Below, piece by piece: positions 1-64,000 of a stretch of 64,000 bases of DNA; the first letter of the stretch is position 1, and each line of letters starts with the position of its first letter. The stretch covers positions 1 through 64,000 of the forward strand of contig NZ_MQTQ01000041.1 of assembly GCF_020532805.1 (NCBI RefSeq), read 5' to 3'. The position numbers and the translations under genes were made by a program. The notes below the pieces were generated by a model. That model was given only the letters and a program-made list of their open reading frames with translations, did no database searches and was not told where the DNA came from. Source of the stretch: Arthrobacter sp. SO5. GTDB lineage: Bacteria > Actinomycetota > Actinomycetes > Actinomycetales > Micrococcaceae.

Positions 1-95
1 GGTGCGGGGGCGGGGGCGTCCTCGGCGGAGTCCGGCGCGGAGGCCGGCGTGGAGTCCGGCGCGGAGGCGTTCGTACGACGAGGAAAGATCCTCAT
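1..95 (-). CDS. 5' end of an unidentified protein, cut by the window edge
   Basis: Only the first 31 codons are present; the gene runs off the left edge. The start is ATG at 95-93 with a well-placed GAAAGG Shine-Dalgarno six bases upstream. The visible peptide begins MRIFPRRTNASAPDSTPASA and continues as an Ala/Pro/Asp/Ser-rich low-complexity stretch, typical of the disordered cytosolic N-terminus of many actinobacterial membrane proteins. It lies 25 bp downstream of the small membrane-protein gene at 121-546 on the same strand, so the two probably form one operon facing away from the PadR regulator. PadR regulators often control neighbouring transporters, but no domain is visible here, so function is unknown. 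Confidence 0.5.
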   Translation of the reverse strand, partial: MRIFPRRTNASAPDSTPASAPDSAEDAPAPA

Positions 96-120
96 GGCGG
101 GCCTTTCAGTGCCTAGCGTG

Positions 121-546
121 TCAGAACGAAGAGCGTGGCTGGTGCGCGTCGTGCTTCGCCGCGGTCCAGAGAAGCGCACCCAACCCGAGTGTCACCGGTG
201 TCCAGATCATGCGTTCCACAATGGACGGGGACGCGAGATTCATCAAGGCCCCCACGGCCATGAGGCCCGCCGTTCCGTACATCACCCGCCGCCGAAGGGC
301 AGGCCCAGCCAACGGTGTTCCCGCTGCTGCTGCAAGCAGTATGTACGCCCCGGAGGCCACCGCGCTAGCTGTTCGCAACGAATCGGGCAGGACACCCGGA
401 TGTGCGCCGCCGTAGGCTGCCGTTCCCCAGGGCGCCCCGAGGGCGAGGGCGCCCTGGAAAGCGGCGACTCCGAGAAGAATTGCCGCCGCGGTCTTGCCGG
501 CACGGCTGGCTGGAAGTCGAGCGGTCACACGCTGTACATCAATCAC
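121..546 (-). CDS. conserved small multi-pass membrane protein
   Basis: A 141-residue protein with about four hydrophobic helices (roughly residues 18-38, 64-80, 88-106 and 112-130). It contains the segments GAPWGTAAYGG and GALMNLASPS, which I recognise from a common but uncharacterised actinobacterial membrane family. Start is GTG at 546, preceded by GGGAG eight bases upstream. It is divergent from the PadR-family gene at 675, and two TATCT-N3-AGATA palindromes sit in the shared promoter region, so PadR control is a reasonable inference. No catalytic motif is visible and the function is unknown. Confidence 0.75.
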   Translation of the reverse strand: MIDVQRVTARLPASRAGKTAAAILLGVAAFQGALALGAPWGTAAYGGAHPGVLPDSLRTASAVASGAYILLAAAAGTPLAGPALRRRVMYGTAGLMAVGALMNLASPSIVERMIWTPVTLGLGALLWTAAKHDAHQPRSSF

Positions 547-580
547 TGGCCCTGCTCCCGGTGTCGTCGCTATGTTTTTC

Positions 581-609
581 TATCTTCCAGATACGGTATC
601 TAACAGATA
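581..609. promoter_or_regulatory. twin inverted-repeat operator between divergent genes
   Basis: Two copies of the same 13-bp palindrome, TATCTTCCAGATA (581-593) and TATCTAACAGATA (597-609), are spaced 16 bp centre to centre. They overlap a third dyad, GATACGGTATC (590-600). They lie between a PadR-type regulator (675) and the membrane-protein gene it faces (546). Position and symmetry suit a dimeric winged-helix repressor; assignment to the PadR protein is inference. Confidence 0.6.
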
Positions 610-674
610 GACTAGCTCTGCCTGGACAGCCATGGCTAGCCGTTTGCTCAACTAATCTTCACGAAGGAGCCCCG

Positions 675-1301
675 ATGGCGCGCTCGGACCAGACCCAGAC
701 CGCCGTGCTCGGCGCGCTCAGCATCATGCCGATGTCCGGCTACGCGCTGAGGGAAGAAATCAAGAACACCCTGGGTCACTTTTGGAGCGAGAGTTTCGGG
801 CAGATCTATCCCGCCCTCGCGGAACTGCAGCGCGAAGGGCTGGTCAGGCGCCAGGACGATGTCAGCGGCCGATCCTCGCCCTACGACATAACCGCCGCTG
901 GCACCGCCCGGCTCCTTGAACTGCTGTCCGAGCCGCCGCAGCACAACAAGCCGCGAAACGGGGTGCTCCTGCGCCTGTTCTTCGGCCGCCAGCTTGGTCC
1001 GGCGGCTTGCCGCCGGCTGATCCTCGAGGCCCGGGTTCAGGCCGAACAGCAACTGGCGTCCATGACAGCGGCCCGGGCCGAGCTGGCGGGAGGAGAGCTG
1101 GGTGCCAACATTCCTTATGCGCTGATCACCATCACCGCCGGCGAACACTCCGCCCGTGCCACCATCAGCTGGGCAACGGACGCCCTCGCCATCCTCGCCG
1201 ACGCGGAGCATGCACCGGCCGCTTCATCGGACACGCCGGGCGGCACGCCGGCTACTCCGCCGGCTACTTCCCCGGCAATCGTGCCGGCCGCAGCGACGTA
1301 A
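675..1301 (+). CDS. PadR-family transcriptional regulator
   Basis: A 208-residue cytosolic regulator. Residues about 1-85 form the PadR winged helix, with TAVLGALSIMPMSGYALREE leading the fold and FGQIYPALAELQREGLV as recognition helix and wing. The following helices (residues 95-180) match the Vir_act_alpha_C dimerisation region. The last 30 residues are an Ala/Pro/Thr tail. ATG at 675 is chosen because AAGGAG lies eight bases upstream; longer upstream reading has no ribosome site. It faces the membrane-protein gene at 546 across a promoter region with two identical dyads, so it probably represses that operon and itself. Its 3' end overlaps the convergent lipoprotein gene by 38 bp. Confidence 0.9.
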   Translation: MARSDQTQTAVLGALSIMPMSGYALREEIKNTLGHFWSESFGQIYPALAELQREGLVRRQDDVSGRSSPYDITAAGTARLLELLSEPPQHNKPRNGVLLRLFFGRQLGPAACRRLILEARVQAEQQLASMTAARAELAGGELGANIPYALITITAGEHSARATISWATDALAILADAEHAPAASSDTPGGTPATPPATSPAIVPAAAT

Positions 1302-2043
1302 TCATTTTCCGAATGTCCTGGTATTCCTGCGTTCCTGCGTAGAGCTTCGCCTTCTCCAAATACGGCAGCGACGCGTCCCCGGGCGTCCGGTTGTTGTCCG
1401 GGTTGTACGTTCCGCCGAAAAAGGCTCCGCTCGGCGCCCAGAGGAACAAGTGAAACATGGGGCACGCCGTGGCGGCGGCCTCGTCGGGCACCAGTGTGAT
1501 GCCATAGGCCGCGATGGTGGTCTGCGTGGGCCCCGGAGCAGTGTCATCTCCCCGGGACTCAAATACGTACCGCGGCCCGACGCCGTCGCCGACCCCTGGC
1601 TCGGACAGGGCAAGCATCGGCTCGGAATCGTAGACCTGGAACGGGAGCTTGTCGACGCATTCCGCGCCGGTGACGATGTTGGTCCGCAGGCTCGCCATAG
1701 GTTTGCCGGCGGCATTGACCACATCCACAAAATCACCGCTCAGCGGCATCTCCCCCGCCGCATCCGTGACACTCCAGCCATCGGGAAAATCGAAGGACAG
1801 CCCGGCCCGTGACGTGAACGTCAGCCATGCCGCCGACGGCGTGGCACCTGACGGCGTTGGCCCCGGCGCCGTCGGGGAGATGGCGGCAGTTGTACTGGGC
1901 GCCTGGCTCGGCGGGGCCCCGCTTGCTGCCGGCGGTGAGCCTGACCGCGAGCCCGGCGGCGCAGCCGGCAGAACACAGGCCGCCAGCAGCGTGGCAACGC
2001 CAAGGGCCAGAAACAGAGTGAAGGACGCCGTCGTCCGTCGCAT
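1264..2043 (-). CDS. secreted lipoprotein of unknown function
   Basis: A 259-residue protein with a type II signal peptide: basic MRRTT, a hydrophobic core and lipobox LLAAC, so Cys at about residue 22 should be lipidated and the protein anchored outside the membrane. A Ser/Pro/Ala-rich spacer (residues 28-65) is followed by a folded domain starting LTFTSRAGLSFDFPDGWSV, a pattern seen in actinobacterial beta-rich lipoproteins. The start is ATG at 2043 because GGGGGAGG precedes it closely; an in-frame ATG at 2064 would place seven residues before the basic region with no ribosome site. It converges on the PadR gene with a 38-bp overlap. I do not recognise a substrate. Confidence 0.8.
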   Translation of the reverse strand: MRRTTASFTLFLALGVATLLAACVLPAAPPGSRSGSPPAASGAPPSQAPSTTAAISPTAPGPTPSGATPSAAWLTFTSRAGLSFDFPDGWSVTDAAGEMPLSGDFVDVVNAAGKPMASLRTNIVTGAECVDKLPFQVYDSEPMLALSEPGVGDGVGPRYVFESRGDDTAPGPTQTTIAAYGITLVPDEAAATACPMFHLFLWAPSGAFFGGTYNPDNNRTPGDASLPYLEKAKLYAGTQEYQDIRKMITSLRPARLPGK

Positions 2044-2210
2044 GACGTCCTCCCCCTGGGACATGAAGTGGTGGGACCATCATCGAACTTTCCTCGGCGG
2101 ATGGTAGGGACTTTGGACCCTTTTGGGCTGCCGGAGCTTGCCGTGACACTACCCACGTTGACAGGGCGCCGATTTCAGTTGCCAATGGCAAGCTTGCTAA
2201 AGCTTAAACA

Positions 2211-3446
2211 ATGCAAGAATTCATCACCCCCGCAATGCCGTTCCTGGCCATGGTGCTCGCCGTAGCCGCGGGACTTGTCCTGTCCTGGCTGCTTCGCCGG
2301 ATTGTGCTCAGGATCAACCGCAAGCAGGTGGCCCTGCGCGAGACGTCGCGGGTGGCCCGGCTTCCGTTGCGCTTTGCGCTCTGCCTGATCGGTGTCCGGA
2401 TCGCCTTGGCCATGACCACTGACGACGTCGAATGGCGCCGCAACGTGGACCATGTGCTGCTCATCGCGCTCATCGCATCCCTGGCCTGGCTGGCGATTGC
2501 CGTTCTGCTCATCATCGAAACCATGGTGCTCACGCGCTACAGCGTGGATGTGGCGGACAACCGGCGCGCCCGGCGGCTGCGGACCCAGGTGATCCTCGCC
2601 CGGCGGATCGCCGTCGCCCTCATCGCGGTGGTCGCGCTGGGCAGCATGATGCTGACGTTCCCCGCGATCCAGGCCCTCGGCGCCGGGCTGCTGGCCTCCG
2701 CCGGCGTCATCTCGATCGTCGCCGGCCTCGCCGCCCAGACGTCCCTGGTCAACGTTTTCGCCGGCATCCAGCTCGCCTTCACGGACGCTATCCGGGTGGA
2801 CGACGTCGTGGTGGTGCAGAAGGAATGGGGCCGGATCGAGGAGATCACCCTGACCTACGTGGTGGTCCACATCTGGGACGACCGGCGGCTGATCCTGCCC
2901 TCCACCTACTTCACCACCACCCCGTTCGAGAACTGGACACGGCGGCAGTCCGAGGTCATGGGCACCGTGGAATTCGACCTCGACTGGCGCGCCCCGGTCG
3001 AGGAGATGCGCACCGAGCTGAAGAAGGTCCTGGCCGGCACCGAACTCTGGGACGAGCGGGTGGGCATCCTGCAGATCACCGACGCGACGGCCGGGTTCGT
3101 CCGGGTGCGCATCCTTGTGAGCGCCGCGGACAGCACCTCGCTCTTTGACCTTCGCTGCCTGATCCGCGAGGAACTCGTCCTGTTCCTTCAACAGGGCCAC
3201 CCGACGGCGCTGCCGCACGTCCGCATCGAATCGGCGCCACCCGCCGCGGCCGAGTCCCGTGCCGTCGGTACCAGGCGTCCCGGCAAGATCTCGGCCGCGG
3301 ACGAGCAGCCCCGGCAGCACGCCGATCCGCACGATTCCCAGCTGTTCACCGGCTCTGTCGAGGCCGTGCAGCGCTCCCGGGCGTTCTCCGGTCCGGGCGA
3401 GGACGTGTTCGAGGACCGGGACAAAGTCATCGCCTCGCAAAACTAG
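2211..3446 (+). CDS. MscS-family mechanosensitive ion channel
   Basis: A 411-residue membrane channel that releases solutes on hypo-osmotic shock. Transmembrane helices lie near residues 8-30, 55-75 and 88-110 plus the pore-lining helix. The Gly/Ala-rich pore segment GAGLLASAGVISIVAGLAAQ and the beta-domain stretch IRVDDVVVVQKEWGRIEEIT followed by ILPSTYF are diagnostic of MscS. The C-terminal 60 residues are a variable hydrophilic tail. The first ATG has no Shine-Dalgarno, so it may be leaderless; ATG at 2235 (residue 9) is an alternative. A 20-bp tandem duplication spans the stop codon. Confidence 0.93.
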   Translation: MQEFITPAMPFLAMVLAVAAGLVLSWLLRRIVLRINRKQVALRETSRVARLPLRFALCLIGVRIALAMTTDDVEWRRNVDHVLLIALIASLAWLAIAVLLIIETMVLTRYSVDVADNRRARRLRTQVILARRIAVALIAVVALGSMMLTFPAIQALGAGLLASAGVISIVAGLAAQTSLVNVFAGIQLAFTDAIRVDDVVVVQKEWGRIEEITLTYVVVHIWDDRRLILPSTYFTTTPFENWTRRQSEVMGTVEFDLDWRAPVEEMRTELKKVLAGTELWDERVGILQITDATAGFVRVRILVSAADSTSLFDLRCLIREELVLFLQQGHPTALPHVRIESAPPAAAESRAVGTRRPGKISAADEQPRQHADPHDSQLFTGSVEAVQRSRAFSGPGEDVFEDRDKVIASQN

Positions 3447-3480
3447 GCGCAGCCGCACAAAACTAGGCGCAGCCGCACAA
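3441..3480. repeat. 20-bp tandem duplication across a stop codon
   Basis: The unit AACTAGGCGCAGCCGCACAA occurs twice without a gap (3441-3460 and 3461-3480). The first copy contains the TAG stop of the MscS-family gene, so the stop and its 3' flank are duplicated. Similar short duplications follow two other genes in this window. Confidence 0.9.
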
Positions 3481-3529
3481 AACCGGCCGGGTCTTCCCTG
3501 CCTGCGGCCGGCGGTCAATAATCGGAGCC

Positions 3530-3757
3530 ATGACCATTCCCCCGCTCCCCGAGCCTGACCCGTTCCCGCCCGAGCCAGTGCCGACGTCGCCCGAGCCGCA
3601 ACCGGCCGATCCGTTCCCGCCCGAGCCAGGGCCGACGTCGCCCGGCCCGAGTCCTTCGCCGGACCCGCTGCCGATCCCGGGGCCGCTGCCGATCCCGGAC
3701 CCCGGGCCGGTCCCGCCGCCGCCCGTTCCGCCGACTCCGGACCCCACCAGGTTCTGA
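3530..3757 (+). CDS. small proline-rich hypothetical protein
   Basis: A 75-residue reading frame that is almost half proline, built on repeated DPFPPEP and PTSP modules with an internal duplication (residues about 10-21 and 27-38). GGAG precedes the ATG at only two bases, a weak arrangement. There is no signal peptide and no domain. The opposite strand also reads open as a Gly/Ser-rich frame because of the repetitive composition, so coding status is uncertain; I prefer the plus strand because it has the better start context and ends cleanly before the palindromic repeat at 3779. Confidence 0.4.
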   Translation: MTIPPLPEPDPFPPEPVPTSPEPQPADPFPPEPGPTSPGPSPSPDPLPIPGPLPIPDPGPVPPPPVPPTPDPTRF

Positions 3758-3778
3758 GCAGCCCCGCTTGCGCTTAAA

Positions 3779-3843
3779 GCAACGCGGGGTCACTTACGGC
3801 CCATCCCGGGGTTCGAGATGGGCCGTAAGTGACCCCGCGTTGC
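3779..3843. repeat. long palindromic intergenic repeat, copy 1
   Basis: Perfect 26-bp inverted repeat (arms 3779-3804 and 3818-3843, loop 13 nt). The outer part reads GCAACGCGGGGTCACTTACG. The same element recurs at 5524, 6812 and 8726. It lies in the gap between the proline-rich reading frame and the DUF2177 gene. It behaves like a REP/MITE-type dispersed repeat and could form a strong RNA hairpin. Confidence 0.9.
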
Positions 3844-3950
3844 ATTGCCGGGGCGCCGGGGATCCAGCCGTGGCACCATGGATTTGTGACACGGGCACCT
3901 GCCCGCGCTCTCGGGGAACGCCCCGCAAATTGCCGACGCGAGGAACCATC

Positions 3951-4379
3951 ATGACCGGTCCAACCAAGAAGTGGCTGCTCGCCTACGCGGTTGCCGCCGT
4001 CATCTTCGCCGGCCTCGACGCCGTCTGGATCACCACCGTGGCAAACAATCTATACAAAAGCCAAATCGGTGATTTGCTCGCGCCCAGCTTCAACCGCCCG
4101 GGCGTCGTCCTGTTCTACGTCGTCTACGTGGTGGGCATCGTGCATTACGGCGTCCGACCCCACGACCCGCGGGCCTCGCTTCGGAGCCGGGTGGCCGGAG
4201 CGGCGTTGTTCGGTTTCTTCACCTATGCAACCTGGGCGCTGACCGCGTTCGCCATCCTCAAGGACTTCCCTGCTGTGGTGGCCGTGACCGACATCGCTTG
4301 GGGCGCCGGGGTGTGCAGTGCCGTAACAGCCCTCACGGCCACGATCCTTCGGCTGCATAAGCCTGTGCCCGCAGCGTAA
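3951..4379 (+). CDS. DUF2177-family membrane protein
   Basis: A 142-residue integral membrane protein with four helices (residues about 8-27, 45-64, 80-98 and 108-128). The segment FAGLDAVWITTVANNLYKSQ followed by a FGFFTYATWALTAFAILKDF-type stretch and late DIAWG is characteristic of DUF2177. Start ATG 3951 has GAGGAA seven bases upstream; the open frame extends further upstream into the palindromic repeat but that part is not coding. The family has no established function. It stands alone, followed by a possible hairpin directly after its stop. Confidence 0.85.
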   Translation: MTGPTKKWLLAYAVAAVIFAGLDAVWITTVANNLYKSQIGDLLAPSFNRPGVVLFYVVYVVGIVHYGVRPHDPRASLRSRVAGAALFGFFTYATWALTAFAILKDFPAVVAVTDIAWGAGVCSAVTALTATILRLHKPVPAA

Positions 4380-4406
4380 GATCCCCCAGGAGAACCCACG
4401 GGGATC
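4380..4406 (+). terminator. possible short terminator hairpin
   Basis: GATCCCC (4380-4386) pairs with GGGGATC (4400-4406), starting at the base after the DUF2177 stop codon. There is no U-tract, so termination is only a possibility. Confidence 0.3.
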
Positions 4407-4544
4407 CTCCCGGGGAATTTGACGCCGCCGATGAGCTAACGCGGACCGTTGCCCGCGGCAAAGAAGCTGGCTAGAGTGGTCTGGTCGCCGCCGCCCTTTG
4501 GCTGACCCGCGGCCCTCCATCCCCCTCTGGTTCAGGAGATCCCC

Positions 4545-5519
<975 letters not shown>

Positions 5520-5523
5520 ACAG

Positions 5524-5586
5524 CAACGCGGGGTCACTTAGCGCCCATCCGGGGGCTCCCGATGGGCGCTAAGTGACCCCGCGTTG
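5524..5586. repeat. long palindromic intergenic repeat, copy 2
   Basis: Perfect 26-bp arms (5524-5549 and 5561-5586). Relative to copy 1 the stem reads TTAGCGCCCAT instead of TTACGGCCCAT, and the opposite arm changes in step (ATGGGCGCTAA for ATGGGCCGTAA). Such paired changes preserve base pairing and argue that the hairpin itself is maintained. Confidence 0.9.
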
Positions 5587-5670
5587 ATTTAAGGGTGCGG
5601 GACGGACTTCTCCGGAGCCTGATCGATCTCGGCCAGCAGCCGGGCGGACCGCCATTCCCTCCCCCGCCCG

Positions 5671-5730
5671 CGACGCGCAAAAGACCCCTCGACGCCGGAA
5701 TTCCGGTATCGAGGGGTCTTTTGCGCGTCG
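5671..5730. terminator. bidirectional intrinsic terminator
   Basis: A 60-bp dyad with perfect 22-bp arms (5671-5692 and 5709-5730) and an inner CCGGAATTCCGG. Each arm holds an A or T run (CAAAAGACCCC and GGGGTCTTTTG), so the RNA from either strand ends in a GC-rich stem plus U-tract. It sits between the convergent aldo/keto reductase (ends 5519) and the X25-domain gene (ends 5754). Confidence 0.9.
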
Positions 5731-5753
5731 GCAGGAAAAAAGCGCGTCGCCAG

Positions 5754-6653
5754 CTACAGCAGGGTGATGTCGCGGGTCCGGTGATCGTAGTGGATGACCA
5801 GCGGGCCCCCGGAGTGGCGGACCTCGTGGTTGGCGCCGTCGAAGGCTCCGAACGCGCCGTAGTTTTCCTCCCAGGACCGGTCGAGGGCAATTTTGAAGCT
5901 ATAGGAGCCGGCGGGAAGGTCCGCCGAGATCTTCCACAGCTGGTCCACGAGGTCCAGTTCCATCTGGGCTTCGTCGTACTGCGGCGCCCAGTTTGCGGGC
6001 GCGCCCAGCAGGATGTTGAAGTCGCCGGCAACGGCGACGGCGTCCGGCTGGTCTACGGTCTGGACGCTGCTGGTTTGGGCAACAGCCTCAGCGGCAGGCG
6101 CGGCGACGGCGGGTGCCTCGGCGGGTGCCTTGGCGGGTGCCTTGCTCTGCCGGATGGCCTTGGCGACGGGCGCAACCGCGTCCTCGACCAGTTTGGTGGC
6201 CTTGTCGGCCACCTTCGCTGCAACCTTTGCGGCCTTGGAGGGTACGTCCTCTGCGGCAGCGGCCTTCGGTGCCGGCTTGCCGGCGGGCGCCTGCGGCAGC
6301 GGCGTGTCGGCGGGAACGGGAGTTCCGGCGTCGAGCGCTGCGGCGAACGCGGCAGGGTCGGCGAACGCGACGGTGGCGCGCTGGCCGTCCTCGGTGATGG
6401 TCCAGCCCGAACGGCCCTTGACCAGCCAGCCGGCCTTGACCAGCTTCGCCGTGGCGGTGGTCAGTGTCTTGTGGCCGCGGGGAATGCCGCCGCCGAGCAG
6501 CTCACGCTCAAACTCGTTGAGCGGAACGCGGGCGATTGCCTCGCCGAGCACCGCTCCGGCGTTCAGTTTCTCATCCGTCCACACGCCCTCGGCGAGGACG
6601 TCCAGTACGGCCTTAAGTCGAAGGGTGGTGTTTTCGGCAGTGTTCGCGCCCAT
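5754..6653 (-). CDS. winged-helix protein fused to an X25-type starch-binding-like domain
   Basis: A 299-residue protein with two dissimilar folds. Residues about 1-95 look like a winged helix (GRVPLNEFERELL-like region, then HKTLTTATAKLVKAGWLVKG and WTITEDGQRA). Residues about 100-205 are an Ala/Pro/Lys-rich linker. Residues about 210-299 match the pullulanase-associated X25 beta-sandwich: VAVAGDFN, LVDQLWKISADLPAGSYSFK and a final HYDHRTRDITLL. There is no signal peptide, so the glycan-binding-like domain would be cytosolic. Start ATG 6653 follows AGGAG (CTAGAGGAGACCC). It is monocistronic with a strong bidirectional terminator. The role is unknown; sensing or binding an intracellular alpha-glucan is a speculation. 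Confidence 0.75.
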   Translation of the reverse strand: MGANTAENTTLRLKAVLDVLAEGVWTDEKLNAGAVLGEAIARVPLNEFERELLGGGIPRGHKTLTTATAKLVKAGWLVKGRSGWTITEDGQRATVAFADPAAFAAALDAGTPVPADTPLPQAPAGKPAPKAAAAEDVPSKAAKVAAKVADKATKLVEDAVAPVAKAIRQSKAPAKAPAEAPAVAAPAAEAVAQTSSVQTVDQPDAVAVAGDFNILLGAPANWAPQYDEAQMELDLVDQLWKISADLPAGSYSFKIALDRSWEENYGAFGAFDGANHEVRHSGGPLVIHYDHRTRDITLL

Positions 6654-6811
6654 GGGTCTCCTCTAGAAGCAATTGATCCACCTGCATTTTGCCAAGGATG
6701 GTCGAGTTTCCGCGAGTCAGCAACGGTTAACTCTGTGTGTCGTGACCCACTATGACAGCCCAATCGGGTGTCCGCGAGGGTTGAACTCCCCGTACTCGTC
6801 AGTAGGAAATA

Positions 6812-6874
6812 CAACGCGGGGTCACTTACGGCCCATTCCGTGGTCCGTCATGGGCCGAAAGTGACCCCGCCTTG
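6812..6874. repeat. long palindromic intergenic repeat, copy 3 (decayed)
   Basis: Same family as copies at 3779, 5524 and 8726, with 25-bp arms (6812-6836 and 6850-6874) that carry two mismatches, one near GGCCGAAAGTG and one near CCGCCTTG. It lies 42 bp after the stop of the SulP gene, in a terminator-like position. Confidence 0.85.
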
Positions 6875-6916
6875 CTTCCGAAGGCGCCGGCCGAGGCGCC
6901 GGCCGGCCACTCCCGG

Positions 6917-8650
6917 TTAGTCCCCGGCGCTCCATTGGGCCCCGGTCTCGGCCATATACGCGGCCACGGCGGCATCGATAGTGCGGTAAAAGTGGCGCGG
7001 ATCGATCTGGCGGGTCAGTTCGTAGCGCTCGATCTTCATCCGGACCCCGTGCTTGAGTTCCGCGAACACCAGCGACGTGCCCTGCGCGTTCAGCTCGACG
7101 TCAAGTTCGAGCAGCACGTCCGAGGCGGTGGTGTCGACGTCGGTGATGGGTTCCGCGGCGATGACGATCCACCGAGGCTTGGGTTCGGCGCGTGCCAGCC
7201 GCCGGACATTCTCGCGGAACGGCCTGACGTTGGCGAAGAACAACGGCGCGTCGAAGCGGTAGACCACCAGGCCGGGCAGGTGCATCGCGTCGGGGTGGAC
7301 GTGCACGTCATGAAAGCCCTCAATTCCCGGCACCCGCCCGATCACGGTCTCGTACGGCCACCAGGCCCGGCGGAAGATGTTGAGGACGGACAGCCCCACC
7401 GCAATGGCGATGCCCGGAAGGACCCCCAGCAGCGCCACCCCGAGGAAGGCCGCGATGGACAGGTAGAACTCCGTTTTGCGCTGCCGCCAGAGCCGCCGGG
7501 TGCCGGGGATATCGGCGAGGGATATTGAAGCGGTGATCACAATGGCCGCCAGGGCCGGCTGGGGCAGGTTCTGAAACAGTCCCGGCAGCAGCACCAGCAT
7601 GAGCAGGATCAGCACGGCACCCGTCACGCCCGTCAGTTGGGTCTTCGAGCCGGAACGTTCCGCTACCGCGGTCCGGGAGCCGCTGGTGCTCACCGGGAAG
7701 CCCTGGAACAGGCCCGCGGCGAGGTTCGCCGCACCGATGCCGATCATCTCCTGGTTGCCGCGGATCTCCTCGCCGGAGCGCGCGGCGAACGACGACGCCG
7801 TCGAGATCGTGTCCGTCAAGGACACCAGCGCGATTCCGAGGGCGCCGGCGAACATCAGGGCGATGTCGGAGAACTCCAGATACGGGATGGTGAACGGGGG
7901 GAAGCCCTGCGGGAGTTCCCCGACGAGTGAGACGCCCCGGTCGGCGAGGCCGAAAAGCGACGTCGCCCCGATCGCGAGCACCACCATGATCAGCACCGAC
8001 GGGACCTTGGGCAGCCAGCGCTGCAGCGCCAGTATCAACACAATCCCGGACACCCCGACGGCGGCCGCGGCAACCACCGCCTCGCCCCCGGCCAGTCCCT
8101 GGACGAAGCCGACGAGGTCCCCGAAAAAGCCTCCGCCGCTCACCGAGAACCCAAAGAGCTTGGGGAGTTGGCCCACCAGGATGGTGATCGCGAGGCCGTT
8201 CATGTAGCCGATCATCGTGGGCTTGGAGATGAGGTCAGCGATGAAGCCGAGCTTGGCGACGGACGCGAGGATCATGATGACGCCGACCATCAGGGCGAGC
8301 ATCGACGCGAGCGCAACGGCTTTCTGCGGGTCACCGTCGGAGGCGACGAGCGGCAGGACGGTCGCGGCAATCATCGGCCCGAGAGACGAGTCCGGGCCCA
8401 GGACGAGGATGCGGGACGGGCCGAAGACCGCATAGGCGAGGAGGCAAAGCACGGTGGTGTACAGCCCGGTGATCGGGGGCAGCCCCGCCAGCTCCGCGTA
8501 GGCCATGCCCTGGGGAACCAGCAGCGTCGACAGGACGATTCCGGCGACGACGTCTTTGCCAAACCAGCTCTTCTGGTACGTCGCGGCGACGTCGAGTCCG
8601 GGCATCAGCTGGCGCAGCCGGCCCGTCCGCCGTTGTCCGGTCGTCGTCAT
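6917..8650 (-). CDS. SulP-family anion transporter with STAS domain
   Basis: A 577-residue inner-membrane transporter of the SLC26/SulP family, which moves sulfate, bicarbonate or dicarboxylates. The family signature is clear: VAGIVLSTLLVPQGMAYAEL near residue 35 and GLYTTVLCLLAYAVFGPSR near residue 63, followed by about ten further helices to residue 420. Residues about 440-560 form the cytosolic STAS domain (VYRFDAPLFFANV, then VIAAEPITDVDTTASDVL). Length is typical. Start at 8650 is ATG. It is divergent from the TerC-family gene, with palindromic repeat copy 4 and a riboswitch leader between them. Substrate cannot be told from sequence. Confidence 0.92.
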   Translation of the reverse strand: MTTTGQRRTGRLRQLMPGLDVAATYQKSWFGKDVVAGIVLSTLLVPQGMAYAELAGLPPITGLYTTVLCLLAYAVFGPSRILVLGPDSSLGPMIAATVLPLVASDGDPQKAVALASMLALMVGVIMILASVAKLGFIADLISKPTMIGYMNGLAITILVGQLPKLFGFSVSGGGFFGDLVGFVQGLAGGEAVVAAAAVGVSGIVLILALQRWLPKVPSVLIMVVLAIGATSLFGLADRGVSLVGELPQGFPPFTIPYLEFSDIALMFAGALGIALVSLTDTISTASSFAARSGEEIRGNQEMIGIGAANLAAGLFQGFPVSTSGSRTAVAERSGSKTQLTGVTGAVLILLMLVLLPGLFQNLPQPALAAIVITASISLADIPGTRRLWRQRKTEFYLSIAAFLGVALLGVLPGIAIAVGLSVLNIFRRAWWPYETVIGRVPGIEGFHDVHVHPDAMHLPGLVVYRFDAPLFFANVRPFRENVRRLARAEPKPRWIVIAAEPITDVDTTASDVLLELDVELNAQGTSLVFAELKHGVRMKIERYELTRQIDPRHFYRTIDAAVAAYMAETGAQWSAGD

Positions 8651-8725
8651 AGGAGAACCCTGCCGGGCACCGGCGCCCGGCGCATCCTCCCCCGGGGGTG
8701 ACCCTGAGCAGGCGGCGCTCCACGG

Positions 8726-8792
8726 AGCAACGCGGGGTCACTTACGGCCCATCCGGGGGCTCCGGATGGGCCGTAAGTGACCCCGCGTTGCT
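8726..8792. repeat. long palindromic intergenic repeat, copy 4
   Basis: The longest and best-preserved member: perfect 31-bp arms (8726-8756 and 8762-8792) with a 5-nt loop GGGCT. It lies between divergent genes (SulP start 8650, TerC-family start 8994), so here it cannot simply be a 3' terminator. Confidence 0.92.
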
Positions 8793-8840
8793 TGTTGCCT
8801 AGTGTCCGGAGGCCGCGCCCAGCCCCCCTTGCCGTTATAG

Positions 8841-8856
8841 GTGAAGTATGCTTCAC
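8841..8856. promoter_or_regulatory. inverted repeat upstream of the TerC leader
   Basis: GTGAAGTATGCTTCAC, perfect 6-bp arms around TATG, immediately upstream of the riboswitch leader and preceded by TATAG. It is a candidate operator, possibly for a metal-dependent repressor given the downstream manganese-type riboswitch; that link is inference. Confidence 0.4.
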
Positions 8857-8865
8857 TCATTGGAC

Positions 8866-8975
8866 GGAGGGGAGTATCCCCTGAATGTCCCGTCGTCAGT
8901 ACGGCCGACCCTGAGCGGCCCGGCGGGACAGGTCCCTAGGGGCCGGGAAAGACCTCCAGTTGGTGTGGACTGACT
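8866..8975 (+). promoter_or_regulatory. yybP-ykoY (manganese) riboswitch
   Basis: The leader of the TerC-family gene contains GGAGGGGAGTATCCCC at 8867-8881, then CGTCGTCAGTACGGCC, GC-rich paired segments and GGGAAAGACCTCC at 8945-8957. This order and wording match the actinobacterial form of the yybP-ykoY element (Rfam RF00080), which binds Mn2+ and commonly precedes TerC-family genes. Edges are approximate. It is expected to switch on downstream expression when Mn2+ is high. Confidence 0.82.
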
Positions 8976-8993
8976 GGAAACGGGTGTTCCCTG

Positions 8994-10070
8994 ATGAATG
9001 TTCCTTTTTGGGCCTGGTTGGCCGTTCTTGCCGTGATTATCCTCATGCTGGCCGTGGACCTGTTCGCGCACCGCAGGGCGCACGTCATCGGTGTCCGTGA
9101 AGCCGCGCTGTGGTCCGGGGTATGGGTCGCCTTCGGAGTCGGCTTCGGCGCCCTGATCTGGCAGATCTACGGTGCGGAGTTCGGCCAGCAGTACTTCGCC
9201 GGATACCTGATCGAGAAATCCCTCGCCGTGGACAACGTGTTCATCTGGGCGATCATCTTCACGTACTTCGCTGTACCGCGGGAATACCAGCACCGGGTGC
9301 TGTTCTTCGGGGTCCTGGGCGCCCTGGTCTTCCGCGGCATCTTCATCGCGGCGGGCTCCGCCATCATCGCGAGCGCCGGTTGGGTGCTCTACCTCTTCGC
9401 GGCGTTCCTTCTCCTCACCGGCTACAACATGATCCGCCACCGCAACGAACACCTCGACCCGGAAAAGTCCCGTGTGCTGCAACTCTTCCGCCGGCGCGTG
9501 CCCATGACGGACGACTTCCACGGACAGCGATTCCTGATCCGCAAGAACGGCGTCCTGCTGGCCACCCCGCTGCTGGCCGTCTTGGTCCTCATCGAGGTCA
9601 CCGACATCATCTTCGCCGTGGATTCCATCCCCGCGATCTTCGCCGTCACCGACGAAGTGTTCCTGGTCTTCACCGCTAACGCCTTCGCCATCCTGGGCCT
9701 GCGGGCCATGTACTTCCTGCTCGCTGACCTGATCCACCGCTTCATCTACCTCAAGATCGGACTCGCGCTCGTCCTGATCTGGGTAGGCATCAAAATGCTC
9801 CTCAAAATCGACATCTACTACATCCCCACCCCGATCTCCCTGGCCGTCATCGCCACTATCCTCGGGGTATCCATCGGCGCGAGCCTCTGGGCCACCCGCG
9901 GCCAGGGCCGCAGGGAGACGGTGGGGCCGGCGCACCCCCCGTTCGGGACTGCGTCGGCCGAGGAGATCGCCGCCCTGGAATCACTGTGGCGCAAGCGCCG
10001 CGGCCCCGCAGCCCCGGCCGAGCCGGAGGCGGCGGCGCCGTCGGAAACCATGAGCAAGGAACAACCATGA
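8994..10070 (+). CDS. TerC-family integral membrane protein (Mn2+ export-related)
   Basis: A 358-residue membrane protein with about nine helices. It shows the TerC hallmarks: LIEKSLAVDNVFIWAIIF near residue 70 and LIEVTDIIFAVDSIPAIFAV near residue 200, each with acidic residues inside helices. TerC/Alx/YkoY proteins are linked to manganese export or metalation of secreted proteins, which fits the yybP-ykoY riboswitch in the leader. The C-terminal 60 residues are hydrophilic. Start ATG 8994. Its stop overlaps the start of the next gene as ATGA (10067-10070), so the small HTH protein is translationally coupled. Confidence 0.92.
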   Translation: MNVPFWAWLAVLAVIILMLAVDLFAHRRAHVIGVREAALWSGVWVAFGVGFGALIWQIYGAEFGQQYFAGYLIEKSLAVDNVFIWAIIFTYFAVPREYQHRVLFFGVLGALVFRGIFIAAGSAIIASAGWVLYLFAAFLLLTGYNMIRHRNEHLDPEKSRVLQLFRRRVPMTDDFHGQRFLIRKNGVLLATPLLAVLVLIEVTDIIFAVDSIPAIFAVTDEVFLVFTANAFAILGLRAMYFLLADLIHRFIYLKIGLALVLIWVGIKMLLKIDIYYIPTPISLAVIATILGVSIGASLWATRGQGRRETVGPAHPPFGTASAEEIAALESLWRKRRGPAAPAEPEAAAPSETMSKEQP

Positions 10071-10417
10071 CAGCCTCCCCGCAGGAACCGGACAAGGGCC
10101 CGGAGCCGCCCTTGCTGCCGGCACCCACGCGTCCCACGTGGACCTTTCTCACGAACCACGGGCACGTCCTGCTTTCGGTGGCCGCCGACCCGCAATCCCG
10201 CATTGCCGATATCGCCGGGAGGGTCGGCATCACCCCGCGCTCAACCCTCCAAATCCTCAAGGACCTCGAAGACGGAGGATACGTTCACCGCGTCCGGAGC
10301 GGGCGGCGAACCAGCTATACCGTTGAGCCCCACCAGCATTTCCGTCACCCCGCAACCGCGGCCTGGGAAGTCGACGGGCTGATCGGCCTCTTCGCCGGCC
10401 CCTCGCCGTCGACCTGA
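10067..10417 (+). CDS. small winged-helix (MarR/ArsR-like) regulator
   Basis: A 116-residue protein. After a Pro-rich N-terminus (1-25) a single winged helix is visible: LTNHGHVLLSVAADPQSRIA, then DIAGRVGITPRSTLQILKDL as helix-turn-helix and GYVHRVRSGRRTSYTV as wing. Metal-binding cysteines of classical ArsR sensors are absent. ATG at 10067 overlaps the TerC stop by four bases, so the pair is co-expressed and both should be under the upstream Mn riboswitch. It might be an autoregulator of that locus; the target is not known. A 24/25-bp tandem duplication spans its stop. Confidence 0.75.
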   Translation: MTASPQEPDKGPEPPLLPAPTRPTWTFLTNHGHVLLSVAADPQSRIADIAGRVGITPRSTLQILKDLEDGGYVHRVRSGRRTSYTVEPHQHFRHPATAAWEVDGLIGLFAGPSPST

Positions 10418-10459
10418 CCCGCGTTGCCCTATCAGACCTGACCCCCCGTTGCCCTATCA
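10411..10459. repeat. 24/25-bp tandem duplication across a stop codon
   Basis: GACCTGACC-CGCGTTGCCCTATCA occurs at 10411-10434 and again, with small changes, at 10435-10459. The TGA stop of the winged-helix gene is inside the first copy. The motif CCCGCGTTGC is shared with the ends of the palindromic repeat family, so this may be a degraded relative. Confidence 0.75.
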
Positions 10460-10514
10460 GTTTCGGCGCCCATCCGCCGGTTTTAGCAACCAGGAGTGAT
10501 CAAGCAACTGAACG

Positions 10515-11606
10515 TTAGTGCCCGGACGCTGCCAGCTCGGCCAGCAGCTCGGCCTTGCGTTCCTCGCTCGCGAAGGAGGAACGGATCGAGTTCGCGGCCA
10601 TCCGCACGCAGTCGAACTCGGACAGGCCAATCACGGATTTGAGCTGCGCGAAGTTGTCGTCCACGTAGCCGCCGAAATATGCGGGATCGTCCGAGTTCAC
10701 GCTCACATTCAGGCCCGCTGCGAGCATTGCCGGCAGCGGGTGCTCCGTCAGGGTGTCCACGGCGCGGAGCCGGACGTTGGACAGCGGGCACACGGTCAGC
10801 GGCATCAGCTCCTGCACCAGCCGTTCCACCAGCTCGGGGTCCTCCATGCAACGGATCCCGTGGTCGATCCGCTCCACGTCAAGGAGGTCCAGCGCATCGA
10901 TGATGTACGACGGCGGGCCCTCCTCCCCGGCGTGCGCGATCCGGCGCAGCCCGGCGTCCTTGGCCCTGGCAAACAGCCGCTGGAACATCGCCGGCGGGTT
11001 GCCCACCTCGGCCGAATCGAGGCCGATGCCCGCGATTGGCGCGTTCATGGCCAGCAGCTGGTCCAGCACCTCGAGCGCGGAGTCCTCGGAAAGGTCCCGC
11101 AGGAACGCGGCGATGAGCAGGGTGGAGATCCCGAACTCCTCACGGGAGGTTGCCAGCACCGAGGCCACCCCGTTGACGCAGGTCTCCAGGGCCACCCCGC
11201 GGGACAGGTGCGCCTGCGGGTCCAGCATGATCTCCGCATGCCGGACCCCGGCGAGCGCTGCCCGGGACAGGTAGGCCCGGGTCATGTCCGCGAAGTCCTG
11301 TTCGGTCTGCAGCACGGCCATGTTGGCGTAGTAGAGGTCCAGGAAGGACTGCAGGTCGGTGAATTCGTAGCGGGAGTGCAGCTCGTCCAGGCCGGCATAC
11401 GGCAGCTGGATGCCGTTGCGTTCCGCGAGGGCGAAGATCAGCTCGGGCTCGAGGGTTCCCTCAATGTGCAGGTGGAGTTCCGCGACTGGCAGCGGGCCGT
11501 GAACCCCCTCGGGGACCTCGGCGAATTCGGGGACCTCGGGGGTGGCGGCTGCTGGGCTGTCCGGTGCAGCGCCTTCGGTGGCGGCGGCGCCGTCGTTAGT
11601 TTCCAT
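10515..11606 (-). CDS. adenine/adenosine deaminase
   Basis: A 363-residue metal-dependent hydrolase of purine salvage. Zinc-binding and catalytic motifs are present: HLHIEGTLEPE (residues about 43-53), HAGEEGPP, IDHGIRC and SVNSDDPAYFGGY. HAGEEGPPSYI and DPAYFGGYV are closer to the adenine deaminase (fungal AAH1-like) subgroup than to classical adenosine deaminase, so adenine to hypoxanthine is the favoured reaction. The first 35 residues are an acidic Ala/Pro-rich extension. Start is ATG 11606; the open frame continues far upstream but that part is antisense to the UvrA-like gene. No Shine-Dalgarno precedes the ATG, suggesting a leaderless transcript. Start codons of the two divergent genes are only 48 bp apart. 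Confidence 0.88.
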   Translation of the reverse strand: METNDGAAATEGAAPDSPAAATPEVPEFAEVPEGVHGPLPVAELHLHIEGTLEPELIFALAERNGIQLPYAGLDELHSRYEFTDLQSFLDLYYANMAVLQTEQDFADMTRAYLSRAALAGVRHAEIMLDPQAHLSRGVALETCVNGVASVLATSREEFGISTLLIAAFLRDLSEDSALEVLDQLLAMNAPIAGIGLDSAEVGNPPAMFQRLFARAKDAGLRRIAHAGEEGPPSYIIDALDLLDVERIDHGIRCMEDPELVERLVQELMPLTVCPLSNVRLRAVDTLTEHPLPAMLAAGLNVSVNSDDPAYFGGYVDDNFAQLKSVIGLSEFDCVRMAANSIRSSFASEERKAELLAELAASGH

Positions 11607-11654
11607 TCGGTAAGGATATGCCCGCTGGTGGCAGGCACCGATAGAGTCGATTGG

Positions 11655-14243
11655 ATGCACAGTGCCCAGCATGCTTCCGATCCGTCCGGCCCCGCCATTC
11701 CAGGCGTGGGCGCCAGCCATCCCACGGACGGTTTTGTCCGGGTGCGCGGCGCCCGGGAAAACAACCTCCGGAACGTGGACGTGGATGTGCCCCGCGATGC
11801 GATCGTCGCGTTCACCGGGGTGTCCGGTTCGGGCAAGTCCTCCCTGGCGTTTGGCACCATCTACGCCGAGGCCCAGCGCCGGTACTTCGAGTCCGTGGCG
11901 CCCTACGCCCGGCGGCTGATCCAGCAGGGCCACAACCCCAAGGTGGAAATGATCACCGGGCTGCCGCCCGCCGTCGCGCTTCAACAGCGCCGCGGGACGC
12001 CCAGTTCCCGTTCGACCGTGGGGACCGTCACGACGCTGTCCAATTCGCTGCGGATGCTCTTCTCCCGCGCCGGCAGCTACCCCGACGGGGCCAGCCAACT
12101 CGATTCGGACGCGTTCTCCCCGAACACCGCCGCCGGCGCGTGCCCGGAATGCCACGGGCTGGGCATCGCGCACACCGTGACCGAGTCGTCCCTGGTCCCG
12201 GATCCCGCACTGAGCATCCGCGACGGGGCGATCGCCGCGTGGCCCGGCGCGTGGCAGGGCAAGAACCTGCGCGACATCCTCACCCACCTCGGCTACGACG
12301 TCGACACCCCTTGGCGGAAGCTGCCCAGGGAGGACCGCGACTGGATCCTGTTCACCGAGGAACAGCCCGTGGTGGAAGTGACGCCCCAGCGCGACCGGGT
12401 GGCGAAGCCGTACAAGGGCCGCTTCTGGAGCGCAAAAAGCTACGTGCTGCACACCCTCGCCGATTCCAAGAGCACCACCATGCGCGACCGTGTGCTGCGC
12501 TTCATGGAAACCGGCCCGTGCCCGGTCTGTGGCGGCGCCGGCCTGACGCCCGCCGCCCTCGCCGTGACCTTCGCCGGCCGGAACATCGCCGAACTCAACG
12601 CCGTGCCCATGAGCGAACTGGCCGAGATCATCCGCCCCACCACCGCGCTGACGGCCGCCGGGACCGCCTCGCGCAAGCAAAGCTCCGGTGAGGGCAATGA
12701 GGTGGCTGTCGCCATCACCCGGGACCTGCTGCAGCGGGTCACCGTGCTGCTGGACTTGGGCCTGGGCTACCTCGCCCTCGGCCGGTCCACGCCCACGCTC
12801 TCCCCCGGCGAGATGCAGCGCCTGCGGATCGCCACGCAGCTGCGCTCCGGCCTTTTCGGCGTGATCTACGTACTGGACGAGCCCTCCGCGGGCCTGCACC
12901 CGGCCGACGCCGAACCCCTCCTCGCCGTCCTGGACCAGCTCAAGTCCTCCGGCAACTCGGTGTTCGTGGTGGAGCACAACATGGACATCGTCCGCCGCGC
13001 CGACTGGCTGGTGGACGTCGGCCCGCGCGCCGGCGAAGGCGGCGGCGAGGTGCTCTACAGCGGCCCCGTCGCCGGGCTCGCCGAGGTGGACGCGTCCGTG
13101 ACCCGGCCCTTCCTGTTCCCGGACGGGTCGGGGACACCGGACGGTTCCAGGACAGCCGACGACGGCGGCTCCGCAACGGGCGCACGCCGGGAAGCTGACG
13201 GCTGGCTGCAGCTGCGCGACATCAGCCGCCACAACCTGCGCGAACTCGACGCCGATTTCCCGCTCGGCGTGCTGACCGCGGTCACCGGCGTCTCAGGCTC
13301 CGGCAAGTCGACCCTGGTCAGCCAAGTTCTCGCCGAGGTTGTCGGCGCCCACCTGCATCCGGACGCCGACGCCGTAACTGCCCCCGAAGACCTGGAGTCC
13401 GCGGACGCCGAGTCCGCCGAGCCGCTCAGCGTGGGCCCGGTCTCGGGACTGGACCGGCTGGACCGCCTGGTCAAGGTGGACCAGAAGCCGATCGGCCGCA
13501 CCCCGCGTTCCAACCTGGCCACGTACACCGGGTTGTTCGACGCCGTCCGCAAGGAGTTCGCGGCGACGGACGAGGCCAGGGCCCGCGGTTTCGGCGCCGG
13601 CCGCTTCTCCTTCAACGTCGCGGGCGGCCGCTGCGAAACCTGCCTGGGCGAGGGCTTCGTCGCCGTCGAACTGCTCTTCCTGCCCGGCAGCTACGGCCCC
13701 TGCCCGGAATGCCACGGCTCGCGCTACAACCCGGAAACCCTCGAAGTCACCTACCGCGGCAAGAACGTCGCGGAGGTCCTCGGCATGACCGTCAACGCCG
13801 CCGCTGAGTTCCTGGACGCGGTCCCCGCAGCCGCGCGCAGCCTGCAGACCCTGCGCGAGGTTGGCCTGGGCTACCTGCGGCTGGGACAGCCGGCCACGGA
13901 GCTTTCCGGCGGCGAAGCCCAGCGCATCAAGCTCGCCACCGAACTGCAGCGCGCCCAGCGCGGACACTCGCTCTACCTGCTGGACGAGCCCACCACCGGC
14001 CTGCACCCGGCCGACGTCGAACTCCTGATGGCGCAGCTGCACCGGCTGGTCGATGCCGGCAACACGGTGATCGTGGTGGAACACGAGATGGACGTGGTGG
14101 CCGCAGCGGACTGGGTGATCGATCTTGGACCGGCCGGCGGCGACGCCGGGGGCAAGATCATCGCGGTCGGGACGCCCGCCGCCGTCGCACGGTCCACCAA
14201 GAGCCGGACGGCGCCGTACCTGGCCGCAGTGCTCGGGGACTGA
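11655..14243 (+). CDS. UvrA-like ATPase lacking the UvrB-binding domain
   Basis: An 862-residue double ABC protein. Both halves are present: Walker A FTGVSGSGKSSLAFG (residue ~54) and VTGVSGSGKSTLVSQ, signatures LSPGEMQRL and LSGGEAQRI, and Walker B YVLDEPSAGLHP and YLLDEPTTGLHP. The C-terminal zinc finger (CETCLGEGF and CPECHG) is complete. In the first half, sequence runs from SNSLRMLFSRAGSYPDG straight to ACPECHGLG, so the UvrB-binding domain and the first CxxC pair of canonical UvrA (about 950 residues) are missing. This matches the UvrA2/drug-resistance-type paralogues rather than the excision repair subunit. The first signature has Pro for Gly. Start ATG 11655 is supported by divergence from the deaminase; a much longer open frame upstream is a shadow. 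Confidence 0.9.
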   Translation: MHSAQHASDPSGPAIPGVGASHPTDGFVRVRGARENNLRNVDVDVPRDAIVAFTGVSGSGKSSLAFGTIYAEAQRRYFESVAPYARRLIQQGHNPKVEMITGLPPAVALQQRRGTPSSRSTVGTVTTLSNSLRMLFSRAGSYPDGASQLDSDAFSPNTAAGACPECHGLGIAHTVTESSLVPDPALSIRDGAIAAWPGAWQGKNLRDILTHLGYDVDTPWRKLPREDRDWILFTEEQPVVEVTPQRDRVAKPYKGRFWSAKSYVLHTLADSKSTTMRDRVLRFMETGPCPVCGGAGLTPAALAVTFAGRNIAELNAVPMSELAEIIRPTTALTAAGTASRKQSSGEGNEVAVAITRDLLQRVTVLLDLGLGYLALGRSTPTLSPGEMQRLRIATQLRSGLFGVIYVLDEPSAGLHPADAEPLLAVLDQLKSSGNSVFVVEHNMDIVRRADWLVDVGPRAGEGGGEVLYSGPVAGLAEVDASVTRPFLFPDGSGTPDGSRTADDGGSATGARREADGWLQLRDISRHNLRELDADFPLGVLTAVTGVSGSGKSTLVSQVLAEVVGAHLHPDADAVTAPEDLESADAESAEPLSVGPVSGLDRLDRLVKVDQKPIGRTPRSNLATYTGLFDAVRKEFAATDEARARGFGAGRFSFNVAGGRCETCLGEGFVAVELLFLPGSYGPCPECHGSRYNPETLEVTYRGKNVAEVLGMTVNAAAEFLDAVPAAARSLQTLREVGLGYLRLGQPATELSGGEAQRIKLATELQRAQRGHSLYLLDEPTTGLHPADVELLMAQLHRLVDAGNTVIVVEHEMDVVAAADWVIDLGPAGGDAGGKIIAVGTPAAVARSTKSRTAPYLAAVLGD

Positions 14244-14311
14244 GCCGGCCGCGTCACGCCGCAACAGGTAACGTCTTGATATCGGCGAGGGTCTGTTTTA
14301 GCCTTGTCTGA

Positions 14312-15172
<861 letters not shown>

Positions 15173-15198
15173 CCTGCCTCACTCCCGGCAACAGCGCC

Positions 15199-15250
15199 AA
15201 AGCACGACGCCGGAGCTTCCCCTCAGGGGGATCCTCCGGCGTCGTGCTTT
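15199..15250. terminator. bidirectional intrinsic terminator
   Basis: AAAGCACGACGCCGGAG (15199-15215) pairs perfectly with CTCCGGCGTCGTGCTTT (15234-15250). It lies between the convergent Rpf gene (ends 15172) and the membrane-protein gene (ends 15290), and offers an A/T run on either side. Confidence 0.85.
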
Positions 15251-15289
15251 AGCTGTGCTGGGGTGAGCTGTTCGGTGCGGCCGTAGCCG

Positions 15290-15910
15290 TCAGGATGAGG
15301 CGGCCCGGGGAAGTTCGCGGACAATCCGGACTTTCCACGCGGCGTCGTCGCTGGTATCCAGCAACGCCACGGTGCCCATCGCCAGGTGCAGGGCCACCCG
15401 CTTTGCAGCCAGCAGCTCAAGGTAAAGGCTTTCGTTCATGCGGGCGGGAGCGTCGATCACGTATTTCACGGCATCCCGCACCTTGCGGTAGTTGGCACTC
15501 TGTTCCCGGTTTACGTGCATTTCCAGCAGCCGGCGCTGGCGGATCTTGGGTTCCTCGCGGTTCAACCAGGACACTGCCGCATGGACAGCCACCACGAGGG
15601 TGAGCGAGATGACGTAAACCTCCCAGCCGCTGGAGAGCAGGAACAGGGGAAGATTGGCGATCGCCACGATGGCAATGAAGAGCCGGAAAGCCAGGATGCG
15701 CCGCATGGTCAGCGCCACGTTGGCCAAGGCCATCCGGAACCCGTACTGCTCCGTGCGGGCGGCCGACGGATCGATGGTGAACTCCTCAAGGACCAGAATC
15801 CCGTTCGCTTCGGGGCTCAGCATTTGTCCGTACTTGGGCAGCTGTCCGTACTTGGGCAGTTGGTCGGGCGCGGGCCGGGCCGCGGATTCTGTAACTCGCT
15901 TCGTCGGCAT
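15290..15910 (-). CDS. hypothetical membrane protein with a two-helix hairpin
   Basis: A 206-residue protein with two adjacent hydrophobic helices (residues about 80-97 and 101-120: LFIAIVAIANLPLFLLSSGW and VYVISLTLVVAVHAAVSWL), flanked by long cytosolic segments. The N-terminus carries a duplicated LPKYGQ caused by an 18-bp tandem repeat at 15825-15860. Start ATG 15910 is chosen because GGAAGG precedes it; longer frames upstream have no ribosome site. It is convergent with the Rpf gene and divergent from the MSMEG_6728-family gene. No known domain; possible regulatory or scaffold role is not supported by any motif. Confidence 0.7.
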   Translation of the reverse strand: MPTKRVTESAARPAPDQLPKYGQLPKYGQMLSPEANGILVLEEFTIDPSAARTEQYGFRMALANVALTMRRILAFRLFIAIVAIANLPLFLLSSGWEVYVISLTLVVAVHAAVSWLNREEPKIRQRRLLEMHVNREQSANYRKVRDAVKYVIDAPARMNESLYLELLAAKRVALHLAMGTVALLDTSDDAAWKVRIVRELPRAASS

Positions 15911-16056
15911 GGGGCGTGCCTTCCGTGCAGCAGGGGTGTTTTGTGCTATTTTACCCGCCGCTGTCCAGAGCTGTCTGTCCCCTGTCAAAATGTGAACGCG
16001 CTCACCCGCCGCCGCCCGCAATTGGTGCATCGGCGCTGTGGCCTCAAACTGGAGAG

Positions 16057-16956
16057 ATGCAGACTTTTCTCCCCTTCCCCGATTTCCAGCAGAGCGCCGC
16101 GGTTTTGGACCGCGAACGGCTCGGCAAGCAACGCGTTGAAGCGCTGCAGATCCTGCGTGCGCTGGTGATCCCGGAGTATGGCTGGCAGTCGCACCCGGCC
16201 ATCCGGATGTGGATGGGGTATGTTCCCGCACTGACCCTCTACGGGCTGACCATGGTGGACGAATGGACGGCCCGCGGCGGCGAGGACAGCACCCGGGAGA
16301 AGATTATGGAATTTGCCCCGCAGGCAGCGCACCCCGACTATGCGGCCAAGATTCCGATGCCGCCCTGGCTCGGTGCCCCGGAGCTGCACCTTAGCCACCG
16401 CTCCCGGCTGATCGCCAAGGACCCCAGGTTCTACACGCCGTTGTTCCCGGATACGGAGCACGACCTGGAGTACGTCTGGCCCGAACCCACGCTTGAGCTG
16501 CAGCCGGAAGACCCTTCCGGCGACCGCATGTGGGTCCTTCGCCTGCCGCTCGGTGACACCGAGCCGGGGAAACTGGACACCGTCAGCCTGCCGCCCGCGG
16601 GCAAGGCCAAGGCCGCCCCCGCAAGCGAAGAGGACTACCAGTTCGTCTACGCCGATTCCGGGTCCCGACGGCCCAAAGTCCGCAAGCTCCCGCCGAAACA
16701 GCTCGTCAAGAAGCCCACCCGCAAGCGCCAGCAGCAGGAAGAAGCGTTCAAGACGCTTCCGGGCAACTCGACCGTAGCCATCCCGTTCGACGGCGGCGCG
16801 TCCTTCGCCGTCGGCAAGGTCCTGGGCCGTCCGATCACCGTGGACGGCCAGTTCGCCCGCAACTTCCAGGTGGACGAGATCCTGGACCGCTCGGCCTTTG
16901 ACTACCCGGCGCTGCTGCAGGATCCTCGGGTGTTCTTCCCGATTCCCGCGCGGTAG
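16057..16956 (+). CDS. MSMEG_6728-family protein
   Basis: A 299-residue cytosolic protein. The N-terminus MQTFLPFPDFQQSAAVLDRE followed by RLGKQRVEALQILRAL and HPAIRMWMGY is the signature of a conserved actinobacterial family (named after MSMEG_6728), sometimes annotated as related to pyrimidine-dimer DNA glycosylase through this first 150 residues. The C-terminal half (residues 190-299) is a lysine-rich linker and a second small domain. GGAGAG lies directly before ATG 16057. No catalytic residue can be assigned with certainty. A 25-bp tandem duplication follows its stop. Confidence 0.8.
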   Translation: MQTFLPFPDFQQSAAVLDRERLGKQRVEALQILRALVIPEYGWQSHPAIRMWMGYVPALTLYGLTMVDEWTARGGEDSTREKIMEFAPQAAHPDYAAKIPMPPWLGAPELHLSHRSRLIAKDPRFYTPLFPDTEHDLEYVWPEPTLELQPEDPSGDRMWVLRLPLGDTEPGKLDTVSLPPAGKAKAAPASEEDYQFVYADSGSRRPKVRKLPPKQLVKKPTRKRQQQEEAFKTLPGNSTVAIPFDGGASFAVGKVLGRPITVDGQFARNFQVDEILDRSAFDYPALLQDPRVFFPIPAR

Positions 16957-16974
16957 TCCCCGGCCGTCGACGTC

Positions 16975-17019
16975 GCCGGAATGCTGTGGCCGGCCTGGCG
17001 CCGGAATGCTGTGGCCGGC
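16975..17019. repeat. 25-bp-period tandem duplication after a stop codon
   Basis: GCCGGAATGCTGTGGCCGGC occurs at 16975-16994 and again at 17000-17019, in the short gap between two convergent genes. Confidence 0.85.
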
Positions 17020-17030
17020 GCCGGCGCCGG

Positions 17031-17492
17031 CTATGGGCAGACGAGCGTCAGCTGGAAAGCGGCCCCGGTCCAGCTGCCGACCCGGGCCTTGATTTCCAGG
17101 GTGAAAGTTCCGGCCTTCGAGGACGTCCTGCTAAGGACAAAGCCGCCGGGGGCGACCGTCTGGCTGGAGGTACTGCCGTCCGGCGCCGTCACGGTGGCGA
17201 TGTACGACGTTGCCTTGCTTACCGCCGCGAAGCTCGTGATGTTGGCGGTGGCGCCGCGAGGGCCTTTGTTACAGGTGCCGGAGCCCGTCGCCGTCGCAGG
17301 TGCCGGTATCGAATACGTCCCCACGGCCATCGACGAGCCAGTTTTCGCTGTGAAGGTCGCGTAGGCAAGACCGGGGGCGCCCAGTACCAGGGCCACGGCT
17401 ACCGGCACGGCCAGCAGGCGGCGCAGGCGCACCAGCCATACGGGCGAGAGCCGCGGGGCTGCTGTGGCTGAACTGGGCTGGACGACGTTCAC
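17031..17492 (-). CDS. small secreted SipW-type/TasA-like protein
   Basis: A 153-residue exported protein. After a basic N-terminus (LVRLRR, residues 20-25) comes a hydrophobic helix (residues 27-45) ending GLAYATFTAKT, the kind of junction seen in SipW-dependent substrates such as TasA and camelysin. The mature part (about 107 residues) is Thr/Ser/Ala-rich beta sequence (PATATGSGTCNKGPRG, then FTLEIKARVGSW) with two cysteines that could pair. Start is GTG 17492. It lies opposite the response regulator (starts divergent) and near a SipW-type peptidase and a second TasA-like protein, so a shared extracellular-fibre or matrix role is inferred. Confidence 0.65.
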   Translation of the reverse strand: MNVVQPSSATAAPRLSPVWLVRLRRLLAVPVAVALVLGAPGLAYATFTAKTGSSMAVGTYSIPAPATATGSGTCNKGPRGATANITSFAAVSKATSYIATVTAPDGSTSSQTVAPGGFVLSRTSSKAGTFTLEIKARVGSWTGAAFQLTLVCP

Positions 17493-17663
17493 TGGTGCTT
17501 TCTGGCTGGCGGGTGATCTCCTGGCTTCAACTCTGACAGCGCCGCCTCAAGTCGAAGCCGGGTTCCGGATCAACATTTGCTCAAGATCAAACCGTGTTAG
17601 CCTGAAACGGCTGTGACACGTGGGGCGGGCGTGACGTACTTATCCCTCTCAGAAGCTGGGTTC

Positions 17664-18626
17664 ATGTTTGATGCACCGGGACAACTCCGCGCTGTTGTCG
17701 TCGATGACGACAGCGACGTCCGCCTGCTGATTCGCCGGACTCTGGAGATGCAGGGATTCGCCGTTATCGAGGCTGCCTCCGGGGCCGAAGCCCTACTCAG
17801 CATCAATGAACACCAGCCGGACATCGTCACTCTGGACCTCAACCTCCCTGATCTGGACGGTGTGGAAGTGTGCCGCCGGCTGCGCAAGTTCTCCGACGCT
17901 TACGTCTTCATGATCACGGCCCGGGTGGACGAGATCGACGAACTCATTGGCCTGGAAACCGGCGCCGACGACTTCATTGGAAAACCGTTCAGCCCCCGCA
18001 CGGTCCAGGCCCGGGTGTCCGCGGCGTTGCGCCGGCACCGCCCTACCCCGCAGCGCCCCACTCCCCAGCGCCGCGCCACTGACTTCCTGCCGGCCGGAAC
18101 TGCTGACCGCCGCGCCGAATCGGGTTCCACTACCGGTTCGGAGGCGAGCCGGACGCCGCAACGCCGGGCCACCGACGTCGGACCCGCCACGGCGGAAGCC
18201 TCCCCATCCGCAACCGCCGGTGCGGCCGGACGCGATCGCCGCGCCCCGGCTGCCGCCCGCACCCCGGAATTGTCCGGCGTCCCGGATTCCGCCGGCGTCC
18301 CGGAACCCGCCGGCGTCCTGCGGCATGGGCCACTCGTTGTGGAGCCCGAGGCCCGGACTGCCACGCTGGACGGCGCCGAACTGGTGTTGACGCGCACGGA
18401 ATTCGACCTTCTCGAATCGCTGACCGGTGCGCCGCGCCGGGTATGGACCCGCAAAGCCCTCCTGACCAAGGTCTGGGGCAACGAATGGGCCATGGACGAG
18501 CACCTCGTTGAAGTACACATCGGCAACCTGCGCAGGAAGCTAGGCGACAAGGGCCGGGAACCTCGGTTCATCCGCACAGTGCGCGGAGTCGGTTACCGGA
18601 TGGCTCCAGCCGAAGAGGTGGTGTAG
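17664..18626 (+). CDS. OmpR/PhoB-family response regulator
   Basis: A 320-residue two-component regulator. The receiver domain (residues 8-125) has acidic residues VVDDDSD, phospho-acceptor Asp58 in TLDLNLPDLDG and the conserved Lys in DFIGKPFSP. The C-terminal 95 residues are the winged helix (LVLTRTEFDLLESL, then EVHIGNLRRKLGDKG and RGVGYRM). Between them is an unusually long disordered linker of about 100 residues with repeated TPQRRATD and GVPDSAGVPEPAGV motifs. ATG 17664 is preferred because receiver domains normally start about eight residues before the acidic pair; GTG at 17613 or 17631 are alternatives. The sensor kinase follows 75 bp downstream. Confidence 0.88.
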   Translation: MFDAPGQLRAVVVDDDSDVRLLIRRTLEMQGFAVIEAASGAEALLSINEHQPDIVTLDLNLPDLDGVEVCRRLRKFSDAYVFMITARVDEIDELIGLETGADDFIGKPFSPRTVQARVSAALRRHRPTPQRPTPQRRATDFLPAGTADRRAESGSTTGSEASRTPQRRATDVGPATAEASPSATAGAAGRDRRAPAAARTPELSGVPDSAGVPEPAGVLRHGPLVVEPEARTATLDGAELVLTRTEFDLLESLTGAPRRVWTRKALLTKVWGNEWAMDEHLVEVHIGNLRRKLGDKGREPRFIRTVRGVGYRMAPAEEVV

Positions 18627-18701
18627 CTGTCCCCGGCATCGCCCGCCCGCTCTGCGGCAGCCGGCTCGTCAGACACCGAAGCCGGCGCGAGCCGGGAGGC
18701 C

Positions 18702-19925
18702 GTGCTCACGGAATACGGGCTGCCGCACCTCGAACCCGTCGGCGTCCGGACCGGCGCAGGGACTCCCCCCGACACGCTCGGCCAACTCCAGAAACTGCTG
18801 GTCCTGGCCACTAGTTCAACCGGCATCCCATCCGGCGTCGTCAACATCATCACTGCCGACCAGCAGCATCATATTGCGGCGGTGGGGATCGATCCCGGCG
18901 TGTGTTCCCGTGAAGATTCGATGTGCGCCAGGGTCTTCCTCCGCGGCGAGACCACCGTGGTGCCGGACGCGTCCCGGGACCCACTGTTCCATGACCACCC
19001 TTTTGTCACCGGGCGCGTGGCTTCCATCAGGTTCTACGCGTCGGTCCCGCTCATCACGACTGCGGGGTTCGCGCTGGGTTCGCTGTGCGTCTTTTCCCCC
19101 GCCCCCGCCGAGCTCTCCCCGGACCAGCAAACGGCGCTCGAAATCATCGCCGCCCAGGTGGTTGAGGTCCTTGAGCTCCAGCACCACGCCCGCATGCTCG
19201 CCCGGAGCCTGGCAGAGGCCCGAAACAGCAACGCACTCCTGGAATCGTTCGCCGGACGCATCAGCCACGATCTGCGCAACCCGCTGACCAGCGTCATCGG
19301 CTTCACCGAGCTCGGTGAACTGCGGAACCCGGCGGAGGCCGAAGACTTCCGCATTATCGGCAGGACCTCGCGCCGGATGCTGGCCATGGTGGACGATATT
19401 CTGTCATTCTCCCGAATCGGGGGTGCACTCCGGCCCGGCCAGGTGTCCCTCGCGGCATTGGTCCACGGAGTTGAGGAGGACCTGGCTTTCAGCCTCGGCG
19501 AGGCCGGGGCGGAAATCAGGGTTTCCGACGTCGTGCTGCAGGCCGATCCCGAACAGCTGCGCATGTTCCTGCAGAATCTCATCCAGAATGCCGTGGCTTA
19601 CCGGCGCCCTGACGTCCCGCCGAGAATTCGGGTCACGGCCGAGGCCGTCGAGGACGGGGTTGCTGTGCGTGTCACGGACAACGGCAAGGGCATTCCGGCG
19701 GAAGAGCGGGGACATGTCACGGAGCCCCTGGTGCGATTGCATCGCGCCGACGACCCGCCCGGTTTCGGGCTGGGGCTGGCAACGTGTGTCCGGATCGCCC
19801 AGGCCCACGGTGGACGGCTGGAGATCAGCTCCGCCCCCGACGGCGGTACCACTGTTTCACTTATTCTCCCCGTGCCGGTGGTTCCCGGCTGGACGCCGGC
19901 TGCAGCAACCCCCGACGCCAGCTAG
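18702..19925 (+). CDS. GAF-domain sensor histidine kinase
   Basis: A 407-residue soluble kinase without transmembrane helices. Residues about 25-165 form a GAF sensory domain (VCSREDSMCARVF, VASIRFYASVPL, LGSLCVFS). HisKA follows with His189 in RISHDLRNPLTSVIGF. The ATPase domain shows N box QNLIQNAVAY, G1 DNGKGIP and G2 GFGLGLATC. It should sense a cytosolic cue and phosphorylate the upstream response regulator. GTG 18702 has GGGAGG close upstream. Its TAG stop shares the CTAG tetranucleotide with the convergent Hpt-like gene. Confidence 0.9.
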   Translation: MLTEYGLPHLEPVGVRTGAGTPPDTLGQLQKLLVLATSSTGIPSGVVNIITADQQHHIAAVGIDPGVCSREDSMCARVFLRGETTVVPDASRDPLFHDHPFVTGRVASIRFYASVPLITTAGFALGSLCVFSPAPAELSPDQQTALEIIAAQVVEVLELQHHARMLARSLAEARNSNALLESFAGRISHDLRNPLTSVIGFTELGELRNPAEAEDFRIIGRTSRRMLAMVDDILSFSRIGGALRPGQVSLAALVHGVEEDLAFSLGEAGAEIRVSDVVLQADPEQLRMFLQNLIQNAVAYRRPDVPPRIRVTAEAVEDGVAVRVTDNGKGIPAEERGHVTEPLVRLHRADDPPGFGLGLATCVRIAQAHGGRLEISSAPDGGTTVSLILPVPVVPGWTPAAATPDAS

Positions 19926-20323
19926 GACTCGGGGCGGGTCCAGGGCTCGCCCGGGGCCGGCACTGAGGACTCAAGGAGTGCCCCGAGGTGCTGGGCGAAG
20001 TCGGCCGCAGTGGAGTCGAGTTCCCCGGCAGCAGCCAAGGCAGCCTCGAGATCTCCGGCGCGGATGCACCGCTCCACCGCCCGGCTGCGGCCTTCGAGTT
20101 GAATCGCCCCTGCCATCGCCGCCGACGTCGCGACGCTGCGGATCGCGGCCAAAGCGCACTCGCTCTTGCCCTCGAACAGGCTTTGGTGGACGCACGTGAG
20201 CCGGTCCGGCAAGCGTTCGAGAAACCGGCAGACGAAGCCAACGGCATAGGACCTCGACTCCAGTTCGACGGCGAGGCGGTCGAACTGCCCGGTGTCCAGG
20301 ACCATGCCGTTGCCGTAGTTCAT
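19922..20323 (-). CDS. Hpt-like protein lacking the phospho-accepting histidine
   Basis: A 133-residue all-helical protein. The region LAVELESRSYAVGFVCRFLE followed by CALAAIRSVATSAAMAGAIQ and ERCIRAGDLEAALAAAGELD has the layout of a histidine phosphotransfer domain, but the position expected to be His in the usual A-H-x-L-K-G-S motif is occupied by Arg (AIRSVATSAAMAGA) and the Lys-Gly pair is absent. It could act as a docking or inhibitory partner of the kinase rather than a phosphorelay carrier. Its ATG overlaps the TGA of the signal peptidase gene (ATGA, 20320-20323), so it is translationally coupled to it. Hpt assignment is by pattern only. Confidence 0.6.
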   Translation of the reverse strand: MNYGNGMVLDTGQFDRLAVELESRSYAVGFVCRFLERLPDRLTCVHQSLFEGKSECALAAIRSVATSAAMAGAIQLEGRSRAVERCIRAGDLEAALAAAGELDSTAADFAQHLGALLESSVPAPGEPWTRPES

Positions 20324-20985
20324 GACTGGCTCGACTCCGCTGCCTCGTTGTCCGGCTTGGCCGGCTCGGCAGGCTTTCCCCAGATAGAGGTCAGGAGCAC
20401 CCCGACGAGCAGGGCTGGCGCCCCGTAGAGGAGGACAGTCTGCACGAGTGGCTGGCGGAGCGCCCGGATGCCGTCGCCGAGGTAGGGGACAATTCCCGCG
20501 GTGGTGTACACGTAGTCCTGGGACAGGACAGCCGTCCACGGGTCCGGCCCGGGGTTGGCGTCCCCCTTGGTGGTCACGGAGGTCACGCCGGCGTCGTCGC
20601 GGTTGAGGCCGGTGACCCGGTGGGTTTCAATCCGGTGATCGTCAACGGGAATGCTGTAGGTGATGACGTCGCCAGTCTCGAGGTCGGCGACAGGAGTCCG
20701 GACGCTGACCACAACATCGCCCGGGTTGATCCCCGGCGACATGCTCCCGGTGAGCATGGTGGACGTCTGGTAGTTCAGGAACCGCGGTCCCACCGCGAGG
20801 AACAGGAAAAGCAGGGCAGCGACGACCAGGGTGAGCGTCAGGACGGCCCGGCCCACTGCGGCAATGGCCTTCGACGCCGGGCGCCGTACGGTTGCCGACG
20901 GCGTCGAGGCCCGCCGCCGGCCGCGGCCCGGAGTGGCTGCGAGTTCACTCTGGTCAGGAACGCTCATGGAGATGACGTCGCTCAC
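20320..20985 (-). CDS. sipW: ER-type (SipW-like) signal peptidase I
   Basis: A 221-residue membrane peptidase. One N-terminal helix (residues 46-66) precedes the catalytic domain; a second lies near residues 183-203. Catalytic Ser81 is in TGSMSPGI; the general base is His122 in ETHRV instead of the Lys of ordinary bacterial enzymes, and KGDAN supplies Asp142. This Ser-His-Asp set defines the SipW/ER type, which processes TasA/camelysin-like substrates. Start GTG 20985 follows GGAAAGGA. It lies downstream of the TasA-like gene, separated by a strong hairpin, and is coupled to the Hpt-like gene. Confidence 0.9.
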   Translation of the reverse strand: MSDVISMSVPDQSELAATPGRGRRRASTPSATVRRPASKAIAAVGRAVLTLTLVVAALLFLFLAVGPRFLNYQTSTMLTGSMSPGINPGDVVVSVRTPVADLETGDVITYSIPVDDHRIETHRVTGLNRDDAGVTSVTTKGDANPGPDPWTAVLSQDYVYTTAGIVPYLGDGIRALRQPLVQTVLLYGAPALLVGVLLTSIWGKPAEPAKPDNEAAESSQS

Positions 20986-21028
20986 GGGGGTCCTTTCCCT
21001 GCCGGCGTGGATGGTGCGGGTCTAGCGA

Positions 21029-21069
21029 AGGAGCCCAGTTCGGCCGGGTCCGGGCCGAACTGGGCTCCT
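21029..21069 (-). terminator. intra-operon hairpin between substrate and peptidase genes
   Basis: AGGAGCCCAGTTCGGCC (21029-21045) pairs perfectly with 21053-21069 around a 7-nt loop. It follows the TasA-like stop (21095) and precedes the sipW start (20985). There is no U-tract; it may be a partial terminator or an RNA-stabilising hairpin that lowers peptidase expression relative to its abundant substrate. Confidence 0.7.
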
Positions 21070-21094
21070 GTGAAACGCTACTGGGCGGTAGTAG

Positions 21095-21715
21095 TTACTT
21101 GTTGGCGGCGCCGCGCTGTATGGCGGTGAAGGCGAAACTCATAACACTGTTCAGGCCCTGGAACGTGTTGTCCGCGGAGGCCGGCACGGTGAGCGTTACC
21201 CGGAGGTTATCGGCCTTCGTCGCGGTCACCGAGGCGAGTCCGGTCAACGCGATGGCGTTGCCGGTCACAGCCCGGGAAGCCAGAACAGCCGTGGTGGTGC
21301 CGGTGCAGGTGTAGGTGAATGAAGGAGACGTGCCCGCCTCGGTCCACGGCACAGAACAACCATCGATCTTCAGCTGCAGGCCGTTCACAGGATCCGAGTC
21401 CAGCTTGGAGGACGGTGCACCGGCGGTGGTGGTGAGAGTAACTGCGGCCAGGTCTTGGTCACCGCTGTTGGTCAAGGTCACCGCACGCTGGATGGTGTCG
21501 CCCGGAACTGCTCCTGAGGCCGCGACGGCGAGCCGGTTTGTCGCGCCGGCTGCACCGACGTCGAACTTGACGGTGCCGGCGGCCACGGCCGCAGAGGCGG
21601 ACGTGCTGCTCGTGAACCCACCGTAGGTGCCCATGCCGGCAACGCCGGCTGCTGCGGCGAGGAGTGCGGCGGAGGCAAGGACCTTGCTGGACGTGGACTT
21701 GAGGCTGAGACCCAT
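21095..21715 (-). CDS. TasA/camelysin-like secreted protein
   Basis: A 206-residue exported protein with a SipW-type signal: SSKVLASAALLAAAAGVAGM (residues 9-28) followed by GTYGGFTSSTSA, and a mature domain of alternating beta strands rich in Ala, Thr and Val (AAGTVKFDVG, IQRAVTLTNSGDQDLAAVTL, ATKADNLRVTLTVPASA). The TLTNSGDQDL motif is typical of TasA-domain proteins, in which this strand mediates fibre assembly. Two cysteines (CSVPW, YTCTG) may form a disulfide. Start ATG 21715. It heads the operon with sipW and the Hpt-like gene. Role in an extracellular fibre or biofilm matrix is inferred from family. Confidence 0.82.
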   Translation of the reverse strand: MGLSLKSTSSKVLASAALLAAAAGVAGMGTYGGFTSSTSASAAVAAGTVKFDVGAAGATNRLAVAASGAVPGDTIQRAVTLTNSGDQDLAAVTLTTTAGAPSSKLDSDPVNGLQLKIDGCSVPWTEAGTSPSFTYTCTGTTTAVLASRAVTGNAIALTGLASVTATKADNLRVTLTVPASADNTFQGLNSVMSFAFTAIQRGAANK

Positions 21716-21914
21716 GAGAGATTCCGTTCGTAGAGCCGGGCCATGGGCCCTGAGCTTGGTGGTTATTGTCGCCGGCCCCCAAAGGCTGACAAGAACAACA
21801 ATGCCGGGCTCCTTTCAAGGCAGGGCCTCGGTGGAAAACAAGATCACTTCAAGTTTTCCTCAAGGCCGTACTGAACGGTTCACCGGGTTTCAAGAACACT
21901 GGCAGACTGGCCCT

Positions 21915-22811
21915 ATGACTGTACTTATGGCCGGTTGCGGCGATCTGGGCACCGAGGCCGGGCTGCGGTTCGACGCGGCCGGCCACCGTGTGGTGGGCTG
22001 GCGGCGCTCGCCGGAGAAACTTCCGGCCGCCATCAAAGGTGCCGCGGCTGACCTGAGCTCCGGCGCACTGCCGCCCCTCCCGGCGGACACCACCGCCGTC
22101 GTCGTCGCCATTGCGGCGGACTCCCCCACCGAGGCTGCCTACCGGGCGGCCTATGTGGACGGGATATCGAACGTGCTGGACGCTGTGCTGAATTCCGGCG
22201 CTCCCGTACGGCGGGTGCTGTTTGTCTCCTCGACCGCCGTCTACGGCGACGCCGGCGGTGACTGGATCGATGAAACGACGACGCCGACACCCGGCGGTTT
22301 CTCGGGGCGCATCATCCGTGAAGCGGAGGAACTGCTCTACAACCGCCTACGCGGCAGCGGCATCACGCCCGTGGTGCTGCGGCTCGGCGGGATCTACGGC
22401 CCCGGACGCACCCGGCTGATCGACCAGGTGCGCAGCGGCGCCGCGGTGATTCCAGTTGAGCCCCGCTTCACCAACCGCATCCACCGCGACGACGCCGCCG
22501 CCGCGATCGTCCACCTGTGCACCATGGATGCCGTCCCGGGACCGGTGTATCTGGGCGTGGACAACGAACCGGCCGAACTTGGCGACGTGCTGAGCTTCCT
22601 GGCCGCCGAGCTGGGACTTCCCCGGCCGCCGTCGGGCGCGGCTCAAGGTGACCGGCAGAGCGGCGGCCGGCAGAGCGGCGAGCCCTCCCGCGGAGGCAAT
22701 AAACGCTGCAGCAATGGCCTCCTCCGCGACACGGGGTTCCAGTTCCAATACCCCAGTTTCCGCGAGGGTTACCGGGCTATTCTTGCCGGAGAAGGAGTCC
22801 GGCACCCCTGA
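21915..22811 (+). CDS. NAD(P)-dependent epimerase/dehydratase-like SDR protein
   Basis: A 298-residue atypical short-chain dehydrogenase. The N-terminal MTVLMAGCGDLGTEAGLRF contains a GxGxxG-like nucleotide loop; the Rossmann fold continues with VRRVLFVSSTAVYGDAGG, where Ser/Tyr of the SDR catalytic set is visible, and RLGGIYGPGR. It resembles the YeeZ/extended SDR group. A short low-complexity insertion GDRQSGGRQSGE occurs near residue 250. ATG 21915 is chosen because the upstream reading frame crosses the promoter region of the TasA-like gene. Substrate unknown. Confidence 0.83.
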   Translation: MTVLMAGCGDLGTEAGLRFDAAGHRVVGWRRSPEKLPAAIKGAAADLSSGALPPLPADTTAVVVAIAADSPTEAAYRAAYVDGISNVLDAVLNSGAPVRRVLFVSSTAVYGDAGGDWIDETTTPTPGGFSGRIIREAEELLYNRLRGSGITPVVLRLGGIYGPGRTRLIDQVRSGAAVIPVEPRFTNRIHRDDAAAAIVHLCTMDAVPGPVYLGVDNEPAELGDVLSFLAAELGLPRPPSGAAQGDRQSGGRQSGEPSRGGNKRCSNGLLRDTGFQFQYPSFREGYRAILAGEGVRHP

Positions 22812-22854
22812 CCGGGGGCTTTGAATTGCACCACCCACTTCTGCGAGGGGAACC

Positions 22855-23244
22855 ATGGATTTTCAGCACACTATTGAGACGGTCGGCGGGTACATGGATT
22901 TCGCCGGTGTGGCCGTGATGGTGTTCGGTGCCATCGTCTCCATCCCGCTGGCACTGCGCGGATACCAGGTGCGGCGGCGCCCGGCCGGCTCCGAACCGCT
23001 GTCCGTGTACCGGTCGTACCGGCAATTGCTGGGCCGCTCCATCCTGCTCGGGCTGGAACTCCTGGTAGCGGCGGACATCATCCGGACCGTCGCCGTCACG
23101 CCGACGTTCGAGAGCGTCGGCGTACTGGCGATTATTGTGCTTATTCGGACCTTCCTCAGCTTCTCCCTCGAGTTGGAAATCACCGGCCGCTGGCCGTGGC
23201 AGAGCCAGCCGGCAGGTTCCACTACCTCCTCCGCGGCGGGCTGA
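22855..23244 (+). CDS. DUF1622-family membrane protein
   Basis: A 129-residue protein with three hydrophobic helices (residues about 14-33, 58-76, 84-104). The stretch VYRSYRQLLGRSILLGLELL followed by AADIIRTV and a final FSLELEITGRWPW is the DUF1622 signature. GAGGGGAACC precedes ATG 22855. It stands between the SDR gene (43 bp upstream) and the PEP-mutase-like gene (41 bp downstream) and may be co-transcribed with both. No biochemical role is established. Confidence 0.85.
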   Translation: MDFQHTIETVGGYMDFAGVAVMVFGAIVSIPLALRGYQVRRRPAGSEPLSVYRSYRQLLGRSILLGLELLVAADIIRTVAVTPTFESVGVLAIIVLIRTFLSFSLELEITGRWPWQSQPAGSTTSSAAG

Positions 23245-23284
23245 CCCCCTTTCGGGCGTCGCCGTCCCGGGCTAGGCTCGGGGA

Positions 23285-24073
23285 ATGACTGAAAACGTAC
23301 GTTCTCTTGCTCCCAAAGCCTCCGAGCTGCTCCGCCTCCACCAAGCCCCCGAAATCCTGCAGGTCATCAACGTCTGGGACGCTATCTCCGCGAAGGCGGT
23401 CTCCGAAATTCCCGGCGCCACCGCGCTCGCGACGGCCAGCCACTCGATCGCGGCGTCGCACGGCTACCCGGACGGCGAGGAAATCCCGCTCGATGAAATG
23501 ATCGACGCCGTCCGGCGGATCGCCGCCGCGACCTCGCTCCCGGTCAGCGCCGACCTTGAGGCGGGCTACGGGAATCCCGGCGAGACCGTGCGCAGGGCAA
23601 TGGGTGCTGGCATCGTGGGCGCCAATATCGAGGACCAGATGCGCCCGTTGGCCGACGCCGTGGCCCAGATGAGCTCCGTGGTGCGCGCCGCAGAAGCCGA
23701 AGGCATCGACTTTGTCCTCAACGCCCGCACCGATGCCTTCTTGAAGGGCAAGGACCAGGACCCCTCTGCGGTGCTGGCTGACGCCATCGAGCGGGGCCGG
23801 GCCTTCCTCGACGTCGGCGCCACCACCGTGTTCGTGCCGGGCCTGCTGGACGAGGCAACCGTCACCGCGCTCGTGGATGGCATCGGCTGGAACAAGGTCT
23901 CCGTCATCAACGTGCCCGGGTCCCTGGCCCCCGCCGCCCTCCAGGCACTTGGCGTGGCCCGCATCTCCTACGGCCCATGGACCCAGCGCGTGGCGCTGAC
24001 CGCCCTGGCCGACTCCGCCGCCGAACTGTTGGCCGGAGGGTCTCTTCCGGCCGGCACACGGGCCCTGAACTAG
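23285..24073 (+). CDS. isocitrate lyase/PEP mutase superfamily protein
   Basis: A 262-residue TIM-barrel enzyme of the phosphoenolpyruvate mutase/isocitrate lyase group, Mg2+-dependent and cleaving or forming C-C or P-C bonds. Visible motifs: VINVWDAISAKAV, substrate and metal loop SADLEAGYGNPG, GANIEDQM and FVLNARTDAFLKG. The KKCGH-like catalytic loop of true isocitrate lyases is missing, so it belongs to the 2-methylisocitrate-lyase-like/oxaloacetate-hydrolase-like subgroup of undefined substrate. Its stop lies inside the ribosome-binding region of the DUF2071 gene, so the two are probably co-translated. Confidence 0.88.
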   Translation: MTENVRSLAPKASELLRLHQAPEILQVINVWDAISAKAVSEIPGATALATASHSIAASHGYPDGEEIPLDEMIDAVRRIAAATSLPVSADLEAGYGNPGETVRRAMGAGIVGANIEDQMRPLADAVAQMSSVVRAAEAEGIDFVLNARTDAFLKGKDQDPSAVLADAIERGRAFLDVGATTVFVPGLLDEATVTALVDGIGWNKVSVINVPGSLAPAALQALGVARISYGPWTQRVALTALADSAAELLAGGSLPAGTRALN

Positions 24074-24083
24074 GAGGATTCGC

Positions 24084-24818
24084 GTGGACATTGACCCGTG
24101 GCCGGAGGCGCCCGGGCTGCCGGCCCCCGTCATCATGGGCCAGCACTGGACCGACGCCGTCTTCCTGCACTGGCGGATCCCTCATGCCGTCGCAGCGGCA
24201 TTTATGCCACCCGGTGTGGTGCCGGATGAGTTCGACGGGTCCGCCTGGGTGGGGCTGATCGGGTTCCGCATGCAGGGCGCCGGTCTGGGCCGCGGACCCG
24301 GGATTCCCTATTTCGGAAGCTTCAACGAGATCAATGTGCGCCTCTACTCCAAGGAGCCGGACGGCACCCGGGGGGTGGTTTTCCTCAGCCTCGATGCGTC
24401 CCGGTTGGCGGTGGTCTTGACTGCGCGGGCGGCCGGGATTCCTTATGTCTGGTCGCGGGACCGCTTCCGGGCGGCCAGGCTGCCGGACCCGTCCACCGGT
24501 TATTCGGTCCGCCGGTTTCGGGGTGGCGCGCGGAGCGACTTCGCGGTTGCCCCGGAGTTCGACGTCGAAGCCACGGATCCGCTGTCCGTCCACCTCACGG
24601 CGCGGTTCGGTCTGCACACCCGATTCCGGGGCAGGACGCTGTACGTTCCGAATACGCACACCGCGTGGCCGCTGGTGAGGGCTCAGGTGACAGTGCTGGA
24701 GGACCAACTCATCTCAGCAGCGGGCATTACCGTCTCCGGACCACCTGAATCGGCGCTGTTCTCCCCCGGCGTCTTCACACAATTTGGCCGGCCCCGGACC
24801 CTGGAGGACGGGCCCTGA
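24084..24818 (+). CDS. DUF2071 (YqjF-like) protein
   Basis: A 244-residue cytosolic protein of the DUF2071/YqjF family. Recognised from the N-terminal WTDAVFLHWRIPHAVAAAFM, the FNEINVRLYSKEPDGTRGVV strand and the FLSLDASRLAVVLTARAAGI segment. GTG 24084 has a perfect AGGAGG six bases upstream (24072-24077), overlapping the stop of the preceding gene. Function of the family is unknown; it has an acetoacetate-decarboxylase-like beta-barrel. The gene is followed by a region of broken genes. Confidence 0.85.
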   Translation: MDIDPWPEAPGLPAPVIMGQHWTDAVFLHWRIPHAVAAAFMPPGVVPDEFDGSAWVGLIGFRMQGAGLGRGPGIPYFGSFNEINVRLYSKEPDGTRGVVFLSLDASRLAVVLTARAAGIPYVWSRDRFRAARLPDPSTGYSVRRFRGGARSDFAVAPEFDVEATDPLSVHLTARFGLHTRFRGRTLYVPNTHTAWPLVRAQVTVLEDQLISAAGITVSGPPESALFSPGVFTQFGRPRTLEDGP

Positions 24819-24858
24819 GTCCCCACTGATCCTCCTGGCAATTGCAGCGCGGGGCACC

Positions 24859-25105
24859 TCAGTCCGACGAGTTCTGGCGGGACGTGATCCCGAAGCTCCG
24901 GGACTGCAGCTCGGTGAAGTTCCCGACGCTGGCGCGCACCGTGCACCGGGGTGTGACCTGCAGGGCCGTCACAGTGAGCCCCGCGCTGTCCACCGCCAGC
25001 GCCCCGCCGCAGCCGTCGGAGAACCGTACCCGCTTCTCGCCGCCGGTCACCGCGGCGAGCATCTGCGAGGGCTTTCCCGAGGCGGGGCTGGCGTAGAGCG
25101 GGTTC
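24859..25105 (-). pseudogene. 3' fragment of a secreted-type protein
   Basis: The last about 80 codons of a gene remain. The peptide reads NPLYASPASGKPSQMLAAV and later VRFSDGCGGALAVDSAGLTV and ends RSFGITSRQNSSD, which looks like a folded C-terminal domain with one conserved Cys pair. Upstream of about 25105 the same frame passes into the antisense of an RHS fragment, so the gene has lost its 5' part at this junction. The open frame of 355 codons that covers the whole area is therefore a chimera of unrelated pieces. Parent family not recognised. Confidence 0.5.
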
Positions 25106-25848
25106 AGCTCATCGGCCGCGTGGGCACCGCCACCTACGACCCGGCCGGGCGGCAGCTGTCCCAGACGGACCCGGCGGGGCACACCACCACCTGGACGTAC
25201 GACGCCGCCGGGTAGGAAGCCACCACCTCGGTGGACGGGAAACTCCCGGACTCGATTGACCGGGACATGCTCCGCCGCCGCGTGGTCATTACCGATTACG
25301 CGGGCACTGACGGGCTCGTCGTGGAGCACAAAATTGGGTTTGACCGTTGTGGGCGGTTGACATCCCGCACCCGCGGCGGCCGGGGCCTGTACTGGGAGTA
25401 CGACGGCGACGGGAACCGGACCCGGTTCACCGATGCGTACGGAACCACCACGACCTACACCCGCGACGCCACCGGATTGCGCCCGCTCACCGACGACGAA
25501 CTGAAGGCCCACGACGGCTCCTCGCGGGGAGCGTTCGCCGCTGCCGGGGATTGGATCAACGAAAACCGGGAATATATCGGCGCCGCCGTATTGGTCGCCG
25601 CCGGCGTTGCGCTGATGTGCACCGGTGTGGGTGGCCCGGTGGGGCTCGTTCTCGTCGGGGCAGCATCCGGGGCCTTGGTCAGTGCAGGTGCGTCGATTGG
25701 GAGGCAGCAGGCCACGACTGGAACAGTGGACTGGGGACGGGTCGGCCGCGATGCCCCGCATGCTGGGGCTGAGCTTCTTGACGATTTTGTTTGCCACTTG
25801 ATGAGCCTGCGTTTCGTCGTTGTCGACGAGTTCGACGTACAACCTTAA
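25105..25848 (+). pseudogene. RHS-repeat/polymorphic toxin remnant with in-frame stop
   Basis: Two consecutive open segments in one frame encode YD-repeats: VGTATYDPAGRQLSQTDPAG and TWTYDAAG, then after a TAG at 25213-25215 YWEYDGDGNRTRFTDAYGTT and TYTRDATGLRPLTDDELK. A hydrophobic pre-toxin segment (AAVLVAAGVALMCTGVGGPV) and GRVGRDA follow, after which similarity stops abruptly. The N-terminal thousand or so residues and the toxin domain are missing. This is a decayed fragment of a large RHS protein, left by recombination; no function is expected. Confidence 0.75.
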
Positions 25849-25926
25849 GCCAAACTTCTCTAACGCAAGTTCGCATTGCTGACGACGGGATTTTGACGTC
25901 AGGGTAGCGGACACGAAGAATGTCAT
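25765..25926 (-). pseudogene. 5' fragment of a small unrecognised gene
   Basis: About 54 codons from ATG 25926 (MTFFVSATLTSKSRRQQCEL, then KFGLRLYVELVDNDETQAHQ) look like genuine protein and the DNA is visibly less GC-rich than its surroundings. The frame then runs into the antisense of the RHS remnant. It may be what is left of an immunity or cargo gene from an RHS locus; this is a guess from position. Confidence 0.35.
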
Positions 25927-25949
25927 AGCTCTGCGGTAAATTTCGTTTC

Positions 25950-27746
25950 ATGGAAACCGTCAGGGATTTCATTCCTTTCCAGGACACGGACCGGGACGCT
26001 GAACGCAGCACCGGCTGCGGTACCTACCGGGCCGGACAGCCCGGTGGTGACGGTGTGGTTGAGGCTCTCGCCATACTCCGGGATATGGCTTTGACGGCGG
26101 CCGATGACGCGGCGCTGCTTGGGTTCCAGGCCGCCTCGGATTTCGCCGGCACCGTGGAGGAACTCTCGCGGGTCGCGGACTATCTGCAGCTCGTGGCGGC
26201 CGGGGCCGTGGACCGGACCCGGAAGCAGGCAGCGGCCAACGCCGCGAAAGCCAGCACCTCATGGACCACCGGCTGGCGCGAGGCCACCGGCGCGGGCGCT
26301 TTCACGGAAGCCGGGCCGGGTACTGCCGGGCCGGACAGTGTGGCCGTTGAGGCGGCGGCCCCGGGGGCCGCTAACGCCCCGGCAGCCGCTGTGGACGCCC
26401 CGGCAGCCGCTGACAGCCCGGCTTTTGCCGTTGCTGGTGGTGCCGCTGTGGATGACGGGTACCGGAACACCACGGAGTTCCTGCGGGCGCGGCTGCGGAT
26501 CAGCGCCGCCGAGGCCCGCCGCCGGCTCTGCCTCGCCGAATGCCTGTTGCCGCGGCAGGGATTCACCGGCGAACCCCTCCCGCCCGTCCACAGGGAACTC
26601 GGCTCCGCCGTCGCCGCCGGTGAGGTCGCCTCCCGGGCCTCGACGATCATCACCCTGGCCCTGGACCGTGTCCGGCACGTCTGCGATGCCGCGGCCGCAG
26701 CCGGGATGGAACACGCACTGACGCGCATCGCGGTCGAGAACGACCCGGACTTCCTGGCCCGGGTGGCCCGGAGCTGGACCGATGCGCTGGACCAGGACGG
26801 CGCCGAGCCCTCCGAAGAACTCCTCCGCCAGCTCCAGGGCGCATTCATCCGCAAACCCCGCCACGGCCTGCAGCACCTGGAGATCTTCGCGACCGCCGAA
26901 CAGTTCGAGCACCTGCTAACCGTCATGAACACCGCCACCAACCCCCGCACCAGCGCACTCCCCGCGGACCCCGCTGGGGGCCCGGATGCCACGGCGGCTC
27001 CTCTCGAATCGGATGCTGCCGCAGCGGACGGCGCCGGAGAGCCCGGTACCGAAGCGGACGTCCCGTTCGACTTGCGCACGCGCCCGCAGAAACTCCTCGA
27101 CGGCCTCACCGGCGCCTGCAAAGTCGCCCTCGCGACCGGTACCCTGCCCGCCGCAGGAGGACTCCGCCCTCAGGTCATGGTCACCATCGATTACCGCGAC
27201 CTCCTCGCCAAGCTCGGACACAGCGAGAGCGACACAATCGTGCAGAACAGCGCCGCAGGTCCCTCCCACGCCGACGGTCGCTTCCAGCCCGGCCACGCGA
27301 CAGCGCAGACCGGAAACCTGCTCTTCACAGGTCCCGTCACCGCCTCCACGGTCCGGAAGATCGCCTGCGACGCGGACATCATCCCGGTCCTGCTCGGCAG
27401 CGAAGGCCGGATCCTGGACATCGGCCGGGCCTCACGGGTCTTCCCGCCGCACATCCGCAAAGCGCTCACCGCCCGCGACCAGGGCTGCGCCTTCCCCGGC
27501 TGTACCATTCCGGCCACCTGGTGCGAAGCCCACCACATCAGCTACTGGGCCCACGGCGGAACGACCGGCACGGAGAATGGCGTGCTTCTCTGTTCACACC
27601 ACCACCACGTGATCCACAAAGAACACTGGACCATCCAGAACCGCACCGGCATCCCCTGGTTCATCCCGCCACCCCACATCGACCCACACCAAAAACCCCG
27701 ACGCAACTACTACTTCCGTCCCGCTAATCTCGGCACCGCAGCCTGA
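25950..27746 (+). CDS. DUF222/13E12-family HNH endonuclease
   Basis: A 598-residue protein. The N-terminal 400 residues form the DUF222 (13E12 repeat) helical region, with Ala/Pro-rich insertions at about 125-170 and 340-370. The C-terminal HNH nuclease motif is intact: CAFPGCTIPATWCEAHHISY, then WAHGGTTGTENGVLLCSHHH and HKEHW. These proteins are present in many copies in Micrococcaceae and mycobacteria and are thought to be mobile or homing-like nucleases, but their biological role is unproven. Start ATG 25950. It sits next to the RHS debris, a rearrangement-prone spot. Confidence 0.92.
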   Translation: METVRDFIPFQDTDRDAERSTGCGTYRAGQPGGDGVVEALAILRDMALTAADDAALLGFQAASDFAGTVEELSRVADYLQLVAAGAVDRTRKQAAANAAKASTSWTTGWREATGAGAFTEAGPGTAGPDSVAVEAAAPGAANAPAAAVDAPAAADSPAFAVAGGAAVDDGYRNTTEFLRARLRISAAEARRRLCLAECLLPRQGFTGEPLPPVHRELGSAVAAGEVASRASTIITLALDRVRHVCDAAAAAGMEHALTRIAVENDPDFLARVARSWTDALDQDGAEPSEELLRQLQGAFIRKPRHGLQHLEIFATAEQFEHLLTVMNTATNPRTSALPADPAGGPDATAAPLESDAAAADGAGEPGTEADVPFDLRTRPQKLLDGLTGACKVALATGTLPAAGGLRPQVMVTIDYRDLLAKLGHSESDTIVQNSAAGPSHADGRFQPGHATAQTGNLLFTGPVTASTVRKIACDADIIPVLLGSEGRILDIGRASRVFPPHIRKALTARDQGCAFPGCTIPATWCEAHHISYWAHGGTTGTENGVLLCSHHHHVIHKEHWTIQNRTGIPWFIPPPHIDPHQKPRRNYYFRPANLGTAA

Positions 27747-27814
27747 TTCCTTGTTGGAAAAAGCTGGCGGGTCTGTGATCGATAGATCTAGGGCGAGGTC
27801 GAAACCTTGCCTGA

Positions 27815-27833
27815 TATCTCGATAATGGAGATA
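27815..27833 (+). promoter_or_regulatory. inverted repeat just upstream of the hydrolase gene
   Basis: TATCTC (27815-27820) and GAGATA (27828-27833) form a dyad with a 7-nt spacer, ending ten bases before the GTG start at 27844. It could be an operator or a 5' hairpin that covers the ribosome-binding region. Confidence 0.35.
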
Positions 27834-27843
27834 ACATCGAGGT

Positions 27844-28851
27844 GTGAACGATGCCAGACCGACGTCCGGGTACTCGCCGTCCGCGGATTCCGAGCCGACG
27901 CGCCTGCCGTCCGCGGTCCTGGACTGGAGCGGCGCCTTCACTACTCTGGCGCTGACGGTGGTTCCGCTCTGGATGTTGTTTGGCAACAGCGCAGTCCTCG
28001 GCGGACATCCAGCGCTGCCCGCGCTGTTGGGGGCCGCCGTCGTACTGGGCCTTTTCTGGATGTTCAGACTGATGAAACGAATTACACATCCCCGGCGCAC
28101 GGTGTCACGCTGGCAGGTGGCCCGCGGACTGGCGGGCCGGATTGTCGTGTTGGGACTCGTCGCGGGATTGGCGTGGCTCAACCCGTTTGCGTACCAGCCC
28201 GGGGCTACGGCCGGCCAGGCCATGGGGACAACCGGGACCGCGAGGACAACCACCACCGAAGACGCCACCACCATCACCCTCGCCCCGCAGAGTACGGCCC
28301 GCGCGGGTCTCGTCTTCTACCCGGGGGCGCGGGTTGATGCACGCGCCTACCAGGACATCCTGGGCCCGGTCGCCAACGCAGGCTATCTGGTGGTCATCCT
28401 GAAAGTGCCCCTGGGTATCTCCTTGCTGAACACGGGCCAGGCACATGAAGCCATGGACCGGCATCCCGGGGTCACCTCCTGGGCTGTGGGTGGCCATTCG
28501 CTGGGAGGCGTGAGCGCGTCCGCCTTCGCGAAGTCCAACCCCGATGTCTCCGGACTCCTGCTGTTCGCCTCGTACCCCGCGGACAACATGGCGGATTCCG
28601 GCGAGCTGTCGGCGCTCTCCATCTCCGGCACTAACGATGGCCTCACCACCCCGGACAAGATCGCCGCGTCGAAGCCCATGCTCCCGGCCACCACCGTCTA
28701 CGCCACGGTGGAAGGCGGCGTGCACGCATTCTTCGGCGATTATGGAGAGCAGCCCGGGGACGGCGAGCCGGGCATCTCCCGCGAACAGGCGCAGCAGCAG
28801 ATCGTCGCGGAGTCGGTGCGCTTCATGGACCGGCTCGCGCACAGCGGCTGA
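27844..28851 (+). CDS. membrane-anchored alpha/beta hydrolase
   Basis: A 335-residue protein. Residues 1-115 contain three hydrophobic helices (about 30-50, 58-76, 97-112), so the enzyme is membrane-bound with its catalytic domain likely outside. The hydrolase domain (120-335) has nucleophile Ser in VGGHSLGGVSA, acid Asp in SISGTNDGLTTP and His in EGGVHAFFGDYG, the Abhydrolase_5 arrangement. It begins with GTG 27844. The same organisation occurs in other actinobacterial dienelactone-hydrolase-like proteins of unknown substrate. It converges with the gamma-glutamyltransferase gene 33 bp away. Confidence 0.85.
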   Translation: MNDARPTSGYSPSADSEPTRLPSAVLDWSGAFTTLALTVVPLWMLFGNSAVLGGHPALPALLGAAVVLGLFWMFRLMKRITHPRRTVSRWQVARGLAGRIVVLGLVAGLAWLNPFAYQPGATAGQAMGTTGTARTTTTEDATTITLAPQSTARAGLVFYPGARVDARAYQDILGPVANAGYLVVILKVPLGISLLNTGQAHEAMDRHPGVTSWAVGGHSLGGVSASAFAKSNPDVSGLLLFASYPADNMADSGELSALSISGTNDGLTTPDKIAASKPMLPATTVYATVEGGVHAFFGDYGEQPGDGEPGISREQAQQQIVAESVRFMDRLAHSG

Positions 28852-28884
28852 CCGGCGGTGGTGCCTAGCTTCGACGGGCCGCCG

Positions 28885-30711
28885 CTAACGCCCGGCGGCG
28901 TACCCCTGCGCGCCGCGCGGATTCGCCGCTGCCTGCAGCACTCCGGTCTCAGGATCCCGTACGACGGCGGACAGCCGCCCCAGCGCCCAGTCACCGGCCC
29001 GGGTGACCACATGCCCCCGGCGTTCCAGCCCCGCGATAACGTCCTCACCGAGCCGGTCCTCGACGACGGCGCCGCCGGGCTCCCAGGTGCGCGGCCAGAA
29101 GGACCCGGGCATCGACGTCGTGTGGAACGTGGGGGCGTCGACAGCCTCCTGGGGCGAGTACCCTCCGACGATGGTCCGGAGCAAGTACGGAAGTTGCCAC
29201 TGGTCCTGCTGGTCCCCGCCGGGTGAGCCCAATGCGGTCACGGCATGGCCGTCGCGCAACACGAGAGTGGGCGTCAGGGTGGTGCGCGGCCGCTTGCCCG
29301 GAGTCAGGGTGGACGGTGTGCCCGGTTCCAGCCAGGTCATCTGCAGCCGCGTGCCGAGGCAAAACCCCAGGTCCGGGATGGCCGGCGAGGACTGCAGCCA
29401 GCCGCCCGACGGCGTGGCCGAGACCATGTTGCCCCAGCGGTCCACGACGTCGATGTGGCAGGTATCGCCCCGAGTCTCCCCACTCGGCGCCACGGTGGGC
29501 TCGCCGACGCCGAGTCCGGCCGCGGAGGCCGCCCCCACGAGTGCAGGCGGGGTGTAGTCGGTGCGCAGCGGCGGCAGATACGGCTCCCGCCCGGGCACGG
29601 TGCCGGGCCGGAACTCGTGGGACGCCCGCTCCGTGATCAAGGCACGGCGGCCGGCACAGTAGTCCTCCGACAGCAGGTAATCGAGCGGCACGTCCGTGTC
29701 GCCGTAGTACGCCTCCCGGTCCGCGAGCGCGAGCTTCTGCGCCTCCAGGATGGTGTGTGCCCCGAGCTCGGTGGACGGATCGAGGAACCGGTCCTCGAAG
29801 CCGTCGAGAATGGCCAACGCCTGCAGCAGCGCCGGACCCTGCCCCCAGGGCCCGGTCTTTGCGATCGTGTGGCCCCGGAACTCGACGGAGGCGGCGGCCT
29901 CATACCCGGCTTGGAATCCGGCCAGATCGTCCAAGGCGAGCACTCCGCGGTGATCCATGCCCGAGGAATGCCGGTGCGGGGACTGAACCGAATCCACCAT
30001 GGCGCGGGCCACGAAGCCCTCCCGCCACTCGCGGCGGGCCGCATCAATTCCCGCCTCGCGGGTGGATTCCTTGACTCCGGCCTGCACGAGCCGTTCCAGG
30101 GTGCGGGCATAGGCCGGGTTCCACACCAGCTCGCCCTCAACCGGGATTCGGCCGCCCGGCATCCACAGCTCCGCCGACGTGGGCCAATGCGCCTCGAACA
30201 GCGCGGACACCGCGGCGATGGTGGTTCCGACCCGGCCCAGCATCGGGTGGCCGTCCCTCGCATAGCCGATCGCGAATTCCAGCACGGCGTCCAGCTCCCA
30301 CGTCCCGTGGTCGCGCAGCAGCAGGAGCCAGGCGTCGACGGCGGCGGGCACCGCGGCGGCCAACGCCCCCGAGCCGGGAACGAGCTCCAGGCCCTCGGCG
30401 AGGTAATGCTCTACGGTGGCCGCGGCCGGCGCCGGGCCCTGGCCCATCAGGACCACGGGCCTGTCAGGCTCCTCCGCGGTGACGAAGATCCCGGTCATGT
30501 CTCCGCCCGGCCCGTTGAGGTGCGGTTCCACAACGTGGAGCACGAAGGCTCCTGCAGTCGCGGCGTCGAACGCGTTGCCGCCGCGTTCCAGCACGGCCTG
30601 GGCGGCCGCCGTCGCGAGCCAATGCGTGGATGCGCTCATCCCGAAGGTGCCCTGCAGTGTGGGCCGCGTGGTGAACGGGTCCGGGCGGGTGAACGCGGCC
30701 GGGTCAGCCAA
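28885..30711 (-). CDS. ggt: gamma-glutamyltransferase family protein
   Basis: A 608-residue N-terminal-nucleophile hydrolase that transfers or hydrolyses gamma-glutamyl groups. The precursor is cut before the catalytic Thr in GDTCHIDVVDRWGNMVSATP (residue about 410), giving large and small subunits; GGDQQDQWQL and HLNGPGGD also match the family. No signal peptide is seen, so a cytosolic enzyme, as in several actinobacterial GGT-like proteins. Start is TTG 30711, overlapping the stop of the MFS small-subunit gene by 8 bp, so translation is coupled. Together with the MFS carrier this suggests uptake and cleavage of an organic acid conjugate, but the substrate is not known. Confidence 0.92.
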   Translation of the reverse strand: MADPAAFTRPDPFTTRPTLQGTFGMSASTHWLATAAAQAVLERGGNAFDAATAGAFVLHVVEPHLNGPGGDMTGIFVTAEEPDRPVVLMGQGPAPAAATVEHYLAEGLELVPGSGALAAAVPAAVDAWLLLLRDHGTWELDAVLEFAIGYARDGHPMLGRVGTTIAAVSALFEAHWPTSAELWMPGGRIPVEGELVWNPAYARTLERLVQAGVKESTREAGIDAARREWREGFVARAMVDSVQSPHRHSSGMDHRGVLALDDLAGFQAGYEAAASVEFRGHTIAKTGPWGQGPALLQALAILDGFEDRFLDPSTELGAHTILEAQKLALADREAYYGDTDVPLDYLLSEDYCAGRRALITERASHEFRPGTVPGREPYLPPLRTDYTPPALVGAASAAGLGVGEPTVAPSGETRGDTCHIDVVDRWGNMVSATPSGGWLQSSPAIPDLGFCLGTRLQMTWLEPGTPSTLTPGKRPRTTLTPTLVLRDGHAVTALGSPGGDQQDQWQLPYLLRTIVGGYSPQEAVDAPTFHTTSMPGSFWPRTWEPGGAVVEDRLGEDVIAGLERRGHVVTRAGDWALGRLSAVVRDPETGVLQAAANPRGAQGYAAGR

Positions 30712-30832
30712 ACAGGGCCGCCACGCGGGTGAGGGTCTCGGACACGCCGTAGGCCAGCGGCACGCCGACGAGGGCCCAAGCGATCACCAGTTTCCCGGTG
30801 GACGGCTTCACCGGTGTCTGTGCAGTACTCAT
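30704..30832 (-). CDS. MFS transporter small subunit (42 residues)
   Basis: A micro-gene between the MFS carrier and GGT. It encodes MSTAQTPVKPSTGKLVIAWA followed by LVGVPLAYGVSETLTRVAAL and FG: a short polar N-terminus and a single transmembrane helix. Proteins of this kind are known as MFS small subunits accompanying OFA-type carriers. The ATG lies one base after the TGA of the MFS gene, and its own stop overlaps the TTG start of ggt by 8 bp, an arrangement that strongly favours real translation. Confidence 0.85.
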   Translation of the reverse strand: MSTAQTPVKPSTGKLVIAWALVGVPLAYGVSETLTRVAALFG

Positions 30833-30833
30833 T

Positions 30834-32228
30834 TCAGGCCTCCAGGGCAGGTTCTTCGGACCGGACACGGTCCGGGCGGGGTTCGTGGAAGCGCGCGTCC
30901 ACAGGTTTGACCAGGAGGTTCGCGATGAAGCCGATGACCAGCAGCCCCACCATGGTCAGCAGGGCAGGCTGGTAAGACTCGGCCGTCAGCTGGCCGGGCT
31001 TGCCCTGGGCGTCCAGGAACGCGTTGACGATCAGCGGGCCGGCAATGCCTGCCGCGGACCACGCCGTGAGGAGCCTGCCGTGGATCGCCCCGACCTGGAA
31101 AGTGCCGAAGAGGTCACGCAGATAGGCCGGAACGGTCGCGAAGCCGCCACCGTAGAAGGAGATGATGACGAACGCGAGCGCCACATAGAGGACCGTCGTG
31201 GTGGAGCCGGCCAGCGCCAGCACCGTGTAGAGCACCGCGCCGACGCCGAGGAACAACATGTAGATGCGCTTGCGGCCCGTGACATCCGAGGTGGCGGACC
31301 AGGCGAAGCGGCCGGACATGTTGCCGATAGAGAGCAGCCCCACGAAGCCGGAGGCGACGCCGGCACTTACCAGGGACACGCCGTCGGGCTGGCGGAAGAA
31401 GTCCTGGATCATCGGAGCGGCCTGCTCCAGGATGCCGATGCCGGCGGTGACGTTGCAGAACAGGACGATCCAGACGAGCCAGAACTGCCGGGTCTTGACG
31501 GCGTTCCTGGCGGAGACGTTGTCGGCGGTGACAAGGGTGGCGGTCTTGACCTTAGCCGGGTCAAAGCCGGCCGGCTTCCACCCTTCGGCCGGGACCTTGA
31601 TGGTGAACGCGCCGAACATCATGTAGGCCAGATACACGACGGCGAGGGTCAGGAAGAGCTTGCCGACGGAGTCGCCGTTGGCTACCCAGCCTTTGGCGCC
31701 GGAGTTGGGGTCGTACATCTTCAGCAGCGCGGTGGACACCGGGCTGGCGATCAGGGCACCGCCGCCGAACCCCATAATGGCCATGCCGGTAGCTAGGCCC
31801 GGGCGGTCGGGGAACCATTTGATCAGGGTGGAGACCGGGGAGATGTAGCCGATGCCCAGGCCAATGCCGCCGATGAAACCGTAGCCGAGGTAGACCAGCC
31901 ACAACTGGCCGCTGAAGATGCCGAGGGAACCGATGAGGAAGCCGCTGGCCCAGAACACGGCGGAGGTGAACATCGCTTTGCGCGGGCCGTTCTTGTCCAC
32001 CCAGGTGCCCATGATGGCGGCCGAGAGGCCCAGCATCACGATCGCGATCGAGAAGATCACGCCGATTTCGGTCAAGCTGGCGCCGAAGTGCTTGACCAGG
32101 GCCGTTTTATAGACGCTGGTGGCGTACGCCTGGCCAATGCACAGGTGCACCGCGAGCGCTGCAGGAGGCACCAGCCACCGGTTGAATCCCGGCGGGGCGA
32201 TCGTTCGTTCGCGGTCCAGCCAACCCAT
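30834..32228 (-). CDS. OFA-family major facilitator (oxalate/formate antiporter-like)
   Basis: A 464-residue carrier with 12 predicted helices. The family is indicated by the N-terminal PPAALAVHLCIGQAYATSVY and by GIGLGIGYISPVSTLIKWFP followed by DRPGLATGMAIMGFGGGALI. OFA carriers exchange oxalate, formate, pyruvate, lactate or related monocarboxylates. Start ATG 32228 has GGGGAG at good spacing; the open frame continues upstream but without a ribosome site. A cytosolic insertion (about residues 205-260) lies between the two halves. It heads a tightly coupled unit with the small subunit and GGT. Confidence 0.9.
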   Translation of the reverse strand: MGWLDRERTIAPPGFNRWLVPPAALAVHLCIGQAYATSVYKTALVKHFGASLTEIGVIFSIAIVMLGLSAAIMGTWVDKNGPRKAMFTSAVFWASGFLIGSLGIFSGQLWLVYLGYGFIGGIGLGIGYISPVSTLIKWFPDRPGLATGMAIMGFGGGALIASPVSTALLKMYDPNSGAKGWVANGDSVGKLFLTLAVVYLAYMMFGAFTIKVPAEGWKPAGFDPAKVKTATLVTADNVSARNAVKTRQFWLVWIVLFCNVTAGIGILEQAAPMIQDFFRQPDGVSLVSAGVASGFVGLLSIGNMSGRFAWSATSDVTGRKRIYMLFLGVGAVLYTVLALAGSTTTVLYVALAFVIISFYGGGFATVPAYLRDLFGTFQVGAIHGRLLTAWSAAGIAGPLIVNAFLDAQGKPGQLTAESYQPALLTMVGLLVIGFIANLLVKPVDARFHEPRPDRVRSEEPALEA

Positions 32229-32387
32229 ATTTTGCTCCCCTTGCTCGTCCAAGACACCGCTGTCCAGCGATCTAGAGGCAAAGGACCCCCAAAAGTTGTC
32301 CGTTGCCTCCGGCAATCATGGAGCAGATCATCAGCCAACGTACGATTCCTGCGGCGAACGGTAGGGAATCCGCGATGAGCGGTCAGG

Positions 32388-34784
32388 TTACCGTCCGAGT
32401 CCGGCCTTCCGCAGCGCCTCGGCCATCGCGGTGTTGGCCGGAGCCGGCACGGGCGTGGACTGTTGCGGTTGCCTGCCGGGAGTCCTGCGCGCGGGCGCCG
32501 GTTTTCCGGCCGGGTGCTTCGGCGCCGGCTGTTCGTCGTCGAGCCTCAGCGTCAGTGAGATGCGTTTCCGGTCCGGGTCGGCCTCCAGTACCTTGACCCG
32601 CACCACTTGGCCGGATTTGACCACTTCCCGCGGATCGGACACGAAGCGGTTGGCCAGCGCGGAGACGTGCACCAGGCCGTCCTGGTGCACCCCGACGTCG
32701 ACGAACGCGCCGAATGCGGCCACGTTCGTGACGGTTCCTTCCAGGATCATGCCGGGCCTGAGGTCGGAAATCTTCTCGATGCCCTCGGAGAACGTTGCCG
32801 CGGCAAAGGCCGGGCGCGGGTCCCGGCCGGGCTTTTCGAGTTCGGCGATGATGTCCTGCACCGTGGGCAGGCCGAAGGAACCGTCGACGAAGTCCTGCGG
32901 GTTCAGGCCGGCGTAGCTGCCGGCGGCCGGGCCCTTTCCGCCGGCGGCAGCTTTGATCTTCCGCGCCACCGGGTACGCCTCCGGGTGCACGCTGGAGGCG
33001 TCCAGCGGCTCCGCTCCCCCGCTGATCCGCAGGAAGCCGGCGCACTGTTCAAAGGCCTTGGCGCCGAGCCGGGGAACCTTCTTCAGTTCGCTGCGCTTGC
33101 TGAACGGGCCGTGCTCGTTCCGGTAGGCCACGATGTTCTCGCTGAGCAGTGGCCCGACGCCGGCGACGCGGCTGAGCAGCGCCGGGGAAGCGGTGTTGAC
33201 GTCCACGCCCACGGCGTTCACGCAGTCCTCGACGACGGAGTCCAGGCTGCGGTCCAGCTTGGCGGCCGTCACGTCATGCTGGTACTGCCCGACGCCGATC
33301 GACTTCGGCTCGATCTTTACAAGCTCCGCGAGCGGGTCCTGCAGGCGCCGCGCGATGGACACGGCACCGCGCAGGGACACATCCATGCCCGGCAGCTCGG
33401 CCGAGGCCAGCGCCGAGGCCGAATAGACCGAGGCGCCGGCCTCGGACACCACGATTTTTTGCGGCACGATTTCTGCCCCGGACGAGAGCTGCTTGAGCAG
33501 TTCCCCGGCGAGCTTGTCCGTCTCCCGGGATGCTGTCCCGTTGCCAATCGCCACGAGTTCGACGCCGTGCTTCCCGGCCAGGCCCACGAAGGTCCGCAAC
33601 GACTGGTCCCATTTCCGCGCCGGGGCGTGCGGATAGATGGTGTCCGTCGCGACGACTTTGCCCGTACCGTCGACGACCGCGACTTTAACTCCGGTGCGCA
33701 GTCCCGGGTCAAGACCCAGCGTCGCACGGTTTCCGGCCGGCGCCGCGAGAAGCACGTCGCGCAGATTGGCGGCAAACACGCGGACGGCCTCGTCCTCGGC
33801 GGCGGCGAACATGCGGCTGCGCAGGTCACCTGTCAGCCGCGCCAGGACGCGTGAGCGCCACGCCACTTGTGCGGTCTGCAGCAGCCACGCGTCGGCGGGC
33901 CGGCCGCGGTCGGCGACCCCGAGGAACCTGGCCACGGCGGCTTCGTAGCGCCCGCGGGCGGCGGTGAGGGCGGCGTCGTCGGCCGGTTCCGCCTCGGCGA
34001 GGTTAAGCTCCAGCACGCCGTCCTTCTCCCCCCGCAGCAGCGCAAGAACCCGGTGCGAGGGCATCCCGGACGGTTGTTGGGAGAACTCGAAGTAGTCCTT
34101 GAACTTCTGGCCTTCGCCTTCCTTGCCTTTCTTGACGCGCGACACCATCCGGCCCTGGGTCCAGAGCCGCTCCCGGAGCGCCGCTGCCAGGTCCGCATCC
34201 TGCGCGACGCGCTCCACCAGGATGGAGCGGGCGCCGGCGAGCGCCGCGGCGGCGTCCCCAATGGAGTGTTCGGCGTTGCGGTACTTGGCGGCTTCGCGTT
34301 CCGGGTCCAGCTCCGGGCGTTTCAGCAGCGTGTCCGCGAGCGGCTCCAGCCCGGCCTCGCGGGCGATCTGCGCCTTGGTGCGACGCTTAGTTCTGAAGGG
34401 AAGGTAGATGTCCTCGAGCCGGGACTTCGTGTCGGCCCCGACGACGGCGGCCTGCAGTTCCGGGGTCAGCGCCCCCTGGGCGGCAATCGCCGCCAGGATG
34501 GTTCGACGGCGGTCCTCCAGCTCGCGCAGGTAGCGCAGCCGCTCCTCCAGGTCGCGGAGCTGCGTGTCATCGAGCGTCCCGGTGGCTTCCTTACGGTACC
34601 GGGCGATGAACGGCACGGTGGACCCGGCGTCGAGCAGGTCGACGGCCGCCTTCACCTGCCAGGCCTGAACTACGAGCTCCGCCGCGATCTGGGCGGCGAC
34701 GCCGGACTCCTGGGTGTGCGGAGCCTGGGTCTTGGGCGACGGTGTGGAGGCGGACGGGGAACGGCGCTGCGGGAGTTGAGTCAC
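32388..34784 (-). CDS. tex: Tex-like RNA-binding transcription accessory protein
   Basis: A 798-residue nucleic-acid-binding protein related to eukaryotic Spt6. Domains in order: Tex N-terminal helical region (about 15-330, with VPFIARYRKEATGTLDDTQL), YqgF-like RNase H fold (LGLDPGLRTGVKVAVVDGTG near 335), helix-hairpin-helix (VGVDVNTASPALLSRVAGVG), and an S1 RNA-binding domain (LRPGMILEGTVTNVAAFGAF near 650) with a Pro/Ala tail. Start is GTG 34784, before QLPQRRSPS; the frame extends further upstream into the SOUL gene but without support. It is a highly conserved housekeeping gene. Confidence 0.93.
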   Translation of the reverse strand: MTQLPQRRSPSASTPSPKTQAPHTQESGVAAQIAAELVVQAWQVKAAVDLLDAGSTVPFIARYRKEATGTLDDTQLRDLEERLRYLRELEDRRRTILAAIAAQGALTPELQAAVVGADTKSRLEDIYLPFRTKRRTKAQIAREAGLEPLADTLLKRPELDPEREAAKYRNAEHSIGDAAAALAGARSILVERVAQDADLAAALRERLWTQGRMVSRVKKGKEGEGQKFKDYFEFSQQPSGMPSHRVLALLRGEKDGVLELNLAEAEPADDAALTAARGRYEAAVARFLGVADRGRPADAWLLQTAQVAWRSRVLARLTGDLRSRMFAAAEDEAVRVFAANLRDVLLAAPAGNRATLGLDPGLRTGVKVAVVDGTGKVVATDTIYPHAPARKWDQSLRTFVGLAGKHGVELVAIGNGTASRETDKLAGELLKQLSSGAEIVPQKIVVSEAGASVYSASALASAELPGMDVSLRGAVSIARRLQDPLAELVKIEPKSIGVGQYQHDVTAAKLDRSLDSVVEDCVNAVGVDVNTASPALLSRVAGVGPLLSENIVAYRNEHGPFSKRSELKKVPRLGAKAFEQCAGFLRISGGAEPLDASSVHPEAYPVARKIKAAAGGKGPAAGSYAGLNPQDFVDGSFGLPTVQDIIAELEKPGRDPRPAFAAATFSEGIEKISDLRPGMILEGTVTNVAAFGAFVDVGVHQDGLVHVSALANRFVSDPREVVKSGQVVRVKVLEADPDRKRISLTLRLDDEQPAPKHPAGKPAPARRTPGRQPQQSTPVPAPANTAMAEALRKAGLGR

Positions 34785-34807
34785 CCTGCCATTTTGCCTT
34801 ACCGCGG

Positions 34808-35425
34808 TCAGGGGCCGGGCGTGCTGGCGGCCCCTTCGGCTGCGGGGAGGGGTGCCACCACGTCCTGGAGGACCTCGTTGTGGCGGAGGAACCACGGCTT
34901 GAAGGGCGGATCAAAACGGGCGAACCGCGGAAGTTCGACGCCGGTCAGGCCAGCCACTTTGAGCGCCTCCTGCAGGCCCTGATTCCGTTTCTCGAAGGCG
35001 CTTTTTGATCCGCTCCCGGAGAAGACCAGGGCGGCGGTGAGGGAGCCCGGCACGGCCCGGATCCTGACGTCCGGATTCGTCGGGACCGGGGCGGTCTCCG
35101 CGGTCATCCCGGCCGGCAAGACAAAGGCCACGGCATAGTCGGCGGCGTCGTCCCCTCCCGGCAAGGACCCGCTTTGGACGACTGGTGCCGTCATGGCGAT
35201 CTTCTGTGGCGGGCCGAAGCCTTGGACCACAGGGGCGGTCATTGACACCGACTGCCGGGCAGCGTTGCCGCCGCTGATGTAATTGAAGAGGTGGCGGAAC
35301 GCGGCGTTGCCCGCACGGTCAAACGTCGCCGTGACCTGCACCTCGGCCACCACATGCGCGGGATAGCGGCGCAACTCGAAATGCGGGTAGCGCTGGACCA
35401 ACTCGAAGGGCTGTTGTTCAGTCAT
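34808..35425 (-). CDS. SOUL family heme-binding protein
   Basis: A 205-residue cytosolic protein. SOUL/HBP signature elements include FELVQRYPHFELRRYPAHVV, the AGNAAFRHLFNYISGGN region and two copies of the SMTAPVVQ/AMTAPVV motif, with PWFLRHNEV at the C-terminus. Members bind heme or other tetrapyrroles, although the axial His is not conserved in bacteria. Start ATG 35425 follows TGAGGACA. It lies 23 bp upstream of tex on the same strand and is probably co-transcribed. Confidence 0.9.
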   Translation of the reverse strand: MTEQQPFELVQRYPHFELRRYPAHVVAEVQVTATFDRAGNAAFRHLFNYISGGNAARQSVSMTAPVVQGFGPPQKIAMTAPVVQSGSLPGGDDAADYAVAFVLPAGMTAETAPVPTNPDVRIRAVPGSLTAALVFSGSGSKSAFEKRNQGLQEALKVAGLTGVELPRFARFDPPFKPWFLRHNEVLQDVVAPLPAAEGAASTPGP

Positions 35426-35615
35426 TGTCCTCAGACTCTACGCCGGGCCTCCGACAGGAACCAGCCCGATTCGCGCGGGCGCCCGCAAGATTGTCAGAGG
35501 GCTTTGATAGCTTGAAGAACAGACGGCCCGGCCACGCTGACGGCGCGGCTGAACCAGCGGGGCCGTAAGTCCAGCAGTGCCATAAGTCCAGCGGCGCACC
35601 AACATCGGGGGCACA

Positions 35616-38600
35616 GTGTTTTTTCTTGAACCGGAAGCGCAAGGGTCCGCACCGGATCTGGTCTTCTCCGCGAGCGACCTCGTCACGGCCGCCAGCTGCG
35701 AGTACCAGCTGCTCCGGAAGCTCGACGAGAAACTGGGCCGGTCCCCCAAAGCTGTCTTCGACGTCGACGAGATGCTTCAGCACGCGGCCGTGTTGGGCGA
35801 TCTCCACGAGCGCAAGGTCCTCGACGCTTTCATCGAAGATTTCGGCCACTGGGATGCGGTCGCGGGGCGTGGCGTGTACGACGTCGTGCCGGCGCAAGCC
35901 ATGGACCGCGCCACCCTGGAGGCCAAGCACCGGGAATCCATCGACGCCCTGCGTTCGGGTGCCGACGTGGTGTTCCAAGCGGCCTTCTTTGACGGCCAGT
36001 TCCACGGCCGCTCCGATTTCCTGGTCCGCCAGGCAGACGGCAGCTGCGCGGTGTTCGACTCCAAACTGGCCCGCCATGCGAAGGTCACAGCGCTGCTCCA
36101 GCTGGCCGCCTACGGCGAGCAGTTGTTGAAGGCCGGGATAACTCCGGGCCCGGTCGTGACGCTGGTCCTCGGCGCCACGGTCCCGCTCCCGGGCGGCGGC
36201 TTCGACTTCGTCCGCAGCCACCACAAGCTGGCGGACATCCTGCCGGTCTACCGCGAACGGCGCGAGCGTTTCCTTGCCCTAACCTCGGCACACAGGGCAC
36301 AACCCGGCACGGCGCGCTGGGGCACCCCCGGCATCCTGGCGTGCGGCCGCTGCGACTACTGCCAGGAGATGGTCAAGGCCACGGACGATCTCCTGCTCGT
36401 GGCGCGGATGAACTCTGCCCAGCGCAAAGCACTCCACGAGATGAATATTTTCACTGTTACCGAACTGGCTCACGCCACGCTTGCCACCGCGAGCGCCTCG
36501 CTCCAGCGGCTGCAGGAACAAGCCCGGATGCAGAGCGGGGTAGGCGCTGCGGACGGCGCTGTCCGGTATCACAAGGACGGCGAAGATCATGTCCTCCGCT
36601 ACGCGGTCATCCCGGAGAACACCCTGGCTGAGCTCCCGGAGCCCAGCAGGGGCGACATCTTCTTCGATTTCGAGGGCGACCCGCTCTGGCAGGAAAGCGC
36701 CACCGGGGTCTGGGGGCTGGAGTACCTGTTCGGCGTCATCGAAGCACCGACCGGCCCCGGCGCCCCCGGTGTGTTCAGGCCCTTCTGGGCGCACAGCCGG
36801 GAGGCCGAGAGACAGGCCTTCCTGGACTTCCTGGACTATGTGGAGAAACGCCGGCAGGACTACCCGGACATGCACGTCTATCACTACGCCGCGTACGAGA
36901 AGACCGCCCTCCGCAAGCTCTCCGTGATGCATGTCGCGGGCGAGGACACTGTGGACCAGTGGCTGCGCGACGGGCTCCTGGTGGATCTTTACCAGACCGT
37001 CCGGAACAGCATCCGCATCTCCGAGAACTCCTACAGCATCAAGAAACTCGAGCCGCTCTATATGGGGACGAACCTGCGCTCGGGAGATGTGAAAGATGCC
37101 GGCGCGTCCGTGGTTGCCTATGCCCACTACTGCGACGCCCGCGATGACAACCGTCTCGAGGAGGCAGAGACGATCCTCGGGGGAATCTCGGACTACAACG
37201 AGTACGACTGCCTCTCCACGCTGGAACTCCGGAATTGGCTCCTGGGCCTGGCCCGGGAGCACGGCATCACGCCGGCCGGCGACGGCGCGCCCGGCGTAGC
37301 CTCATCGGCGGCCGCCGGCGTGAGCGCGGGCTCCGCGCCGTACACCGCTGACCTGGACCCGCTGGAAGTGGCGCTGGCCGAATCGGCGGATTCCGGCGTC
37401 GGGCTGTCCGAGGATGACCGGAACGCGGTTGCGATGCTGGCTGCAGCCGTCAGCTATCACCGGCGCGAACGCAAGGCGTTCTGGTGGGCGCATTTCGACC
37501 GTTGCGAGAACGGCCCGGACACCCATCACCAGCAGGACCGAAACGTCTTCCTGGTCGAGGACGCCGAAGTGCTCGAGGACTGGTGGAAGGACGGCGCCAA
37601 GCTTCCCGAGCGCCGGGTGAAGTTGATTGGCACCGTCAGCCCGGGCTCGGACCTCCGGGAAGGCAGCACGTGGTTCCGCATGTACGAGCCACCGCTTCCG
37701 GCCGGGCTGGCGGGCACGGGGATCGACGGTACCGGCCGCAACGGCTGGTTCGGGACCGAGATCCTGGAACTGGGCCACGAGGACGGCAAGGACACCGTGG
37801 TCATCCGGGACAAGCTCCGCAAGACCATCGAACCGTACAGCCAGGTCCCGATCGCGCTGACCGAGGACCAGCCGATCCAGACCAAGAGCCTCGAGGACGC
37901 GCTGGCGGCCCTGGCCGACGACGTCGCCGGAGCATTGCAGGCCGGGCAGTCCGGTTTCCCGCGCCATCCGGCGCTGGATCTCGTCCGCCGGGTTCCGCCA
38001 CGACTGGCCTCCGGTGCCCCGCTGCCCGCGCCAGGCGAAGGCCCGGACCGGTTCGTCGACGCGATCACGGAGGCGGTCGGAGCCCTGGACCACTCCTATG
38101 TCGCGGTCCAGGGTCCGCCCGGAACCGGCAAGACCCATGTGGGGTCCCATGTCATCGCCCGGCTAGTGGCCCGCGGCTGGAAAGTCGGCGTGGTCGGACA
38201 GTCCCACGCTGTGGTGGAAAACCTGCTCAACACAGCCGTGACCAAGGCCGGCGTCGATCCGCTCCGCGTTGCCAAAGACGTGAAGCACGGGGAATCACTT
38301 CCCTGGGGGCAGCGCTCGGCGTCGGATGTGGAGCGGCTTCTCGCCTCCCCGGGCGGGGCACTCATCGGAGGGACAGCCTGGACCATGACAGGAGCCAACG
38401 TCCCGGCTGGCTCGCTGGACCTGCTGGTGATCGACGAGGCCGGCCAGTTCTCCCTGGCCAACACCCTGGCCGTGGCGCAGGCCAGCAGCCGGCTGCTGCT
38501 GCTCGGCGATCCGCAGCAGTTGCCGCAGGTCAGCCAGGGCTCCCATCCCGAGCCCGTGGACGAGTCCGCTCTGGGCTGGGTGTCCGCCGGTCATGCCACA

Positions 38601-39233
38601 CTGCCGCCGGAACTCGGCTATTTCCTGGCCGACTCGTGGCGGATGACCTCTGAGCTGTGCCGGGCCGTTTCCGAACTCTCCTACGAGGGCAAGCTCCGCT
38701 CGGCCCCGGCCGCGGACCTCCGGCGGCTCGAGGGAGTCCCTGCCGGGATCGAGACCGTGCTGGTGGAGCACAGCGGCAACATCACGTCCTCGCCCGAGGA
38801 GGCCGCGGAAGTGGTCCGGCAGGTGCGGCGTCACGTGGGTCTGGCCTGGCACTCTGAGGATGGCACCCGGCCCCTCGACGCTGCCGACATCCTGGTGGTG
38901 GCCGCCTACAACGCCCAGGTCAACGTGATCCGCGATGCGTTGGACGGCGCTGGCCTGTCCGGGACCCGGGTGGGCACGGTGGACAAGTTCCAGGGCCAGG
39001 AGGCCGCCGTCGTGATTGTATCCATGGCGTGTTCGGCGGTGGCCGAAGCTCCGCGCGGCATGGAATTCCTGCTCTCGCGAAACCGGATCAACGTGGCGGT
39101 GTCGCGGGGGCAGTGGCGCGCCGTCATCATCCGCGCCCCCAAACTGACGAATTATCTCCCCGCGCATCCCGAAGGCCTGGAGCAACTGGGCGGATTCATC
39201 GGCCTGTGCCAGCGGTCGGTCACTGCCATCTGA
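35616..39233 (+). CDS. TM0106-family RecB-like nuclease fused to a superfamily 1 helicase
   Basis: A 1205-residue multidomain protein. Residues about 15-200 are a RecB-like PD-(D/E)xK nuclease region (FSASDLVTAASCEYQLLRKL, GRSDFLVRQADGSCAVFDSK). A predicted RNase H-type region occupies about 345-545 (DIFFDFEGDP, DYNEYDCLSTLELRNWL). The C-terminal third is a DNA2/NAM7-type helicase: Walker A VQGPPGTGKTHVGSH near 832, DEAGQFS Walker B, LLLGDPQQLPQVSQG and VDKFQGQEAAVVIVSMACS. The family appears in many actinobacteria; roles in DNA repair or mobile element defence are suspected, not shown. GTG 35616 follows GGGGG. Confidence 0.9.
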   Translation: MFFLEPEAQGSAPDLVFSASDLVTAASCEYQLLRKLDEKLGRSPKAVFDVDEMLQHAAVLGDLHERKVLDAFIEDFGHWDAVAGRGVYDVVPAQAMDRATLEAKHRESIDALRSGADVVFQAAFFDGQFHGRSDFLVRQADGSCAVFDSKLARHAKVTALLQLAAYGEQLLKAGITPGPVVTLVLGATVPLPGGGFDFVRSHHKLADILPVYRERRERFLALTSAHRAQPGTARWGTPGILACGRCDYCQEMVKATDDLLLVARMNSAQRKALHEMNIFTVTELAHATLATASASLQRLQEQARMQSGVGAADGAVRYHKDGEDHVLRYAVIPENTLAELPEPSRGDIFFDFEGDPLWQESATGVWGLEYLFGVIEAPTGPGAPGVFRPFWAHSREAERQAFLDFLDYVEKRRQDYPDMHVYHYAAYEKTALRKLSVMHVAGEDTVDQWLRDGLLVDLYQTVRNSIRISENSYSIKKLEPLYMGTNLRSGDVKDAGASVVAYAHYCDARDDNRLEEAETILGGISDYNEYDCLSTLELRNWLLGLAREHGITPAGDGAPGVASSAAAGVSAGSAPYTADLDPLEVALAESADSGVGLSEDDRNAVAMLAAAVSYHRRERKAFWWAHFDRCENGPDTHHQQDRNVFLVEDAEVLEDWWKDGAKLPERRVKLIGTVSPGSDLREGSTWFRMYEPPLPAGLAGTGIDGTGRNGWFGTEILELGHEDGKDTVVIRDKLRKTIEPYSQVPIALTEDQPIQTKSLEDALAALADDVAGALQAGQSGFPRHPALDLVRRVPPRLASGAPLPAPGEGPDRFVDAITEAVGALDHSYVAVQGPPGTGKTHVGSHVIARLVARGWKVGVVGQSHAVVENLLNTAVTKAGVDPLRVAKDVKHGESLPWGQRSASDVERLLASPGGALIGGTAWTMTGANVPAGSLDLLVIDEAGQFSLANTLAVAQASSRLLLLGDPQQLPQVSQGSHPEPVDESALGWVSAGHATLPPELGYFLADSWRMTSELCRAVSELSYEGKLRSAPAADLRRLEGVPAGIETVLVEHSGNITSSPEEAAEVVRQVRRHVGLAWHSEDGTRPLDAADILVVAAYNAQVNVIRDALDGAGLSGTRVGTVDKFQGQEAAVVIVSMACSAVAEAPRGMEFLLSRNRINVAVSRGQWRAVIIRAPKLTNYLPAHPEGLEQLGGFIGLCQRSVTAI

Positions 39234-39236
39234 CAG

Positions 39237-39443
39237 GGGACATGCTCAGTCTTCGCCCCACCCCACGGGACATGCTCAGTCTTCACGTCCGTGACCAAGG
39301 GACATGCTCATTGTTAAATGCAAACAGTGGGCAGAACGGCGTTCTGCCCACTGTTTGTGGCCGCGGCTGGACGTGTTCAGCGGTGACCGTCGCCGCGAGT
39401 GGACATGTCCCGCGGTGACCGTCGCCGCGAATGGACATGTCCC
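39237..39443. mobile_element. repeat cluster resembling ends of a lost or non-autonomous IS
   Basis: Left side: GGGACATGCTCAGTCTTC at 39237-39254 and 39267-39284, plus GGGACATGCTCA at 39299-39310. Right side, inverted: CGGTGACCGTCGCCGCGA followed by TGGACATGTCC at 39381 and again 32 bp later at 39413. The outermost GGGACATG (39237-39244) and CATGTCCC (39436-39443) are inverse. No transposase lies within. The layout looks like tandem transposase-binding sites of an insertion sequence whose body has been deleted, with an unrelated hairpin in the middle. Confidence 0.45.
39321..39357. terminator. bidirectional hairpin terminator
   Basis: CAAACAGTGGGCAGAAC (39321-39337) pairs perfectly with GTTCTGCCCACTGTTTG (39341-39357) around a GGC loop; short T/A runs flank both sides. 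It lies between the convergent nuclease-helicase and old-yellow-enzyme genes. Confidence 0.75.
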
Positions 39444-39470
39444 TCGGTGCTGGAGTTGCTGCCCGGGAGC

Positions 39471-40541
39471 CTAGTTCTGGTAGGCCGGGTAGTCGGTGTA
39501 GCCCTCTGCGCCTTCGCCGTAGAACGTGGACTGGTCCGGCTCGTTGACCGGGAGCCCCTCACGCCAGCGCCGGACGAGGTCCGGGTTGGCGATGGCGGGG
39601 CGCCCGACGACGACGGCGTCAGCGTGGCCATCAGCGACCAGCGCCGTGGCTTCCTCGCGGGTCGTGACGACGCCGAAACCTGTGTTCAGCAGGAACGTTC
39701 CGCCGAAGCGGGTGCGCAGATCCTGCACCAGTTCGCTGGCGGGCTCCTTGTGCAGGACGCTCAGGTAGGCGAGCTTGAGCGGCGCCAAGGCATCCACCAG
39801 GATGCCGTAGGTTGCGCGGACGTCTGCCGCGTCGAGCTCGACGGCGCCCTGGACGTTATGCTCCGGCGAAATGCGGATGCCCACACGGTCTGCGCCGATG
39901 GCATCGACCACAGCCTGGGCCACTTCGATGACGAACCGCGCACGGTTTTCCGCGGTCCCGCCGTAGATGTCGTCGCGCTGGTTGGCGGACGGGGCCAGGA
40001 ATTCGTGCAGCAGGTACCCGTTGGCGGAGTGCAGCTCGACGCCGTCGAACCCTGCATCGATCGCGTTGCGGGACGCCGTCACGAATTCCTGGACAATGCC
40101 CGGGAGTTCGTCGGTGCCCAAGGCGTGCGGAACCGGGAAGGACTTCTTGCCCTCATAGGTGCGGGTCTCGCCGTCGATCGCGATGGCGCTGGGCGCAACC
40201 ACCTGGTGGCCACCGTTGGTGTCCTCATGGGTGACGCGCCCGGCATGCATGACCTGGGCGAAGATGCGGCCGCCCTCGGCGTGCACGGCGGAGGTGACGT
40301 TGGCCCAGCCCTTAAGCTGTTCCTCGGTCACCAGGCCCGGCTGGCCCGGGAATCCCCGGCCGGCGCGGCTGGGATACGTGCCCTCGCTGACGATCAGGCC
40401 GAGGGATGCCCGCTGCCGGTAGTGCTCGACAACCAGCGGGCCGGGAATGCCTTCCTTACCGGAGCGGACGCGGGTCAGCGGCGCCATCACAAGTCGGTTG
40501 GGCAGTTCCAGCTCGCCGAGAGTCATCGGGGAAAACAGCAT
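39471..40541 (-). CDS. old yellow enzyme-family alkene reductase
   Basis: A 356-residue FMN-dependent NAD(P)H oxidoreductase. TIM-barrel motifs of the family are clear: LFSPMTLGELELPNRLVMAP at the N-terminus, FAQVMHAGRVTHEDTNGG with the substrate-binding region, FDGVELHSANGYLLHEFLAP, NRARFVIEVAQAVVDAIGAD and the late GHADAVVVGRPAIANPDLVR FMN-phosphate loop. It resembles the NemA/xenobiotic reductase type, reducing activated C=C bonds. ATG 40541 with AAAGGA upstream. It follows the alcohol dehydrogenase and monooxygenase genes in the same direction and may belong to the same catabolic set. Confidence 0.92.
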   Translation of the reverse strand: MLFSPMTLGELELPNRLVMAPLTRVRSGKEGIPGPLVVEHYRQRASLGLIVSEGTYPSRAGRGFPGQPGLVTEEQLKGWANVTSAVHAEGGRIFAQVMHAGRVTHEDTNGGHQVVAPSAIAIDGETRTYEGKKSFPVPHALGTDELPGIVQEFVTASRNAIDAGFDGVELHSANGYLLHEFLAPSANQRDDIYGGTAENRARFVIEVAQAVVDAIGADRVGIRISPEHNVQGAVELDAADVRATYGILVDALAPLKLAYLSVLHKEPASELVQDLRTRFGGTFLLNTGFGVVTTREEATALVADGHADAVVVGRPAIANPDLVRRWREGLPVNEPDQSTFYGEGAEGYTDYPAYQN

Positions 40542-40620
40542 GCGCAGTTCCTTTCACCAGGGATTGGGTTCACTGACGGCAACTGCGCGGCGCCTGCAAC
40601 TATTCCGGGTGGGACCCGGA

Positions 40621-41679
40621 TCACTGCGGGTGGACGATGATCTTGACCGCGGTGTCGTTGTGGTGGATCAAGGTGTCGAAGCCCTTGTCCACGAGATCAT
40701 CCAGGGCGATTCGTCCCGTGATGAAGGGTTTCAGGTCAACCTTTCCCTCCTGGACGAGCTTGATCGCGGCCTCATGATCGCCGCAGTAGGCGATGGTGCC
40801 GCGGAGGTCGATTTCCTTCAGGACGACCTTCTGCATGTCCACGGTGGCCGGACGTCCCCAGATCGAGACGTTCACCACGACGCCGGCCGGCTTCACGACG
40901 TCGAGCATGGTGTCCAGCACGGCATTCACGCCGGCACATTCAAAGGCTGCGTCCGCCCCCGCACCGGCCGTCAGTTCCAGCACCCGCGCCTTGACGTCAT
41001 CGGAGCTCGGGTCCAGCACATGGTCCGCGACTCCCGAGGACATCGCTTTTTCCTTCCGGGCCGCCGACAGCTCGGTGACGATCGTTGTGACGCCCAGGCC
41101 CTTGAGGACCGCTGCGGTCAGCAGGCCAATCGGGCCCGCACCGCCGACGACGGCGACGTCCCCGGCCTTGACGTCGCCCCTGCCGACGGCGTGATAGGCC
41201 ACCGCGAGGGGTTCGATGAGGGCGGCTTCGTCCAGCGGGATGTCGCCGACGGGGTGGACCCACCGAGTGTCGACGACGACCTTCTCACTCAGGCCCCCGC
41301 CGCCGCCCGCCAAGCCGATGAAGCCGAGTTTGGTGCACAGGTTGTAGTGGCCGCTGAGGCACGGGCCGCATTCGTTGCAGACGATATATGGTTCCACCAC
41401 CACGCTGTCTCCGACGGCGAGCCCGGTCACACCCTCCCCCAGTTCCTCGATGGTGCCGGAGAACTCGTGCCCCAGGGTGACCGGGGCTTCCTCGTGGGAA
41501 ATCGGGTGGGGGTGGCCGGGCGGCGGCGTGAAAATGGGCCCTTCGAGGAATTCGTGGAGGTCGGTGCCGCAGATACCGCACCAGGCCACGGCGATCTTCA
41601 CCGTTCCCGGGCGCAGTTCCGGCTCGGGAATGTCTTCGATCCGGAGATCCTCGCGGGCATGGAATCGTGCTGCTTTCAT
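40621..41679 (-). CDS. zinc-dependent 2,3-butanediol dehydrogenase-like alcohol dehydrogenase
   Basis: A 352-residue medium-chain dehydrogenase. Catalytic zinc ligands are in CGICGTDLHEF and LGHEFSGTI; structural zinc cysteines in CNECGPCLSGHYNLC; the Rossmann loop is VVGGAGPIGLLTAAVL. The N-terminus MKAARFHAREDLRIEDIPEP and EFLEGPIFTP are typical of BDH/acetoin reductases. ATG 41679 with GAAGGCG upstream is used; the longer open frame starts inside a palindrome. A perfect 34-bp palindrome lies 22 bp before the start. The activator at 43797 resembles AcoR N-termini, which supports an acetoin/diol role, though this is indirect. Confidence 0.88.
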   Translation of the reverse strand: MKAARFHAREDLRIEDIPEPELRPGTVKIAVAWCGICGTDLHEFLEGPIFTPPPGHPHPISHEEAPVTLGHEFSGTIEELGEGVTGLAVGDSVVVEPYIVCNECGPCLSGHYNLCTKLGFIGLAGGGGGLSEKVVVDTRWVHPVGDIPLDEAALIEPLAVAYHAVGRGDVKAGDVAVVGGAGPIGLLTAAVLKGLGVTTIVTELSAARKEKAMSSGVADHVLDPSSDDVKARVLELTAGAGADAAFECAGVNAVLDTMLDVVKPAGVVVNVSIWGRPATVDMQKVVLKEIDLRGTIAYCGDHEAAIKLVQEGKVDLKPFITGRIALDDLVDKGFDTLIHHNDTAVKIIVHPQ

Positions 41680-41700
41680 GGTGTCGCCTTCGCATTCCAG

Positions 41701-41734
41701 GCCGTGGATGCGCCCGATCGGGCGCATCCACGGC
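41701..41734. promoter_or_regulatory. perfect 34-bp palindrome before the alcohol dehydrogenase
   Basis: GCCGTGGATGCGCCCGA (41701-41717) is followed directly by its exact complement (41718-41734), with no spacer. It lies between the monooxygenase stop (41811) and the dehydrogenase start (41679). It may terminate the upstream transcript, act as an operator, or form a 5' UTR hairpin; no U-tract favours one role. Confidence 0.7.
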
Positions 41735-41810
41735 ACGTCGTTGGATTTTCATAGCAGGGCCGTAGCCCCAGTCTGGGTGCCGCGCCGGTGATTGTCACGG
41801 CGTGCCCGGG

Positions 41811-43601
41811 TCAGCGCGTGTGGTGCGTGGGCTGCAACTCGAAGACCGGCGTCGGCAGCCCCTCCATCCTGGCTTTGAGCTGCAGCGCCAGATAGTTGGA
41901 GTAGTGGCGGCTCTGGTGGAGGTTGCCGCCGTGGATCCACAGATTTTCCACGTTGGTGGGCTTCCACATGTTGCGCAACTCCCCCTCCCACGGCCCCGGA
42001 TCCTTGGGTGTCTCCGAACCAAATCCCCAGCACTTGCCGACGGCGTCGGCCACTTCGGGTGAGACCAGATCGGCCAGCCAGCCGTTCATTGACCCGTAGC
42101 CGGTGGCGTAGATGATGGCGTCGGCATCCAGTTCCGCCCCGTTGGCCAGCACGACGGCGTTCCCGGTAATCTTGCCGACCTCGCAGTTGGCGAGCTTGAC
42201 CCGGCCGTCGATGATCAGCTGCGAGGCGCCGACGTCGATGTAGTAACCGGAGCCGCGCCTCAGGTACTTGAGGAACAGGCCGGAGCCGTCGACGCCGAAG
42301 TCAAGGTCGAACCCGGCAGCCTCCAGCTGCGAGTAGAACTCCGCGTCCCGCTCGGCCATCTCCGCGTAGACCGGGATCTGGGCCTGGGGCAGGATCCGGT
42401 AGGGCAACGAGGCAAACAGCAGATCGGCTTTCTCCGTGGTGACTCCGTTGGCCAGTGCCTTTTCGGAGTACAGACCCCCGAGGGCGAGGTCCATGAGGGA
42501 TTCGCTCCGGGCGATGTGGGTGGAGGACCGCTGGACCATGGTGACGTCCGCGCCGTGCTCCCAGAGGTCGGCGCAGATATCGTGGGCCGAGTTGTTGGAG
42601 CCGATCACCACGGCTTTCTTCCCGGTCCAGTCTCCGCCGCCCGGGTGCTTGGACGAGTGGTACTGCTCCCCGAGGAAGGATTCGGCGCCGTCGAACGCGG
42701 GGACGCTGGGGTAGCCCGAAACGCCCAAGGCGAAGACAAGCTGCTTGGGGCGCAGGGTGACCGGTTCGCCGTCGCGGACCACCTCAACCACCCATTCCTG
42801 CGTGGACTCATCGAAGCGTGCGTTGGTGCATTCGGTCTTGGACCAGTAGTTCAGCTCCATGATCCGGGTGTAGTTTTCCAGCCAGTCGCCGATCTTGTCC
42901 TTGGCCGCGAAGACCGGCCAGTCGTCGGGGAACTTGATGTAGGGCAGGTGGTCATACCAAACGGGGTCGTGGAGGTGGAGGGACTTGTAGCGGTTCCGCC
43001 AGGAGTCGCCTGCACGCTCGTTCTTTTCGATGATGATGGTGGGCACGCCGAGCCTGCGGAGCCGCGCGCCCAGCCCGATTCCGCCCTGGCCGCCGCCGAT
43101 GATGACGGTGTACGGCTGGTCTTCGTAGCCGAGACGGGATTCCTGTTCTTCCTTCAGTTCCAACCAGGACTTGCGGCCCTTAGTGATCTCGTGGGCTACG
43201 CCCTTCTCCCGGCGGGCGCCCTTCTTTTCCTCGAAGCCCTTGAGCTCCTGCATGGTAGTGAGCAGGGTCCAGCATTTGCCGTTGCGCAGGCGCAGGTGGG
43301 CGTAACCCCGGGCCTGGGCAGTCTCGAAGTTCACCCAGGCTTCCGCGGTGTCCGCGTCCCCGGTGGCGTCTTCGGCCAGGGTCCAGTTGCTTGGCTGCAC
43401 GTCGTCCAGCGTCGCATCGAGCATGCGCCGGATGTCTTCCTTGCCCTCAAGGGTCTTGAGGTTCCAGGTGAAGGAGACGAAGTCGCGCCAGTACGAATCG
43501 TCGTCGAATAGCTCCAGTGCGGCGTCCGTGTTGCGGCTGCGCAGCGCGTCATCGAACTGCGCCAGCCACGCCCCGACGACGCCGTTTGGTGTCTCAGGCA
43601 T
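41811..43601 (-). CDS. flavin-containing (Baeyer-Villiger-type) monooxygenase with NTF2-like N-domain
   Basis: A 596-residue FAD/NADPH enzyme. Residues 1-125 resemble an NTF2/SnoaL-like fold (GVVGAWLAQFDDALRSRNTD, then LFDDDSYWRDFVSFTW). The FAD motif VIIGGGQGGIGLGARL lies near 165, the NADPH motif VIGSNNSAHDICADLW near 345, and ATGYGSMNG near 540 is the usual late FMO ATG motif. This composite architecture is common in actinobacterial monooxygenases acting on hydrophobic ketones or alcohols. ATG 43601 follows GAGGAATC. It is divergent from the GAF-domain regulator, the likely activator, and upstream of the dehydrogenase. Confidence 0.9.
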   Translation of the reverse strand: MPETPNGVVGAWLAQFDDALRSRNTDAALELFDDDSYWRDFVSFTWNLKTLEGKEDIRRMLDATLDDVQPSNWTLAEDATGDADTAEAWVNFETAQARGYAHLRLRNGKCWTLLTTMQELKGFEEKKGARREKGVAHEITKGRKSWLELKEEQESRLGYEDQPYTVIIGGGQGGIGLGARLRRLGVPTIIIEKNERAGDSWRNRYKSLHLHDPVWYDHLPYIKFPDDWPVFAAKDKIGDWLENYTRIMELNYWSKTECTNARFDESTQEWVVEVVRDGEPVTLRPKQLVFALGVSGYPSVPAFDGAESFLGEQYHSSKHPGGGDWTGKKAVVIGSNNSAHDICADLWEHGADVTMVQRSSTHIARSESLMDLALGGLYSEKALANGVTTEKADLLFASLPYRILPQAQIPVYAEMAERDAEFYSQLEAAGFDLDFGVDGSGLFLKYLRRGSGYYIDVGASQLIIDGRVKLANCEVGKITGNAVVLANGAELDADAIIYATGYGSMNGWLADLVSPEVADAVGKCWGFGSETPKDPGPWEGELRNMWKPTNVENLWIHGGNLHQSRHYSNYLALQLKARMEGLPTPVFELQPTHHTR

Positions 43602-43660
43602 GATTCCTCTTTCCTTTGCTCATGGCGGGCCGCTCCCGATGCGGGACGCTTGGTCCACGC

Positions 43661-43676
43661 AGTGACTCGCATCACA
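43661..43676. promoter_or_regulatory. Crp/GlxR-type binding site
   Basis: AGTGACTCGCATCACA fits the cAMP receptor consensus TGTGA-N6-TCACA at nine of ten half-site positions (first base A for T). It lies 60 bp upstream of the monooxygenase start in the divergent promoter region, a suitable position for carbon-source control. Confidence 0.5.
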
Positions 43677-43691
43677 AGTAAAGACCGCGGG

Positions 43692-43710
43692 GGGTTACAA
43701 TCGGGTTACA
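43692..43710. promoter_or_regulatory. direct repeat in the divergent promoter
   Basis: GGGTTACA at 43692-43699 and 43703-43710, one helical turn (11 bp) apart, between the monooxygenase and the GAF-domain regulator. Same-face spacing suggests a binding site for an activator, perhaps the regulator encoded downstream. Confidence 0.4.
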
Positions 43711-43796
43711 CGGAGCTCTCACGTTGTTGGCCGGGCACTGAGGCAGGTCTAGTGCAGCGGCCCGCGAGAATTCGAGGGCGAGTTGGGAGAATGAGC

Positions 43797-45134
43797 ATGC
43801 GCCAGGGCACCCGCTCCATCGCGCAGCGCTCAGACCTCAGGTTTTCCGCGCCGGCTGAGTACGCCCGTACTCTCCGGGCGGCGCACGAGGCCACCATTGC
43901 CGGCACCCCGAATCCGCTCCTGTCGCCGTCGCTCGTCAAATCCTGGCAGCGCTCGTTTGCACTCGGCATCAATCCGGACCAGCACCTGCCCCTGCATCGT
44001 CATGAAGTTTCCGAAGCGCGCTCCCTCAGCACGGGCCATCGACTGGCCGCGGTCATGCCCGCGCTGTCGCAACTGTTGGCCGACGAAACAGCCACCGGAC
44101 GGCATTTGCTGATCGTGACGGATCATCACGGCGAGGTGCTGTGGCGCGTTGGCAGCAGGCAGTCGCTGAAGCTCGCCGACTCCTTGGAGTTCGTGGAGGG
44201 TGCCGATTGGTCCGAATCCGGTGTCGGCACCAACGCCATCAGTGAGGCGCTGATCACCGGCGCCCCGGCACAGCTCTTCTCAGCCGAGCACCTGGTGCGG
44301 ACCCATCACGATTGGGCCTGCAGCGCCGCACCGATTCGCGATCCCTTTACGGGCGAGGTCATTGGTGTCCTGGACGTGTCAGGCCCGTTCGAGTCCGTCA
44401 CGCCGGACAGCCTGCGGCTGGTGCGCTGCGGGGTGCGCCTGGCCGAGGAGTTGCTGAAATCGGCTGCGGTTCTCGACGGCGGCACGGGCAGCCGGCGTCT
44501 ACAGCACGGACGAGATGACCGGGCACTGCGCGACGCCGGCACCGGGTCTCGGCTCATGCTGCGACTGTTGGGGGACGCGCCTACGGCGTCGATCGACGGC
44601 GGCGCGACGCGCCCTCTGACGCTCCGCCGTGCAGAGATTCTGGCGTTGTTGGCCTCGCGCGACCGGGGGTGGAGCGCCGATGAACTGGCTTACGAAATTC
44701 ACGGCGACTTCGGCACCGCTGCCGCGATCCGGACGGAGATGCACCGGATACGGAGCATCCTTGGCAATGTGGTCGAGGCCAACCCCTACCATTTCTCGTC
44801 AACGGTCAGCGTAGTAACGGATGCGTCCGTTGTGGCCGCCCATTTGCGGGAGGGCAGGGTTCCAGAGGCGCTTGCCGCCTATCCTGCGGAGCTCCTAAGC
44901 CGTTCGGGGAACCTGTCCATCGGGCTCCTGCGCGACGAGCTCAATGTTGCCCTCGGGGCGTCCGTGCGCGCCAGCGGTGATGCCCGGTTGATGCTGCAGT
45001 GGTGCACGAGCGATATGGGCTCGACCGACACTGCCACTGCGTCCGCGGCAGCGACGATCCTTGGGCCGCTTGATCCGCGCAGCCGACTGGTGAGTGCACG
45101 GATGGAGCGGGTCGACCGGGAACTGCGGTCCTAG
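43797..45134 (+). CDS. GAF-domain transcriptional activator (AcoR-like N-terminus)
   Basis: A 445-residue regulator. The N-terminal half is like the sensory part of AcoR-type activators: SLVKSWQRSFALGINPD, then a GAF domain (residues about 80-230) with GADWSESGVGTNAISEALIT and CSAAPIRDPFTGEVIGVLDV. The sigma-54 AAA+ domain of true AcoR is absent. Instead the C-terminal part (from LTLRRAEILALLASRDRGWS) looks like a winged helix with a BTAD-like helical tail. ATG 43797 has GGGAGA at ideal distance; ATG 43791 is possible. It is divergent from the monooxygenase-dehydrogenase genes and probably activates them. This GAF-winged helix type is common in actinobacteria near alcohol and ketone catabolism genes. 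Confidence 0.8.
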   Translation: MRQGTRSIAQRSDLRFSAPAEYARTLRAAHEATIAGTPNPLLSPSLVKSWQRSFALGINPDQHLPLHRHEVSEARSLSTGHRLAAVMPALSQLLADETATGRHLLIVTDHHGEVLWRVGSRQSLKLADSLEFVEGADWSESGVGTNAISEALITGAPAQLFSAEHLVRTHHDWACSAAPIRDPFTGEVIGVLDVSGPFESVTPDSLRLVRCGVRLAEELLKSAAVLDGGTGSRRLQHGRDDRALRDAGTGSRLMLRLLGDAPTASIDGGATRPLTLRRAEILALLASRDRGWSADELAYEIHGDFGTAAAIRTEMHRIRSILGNVVEANPYHFSSTVSVVTDASVVAAHLREGRVPEALAAYPAELLSRSGNLSIGLLRDELNVALGASVRASGDARLMLQWCTSDMGSTDTATASAAATILGPLDPRSRLVSARMERVDRELRS

Positions 45135-45148
45135 GGCCTGCGGAGCGC

Positions 45149-46075
45149 CTAGGGAGCAGGCGATGCGACGCCGGGACAGCCTTGGCCTTGGGGATTCCGG
45201 AGGCAATCATCAGCGTAATTCCGGGTGATAGAGCGCCAGACACTGACGGTCTGCGGCGGTGAGCTGAACCGGCCTTGGCCGGGGATGGGCAGCGGTGGGC
45301 CACCGTTGACGGAGTACGTTCCCTGGAAATGGGTGGTCAGCACCACCGAGAAGTCGCCGGTCTGCGGGTAGACGTGGCTGGTTGCCGTCTTTTCGCCCCA
45401 GCGGTCCTGGGGCAACGGGCCGCCGGCCGCCGTCTGGGGCCCGAGGGACGTGCCGTCGCCATAGCTCCACGTATATTGGACCGGCTTGGCGACGACGGCA
45501 ACACTCTGGCCGAGCATGTCGACGGTGAACGCTTGCTCACTGGCTTCGGCATAGAAGTTTGTCTCTGCGCCCTTCAACGTATGGGGACTCGGTTGCATAA
45601 CCGACTGGCCAGCGCTGACAGGAAGCTGCTGGAACTTTTCCTGTATCTGGGCTGCGATCTTGCCCAGGACATCTTCGGGGTTTTCCCGATACACGCAACT
45701 GTCTGGCACGATGCGGCTCCAGTCGTTTGGCCCCGCGACGACAAGTTTCCACCACCATCGAACAGGTCGACCATTCAGACCCGCACGACACTCAGTCGCG
45801 GCTGCTAGGCAGGAAACGTCAAAGTCGTTGTTGTTCACCAGACAGAGATAATCGAACCTGTACTCATAGGGGCTCTCTGGAACAGCGCTCGGCGCGTCCA
45901 CCCAGACCCCCGAGGCGGCGTCATATCGCCACACCCCTACGCCGCCGGAATTCCAAAAAACGTCCGACATATCGGCATGAGCGGCCGAGCTTGTCCACAC
46001 GAAAATCACAAGAGCGGCAGCGAGAATTTTCGAAGCGACATATGTCCTTCGAAATAGGTTCTGATACCGAATCAT
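45149..46075 (-). CDS. secreted PKD-domain protein
   Basis: A 308-residue exported protein. The signal peptide covers residues 1-34 (KILAAALVIFVWTSSAAHA). A middle region contains paired cysteines (YLCLVNN, VSCLAAATEC). The C-terminal domain has PKD-like features: YTWSYGDGTSLGP, then ATSHVYPQTGDFSVVLTTHF and a final disulfide candidate DDCLRNPQGQGC. Its start ATG overlaps the TGA of the DUF6318 lipoprotein gene by four bases. Base composition around the first third is noticeably less GC-rich than in flanking genes. Function in the cell envelope is unknown. Confidence 0.78.
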   Translation of the reverse strand: MIRYQNLFRRTYVASKILAAALVIFVWTSSAAHADMSDVFWNSGGVGVWRYDAASGVWVDAPSAVPESPYEYRFDYLCLVNNNDFDVSCLAAATECRAGLNGRPVRWWWKLVVAGPNDWSRIVPDSCVYRENPEDVLGKIAAQIQEKFQQLPVSAGQSVMQPSPHTLKGAETNFYAEASEQAFTVDMLGQSVAVVAKPVQYTWSYGDGTSLGPQTAAGGPLPQDRWGEKTATSHVYPQTGDFSVVLTTHFQGTYSVNGGPPLPIPGQGRFSSPPQTVSVWRSITRNYADDCLRNPQGQGCPGVASPAP

Positions 46076-46734
46076 GCACCGAGCCGGTCAACGTCCAGCG
46101 CTGTCCAGTGGTCTTCGTCAAATCGGAGTATCAAAATGTCCGCTAGCACCTGTGATGCAGGTACTGACTTTTCGATGCTGCCGTCAGCACGATGGAGAAA
46201 CCCGGATGATTGCTCCAGTTGAGTGGTTACTTGGTAGTTGCCTTCAATTGTCTTTACAAATTGTGTGTAGGCTCCCTTCGGATTGACGAGCCCTCCTGCA
46301 ATCCAGCGATTGTCCGCATTCCATTCAAGAATCCCTGGGCGAACTTTCGCGCACATTCTGCACGAGGCGCTCGTGACTTCATCCATGGGTCCGAAGTCTC
46401 CGGTTTGATATGCGTAGTTGAGAAGCGTGTACCAGTGCTTTGTGAATGCTATGGCACCTTCCTTCGTCTCCGCCTTGGCTGCTTCCGGCAACTCGGGCAC
46501 GGGGACGTTCTGGGCTTTGCCGGAGGCGTCCGCCGGTTTATACGCGGCAGTGGGGGTGGGGCTGGCGCTCGGACTCGCCGACGGCGACGCCGATGCGCTC
46601 GGAGGCGCGGGCGCTGCGGTTGCTCCGGGCGTTGTTCCGCCGCCGCTGCAGCCAGCAACCATCACCAGGGACAATCCAAGCAACGCTGCGGCGCAGGAAC
46701 GCCGGCGGCCGGAGATCGAAGTGCGAGATGTCAT
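46072..46734 (-). CDS. DUF6318-family lipoprotein
   Basis: A 220-residue lipoprotein with lipobox VMVAGC (Cys at about residue 29), a Ser/Pro/Ala-rich spacer (35-75) and a conserved domain starting EGAIAFTKHWYTLLNYAYQT with MDEVTSASCRMCAKVRP; the CRMC pair is a hallmark of DUF6318. GGGGGAG lies upstream of ATG 46734. It is translationally coupled to the PKD-domain protein (ATGA overlap at 46072-46075), so the two probably act together at the cell surface. No activity is known for this family. Confidence 0.83.
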   Translation of the reverse strand: MTSRTSISGRRRSCAAALLGLSLVMVAGCSGGGTTPGATAAPAPPSASASPSASPSASPTPTAAYKPADASGKAQNVPVPELPEAAKAETKEGAIAFTKHWYTLLNYAYQTGDFGPMDEVTSASCRMCAKVRPGILEWNADNRWIAGGLVNPKGAYTQFVKTIEGNYQVTTQLEQSSGFLHRADGSIEKSVPASQVLADILILRFDEDHWTALDVDRLGA

Positions 46735-46970
46735 GGTCAGCTACTCCCCCGATAGAAAATCAAGACGCCTGAATCCAAACACTGGCTTAAGAGTAACTGA
46801 CGTCACATTTTGGTCGTCAAAGTTATCCACAGCTCCCACCCGAGGGGAGTCGCACCGCACACGCGCCACCAGCAGCGGTCCAGCCGGGGGTGCCGTGCCC
46901 GCCACAGGGACGAACCCACTGCGCTCACCTCGGACGCCAGTATTCCCTTAAGGCCCTAGCCTTTTTCTAA

Positions 46971-47426
46971 ATGGGACAGAACAATGTAGCCATGATGTTC
47001 GAACATGCAGACGGAAACCCCATCCTCAGCCTCACTGACGAGCAGAACTGGAAGTTGATCGAGGGCACTAAGCACGGCAGGCTGGTGGTCACCGTGGCCG
47101 GAGAGCCCGACATTTTCCCAGTGAACTACGCGGTGGGTGGCAGGAAGCTGTACCTCCGCACGGCTCCCGGCAACAAGCTGGCCGAAGTGACCATCAATTC
47201 CAAGGTGCTTTTCGAAACGGACGGGATCCTGTCCGACGAGGCCTGGTCCGTGGTCCTTCACGGTACCGCCCGCGTGCTGGAGACGTCCGCGGAGATCGCC
47301 GTCGCGGAGGCCTTGGGTCTCAAACCCTGGGTGCCCACGGTGAAGGACTATTACGTTGAGATCGAGCCAACGAAGTTGACGGGCCGGCACTTCCAGTTTG
47401 GCGAGCACCCCGAGCGGGAGCTCTAG
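46971..47426 (+). CDS. pyridoxamine 5'-phosphate oxidase-like flavin-binding protein
   Basis: A 151-residue split-barrel protein. Motifs include ILSLTDEQNWKLIEGTKHGR, LVVTVAGEPDIFPVNYAVGG and KVLFETDGIL followed by WSVVLHGTARVLE, matching the PNPOx-like/Nitroreductase-associated PF12900 group that binds FMN or F420. Starts at 46971 and 46992 (MMFEHADG) are both possible. It is divergent from the DUF6318 gene across 236 bp in which I see no clear element. Redox substrate is unknown. Confidence 0.85.
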   Translation: MGQNNVAMMFEHADGNPILSLTDEQNWKLIEGTKHGRLVVTVAGEPDIFPVNYAVGGRKLYLRTAPGNKLAEVTINSKVLFETDGILSDEAWSVVLHGTARVLETSAEIAVAEALGLKPWVPTVKDYYVEIEPTKLTGRHFQFGEHPEREL

Positions 47427-47471
47427 CCGAGCGGGAGATCTAGCCACCGCCGGCCCGCCTAGACTTAAACC

Positions 47472-47921
47472 ATGGCGGACAAGCTGACACCGGAGCGGCG
47501 CAGCTGGAACATGTCCCGCATCCGGGGAAAGAACACCAAGCCCGAGCTGCTGGTTCGGCGTCTGTTGCACGCCAAGGGCTACCGCTACCGGCTCCACGGC
47601 ACGGCGCACGGCGGACCGCTCCCGGGTAAACCGGACCTGGTGTTCGCGGGCCGCCACAAAGTCATCTTCGTCAACGGGTGTTTCTGGCACCTCCACGATT
47701 GTCGGGTGGGTCAGCATGCCCCCAAATCCAACGCCGAGTTCTGGGAAACCAAGCGCACCCGCACCCGAAACCGCGACGACGACCAGCGCCATCAGCTGGA
47801 AAACGCCGGCTGGGAGGTCCTCACTGTCTGGGAATGCGAGCTCAAGGAGCCATCGTCACTGGAACAGCAGTTGGACGCATTTCTTCGGGCCCCGGCGCCC
47901 GGGCCCGGCACGGAACCCTAG
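47472..47921 (+). CDS. vsr: Vsr-type (very short patch repair) DNA mismatch endonuclease
   Basis: A 149-residue endonuclease. Vsr nicks next to T:G mismatches caused by 5-methylcytosine deamination. Diagnostic elements: MSRIRGKNTKPELLVRRLLH, GKPDLVFAGRHKVIFVNGCF with the catalytic Asp, WHLHDCRV and FWETKRTRTRNRDD, and the late GWEVLTVWECEL. ATG 47472 is well placed. No cytosine methyltransferase is present in this window, although a methylation-dependent McrBC system lies 0.5 kb downstream. Partner methylase may be elsewhere. Confidence 0.92.
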   Translation: MADKLTPERRSWNMSRIRGKNTKPELLVRRLLHAKGYRYRLHGTAHGGPLPGKPDLVFAGRHKVIFVNGCFWHLHDCRVGQHAPKSNAEFWETKRTRTRNRDDDQRHQLENAGWEVLTVWECELKEPSSLEQQLDAFLRAPAPGPGTEP

Positions 47922-48095
47922 CGCCCCGGCACGCATAAGCGACGGTGACCCGCGATTCACTGAAAGAGACATGAAAATCTGTTGTATCGCTCAACGAGTC
48001 AGACCAGGCTGTCTGAGCTAAATTTACCTCCGGGGAATTGGACCGAATCCGGTTCCGATTTATGCGTCCTACCTAACCTCCCGGGAGAGCACCAG

Positions 48096-48392
48096 ATGCC
48101 TTACTTGCTGATGTCGAATGAGTCGCTGAAAGGCACAACTTGGCCGGCCAAGTCACACTCCAATTCCCGAATACAGGAACATCAACCATTCCCCGGGGTC
48201 GATCCTGATCTCGAACCCCTGCGTCGGCAGGTAGCCGATATAATCGACGCGGTTCTCGCCGACACCAAGCCCGAGGAAGCGGAGGTGCGCGAAAAAATTC
48301 GCTGGCATATCGCGGCCAACCCGGGCCGGCCGGAGAAGGCCCTCCTGAGCCACCTACTGTCCGTGTCGGTCCCGCAGGATGCCGCAGGGTAG
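48096..48392 (+). CDS. hypothetical small protein
   Basis: A 98-residue frame between vsr and mcrC. The C-terminal half (DLEPLRRQVADIIDAVLADT followed by EEAEVREKIRWHIAANPG) is predicted amphipathic helix and looks like real protein. ATG 48096 follows GGGAGA at nine bases; ATG 48111 is an alternative. The upstream 170 bp and the first third of the gene are less GC-rich than the surroundings. No recognised family. Confidence 0.45.
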   Translation: MPYLLMSNESLKGTTWPAKSHSNSRIQEHQPFPGVDPDLEPLRRQVADIIDAVLADTKPEEAEVREKIRWHIAANPGRPEKALLSHLLSVSVPQDAAG

Positions 48393-48441
48393 CTGCCAGG
48401 CTCCGCCCGCCGCCGTCAGCCGCCGCCGTCAGTAGAAGCCC

Positions 48442-49683
48442 TCAGCGGCTGATCGTCGCCTGACGCACCACTTCGCCCCAGGACTGCTGCGCGAGATCCG
48501 CGACTGAGGCCAGGATCTCGGCCGGGGGCAGGGACAAGTCCAGCGGGAACTCCACCACATCAATATCGGTATTGAGGATCCGGCGCAGTTTGATTTCTCC
48601 GGCGCCCGGATAAATCAGCCACGCCGTCGGGACCCGAAGCGAGGTGCAGTAGGCCAGCATCCGGTAGTGGTCCGCCGAAAGTGACGCCCCGACGTCGGCC
48701 GCGGCCTGGTACTTGGCGTCGTAGACCATCACCGGCCGGCCACCGAGCAGGTGGACGGCGCCGGGCTGCACCACGATCCGATCCGTGTCGCGGACAGCCT
48801 CGTTCAGCAGGGCGTTGTACCGGAGCCGCATCTCCCCCGGATAGGCCGCCATGGCCTCCCGCAGTGCCGTCCCGACAAAGTCCTCGAACACCGTGGACAT
48901 GTCCACCACAAACGACGCCGACTGTTGCTTGCCGTCGCCGGCCTCCGCCGAGGCGTTGCGCAGGATCACCTCGGCAAGCCTCAGCGCCTCGTGGTACCGC
49001 GCGTTCATCCGGCTGGCGCGCCACACCGGCAGGGGTGCGCCGGACTGCAGGCGGGTGACAGCGGCGAGCTTGCCGTTGAGCCGGCGCAGGCGGCTCAGCA
49101 CTTCGGGGCGCACACCGGGCACCCGGGACATCCGTTCAAGCGCGGCGCGCAGGATGCGGTTCTCCGCGATGTCCTCGGTGAACTCGTCGTAGGACACCTC
49201 CAGCGGCACGAGCATTCCGGGCCGGCGGGAGATCTGGTCCGAGATGCGGATCCTGCCCTTGACCGTCCTGAGCGATTCCTCCACGTTCAGGTAGCCCTGC
49301 AGCACGCCGCGGCTGAGCGCGCGTTCTGCGAGCTGCGCCAGGGACGCGGCCAGTGCACTCCACAGCTCCGGTTCCTCAGACGCCGCGACGGAATCGTCAC
49401 GGAAGCCCTGGTTTCCTGCGTAGCCGAGCAGGAACAGGAGCCTGCCCAGGCCCAGCCGCTCCTTCGGCCGCACCTCGAGCTGCACCGTGGGGGTGCGCAC
49501 GGAGCCGACTTTTCCGACCGGCTCAATCCGGTACAGGCCCATGCCCATGGGTGACACCTTGGCCAGGCCGCTGCCGTTGATGTAGGCAGCGCTGCCCGGA
49601 TCGATCCGGTCCACGATGCCGCAGGAGAGCTCATCAAGGACGATCCGGCGGAGCGGCGAGGCGGCCAGGCTAGACGCGCGCAA
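48442..49683 (-). CDS. mcrC: McrC-like subunit of a 5-methylcytosine-specific restriction system
   Basis: A 413-residue nuclease subunit. The N-terminal region (PTVQLEVRPKERLGLGRLLF and LLGYAG) and central VKGRIRISDQISRRPGMLVP match McrC. The PD-(D/E)xK nuclease core is visible: DTDRIVVQPGAVHLLGGRPV followed by VYDAKYQ. The TTG start at 49683 overlaps the McrB gene end by 14 bp, typical for mcrBC operons. McrB and McrC assemble on methylated DNA and cut it using NTP-driven translocation, defending against modified phage or foreign DNA. Confidence 0.88.
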   Translation of the reverse strand: MRASSLAASPLRRIVLDELSCGIVDRIDPGSAAYINGSGLAKVSPMGMGLYRIEPVGKVGSVRTPTVQLEVRPKERLGLGRLLFLLGYAGNQGFRDDSVAASEEPELWSALAASLAQLAERALSRGVLQGYLNVEESLRTVKGRIRISDQISRRPGMLVPLEVSYDEFTEDIAENRILRAALERMSRVPGVRPEVLSRLRRLNGKLAAVTRLQSGAPLPVWRASRMNARYHEALRLAEVILRNASAEAGDGKQQSASFVVDMSTVFEDFVGTALREAMAAYPGEMRLRYNALLNEAVRDTDRIVVQPGAVHLLGGRPVMVYDAKYQAAADVGASLSADHYRMLAYCTSLRVPTAWLIYPGAGEIKLRRILNTDIDVVEFPLDLSLPPAEILASVADLAQQSWGEVVRQATISR

Positions 49684-51901
49684 GGCGTCCGAGCAGTTGG
49701 TCCAGCCCGAACCGCTCCTCCAGCTGTGCCCGGTTGAGCTGGCCGTGGTAGTGCTCCTCGAGCAGCGGCATCAGCTCGAACTTCCAGATCCGACGCAGGC
49801 CCTTGGGCGTCTGCGCGGATGGCTTCATGAAGTAGGACGGCCCGATCATGAGGTCCCGGTCCCACTCGTCGATCGCGTCGTTGAGGGCGTCCATCAGCAC
49901 GGCCGGCGTCGTATCCAGGTCCCTGGCCTGTAGGAAGCGCAGCAGGGTTCCCTTCACGGGCTCGGTCTTCGGGTGCAGCTCGATGAAGGAGAAACGGCGC
50001 CGGATGGCTGCGTCCATCATGGCGATGGACCGGTCCGCGGTGTTCATGGTGCCGATGATGTACAGGTTGTCCGGCAGCGTGAACGGCTCGTTGGGGCTGT
50101 ACTGCAGGTAGATCCGGTCGTCGCGGTATTCCAGCAGGAAGTACAACTCGCCAAACACCTTGGCGAGGTTGGCCCGGTTCATCTCATCGATGATCAGGAA
50201 GTACGGTTTGCTCTCGTTGCCGGGTTTGGCGGCCTCTTCGGCGATCCGGCGCAGCGGCCCGGCGACCAGCTTGAAGGACACCTGGCCCTCGTCGGTCTTG
50301 TCCGGCCTGAAGCCCTCAAAGAAGTCCTCATAGGCGTACGAGGGGTGGAACTGCACCAACTTGACCCGCTCGTCGGCAGCGTCGCCGGCCAGCTGGGCGG
50401 CCAGTTGCTTGGCGAGAAAGGTCTTGCCGGTGCCGGGCGGGCCGTAGAGCACCAGCTGCCGGTTTTCTTCGAGCAGTTCCGCGATTTCCTGCAGCGGCTC
50501 CAGGTCCATGTGCATGGATTCAGCGAAGTCCTCCGTCAGCGGGCGGAAACCTTCACACGCGGGTTCGACGACGGCGTCCGGCGTAGGGCCGTCGCCAGGC
50601 TCCGCCTCCGCTTCGGCCGGCAGGAGCGCCTCGAGGGCCTGGATGACGCGGGTGATGTCAACGATGATGCCGGAGGTGGCCAGCTGCCGCTGCACGTGCC
50701 GGGGCAGCTCGGCGATGTCATGGGTTTCGTCGAACCAGCGGACCTTGCGGTGCAGCCGGCGATTGTCCTCGTGGTGCTCCGGCTCGCCGAGGACCACGCC
50801 CACGCGGACGGTTCCGGAGCTCTGGTACAGGGTCAGGTCCCCTGGCTTCATTACGGTCAGAAACGCGAACACGGCGGTCTTGGTGTCCTCGCGCTCCACA
50901 TAGCCGAGGTGCTTGTAGTCCTCGTCCACGGCATGCTGGACCAGCCCGGCGGTGACGCCCGGGTCCAGCAGGCGGAGGTGCTCGACGTCGAGTGTCAGCG
51001 TCTCCTCGCCTTGCCAGGCGTTCAGCAGTTCGGTGTTGTCGTGGTGGGTGCGCAGCAGCCAGGCCCGGCGGCCGGGGTCGCCCACCTTCCGCCACTGGCT
51101 CACCAGCTGGCGGGAGTACCAGTCGATGCGCTGGCCTGCCTGTTCGTCGAGGTGCAGGCGGATGCGTTGGATGTCCGCGGAAATCTCCTCGTCGCTGTCG
51201 CCCTTCGCGCCTCCCACGAGCGAGGCAAAAGCGTCCCGGATCTCCTGGCGTTCAACGTCGGCCACGACGGGTTCGAAGTAGCTGGGCCAGACCAGGAATT
51301 CGATGCTGCGCCGGATGGCCGGCTGATCATCCGGTGTGCCGGCCACGAGCTGGTGGAACGCCAGCGGGTCCTTGACGGCAGCCGCGACGACGCCGGCGGG
51401 ACGCTGGGCAACGTGCTGCACGAAGCGGCACAGCCATTTGAGCTGGTCCCAGATGGTCCAGTTGAATTCCGCTGTCCGGTCCCGGATCACGCCGTGGTCC
51501 GTCATCCCCGCGTAGAGCTCACTGGGGAGTTCCAGTGGCGGCTCCAGCCAGGACGCGGCCTCCGCCACCCGGGCGCGCTTGACCTTGAGTGATTTCACTT
51601 CATGCGCCAGCGGCAGGGACTGCAGGAAGAGCAGTTCGACGGCCAACTGCTTGGCACCGCGGGTTGCGCCGTCAAGGTTCTGCCGCAGGTTGGTCATCAT
51701 GGGCGCCTTGGAGTCCGGCACCCCGCGCTCCAGGCGCACCAGCAGCTCCGCTGCGGCCTGCACCGACCATGTTTTGGTGCGCCCGTCCAGGGCCGAGGGT
51801 TTCCCCAGCAGCCCGGGACCCAAAACAAACCACGCCGCGTCTTCGATCTCCCTGGAGATGCCGAGGGCGCGGTGCATGGCAGGTTTTTTGGCTGGGGTCA
51901 T
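49670..51901 (-). CDS. mcrB: McrB-like AAA+ ATPase/GTPase
   Basis: A 743-residue motor subunit. The C-terminal AAA+ domain (about 460-720) has Walker A LVLYGPPGTGKTFLAKQLAA, the FHPSYAYEDFFEGFRP motif typical of McrB, Walker B YFLIIDEMNRANLAKVFGEL, and sensor region GTMNTADRSIAMMDAAIRRR. The long N-terminal part (1-440) is not the short DUF3578 domain of E. coli McrB and probably carries a different DNA-recognition module, so the recognised modification may not be plain methylcytosine. ATG 51901. It is the first gene of the mcrBC pair. Confidence 0.88.
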   Translation of the reverse strand: MTPAKKPAMHRALGISREIEDAAWFVLGPGLLGKPSALDGRTKTWSVQAAAELLVRLERGVPDSKAPMMTNLRQNLDGATRGAKQLAVELLFLQSLPLAHEVKSLKVKRARVAEAASWLEPPLELPSELYAGMTDHGVIRDRTAEFNWTIWDQLKWLCRFVQHVAQRPAGVVAAAVKDPLAFHQLVAGTPDDQPAIRRSIEFLVWPSYFEPVVADVERQEIRDAFASLVGGAKGDSDEEISADIQRIRLHLDEQAGQRIDWYSRQLVSQWRKVGDPGRRAWLLRTHHDNTELLNAWQGEETLTLDVEHLRLLDPGVTAGLVQHAVDEDYKHLGYVEREDTKTAVFAFLTVMKPGDLTLYQSSGTVRVGVVLGEPEHHEDNRRLHRKVRWFDETHDIAELPRHVQRQLATSGIIVDITRVIQALEALLPAEAEAEPGDGPTPDAVVEPACEGFRPLTEDFAESMHMDLEPLQEIAELLEENRQLVLYGPPGTGKTFLAKQLAAQLAGDAADERVKLVQFHPSYAYEDFFEGFRPDKTDEGQVSFKLVAGPLRRIAEEAAKPGNESKPYFLIIDEMNRANLAKVFGELYFLLEYRDDRIYLQYSPNEPFTLPDNLYIIGTMNTADRSIAMMDAAIRRRFSFIELHPKTEPVKGTLLRFLQARDLDTTPAVLMDALNDAIDEWDRDLMIGPSYFMKPSAQTPKGLRRIWKFELMPLLEEHYHGQLNRAQLEERFGLDQLLGRLARV

Positions 51902-51981
51902 ACGTTCAATTTACAGGCTAAAGCCGATCGACCGCATCGCGGGCAGCCCCAAGGTTACTGAACGGTAGATAGTGCTCCCGG

Positions 51982-52248
51982 CTACTTGGCGGCACGCGTG
52001 CGCTTGATGCCGAAGGTGAAGTAGCTGCCGGGGCCGACGAAGTTGACCAGGGTGGCCATCCGCCACAGGGCCTTGCTGCCACGGATCTGCTCTGCCGGGC
52101 GGCGCGAAATGTCCTTCTGGGCCGCGATCAGGAGCGAGAGCTGGACGACGGCCGCGGTGATGGTTCCGACCTTCCCTATGGGCGAGAGTTCCTTCCAGGT
52201 CTTCTGCTGGGCCCTCTTCTGGGCCCTCTTCTTGCTCTTGTTCACCAT
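51982..52248 (-). CDS. small two-helix membrane protein (PLDc_N-like)
   Basis: An 88-residue protein with a very basic N-terminus (NKSKKRAQKRAQQKTWKEL) and two hydrophobic helices. The segment DISRRPAEQIRGSKALWRMA followed by FVGPGSYFTFGIKR matches the phospholipase D N-terminal (PLDc_N) membrane motif, RRPAEQVRGPK...GPIAYLLFG in other actinobacteria. ATG 52248 with a purine-rich upstream. Stand-alone PLDc_N proteins have no known function. Confidence 0.75.
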   Translation of the reverse strand: MVNKSKKRAQKRAQQKTWKELSPIGKVGTITAAVVQLSLLIAAQKDISRRPAEQIRGSKALWRMATLVNFVGPGSYFTFGIKRTRAAK

Positions 52249-52377
52249 GATCTGTGCTCCTATATATTCCAGGTTGTCTTCCAGGCCGGCCAGTTCCGGA
52301 GGGATGCTCTGGGAGGTCGCTCCAGCGGTAGTTCATCCTAAGGTTCCATCCGAACCCCGGGGTAGGGTCCATCGGAC

Positions 52378-52857
52378 CTATTGGGCGGCCATAAATGGCG
52401 AGAGCTTTTCTTTCTGCTCCGGGGTCAGCCGCAGCACCCGTCCGGTGGCCTCATCCACAAAGGCGAGGTGGCTCGTGGCCCGGACGCAGTCTTCCCTGGT
52501 AGCGGGATCCTGCACCAGGTAGTGGATGTCGAAGCTCGCGCCCTTCACAGCCCCGATCCACAGCTGCACGACGGCGGGAACGTTGCGGTACTCGAGGGTC
52601 TTGACGTAGCGGATCTTGTGCTCCACGACGAGGGCCAGCGTTCCTTCCGGCACCTCGTTGAAGAGCGGCACGGAGGGCTCGATCCCCGGCAGCCCGGAGC
52701 CGCGGGGCGGCCCAAAGGCCGCGATGCGGGCTTCCTCCAGGATCCGAACAATCTGGACATTGTTGATGTGGCCGTAGGCGTCCATGTCGCCCCAGCGCAT
52801 CGGCACCTGCACCTCGATGCGGCGGGCCTCGGGAACGGACCCGGCCGCCGCGTTCAG
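52378..52857 (-). CDS. acyl-CoA thioesterase (hotdog fold)
   Basis: A roughly 159-residue thioesterase. The hotdog motif VPMRWGDMDAYGHINNVQIV with catalytic Asp in GDMDAYGH is unmistakable, and SFDIHYLVQD is a typical later strand. The start is unclear: homologous N-terminal residues (NAAAGSVPEARRIEVQ) precede the motif, yet the only codon that could initiate there is CTG at 52857, overlapping the TGA of the ABC gene; GTG at 52812 is a shorter alternative. Either way it is coupled to the ABC exporter genes. It likely hydrolyses acyl-CoA of unknown chain length. Confidence 0.82.
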   Translation of the reverse strand: MNAAAGSVPEARRIEVQVPMRWGDMDAYGHINNVQIVRILEEARIAAFGPPRGSGLPGIEPSVPLFNEVPEGTLALVVEHKIRYVKTLEYRNVPAVVQLWIGAVKGASFDIHYLVQDPATREDCVRATSHLAFVDEATGRVLRLTPEQKEKLSPFMAAQ

Positions 52858-54941
52858 CTCCGCACCGCCATCGGATCCTCGGCAAACGCCTCGGCGTCCT
52901 CGCCGGCGAACTGCGACATGTACAGGCGGTAGTAGGCGCCCTTCAGTTCCAGGAGTTCCGAGTGCCGGCCCTGCTCCACGATCCGGCCGGCCTCCATGAC
53001 CAGGATGGTGTCGGCGTCGCGGATGGTGGAGAGCCGGTGAGCGATGACGAAGCTCGTGCGGTCCGTGCGCAGCGCCGCCATGGCTTTTTGCACCAGCACC
53101 TCGGTGCGGGTGTCCACCGAACTCGTCGCTTCGTCGAGGATCAGCAGCGAAGGGTTGGCCACGAAGGCCCGGGCAATGGTGATGAGCTGCTTCTCGCCAG
53201 CGCTGACGTTGTTGCCTTCCTCGTCGATGATCGTGTCGTAGCCGTCCGGGAGTGCCCGGACGAAGCGGTCGACGAACGTGGCCCGGGCTGCCTCCAGCAC
53301 CTGCTCCTCGGTGGCGTCCAGCTTGCCGTAGCGGATGTTGTCGTAGATGGTGCCGCCGAACAGCCACGCGTCCTGCAGCACCATGCCCACCTTGGAACGC
53401 AGTTCGGCACGGCTTAGTTGGGTGACGTCGACGCCGTCGAGCGTAATGCTGCCGCCGTTGAGCTCGTAGAAGCGCATCACGAGGTTCACGAGTGTGGTCT
53501 TGCCCGCACCTGTGGGACCGACGATCGCCACCGTGTTTCCGGGCTCCGCGGTGAAGGACAGATCCTCGATCAGTGGCTTGTCCGGGGAGTAGCTGAAGGT
53601 GACGCGCCGGAAATCCACGTGGCCGTCGGTCTTGGCCGGAAGGTGTTCGGTGGCAGTTTCGGCGTTCTGCTCCTCCGCGTCGAGGAACTCGAACACCCGC
53701 TCGGCGGAGGCGACGCCGGACTGCAGCATGTTGGCCATGCCGGCCATCTGGCCCAGCGGCTGGGTGAACTCGCGCGAGTACTGGATGAACGCGGTGGCGT
53801 CGCCCAGGCTCATCCCGCCGGAGGCCACGCGCAGGCCGCCGACGACCGCGATCCCCACGTAGCTGAGGTAGGAGACAAACTGCATGACCGGCATGATCAT
53901 GCCGGACACGAACTGGGCGCCGAAGCTGGCCCGGTAGAGTTCCTCGTTCCGCTCGTCGAAGCGGGCCAGCATGTCGGCGTCGCGGCCGAAGACCCGGACG
54001 ATGTCATGGCCCGAGAAAGACTCTTCGATTTGGCCGTTGAGCTCGCCCGTATTCTTCCACTGGGCGGCGAAGAGCTTCTGGCTGCGGGAGCCGATGATGC
54101 CGGCGGCGAGAGCCGAGAGCGGGAGCGCGACCAGGGCGATAAGTGCCAGCTGCCACGACACGATGAACATCATGATGACGATGCCGATCACCGTCAGCGC
54201 AGAGTTCACGAGCTGGGCGAAGGCCTGCTGCAGGGCCTGCTGGATGTTGTCCACGTCATTCGTGACGCGGGAGAGGATGTCGCCGCGCTGGCGCGTGTCG
54301 AAGTAGTTCAGCGGCAGCTTGTTCAGTTTCTTCTCGGTGTCATCACGGAGCTTCCGGACCACCCGCATGACGAGGATGTTCAACACGTAGCCCTGCAGCC
54401 AGAGGAAGATGTTGGCGACGAAGTACATCACCAGCACCACGCTGATGAGGTATGCGAGCTGCTGGAAGTCGACGCCCGCGCCGGGCACCACATCCATCCT
54501 GGCGAGCATGTCCGCGAAGTTGTCCTGGCCCTGGGCGCGCAGGCCGGCGATGAACTGGTCCTTGGTGGCCCCGGCCGGGAGCTGCTTGCCCACCACTCCC
54601 GCGAAGATCACGTCCATCGCCTGGCCCAGGATCCGCGGGGCGATGACGTTCAGGACGACGGCGACAGTCACCATCGCGAGGACCACGATGATTCCGGCCC
54701 GCTCCGGTTTCAGCAGCCCCATCAGCCGCTTCGCGGAGGGCCAGAAGTGCTCGGCCTTCTTGGCGGGCACGGCGCCGAACATGCCGCCATCGGCCTCGCC
54801 GGGGGTGAATTCCTCTTCGTAGAAGTCGTCGTCGGGCGGCCCATCCGCACCTGCGGTATCCGGCGCGTTGGAAAGGGTTGCGTCCGCAGCCGTGGTGTGC
54901 GCTGGTTTACCGGCCGGCATGGTCTTTTCGTTGGTGCTCAC
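52854..54941 (-). CDS. ABC exporter half-transporter with consensus ATPase site
   Basis: A 695-residue type IV ABC exporter subunit. A hydrophilic N-terminus (1-75) precedes six helices and the nucleotide-binding domain from about 435: Walker A GPTGAGKTTLVNLV, signature NVSAGEKQLITIARAF, Walker B LLILDEATSSVD with catalytic Glu, and H-loop IAHRLST. Together with the product of 54938-56671 it forms a heterodimeric multidrug-type exporter (TM287/288- or LmrCD-like). GTG start at 54941 overlaps the preceding TGA by four bases (GTGA). Confidence 0.92.
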   Translation of the reverse strand: MSTNEKTMPAGKPAHTTAADATLSNAPDTAGADGPPDDDFYEEEFTPGEADGGMFGAVPAKKAEHFWPSAKRLMGLLKPERAGIIVVLAMVTVAVVLNVIAPRILGQAMDVIFAGVVGKQLPAGATKDQFIAGLRAQGQDNFADMLARMDVVPGAGVDFQQLAYLISVVLVMYFVANIFLWLQGYVLNILVMRVVRKLRDDTEKKLNKLPLNYFDTRQRGDILSRVTNDVDNIQQALQQAFAQLVNSALTVIGIVIMMFIVSWQLALIALVALPLSALAAGIIGSRSQKLFAAQWKNTGELNGQIEESFSGHDIVRVFGRDADMLARFDERNEELYRASFGAQFVSGMIMPVMQFVSYLSYVGIAVVGGLRVASGGMSLGDATAFIQYSREFTQPLGQMAGMANMLQSGVASAERVFEFLDAEEQNAETATEHLPAKTDGHVDFRRVTFSYSPDKPLIEDLSFTAEPGNTVAIVGPTGAGKTTLVNLVMRFYELNGGSITLDGVDVTQLSRAELRSKVGMVLQDAWLFGGTIYDNIRYGKLDATEEQVLEAARATFVDRFVRALPDGYDTIIDEEGNNVSAGEKQLITIARAFVANPSLLILDEATSSVDTRTEVLVQKAMAALRTDRTSFVIAHRLSTIRDADTILVMEAGRIVEQGRHSELLELKGAYYRLYMSQFAGEDAEAFAEDPMAVRS

Positions 54942-56671
54942 GCCACGGCCTCCGCGGTCAGCTGGGATTCGACAATTTCCTGGTACGTGCTGGAATGCTC
55001 CAGCAGCTCCTCGTGGGTGCCGCGGTCCACGATCCGGCCCTTCTCAAGCACCAGGATCTGGTCTGCGTCGGCGATGGTGGAAATGCGCTGGCCCACGATG
55101 ATCACCGTGGCATCGGCGGTCTTCGCCTTGAGTGCTCGGCGGAGCCTGGCGTCGGTGGCGACGTCCAGCGCCGAGAACGAGTCATCGAACAGGAACACCT
55201 TCGGCGTGGTGACGAGGGCCCTGGCGATGCACAGCCGCTGGCGCTGCCCGCCCGAGACGTTGGTGCCGCCCTGGGCGATCCGTGCGCCGAGGCCGTCCTT
55301 CTTCTCGCGCACGAAGTCCGCGGCCTGCGCCACGGTCAGCGCGTCCCACAACTCCTCGTCCGTGGCCTCGGGCTTGCCGAATCGCAGGTTGTGCTCGATG
55401 GTTCCGGAGAACAGGTAGGGCCGCTGAGGGACCATGGCCACGCGCTGGGTGATCTCCGCCCGGTCCAGTTCGGTGACCGGGACGCCGTCGAGCAGCACGT
55501 CACCCGACTCGGCATCGTAGAGGCGCGGCAGCAGGGCCAGCAGGCTGGTCTTGCCGGCCCCGGTGGAACCGATGATCGCAACGGTCTGGCCGGGTTCGGC
55601 CGTGAAGCTGATGTTGCTGAGCACCGGCGCCTCGGCTCCCGGGTAGGCGAAGGACACGTCACGGAACTCCACCCGGCCTGCCTTTTCAGCCGGAGCCACC
55701 GGGGCGGCAGGCTCATGGATGGACGGTTCGACGTCGAGCACCTCGCCGATGCGGTCCGCGCAGACCGAGGCGCGCGGGATCATCATCGCCATGAAAGTCC
55801 CCATCATGACGGCCATCAGGATCTGCAGCAGGTACTGCAGGAAGGCCGTCAGCGAGCCTATCTGCATCTCGCCGGCGTCGACGCGCTGGCCGCCGAACCA
55901 GAGCACGGCGGCGGTGGAGACGTGCAGGATCATGCCGATCGCGGGGAACATCAGGACAAACAGGGCGCCGATCTTCAGGGAGACGTCGGTGAGTTCCTTG
56001 TTGGCTGCACCGAAGCGCTGGGCCTCGTGGGGCTCTCGCACGAACGCCCGGACCACGCGGATGCCGATGATCTGCTCACGCAGGATCCCGTTTAGCCGGT
56101 CGATCTTGGTCTGCATGGTACGGAACAGCGGCATCAGCCGGACCACGAGGTAGCCCACTACGACAACCAGCACGGGTACGGAAACCCACACCAGCCAGGA
56201 GAGGTTGAGGTCCTCGCGGATGGCCATGAAGATCCCGCCGATGCACATGATCGGCGTGGCCACCATGAAGTTCAGTGCCATCAGCATGAGCATCTGGACC
56301 TGCTGGACGTCGTTGGTGCCGCGCGTGATGAGCGTCGGCGCGCCGAAGACATTCACATCCCGGGCGGAGAAGCTGCTGACCTTGCGGAAAACACCCCTGC
56401 GCAGATCCCGGCCGAATGCCATCGCGGCTTTGGAACCGAAGTAGACGCCGGCGATCGCGGTAACAACCTGGACCAGGGCCACACCGAGCATCAGCCCGCC
56501 GGTGCGCCAGATATAGTCCGTGTCCCCACGGCTGACGCCCTGGTCGATGATCTGGGCATTGAGGCTGGGAAGGTATAGCGCCGCGATCGTCGAGGCCAAC
56601 TGGAAAATGATGACTGCGGTGATGTACGGCAGATACGGCTTGGAGAAGCGCCGCATGAGGGTGACAAGCAT
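54938..56671 (-). CDS. ABC exporter half-transporter with degenerate ATPase site
   Basis: A 577-residue partner subunit with six helices and an ATPase domain from about 335. Walker A GSTGAGKTSLLALL and signature NVSGGQRQRLCIARAL are intact, but the Walker B glutamate is Asp (VFLFDDSFSALD) and the H-loop histidine is Gln (IIVGQRISTIADAD). Such substitutions mark the non-hydrolysing site of heterodimeric exporters. Start ATG 56671 has AAAGGA upstream; earlier in-frame codons lack this. First gene of an operon with 52854-54941 and the thioesterase. Confidence 0.9.
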   Translation of the reverse strand: MLVTLMRRFSKPYLPYITAVIIFQLASTIAALYLPSLNAQIIDQGVSRGDTDYIWRTGGLMLGVALVQVVTAIAGVYFGSKAAMAFGRDLRRGVFRKVSSFSARDVNVFGAPTLITRGTNDVQQVQMLMLMALNFMVATPIMCIGGIFMAIREDLNLSWLVWVSVPVLVVVVGYLVVRLMPLFRTMQTKIDRLNGILREQIIGIRVVRAFVREPHEAQRFGAANKELTDVSLKIGALFVLMFPAIGMILHVSTAAVLWFGGQRVDAGEMQIGSLTAFLQYLLQILMAVMMGTFMAMMIPRASVCADRIGEVLDVEPSIHEPAAPVAPAEKAGRVEFRDVSFAYPGAEAPVLSNISFTAEPGQTVAIIGSTGAGKTSLLALLPRLYDAESGDVLLDGVPVTELDRAEITQRVAMVPQRPYLFSGTIEHNLRFGKPEATDEELWDALTVAQAADFVREKKDGLGARIAQGGTNVSGGQRQRLCIARALVTTPKVFLFDDSFSALDVATDARLRRALKAKTADATVIIVGQRISTIADADQILVLEKGRIVDRGTHEELLEHSSTYQEIVESQLTAEAVA

Positions 56672-56934
56672 GCCCACGGGTCCTTTGGGAAATAGCGAAT
56701 ATTTGAGGCGGAAGAGACAGCTGGAAAGGGAACTTCCAGCAATGCACCAGTCATAGCAGCGGGGACTGACAGCCATTGCCATCCAACTCTACGAAATCCA
56801 CCGCCCCCGCGGAACACCGGCACCAAAGATCATCCAAACGGTGTACGTTTCCCGCTTCGGGCCGGCCCAGGGACCGCGGGCTCCTTAGCGGGCAAACCGC
56901 GGGGTCTTTTCGTCCCGCCAGTTCGTCGGTGGCG

Positions 56935-58764
56935 CTAGTCCCTGCGGTGCCGGCCGGGCGTTGCGACGAAGTCCGCCGCCGCCCGGTCTTCGCCGGCGCG
57001 CTGGCGGGCCAGCACCTCGATGAATTCCCGGTCGAGATCGACAATCCCCGTTCCCGGCGCGGCGTCGCCCGCAGTGCGGGCGGCAGCTCCGGCGTCGCCC
57101 GCAGCGCGGGCGGCAGCTCCGGCGTCGCCCGCAGCGCGGGCGGCAGCTCCGGCGTCGACGTCGGAACCCCCGCGGGCGGAAGCCGCAGCCTCGGGCTGGA
57201 TGTCCACGGTGCGCCGGAGAGGCTGTTCCTTGATGAACAGGATCGCAACCAGGGCAACCACACCGATGATCGCCGAGACCGTAAAGATCTGGGCCGTCGC
57301 GTCACCATAGGCGGCCCGCATGATCTCGCGGACGGGCTCAGGCAGGTCCTTGAGGTCCAAGCTGGCGCCGGCACCCCCGGAGGTGGGAATCCCGGCGGCC
57401 GCGAAGCCCTCGGTGGCGAGTTCCTTGACCCGGTTGCCCAAGATGGCACCCAGGACCGAGACGCCGATGGCTCCGCCGATGGACCGGAAAAACGCCACGG
57501 AGGCGCTGGCAGTTCCGATCTCGCTGGCCCGCACGGTGTTCTGCACGGCCAGGACAAGGTTTTGCATCAGCAGGCCCAGGCCGAGGCCGAGGATCGCGGT
57601 GTAGACGCCGGTCAGCCAGAGTTCGGTGGTGTGATCGATGGTTCCGGTCAGTCCGAGGCCGCTAATCAACAGGATGGAGCCCGCGACCAGGTACCGCTTC
57701 CACTTTCCGGTCCGGCTGATCAGCTGCCCGGAAGCCACGGAACCGATCAGGTTGCCGGCGATCATCGGCAGGGTCAGGAGCCCGGCTTCGGTCGGTGATG
57801 CGCCGCGCGCCACCTGGAAGTACTGGCCGAGGAAGGCGGAGGAACCGAACATCCCGACGCCGACGGCGATCGAGGCCAGGATGGCGAGGGCGGTGGTGCG
57901 CTGGGAGATGATTTTCAGCGGAATGATCGGCTGCGGCACCTTGGATTCGACCAGGACCAGCAGGGCCAGCAGGGCGACGCCGCCGCCGACCATCGCCGCC
58001 GTCTGCCAGGACCACCAGTCGTAGTAGTCCGGGTTGCCGGCGAAGGAAACCCAGATCAGCAGCAGGCTCACACCGGAGGTCAGCAGGATGGAGCCGAGCC
58101 AGTCGATCTTCGCCGGGCGCCTGACATGCGGCAGTTTCAGGGTGACCTGCAGCAGGATGAGCGCCACAACTGCCAGCGGAACGCAGACGAAAAAGGTCCA
58201 GCGCCAGCCCAGCGGGCTGTCCACGATGAAGCCGCCGAGCAGCGGACCGCCGGCTGTGCCGACGGCCATGACGGCGCCCATGTAGCCGGAGTATTTTCCC
58301 CGGTCGCGCGGCGGGATGATTGAGCCGATAATGGCCATTGCCAGGGCGGTGAGCCCGCCCATGGCGATGCCCTGGATCACGCGCGCTGTCAGCAGGAGAG
58401 GGATCGTCTCGGACAGGCCCGCCATGACGGAGCCGGACACGAAGATCACGATGCTGAGCTGGACCAGGACTTTCTTGTTAAAGAGGTCCGCCAGCTTGCC
58501 CCAGATCGGGGTGGTCGCGGCGTTTGCCAGCAGCGCCGCGGTGATGACCCAGGCGAAGTCCGTCTGGGTTCCGTTGAGCTCGGACATGATGGTGGGAAGG
58601 GCGTTCGCGACGATCGTGCTGCTGATGATCGCCGTGAAAAACGCGGCGAGAATGCCGGTCAGGGCTTCCATGATCTGGCGGTGGGTCATCGCGACCTGCG
58701 GTGCCGGGTGCGAGAGCGGGGTGGGAGCCGGGGATGGCCCGGCGGTGGCAGCGTGGCTGGCCAT
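56935..58764 (-). CDS. DHA2-family (EmrB/QacA-like) multidrug MFS transporter
   Basis: A 609-residue 14-helix proton-coupled drug exporter. Conserved motif A appears as WGKLADLFNKK, motif C-like GAVMAVGTAGGPLLGGFIVD, and FTAIISSTIVANALPTIMSE in helix 1 is typical of DHA2. The C-terminal tail (about 525-609) is cytosolic, Ala/Arg-rich and includes three 10-residue repeats AGAAARAAGD from a 30-bp DNA repeat. ATG 58764 uses the GAGGAG that also encodes the last two residues of the MarR-type regulator, so translation is coupled. Likely repressed by that MarR protein. Confidence 0.92.
   Translation of the reverse strand: MASHAATAGPSPAPTPLSHPAPQVAMTHRQIMEALTGILAAFFTAIISSTIVANALPTIMSELNGTQTDFAWVITAALLANAATTPIWGKLADLFNKKVLVQLSIVIFVSGSVMAGLSETIPLLLTARVIQGIAMGGLTALAMAIIGSIIPPRDRGKYSGYMGAVMAVGTAGGPLLGGFIVDSPLGWRWTFFVCVPLAVVALILLQVTLKLPHVRRPAKIDWLGSILLTSGVSLLLIWVSFAGNPDYYDWWSWQTAAMVGGGVALLALLVLVESKVPQPIIPLKIISQRTTALAILASIAVGVGMFGSSAFLGQYFQVARGASPTEAGLLTLPMIAGNLIGSVASGQLISRTGKWKRYLVAGSILLISGLGLTGTIDHTTELWLTGVYTAILGLGLGLLMQNLVLAVQNTVRASEIGTASASVAFFRSIGGAIGVSVLGAILGNRVKELATEGFAAAGIPTSGGAGASLDLKDLPEPVREIMRAAYGDATAQIFTVSAIIGVVALVAILFIKEQPLRRTVDIQPEAAASARGGSDVDAGAAARAAGDAGAAARAAGDAGAAARTAGDAAPGTGIVDLDREFIEVLARQRAGEDRAAADFVATPGRHRRD
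57061..57150. repeat. 30-bp tandem repeat, three copies, inside the MFS gene
   Basis: Three head-to-tail 30-bp units (57061-57090, 57091-57120, 57121-57150), the last two identical and the first with one base change, followed by a partial fourth. They encode the AGAAARAAGD repeats of the cytosolic tail. Copy number could vary between strains. Confidence 0.92.
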
Positions 58765-58768
58765 TAAT

Positions 58769-59254
58769 TTACTCCTCAACAAAGTTGCTCGTGTCTGGGG
58801 ATCCGGCCGCCTTTGCCCGGGCTGAAGTCCGTAGGGATTCAGCTAGTTTCTTTAGGGTTTTTGAGGTCTCTTCGACGTCGTCTTCGCTCCAGTCCTGCAG
58901 GAAGCCCTGCAGGGTCGCGGCGCGCTGGGCCTCGATGGAGCGGAGCTTCTCGATCCCTGACGGTGAGAGTGCGATGAGCTGCGCCCGCCCGTCCTCGGGA
59001 TCCGGCCGGCGCACCACGTAGCCCTGGTCGATTAGTTCGGCGACGTGCCGGCTGAGCACCGGAGCGCTCACACCGAGCCGCTCCGCGAGCTGCGTGGCCC
59101 TGGTCTCGCCCTCCCCCACAAAGCGCAAGACGCCCTGGAGTGCCACCCCGGTCTCATCGCCGCGCAGGTTGGCCGCCGCGACGCACCGCACGGCACGCTG
59201 AAGATCAAAGATTTGATGGACCAGTTCGGCTGCAGTGGTCGATGCAACTGACAT
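58769..59254 (-). CDS. MarR-family repressor of the MFS pump
   Basis: A 161-residue winged-helix regulator. The fold is visible as ATQLAERLGVSAPVLSRHVA (helix-turn-helix), ELIDQGYVVRRPDPEDGRAQ (wing, with the DxRxxL-type DGRAQLIAL) and long terminal helices. ATG 59254. The stop TAA at 58769 is followed within five bases by the MFS start, and the final GAG GAG codons act as its ribosome site. Two TTGCTT-type dyads overlap the promoter, so it probably represses itself and the pump until a ligand binds. Confidence 0.92.
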   Translation of the reverse strand: MSVASTTAAELVHQIFDLQRAVRCVAAANLRGDETGVALQGVLRFVGEGETRATQLAERLGVSAPVLSRHVAELIDQGYVVRRPDPEDGRAQLIALSPSGIEKLRSIEAQRAATLQGFLQDWSEDDVEETSKTLKKLAESLRTSARAKAAGSPDTSNFVEE

Positions 59255-59271
59255 TTTGTGACGCCCCTTAA

Positions 59272-59321
59272 TTGCTTGCCCGAAGCAACTATACCGGAAA
59301 GTGATTGCTTTGGGAAACTAA
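59272..59321 (-). promoter_or_regulatory. MarR promoter with two operators
   Basis: Perfect dyad TTGCTTGCCCGAAGCAA at 59272-59288 and an imperfect copy TTGCTTTGGGAAACTAA at 59305-59321, 33 bp apart. On the minus strand a TATAGT -10-like hexamer overlaps the first dyad, and the second covers the -35 region. The arrangement is typical for autorepression by a MarR dimer. Confidence 0.65.
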
Positions 59322-59345
59322 GCGGTGAATGTGGTTGTGCCCACT

Positions 59346-59391
59346 TACACCTCAGGCCCCGGATCCGGGCGGATTCGGGGCCTGAGGTGTA
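59346..59391 (-). terminator. terminator hairpin after the TPP-enzyme gene
   Basis: TACACCTCAGGCCCCG (59346-59361) pairs perfectly with CGGGGCCTGAGGTGTA (59376-59391) around a 14-nt loop. It lies 25 bp downstream of the TPP-dependent enzyme stop. Confidence 0.75.
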
Positions 59392-59415
59392 CGTTCGCGA
59401 CGTGGAGGGTGGGGC

Positions 59416-61080
59416 TTACACGTCCAGGTGCGTGGGGGCGAACATCGCAAGGAGTGTTTCGACGACGACGACGTTCGGCCCGTCCGCCGCGAAGCCTGCC
59501 TTTAGCGCCTCCCCGACATGCTCCGGGGCGACCCGGACCGCCGGCACTCCGAAGGACTCTGCCAGCTTCGCGAAGTCCGGGCGGGCGAGTTCGGTGGCCG
59601 TGGCCTTGCCGAAGGCTCCCACCATGTACTCGCGCAGGATGCCGTAGCCGCCGTCGTCCACGATCAGCCAGGTGACCGGGACATTGTGCTGCTTGGCGGT
59701 GGCCAGTTCCGAGATCGAGTACATCGCGGAGCCATCGCCGGAGACGGCGAGCACCCGGGCCGAACCGCCCGGGTTGCCGGTCGTTTCCAGGCCGACGGCG
59801 CCGCCGATCGCCGCGGGAAAGCCGAAGCCGAGCCCGCCGGCGCCCTGCGCGGAGTGGAACTGGCCCTGCCGGGCGTCCCAGCAGCTCCATGCCCAGTAGG
59901 CCGAAATTGTCATGTCCCAGAACGTCTGCATATCCGCGGGAACGGCCTCGCGGATGTCGGCCATGAACTTCAGTTCCTTGCCGAGGTCCTGGGATTCCAG
60001 GCGGGCCCTGACCTTGGCCAGGGACTCTTTGACCAGAGCCTCGGGGGCGGTTCCGTGCCAGTCGGCGCGTTCACCGTGCGGTTCGGTCAGGGCGGCGTCG
60101 AGGGCGGCGAGGGCCTGGCCGGCGTCGGCCCGGATGCCGAGCCCCGGACGGTTGGATTCGAGGACGCGGGGTTCGGCGTCGATCTGGATGATCCGGCCGC
60201 GCGGTTCGAACGTGAAGTAGTTGGACGTGACCTCGCCGAGCGAGGAGCCGATAACGATCAGCACGTCGGCGTCCTCGAGCAGCTCCGTCATGTGCTGGTC
60301 CTCGACCCAGGACTGCAGCGCGAGCTCATGGTTCCAGGGGAACGCACCGTTGCCGCCGGGGGTGCAGATCACCGGGGCCCGCAGCTTCTCCGCGATGGAG
60401 AGCAGGGACTTCTCGGCCCGGCCGCGGCGGGTGCCGCCGCCGGCGATGATCGCGGGACGTTCCGCCGTCGAGAGCCACTTCACGGCCTCACGGACCAGCT
60501 CCACCCGGGGCGGGTTGTCCGCGGCCTCGGCCAGGGCATCCTCCACCGGGGGCACCATGATGGGATCCAAGAGCACATTCTGCGGGATTTCAAGCCAGAC
60601 GGGGCCCTGCGGCGAGGAGATCGCCTCAGTCCAGGCGTCCTGGATGGCCGAGGGGATACCCGAGGCGTGCTGGATCAGCCGCTGGCTCTTAGTGACGTTC
60701 GCGGCCGAGGCCTTCTGGTCATCGAGCTGGTGCAGCATGCCCTTGCGTCGGGCGCCAAGGCCCTCGAGCGGGATCTGGCTGGCGATGACCACCATGGGCA
60801 CGCCCGTGGCATAGGCCTCCTGGAGGCCCGCCAGGGACGTCAGCGCGCCCGGACCCGTGGAGAGGAAGAGGACACCGACCTCGCCGGTGGCGCGGGAGTA
60901 GCCGTCCGCAGCGAAGGCCGAGTTGTTCTCGACGCGGGAGGAGACGAAGTGCAGGTTCCCGCGGCCCATCGCATCGAACAGGCCCAGGGCATGCTGGCCG
61001 GGGATGCCGAAGACCGTTTTGGCCCCAAGTGCCTCAAGGGTTTCGACGACGAGGTCACCGCCGTTGCGTACGCCGCTCAC
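59416..61080 (-). CDS. thiamine diphosphate-dependent decarboxylase-like enzyme
   Basis: A 554-residue enzyme of the acetolactate synthase/benzoylformate decarboxylase superfamily. N-terminal pyrimidine-binding domain: [20 protein letters not shown] and catalytic Glu in [20 protein letters not shown]. Central domain includes [14 protein letters not shown]. The C-terminal PP domain has the ThDP motif ending [20 protein letters not shown] followed by DDGGYG. GTG 61080 overlaps the TGA of the agmatinase-like gene (GTGA). In bacteria that use the arginine transaminase route, AruI decarboxylates 2-ketoarginine and a guanidinobutyrase follows; this gene pair fits such a route, but acetolactate-like chemistry cannot be excluded. 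Confidence 0.82.
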
Positions 61081-62174
61081 TGGGAGGCCCCGCTCTGGAC
61101 CCGCGGGGCCGCGAAGCCGGCCGCCGGAGCAAAGCCGGCCGGCCGGCGGGATTCCTGGCCCAGCGCCTGGGCGGCGTAGCCGTTGGCCGTGCCCTCCCTG
61201 CTGCCCTCGACAGCGCGGTCCGCCATCAGCGTGATGAGTTCGTACGCGACGTGGCTGGCGGCAACGCCGGTGATGTCGGCGTGGTCGTACGCGGGGGCGA
61301 CCTCGACGACGTCGGCCCCCACCAGGTTCATGCCGCGGAAGCCGCGGATGATTTCCAGCAGCTCACGGCTGGTGATGCCGCCGGCTTCCGGGGTTCCGGT
61401 GCCGGGGGCGTGGGCGGGATCCAGGACATCGATGTCCACGGAGATGTACAGCGGGCGGTTGCCGATCCGGTCGCGGACCTTGGCGACGGTTTCCAGGACG
61501 CCCTGGTAGTAGACGTCGGCGGAGGTGACGATGCCGAAGCCGAAGCGGTGGTCGTCGTCGAGGTCCTTCTTGCCGTAGAGCGGGCCGCGGGTGCCGATGT
61601 GGCTGATCGCCTCGGTGTCCAGGATGCCTTCCTCGACGGCGCGGCGGAAGGGCGTACCGTGCGTATATTCGGCGCCGAAGTAGGTGTCCCAGGTGTCCAG
61701 GTGCGCGTCGAAGTGCAGCATCGCGACAGGCTGGCCGGCGCGCTCGGCGGCGGCGCGGAGCAGGGGCAGGGCGATGGTGTGGTCCCCGCCGAGGGTCAGG
61801 AGCTTGCTGCCGGAGGCCGTCAGGTCCAGGGCGTTCTGCTGGACGGTCTCGATCGCGTCATTGATGTTGAAGGGATTGACCGCCATGTCGCCGGCGTCGG
61901 CCACCTGTATGTTTTCGAAGGGGCTGACGTCCCAGGCCGGGTTGTACGGGCGCAGCAGCCGGCTGGCCTCGCGGACGTGGTTGGCGCCGAAGCGGGCGCC
62001 GGGGCGGTAGGAGACGCCGGAATCGAAGGGCACGCCGACTACGGTGACGTCGGCTTTGGCCACCTGGTCCAGCCGCGGCAGGCGGGCGTAGGTGGCGGCT
62101 CCCGCGTAGCGCGGAATGCGGGATGAATCGATGGGGCCAAGGTTGCCATTGGCCTCGATGCGCAGCTCTTCCAA
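61077..62174 (-). CDS. speB: agmatinase/guanidinobutyrase family ureohydrolase
   Basis: A 365-residue Mn2+-dependent hydrolase that releases urea from a guanidino compound. Metal ligands: [24 protein letters not shown] and [20 protein letters not shown]. The family is ureohydrolase (arginase/agmatinase); agmatine and 4-guanidinobutyrate are both plausible substrates and the coupled TPP enzyme favours the latter. The C-terminal 45 residues form an Ala/Pro-rich extension. ATG 62174 with AAGGAGAGG-like purines upstream (rc of CCTCTCCTT). First gene of the operon; a dyad CGAAGTTTCG lies 55 bp upstream. Confidence 0.9.
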
Positions 62175-62515
62175 AAGAAAGCCTCTCCTTCGAGGATTGA
62201 CCGACGGGTGTGACAGCCATCATACACTCGAAGTTTCGTATTGCGCATCATTTGTTTACCAAAGATTGGCGGCTTGCGGCACCTGACGCGAGGCACGCGG
62301 CACGGGCTGACGCTCCTTCCCGCTTACATCGCCGCGCACCCCGGCGCATCCGCGGAATTCCGGGAAATTCCGGGAAATTCCGGGCCTGCGGCCGGGCCTC
62401 GCGCCGCCGGGAGGCCGGGCAACCGGGAAGGAGCGCAGACCGGCCACCCCTCCACTTATCCAGATAGTCCCGAGTCGCGGTTACAACCCTGCCCGCCAGG
62501 GGGTGAACTGAAGGA
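62175..62515. other. 341-bp intergenic region between divergent genes
   Basis: No gene seen. It contains the promoter of the agmatinase operon, a small dyad CGAAGTTTCG (62229-62238) within an AT-richer stretch that could bind the XRE-cupin regulator, and a 10-bp triple repeat at 62356-62385. The rest is GC-rich without clear structure. Confidence 0.6.
62356..62385. repeat. 10-bp triple tandem repeat
   Basis: AATTCCGGGA occurs at 62356-62365 and 62366-62375, with a third copy at 62376-62385 differing in the last base. The period equals about one helical turn. Confidence 0.85.
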
Positions 62516-63382
62516 ATGGACGTTCTTCACTACCTTGCCGGACTGGGCGGCGTGGCCCGTACCGGACAACTACTGGCCGCGGGCTACTCCCGGACCGACA
62601 TCGCCCGGCTCGCGGGCGCCGTGCGACAACCCCGACGTGGCGTGTTCGCACTTCCCGAGTGCAGACTCGAGCTACTGGCGGCGGTCCGGCACAACGCACG
62701 TGTGAGCTGCGCGAGTGCTGCCGGGCACTACGGACTCTGGCTGCGGGAGCCACCCGCCCAGCATCATCTGGCCTGCAATCACGGACACGGCGGCGGGTTC
62801 GTCCGGCACCGGACCGTCCGGTTCGATGGCCACGGGACGTTGCCGCTGGCTGCCGTCGAGGATGTGGTGCTGCATGCCATGACCTGCCTCCCTCCCCCGG
62901 CCTCGACGGCCATGGCAACCTCGGCAATGCGCCGTCACGGCGTGCCTTTGGAACTGCTCAAGGCCCAGCTGACGAGTGACAAATCGGGGCCGGCACTGAA
63001 CGCACTTCATGAGCTTGATCTGCGCGCCGAGTCCCTTGTGGAGGTCGATGCCCAATATTTGTTCCGCACGAACGGCATAGCCTTCGACGCCCAGGTCCAG
63101 CTTCCGGGGATCGGCCGGGTCGACTTCCTGATCGAGGGATTCCTGATCGTGGAGGTGGACGGCTTCGCGTTTCACTCCGGCCGTGGTGCCATGCGCCGGG
63201 ACCTGAACCGGAATAACACGTCAACGGTGAACGGTTTCGCCGTGCTCCGGTACATGCCGGAGCATATCTGGTTCGAGCCGCAGCGGGTTCTGGCCGAGAT
63301 CCGGGCAGTGCTGGACAGGCGCCATAGTTCTCCGGGGCTGGCCCAGGGTCCGGCGGCGCAGCGCTCCCTCCCGGATACTTGA
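62516..63382 (+). CDS. DUF559-type endonuclease-like protein with AbiEi-like N-domain
   Basis: A 288-residue protein. Residues about 1-60 resemble the winged-helix N-domain of AbiEi-type antitoxins (GGVARTGQLLAAGYSRTDIA, VRQPRRGVFAL). The C-terminal 110 residues have a Vsr/DUF559-type nuclease core: LPGIGRVDFLIEGFLIVEVD followed by GFAFHSGRGAMRRDLNRNN. This combination is frequent in Micrococcaceae and other actinobacteria, usually as solitary genes; function is unproven. ATG 62516 follows GAAGGA closely. No cognate AbiEii toxin lies nearby. Confidence 0.8.
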   Translation: MDVLHYLAGLGGVARTGQLLAAGYSRTDIARLAGAVRQPRRGVFALPECRLELLAAVRHNARVSCASAAGHYGLWLREPPAQHHLACNHGHGGGFVRHRTVRFDGHGTLPLAAVEDVVLHAMTCLPPPASTAMATSAMRRHGVPLELLKAQLTSDKSGPALNALHELDLRAESLVEVDAQYLFRTNGIAFDAQVQLPGIGRVDFLIEGFLIVEVDGFAFHSGRGAMRRDLNRNNTSTVNGFAVLRYMPEHIWFEPQRVLAEIRAVLDRRHSSPGLAQGPAAQRSLPDT

Positions 63383-63522
63383 GCGGCCACCCATGCCCGG
63401 CAGCGTCCCACCGGTGATGTCCGGGGGCCGCCCAGGCTGCGGAGCAGCCAGGGCTGAAGCAACCGGGAGGAAGCGTCGAAGCCGCCACAAGAAGCAAGGC
63501 GCGGGCGGCCGGCAGTAGGCGG

Positions 63523-64000
63523 CTAGCGGCTGGCCGCGGGAACCAGCACCCAGAGCACCTCGACGGCCTCATCCGTGGGGTTGACCCACGTGTGCGGCTC
63601 GCGGCCCGGGAAAGTCACGGTGTCGCCGCTGTGCAGTTCGAATTCCTCGTTGGTGAGGATCAGCCGGATGCTGCCTCTAACCACGTGCAGCACGTCGACG
63701 TCACAGTCCACGGCATAGAGTTCCGACTCACCGCGGCCGCGCGGCTCGATCACGGCCTGGATGATCTGGACGCGCCGCTCGGAGCGGGCGGTAAGCAGGC
63801 GCTCCACGATCCCCTCGCCGCCAAGGGAGATCCGCGGGCCTTCACTTTGCTTGGTGAGGTGCGTTTCGGGGGCCGCGAAGAGGTCGCCGATCGAGATGGA
63901 AAGCACCTGGCACAGCGTTACGAGGGAGGCAACGGACGGTGAGGTGAGGTCCCGCTCAACCCGGCTCAGGAAGCCCTTGGTCAGCCCGGTGGCGTCGGCA
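63523..64000 (-). CDS. XRE-family regulator with cupin domain (partial)
   Basis: The gene is cut at the right edge, lacking its first residues. The visible part starts in the helix-turn-helix (LTKGFLSRVERDLTSPSVAS and LVTLCQVLSISIGDLF), followed by a linker and a cupin_2 domain (CDVDVLHVVRGSIRLILTNE, ELHSGDTVTFPGREPHTWVN). XRE-cupin proteins such as PuuR sense small molecules through the cupin and often control polyamine or amino acid catabolism. Its closeness to the agmatinase operon (1.3 kb away, same strand) makes that operon a candidate target. Confidence 0.88.
   Translation of the reverse strand, partial: ADATGLTKGFLSRVERDLTSPSVASLVTLCQVLSISIGDLFAAPETHLTKQSEGPRISLGGEGIVERLLTARSERRVQIIQAVIEPRGRGESELYAVDCDVDVLHVVRGSIRLILTNEEFELHSGDTVTFPGREPHTWVNPTDEAVEVLWVLVPAASR

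Follow-up and report, generated by a model that had tools for sequence, protein, structure and literature searches.

A TasA/SipW locus of Arthrobacter carrying a histidine-less Hpt domain: a possible connection between matrix-protein export and transcription

A TasA-like secreted protein and its signal peptidase SipW are encoded in Arthrobacter sp. SO5 next to a protein of predicted Hpt fold in which the phosphoacceptor histidine has been replaced (pseudo-Hpt). Our reading, to which we assign a probability of about 0.5, is that this is a self-regulated TasA/SipW locus in which the dead Hpt domain would dock the response regulator and export would be fed back to transcription. Here, the window is the whole 64,000-nucleotide stretch of DNA analysed.

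Gene content and conservation of the locus

An earlier note, made from the sequence alone, had described six genes at positions 17031-21715, and all of them were recovered there. The TasA-like protein (21095..21715, minus strand) belongs to the TasA/camelysin family PF12389 (37.2 bits, cut-off 22.5) and is the sole TasA-family member of the genome in a profile search. When a profile of 47 aligned sequences was compared with the PDB, the TasA structures 8aur and 5of1 came first, weakly (whole-sequence E 0.0016 and 0.0029; E 1.1 for the best single stretch of 8aur). By analogy with other members of the family, the protein may build an extracellular fibre or surface layer.

SipW (20320..20985, minus strand) is an ER-type signal peptidase I by TIGR02228 (65.7 bits, cut-off 51.85) and falls outside the Bacillus SipW equivalog NF046067 (56 bits, cut-off 190). 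The catalytic residues proposed in the earlier note, Ser81-His122-Asp142, are invariant in 23 aligned sequences. Its predicted topology comprises an N-terminal transmembrane segment, an outer catalytic domain, a C-terminal transmembrane segment and a cytosolic tail. The pseudo-Hpt gene (19922..20323, minus strand) is indeed coupled to sipW, its ATG overlapping the sipW stop codon (ATGA).

On the plus strand lie an OmpR-type response regulator (17664..18626; a GTG start at 17613 is also possible) and a GAF-HisKA-HATPase histidine kinase (18702..19925). The regulator strongly matches the Pfam domains Response_reg and Trans_reg_C, joined by a long Ala/Pro-rich linker, and its receiver catalytic residues are present; in its family the phosphosite Asp is found in 56/58 rows and the Lys in 58/58, two regulators having Glu at the phosphosite. 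The kinase domains are strong Pfam matches; no membrane segment is visible by eye and no receiver domain was detected by Pfam.

The sixth gene encodes a short secreted protein of 153 aa (17031..17492, minus strand) with a hydrophobic N-terminal segment, one Fn3-like beta domain and two conserved cysteines (74 and 152). Its N-terminus contains AYATFTAK, which we take to be a SipW-type motif. Family searches returned no family above cut-off, although the protein is conserved among relatives. Residues 61-152 of its AlphaFold2 model (mean pLDDT 82.9) align with fibronectin type III 3r8q (VIA-align, Z 11.1). The VIA-align matches are Fn3 and similar folds with TapA not among them, which proves nothing, and the profile search against the PDB returned no chain named TapA; this Fn3-like protein is at most a candidate counterpart of B. 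subtilis TapA.

The gene-neighbourhood check proposed earlier shows that the genes stay together outside the genus as well, Nocardioides included. In the named genomes, TasA lies upstream of SipW in 59/68 loci, and 47 and 32 of the 77 named SipW loci have the short secreted protein gene and a convergent regulator, respectively. In 60/77 named loci, a pseudo-Hpt gene follows downstream of SipW, on its strand and no more than 1.5 kb away; in the loci from family genomes, a set that overlaps the former, the distance is at most 400 bp in 19 of 23. Such recurrence of the arrangement in named genomes is more than chance would give. At one locus (L144), the gene of the short secreted protein sits between SipW and the pseudo-Hpt.

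SipW and pseudo-Hpt even form a single ORF in 18/80 cases, from Arthrobacter to Nocardioides (19/80 including one with unresolved bases), and on the SipW tree at least 6 switches between the fused and the separate state are seen, whether or not that case is counted. Taken together, the anatomy of the locus (gene order, conservation, Hpt fold, loss of the histidine, fusions, pairing with regulators and the boxes described below) is well supported.

The suggestion that the locus has its own two-component system is not supported in the sense of a kinase and regulator conserved as a pair: the GAF kinase was seen at this place only in close neighbours (L084, L085 and L243), and in 33/60 loci that carry the Hpt-like gene a regulator is missing from the nearest 3.5 kb. 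GAF kinase homologs are present in 35/61 genus genomes (E 1e-40 or better). Of the 14 whose surroundings were fetched, only one (G204, at L243) belongs to this locus and the other 13 have neither TasA nor pseudo-Hpt in the fetched stretch; we therefore rejected the kinase as a core part.

An Hpt fold without its phosphoacceptor histidine

Taken alone, the Hpt-like protein of the window falls below the Pfam Hpt threshold (E 0.028; 15.1 bits versus 24.6), while 26/27 members of its family match Pfam Hpt at E values up to 1 (best 3.1e-9). The family profile finds Hpt structures, with Pseudomonas aeruginosa HptB (7c1i, E 4.9e-11) as the best match. HptB is also the nearest solved fold to the predicted model (mean pLDDT 87.3), at Z 16.3 and an rmsd of 2.3 over 115 aligned residues, and rows 1-21 of that comparison are all phosphotransfer proteins. 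So are the first 23 rows returned by Foldseek, where the best E was 0.0028 and none was below 0.001. The model thus points to a four-helix Hpt fold.

HptB has the phosphoacceptor histidine in the aligned AHSFKG stretch; the pseudo-Hpt family does not. In the SipW-centred set, this column contains His in 0/96 rows, with Leu, Val, Arg, Met or Gln instead (Arg in the window protein, Leu in most relatives). When other copies are added, His occurs in 1/134 distinct rows with a residue there, the sole exception (L297) being a copy not linked to SipW. As a control, 28/28 canonical Hpts picked up with the same family profile carry His in this column.

The glycine four residues on (H+4) is likewise absent from all 134 rows (V 40, T 38, I 29, S 14, A 10, L 2, W 1; Thr in the window protein). 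In yeast Ypd1, Val or Leu at H+4 is described as abolishing phosphotransfer while receiver binding stays near normal (PMC6341664). The same source puts Ser at this position in about 10% of ordinary Hpts, so that the 14 rows with Ser count against the H+4 argument. Other positions are retained, namely a Ser after the lost histidine (129/134) and a Gly ten residues on (134/134).

Since the phosphoacceptor histidine is missing, the pseudo-Hpt cannot be an ordinary phosphorelay member, and it has what defines the AHP6-type pseudo-HPt regulators, an Hpt fold without that residue. In a phylum-wide search of 396 evenly drawn genomes, strong members (E <1e-20) appeared only in the two that belong to the window's genus, and among the weaker matches all 28 for which the locus was read carry the histidine. 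A tblastn search of a plasmid collection with the Hpt-like protein returned no match.

Direct-repeat boxes at the tasA and regulator/short promoters

The pattern CTTGA-N7-TTGA, which corresponds to direct repeats 11 bp apart, occurs twice in the window against 0.08 expected (1/100 shuffles also gave at least two). One site lies upstream of tasA (CTTGAGGAAAACTTGAAGTGATCTTG, 21839..21864, minus strand, three half-sites 11 bp apart, the triple pattern having a single match in the genome) and the other in the gap that separates the divergently oriented regulator and short genes (CTTGAGCAAATGTTGA, 17570..17585, minus strand, two half-sites 11 bp apart). A promoter-like TTGTCA-16-GACAAT site for tasA-sipW-pseudoHpt (21765..21792, minus strand) is a consensus match only, with one found versus 0.3 expected in the scanned region.

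Across relatives, TTGA-N7-TTGA is present in 30/61 tasA upstream regions (0.44 expected) and in 16/22 regulator/short intergenic regions (0.2 expected); other half-site spacings reached at most 4/61 and 1/22, respectively. Most of the Nocardioides tasA promoters that were scanned, and all of those from Blastococcus, lack the pattern. In an Arthrobacter group of the echini, ruber and bussei type, CTTC half-sites 11 bp apart occur in the five TasA upstream regions (13 versus 0.04 expected).

Direct repeats with a spacing of about 11 bp are a feature of promoters targeted by OmpR/PhoB-type regulators, and these candidate boxes may be bound by the regulator. Their placement at both the tasA and regulator/short promoters makes it likely that the regulator controls the locus in which it lies, which supports this part of the signal control proposed in the earlier note. 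Several pseudo-Hpt loci without a regulator within 3.5 kb still carry the box, which means that another regulator could use it. Regulators beside fused SipW-pseudo-Hpt genes carry HIRNLR or HVRNLR at the position that is HIGNLR or HVGNLR in other regulators. The idea that box and recognition helix covary was dropped: L126 combines HIRNLR with a TTGA box and L241 has, by eye, a LuxR-like regulator next to TasA.

A possible docking module and competing explanations

We propose that the OmpR-type regulator would receive its phosphate from a kinase, in this genome probably the adjacent GAF kinase, and would bind the 11-bp direct-repeat boxes at tasA-sipW-pseudoHpt and at the regulator/short pair, controlling both. 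The TasA-like and Fn3-like proteins would be the substrates cleaved by SipW. Made along with SipW, either from the overlapping gene or as a cytosolic C-terminal domain, the pseudo-Hpt may serve as a docking module, itself without catalytic activity, for the receiver domain of the regulator. It would probably hold the regulator at the peptidase and damp its activity, and tasA transcription would receive feedback from how abundant or how occupied the export machinery is. Both the docking and the sign of this feedback are what we infer from the arrangement. An extension that we hold tentatively, as possible but doubtful, is that SipW itself doubles as a membrane regulator: its cytosolic dead Hpt would capture the cognate regulator, substrate load or peptidase abundance would release or hold it, and secretion flux would set transcription.

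A rather unlikely account is that the TasA/SipW operon is under ordinary two-component control, for which the boxes suffice without any pseudo-Hpt, and that the latter is a SipW stabiliser or a non-signalling leftover. It is absent from 17/77 loci. The two nearest relatives (L082 and L083) also lack it and keep TasA, SipW, the regulator, the boxes and the short protein, so that it is dispensable there. Against this account, 40 of 62 pseudo-Hpt copies without an adjoining SipW lie within 400 bp of a regulator, 38 of them convergently (61 non-SipW-linked matches plus one further copy; an earlier chosen subset gave 23/35). Moreover, at one locus (L072) the SipW part is gone and the pseudo-Hpt, regulator and flanking genes are still there, and the Ser and Gly described above are conserved. 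The distance correlation between pseudo-Hpt and receiver, 0.36 given SipW and 0.58 given the DNA-binding domain (28 loci), agrees with such a pairing, and shared ancestry may also account for it.

Alternatively, the pseudo-Hpt might bind a kinase or hybrid kinase and not the regulator, lowering phosphorylation upstream in the way put forward for plant AHP6, a pseudo-HPt that may compete for kinases (PMC7402358). A PAS-HisKA kinase family is indeed found in the fetched stretch of 26/40 copies paired with a regulator, and next to a few that have no regulator adjoining; some of the 22/62 copies lacking a regulator within 400 bp adjoin a kinase instead. The regulator is nonetheless the commonest neighbour, and at SipW loci kinases vary or are missing, which makes this explanation unlikely. 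Less probable still, the docked complex might activate rather than damp, SipW plus pseudo-Hpt being a positive co-regulator of matrix genes, by analogy with B. subtilis SipW, described as bifunctional with a second, biofilm-specific role besides peptidase activity (PMC4238804).

A canonical kinase-Hpt-regulator phosphorelay, with the Hpt beside SipW for co-expression only, has in its favour the fold, the neighbouring kinase and regulator and the one His-bearing family row, but it is highly improbable and was set aside on the missing histidine (absent in 96/96 SipW-centred rows, present in 28/28 canonical domains), the local kinase also having no Pfam receiver domain to feed the Hpt.

Relation to known systems and significance

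As in the Bacillus subtilis tapA-sipW-tasA operon, a TasA-family substrate adjoins a dedicated ER-type signal peptidase, and such dedicated matrix-protein peptidases are already known in Bacillus; the gene order here differs. The regulators named for that operon in PMC8072697 are SinR, Spo0A and RemA, with no pseudo-Hpt among those named there. Among the matches listed in our literature search, which covered titles and abstract openings with most subscription journals outside its scope, we found neither a SipW-Hpt linkage nor an actinobacterial TasA system.

A further likeness is to plant AHP6, an HPt protein without the phosphoacceptor histidine that is described as a negative regulator of phosphorelay (PMC7402358). 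The family presented here is bacterial and tied to a signal peptidase, often also to an OmpR-type regulator, with inhibition as a putative function. Histidine-less Hpt modules of a CheA kinase are bacterial as well and are reported not to be phosphorylated in vitro, with a function not established (PMC10782961); the present pseudo-Hpts differ in being either stand-alone or joined to a signal peptidase as its C-terminal domain. For Caulobacter, HmrB has been proposed to be an atypical HPT that lacks the HxxKG motif (PMC11481889); it is described as a helical hairpin with candidate phosphorylatable histidines, unlike the complete Hpt fold with a lost His column predicted here.

Our observations outline a bacterial pseudo-Hpt family often adjoining response regulators and offer a candidate operator for the TasA genes of actinobacteria. 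A recognisable regulator-docking type of domain is recurrently attached to a matrix-protein signal peptidase in soil bacteria, which provides a concrete route, open to testing, along which an export enzyme could influence transcription. TasA export and tasA transcription may be directly connected through a SipW-linked dead relay domain; if the more tentative reading of SipW as a membrane regulator is true, pseudo-Hpt/regulator pairs would form a class of two-component accessory not described before, here built into an export enzyme.

Gene content and conservation of the locus

The earlier note described six genes at this locus, and all six lie where it placed them. On the minus strand, a TasA/camelysin-family protein (21095-21715; PF12389, 37.2 bits against a cut-off of 22.5) precedes the ER-type signal peptidase SipW (20320-20985; TIGR02228, 65.7 bits against 51.85) and an Hpt-like protein (19922-20323) whose start codon ATG runs into the stop codon of the peptidase. 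The plus strand carries, pointing towards these genes, an OmpR-type response regulator (17664-18626) and a GAF-HisKA-HATPase kinase (18702-19925), beyond which a short secreted protein (17031-17492, minus strand) has no family match over cut-off. The catalytic residues proposed for SipW, Ser81, His122 and Asp142, are invariant across 23 aligned sequences. Profile search returned a single TasA-family gene in this genome, and a single SipW exceeds the family cut-off. The genome encodes one more SipW-like protein, 494 aa long (contig 7, fetched locus L002, 1372-2856), with a C-terminal half resembling, by eye, a separate secreted-type, LamG-like domain; a 201-aa ORF of the SipW-type secreted kind sits immediately upstream of its gene. 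Elsewhere in the window, also by eye, the ORF at 14468-15172 resembles a resuscitation-promoting-factor-like protein that ends in LysM, and the C-terminal two thirds of a long ORF at 10518-14243 resemble a UvrA-like ABC protein; this long ORF probably begins far downstream of the start given here.

The comparison of SipW relatives covered the best 80 of 132 confirmed loci; these stem from Arthrobacter, Pseudarthrobacter, Paenarthrobacter, Sinomonas, Nocardioides and Blastococcus, together with a small number of MAGs and a single doubtful record, and profiles from the first locus set were applied to all. In 77 loci the sequence extends 2.5 kb or more past SipW. Among these, an Hpt-like gene follows within 1.5 kb on the same strand in 60 (including L144, where the short gene sits in between), a convergent regulator lies within 3.5 kb in 32, both occur together in 27 and the short gene is present in 47; TasA is upstream of SipW in 59 of the 68 loci with at least 1 kb on that side. 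A second, overlapping set of 23 family-genome loci has the Hpt-like gene within 400 bp after SipW in 19 and a regulator nearby in 11. The order TasA, SipW, Hpt-like gene, convergent regulator and short gene was found again in Sinomonas, Pseudarthrobacter and Nocardioides. Counting against this linkage, the two nearest relatives of the window locus (L082 and L083) lack both the Hpt-like gene and the kinase, though TasA, SipW, the regulator and the short gene are all present. One record titled Vibrio cholerae strain 35D (L099) bears Arthrobacter-type TasA/SipW DNA and is probably mislabelled or contaminated.

The linkage proposed in the earlier note recurs in related genomes as far as this order goes; the GAF kinase, which it had included, is no core part of the locus. 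A kinase occupies the place between the regulator and the Hpt-like gene in L084, in L085 and in one genome of the Arthrobacter genus set (G204, kinase 80% identical), and the remaining homologs (best about 50-55% identical) lie elsewhere, with no TasA or Hpt-like gene in any of 13 fetched contexts. In Sinomonas, a kinase of a different family sits beyond the short gene in 5 of 6 loci; the single one that was scanned contains a PAS domain.

The model of the short protein (mean pLDDT 82.9) shows a single Fn3-like domain (85 residues aligned to 3r8q, Z 11.1), and across 44 sequences one Cys and a Trp are invariant and another Cys nearly so. That it serves fibres as an adaptor or anchor would be a guess.

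An Hpt fold without its phosphoacceptor

With the family profile of the Hpt-like protein, Hpt structures come first (HptB, 7c1i, E 4.9e-11, or 1.2e-9 from a second alignment). Searches with its AlphaFold2 model (54 sequences, mean pLDDT 87.3) place phosphotransfer proteins at the top, in rows 1-23 with Foldseek (best E 0.0028, none below 0.001) and in rows 1-21 with VIA-align (Z 16.3, 2.3 A, 115 residues), where the first unrelated chain scored Z 12.9. The column aligned to the phosphoacceptor His of 7c1i holds Leu 85, Val 6, Arg 2, Met 2 and Gln 1 in the 96 rows with a residue, from an alignment of 97 rows in which some genomes occur twice; the window protein is one of the two Arg rows. Adding the remaining copies gave 135 distinct rows, with His in 1, another residue in 133 and a gap in 1. 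As a control, the same-family profile run on distant Actinobacteria gave 30 rows: 2 members of the pseudo-Hpt family and 28 ordinary Hpt domains, all 28 with His in that column. The sole His-bearing member among 134 (L297, 4081-4689) has Thr, not Gly, at H+4, is convergent with a regulator and has no SipW linkage.

Gly at H+4 is found in 0 of 134 rows, and Ser, which occurs there in ordinary Hpts too (PMC6341664), in 14. In yeast Ypd1, as described in the same source, Val or Leu at the H+4 position abolishes phosphotransfer and leaves receiver binding within about threefold. Given the lost His, the absence of Gly at H+4 and this precedent, members of the pseudo-Hpt family would be suited to docking a receiver domain with no transfer of phosphate.

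Pseudo-Hpt domains joined to SipW and paired with regulators

SipW and pseudo-Hpt profiles match one stop-free ORF in 19 of the 80 loci, 18 of them clear fusions and one with unresolved bases; linkers are listed for 12 of the 18. Pfam detected both domains in the two fused proteins scanned, mostly under its cut-offs. Nine fusions belong to an Arthrobacter echini/bussei/ruber group, five to an A. alkaliphilus/terricola group and three to Nocardioides, the others being single, and on a quick SipW tree of variable support the fused state changes at least six times, whether or not the locus with unresolved bases is counted. SipW ends in a hydrophobic segment and a polar tail, after which the fused domain follows, so that by the usual topology it would be cytosolic. 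In the Arthrobacter echini-type group (L238-L242), TasA and the fused SipW-pseudo-Hpt gene share a contig in 3 of 4 genomes, some 18-47 kb apart, and are on different contigs in the fourth. In L173 (4126-5278), a pseudo-Hpt is directly 3′ of the TasA gene, with no SipW within the fetched stretch.

Away from SipW we considered 62 copies (all 61 matches without SipW linkage among the 82 Hpt-like matches listed in 197 family genomes, plus one further copy from the same stretches). An OmpR-type regulator lies within 400 bp of 40, convergently in 38, and for 26 of these 40 the stretch that was fetched also contains a kinase, always from the same family; a few of the 22 copies with no regulator within 400 bp adjoin a kinase. 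L072 has regulator, pseudo-Hpt and flanking genes as in fused loci with the SipW part missing, L165 has the same pair without SipW, and searches of both genomes found no TasA. The regulator phosphosite is Asp in 56 of 58 rows and Glu in 2, with Lys in all 58 (some genomes twice). On contig 55 of the window genome (L081, 3325-6494) there is a second triad of pseudo-Hpt, regulator and PAS-type kinase, with no adjoining SipW or TasA.

Candidate regulator sites

In tasA upstream regions and in the gap that separates regulator and short genes, 7-mers around CTTGAGG/TCTTGAG are strongly enriched and compose TTGA half-sites at a spacing of exactly 11 bp. OmpR/PhoB-type regulators typically have direct repeats spaced by about one turn. 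Such TTGA pairs occur in 30 of 61 tasA upstream regions (0.44 expected, maximum 3 in 100 resamplings) and in 16 of 22 regulator/short intergenic regions (0.2 expected, maximum 2), counts that are not independent events since the sequences are related; no other spacing tested exceeds 4 of 61 and 1 of 22. The window holds two CTTGA-N7-TTGA sites, at 21849-21864 and 17570-17585, against 0.08 expected; among 100 shuffles, a single one contained two or more. Genome-wide, a triple half-site pattern occurs once, at the tasA promoter; the double pattern occurs 14 times against 5 for a reversed control, and is therefore no clean regulon marker. The candidate box is also found in some loci without a local regulator, and lies upstream of 1 of 17 regulators paired with a pseudo-Hpt but not SipW; among the tasA promoters scanned, it is missing from most of those in Nocardioides and from every one in Blastococcus. 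In L238-L242, CTTC half-sites 11 bp apart are present in all five TasA upstream regions read.

A possible feedback from export to transcription

The best-supported reading is that the regulator would drive the genes for a TasA-type surface protein and for its peptidase, that the peptidase would bear a dead Hpt docking the same regulator, and that docking would feed the export state back on transcription. By analogy with the plant pseudo-HPt AHP6 (PMC7402358), damping by the docked complex is more likely than activation; the bifunctional SipW of B. subtilis (PMC4238804) would allow activation as the less likely sign.

His-less Hpt domains are already known from ChpA, with no function assigned (PMC10782961). 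Titles and abstract openings of the literature matches listed contain neither a SipW-Hpt linkage nor an actinobacterial TasA system. The parts of the locus are of known kinds; their union would be new.
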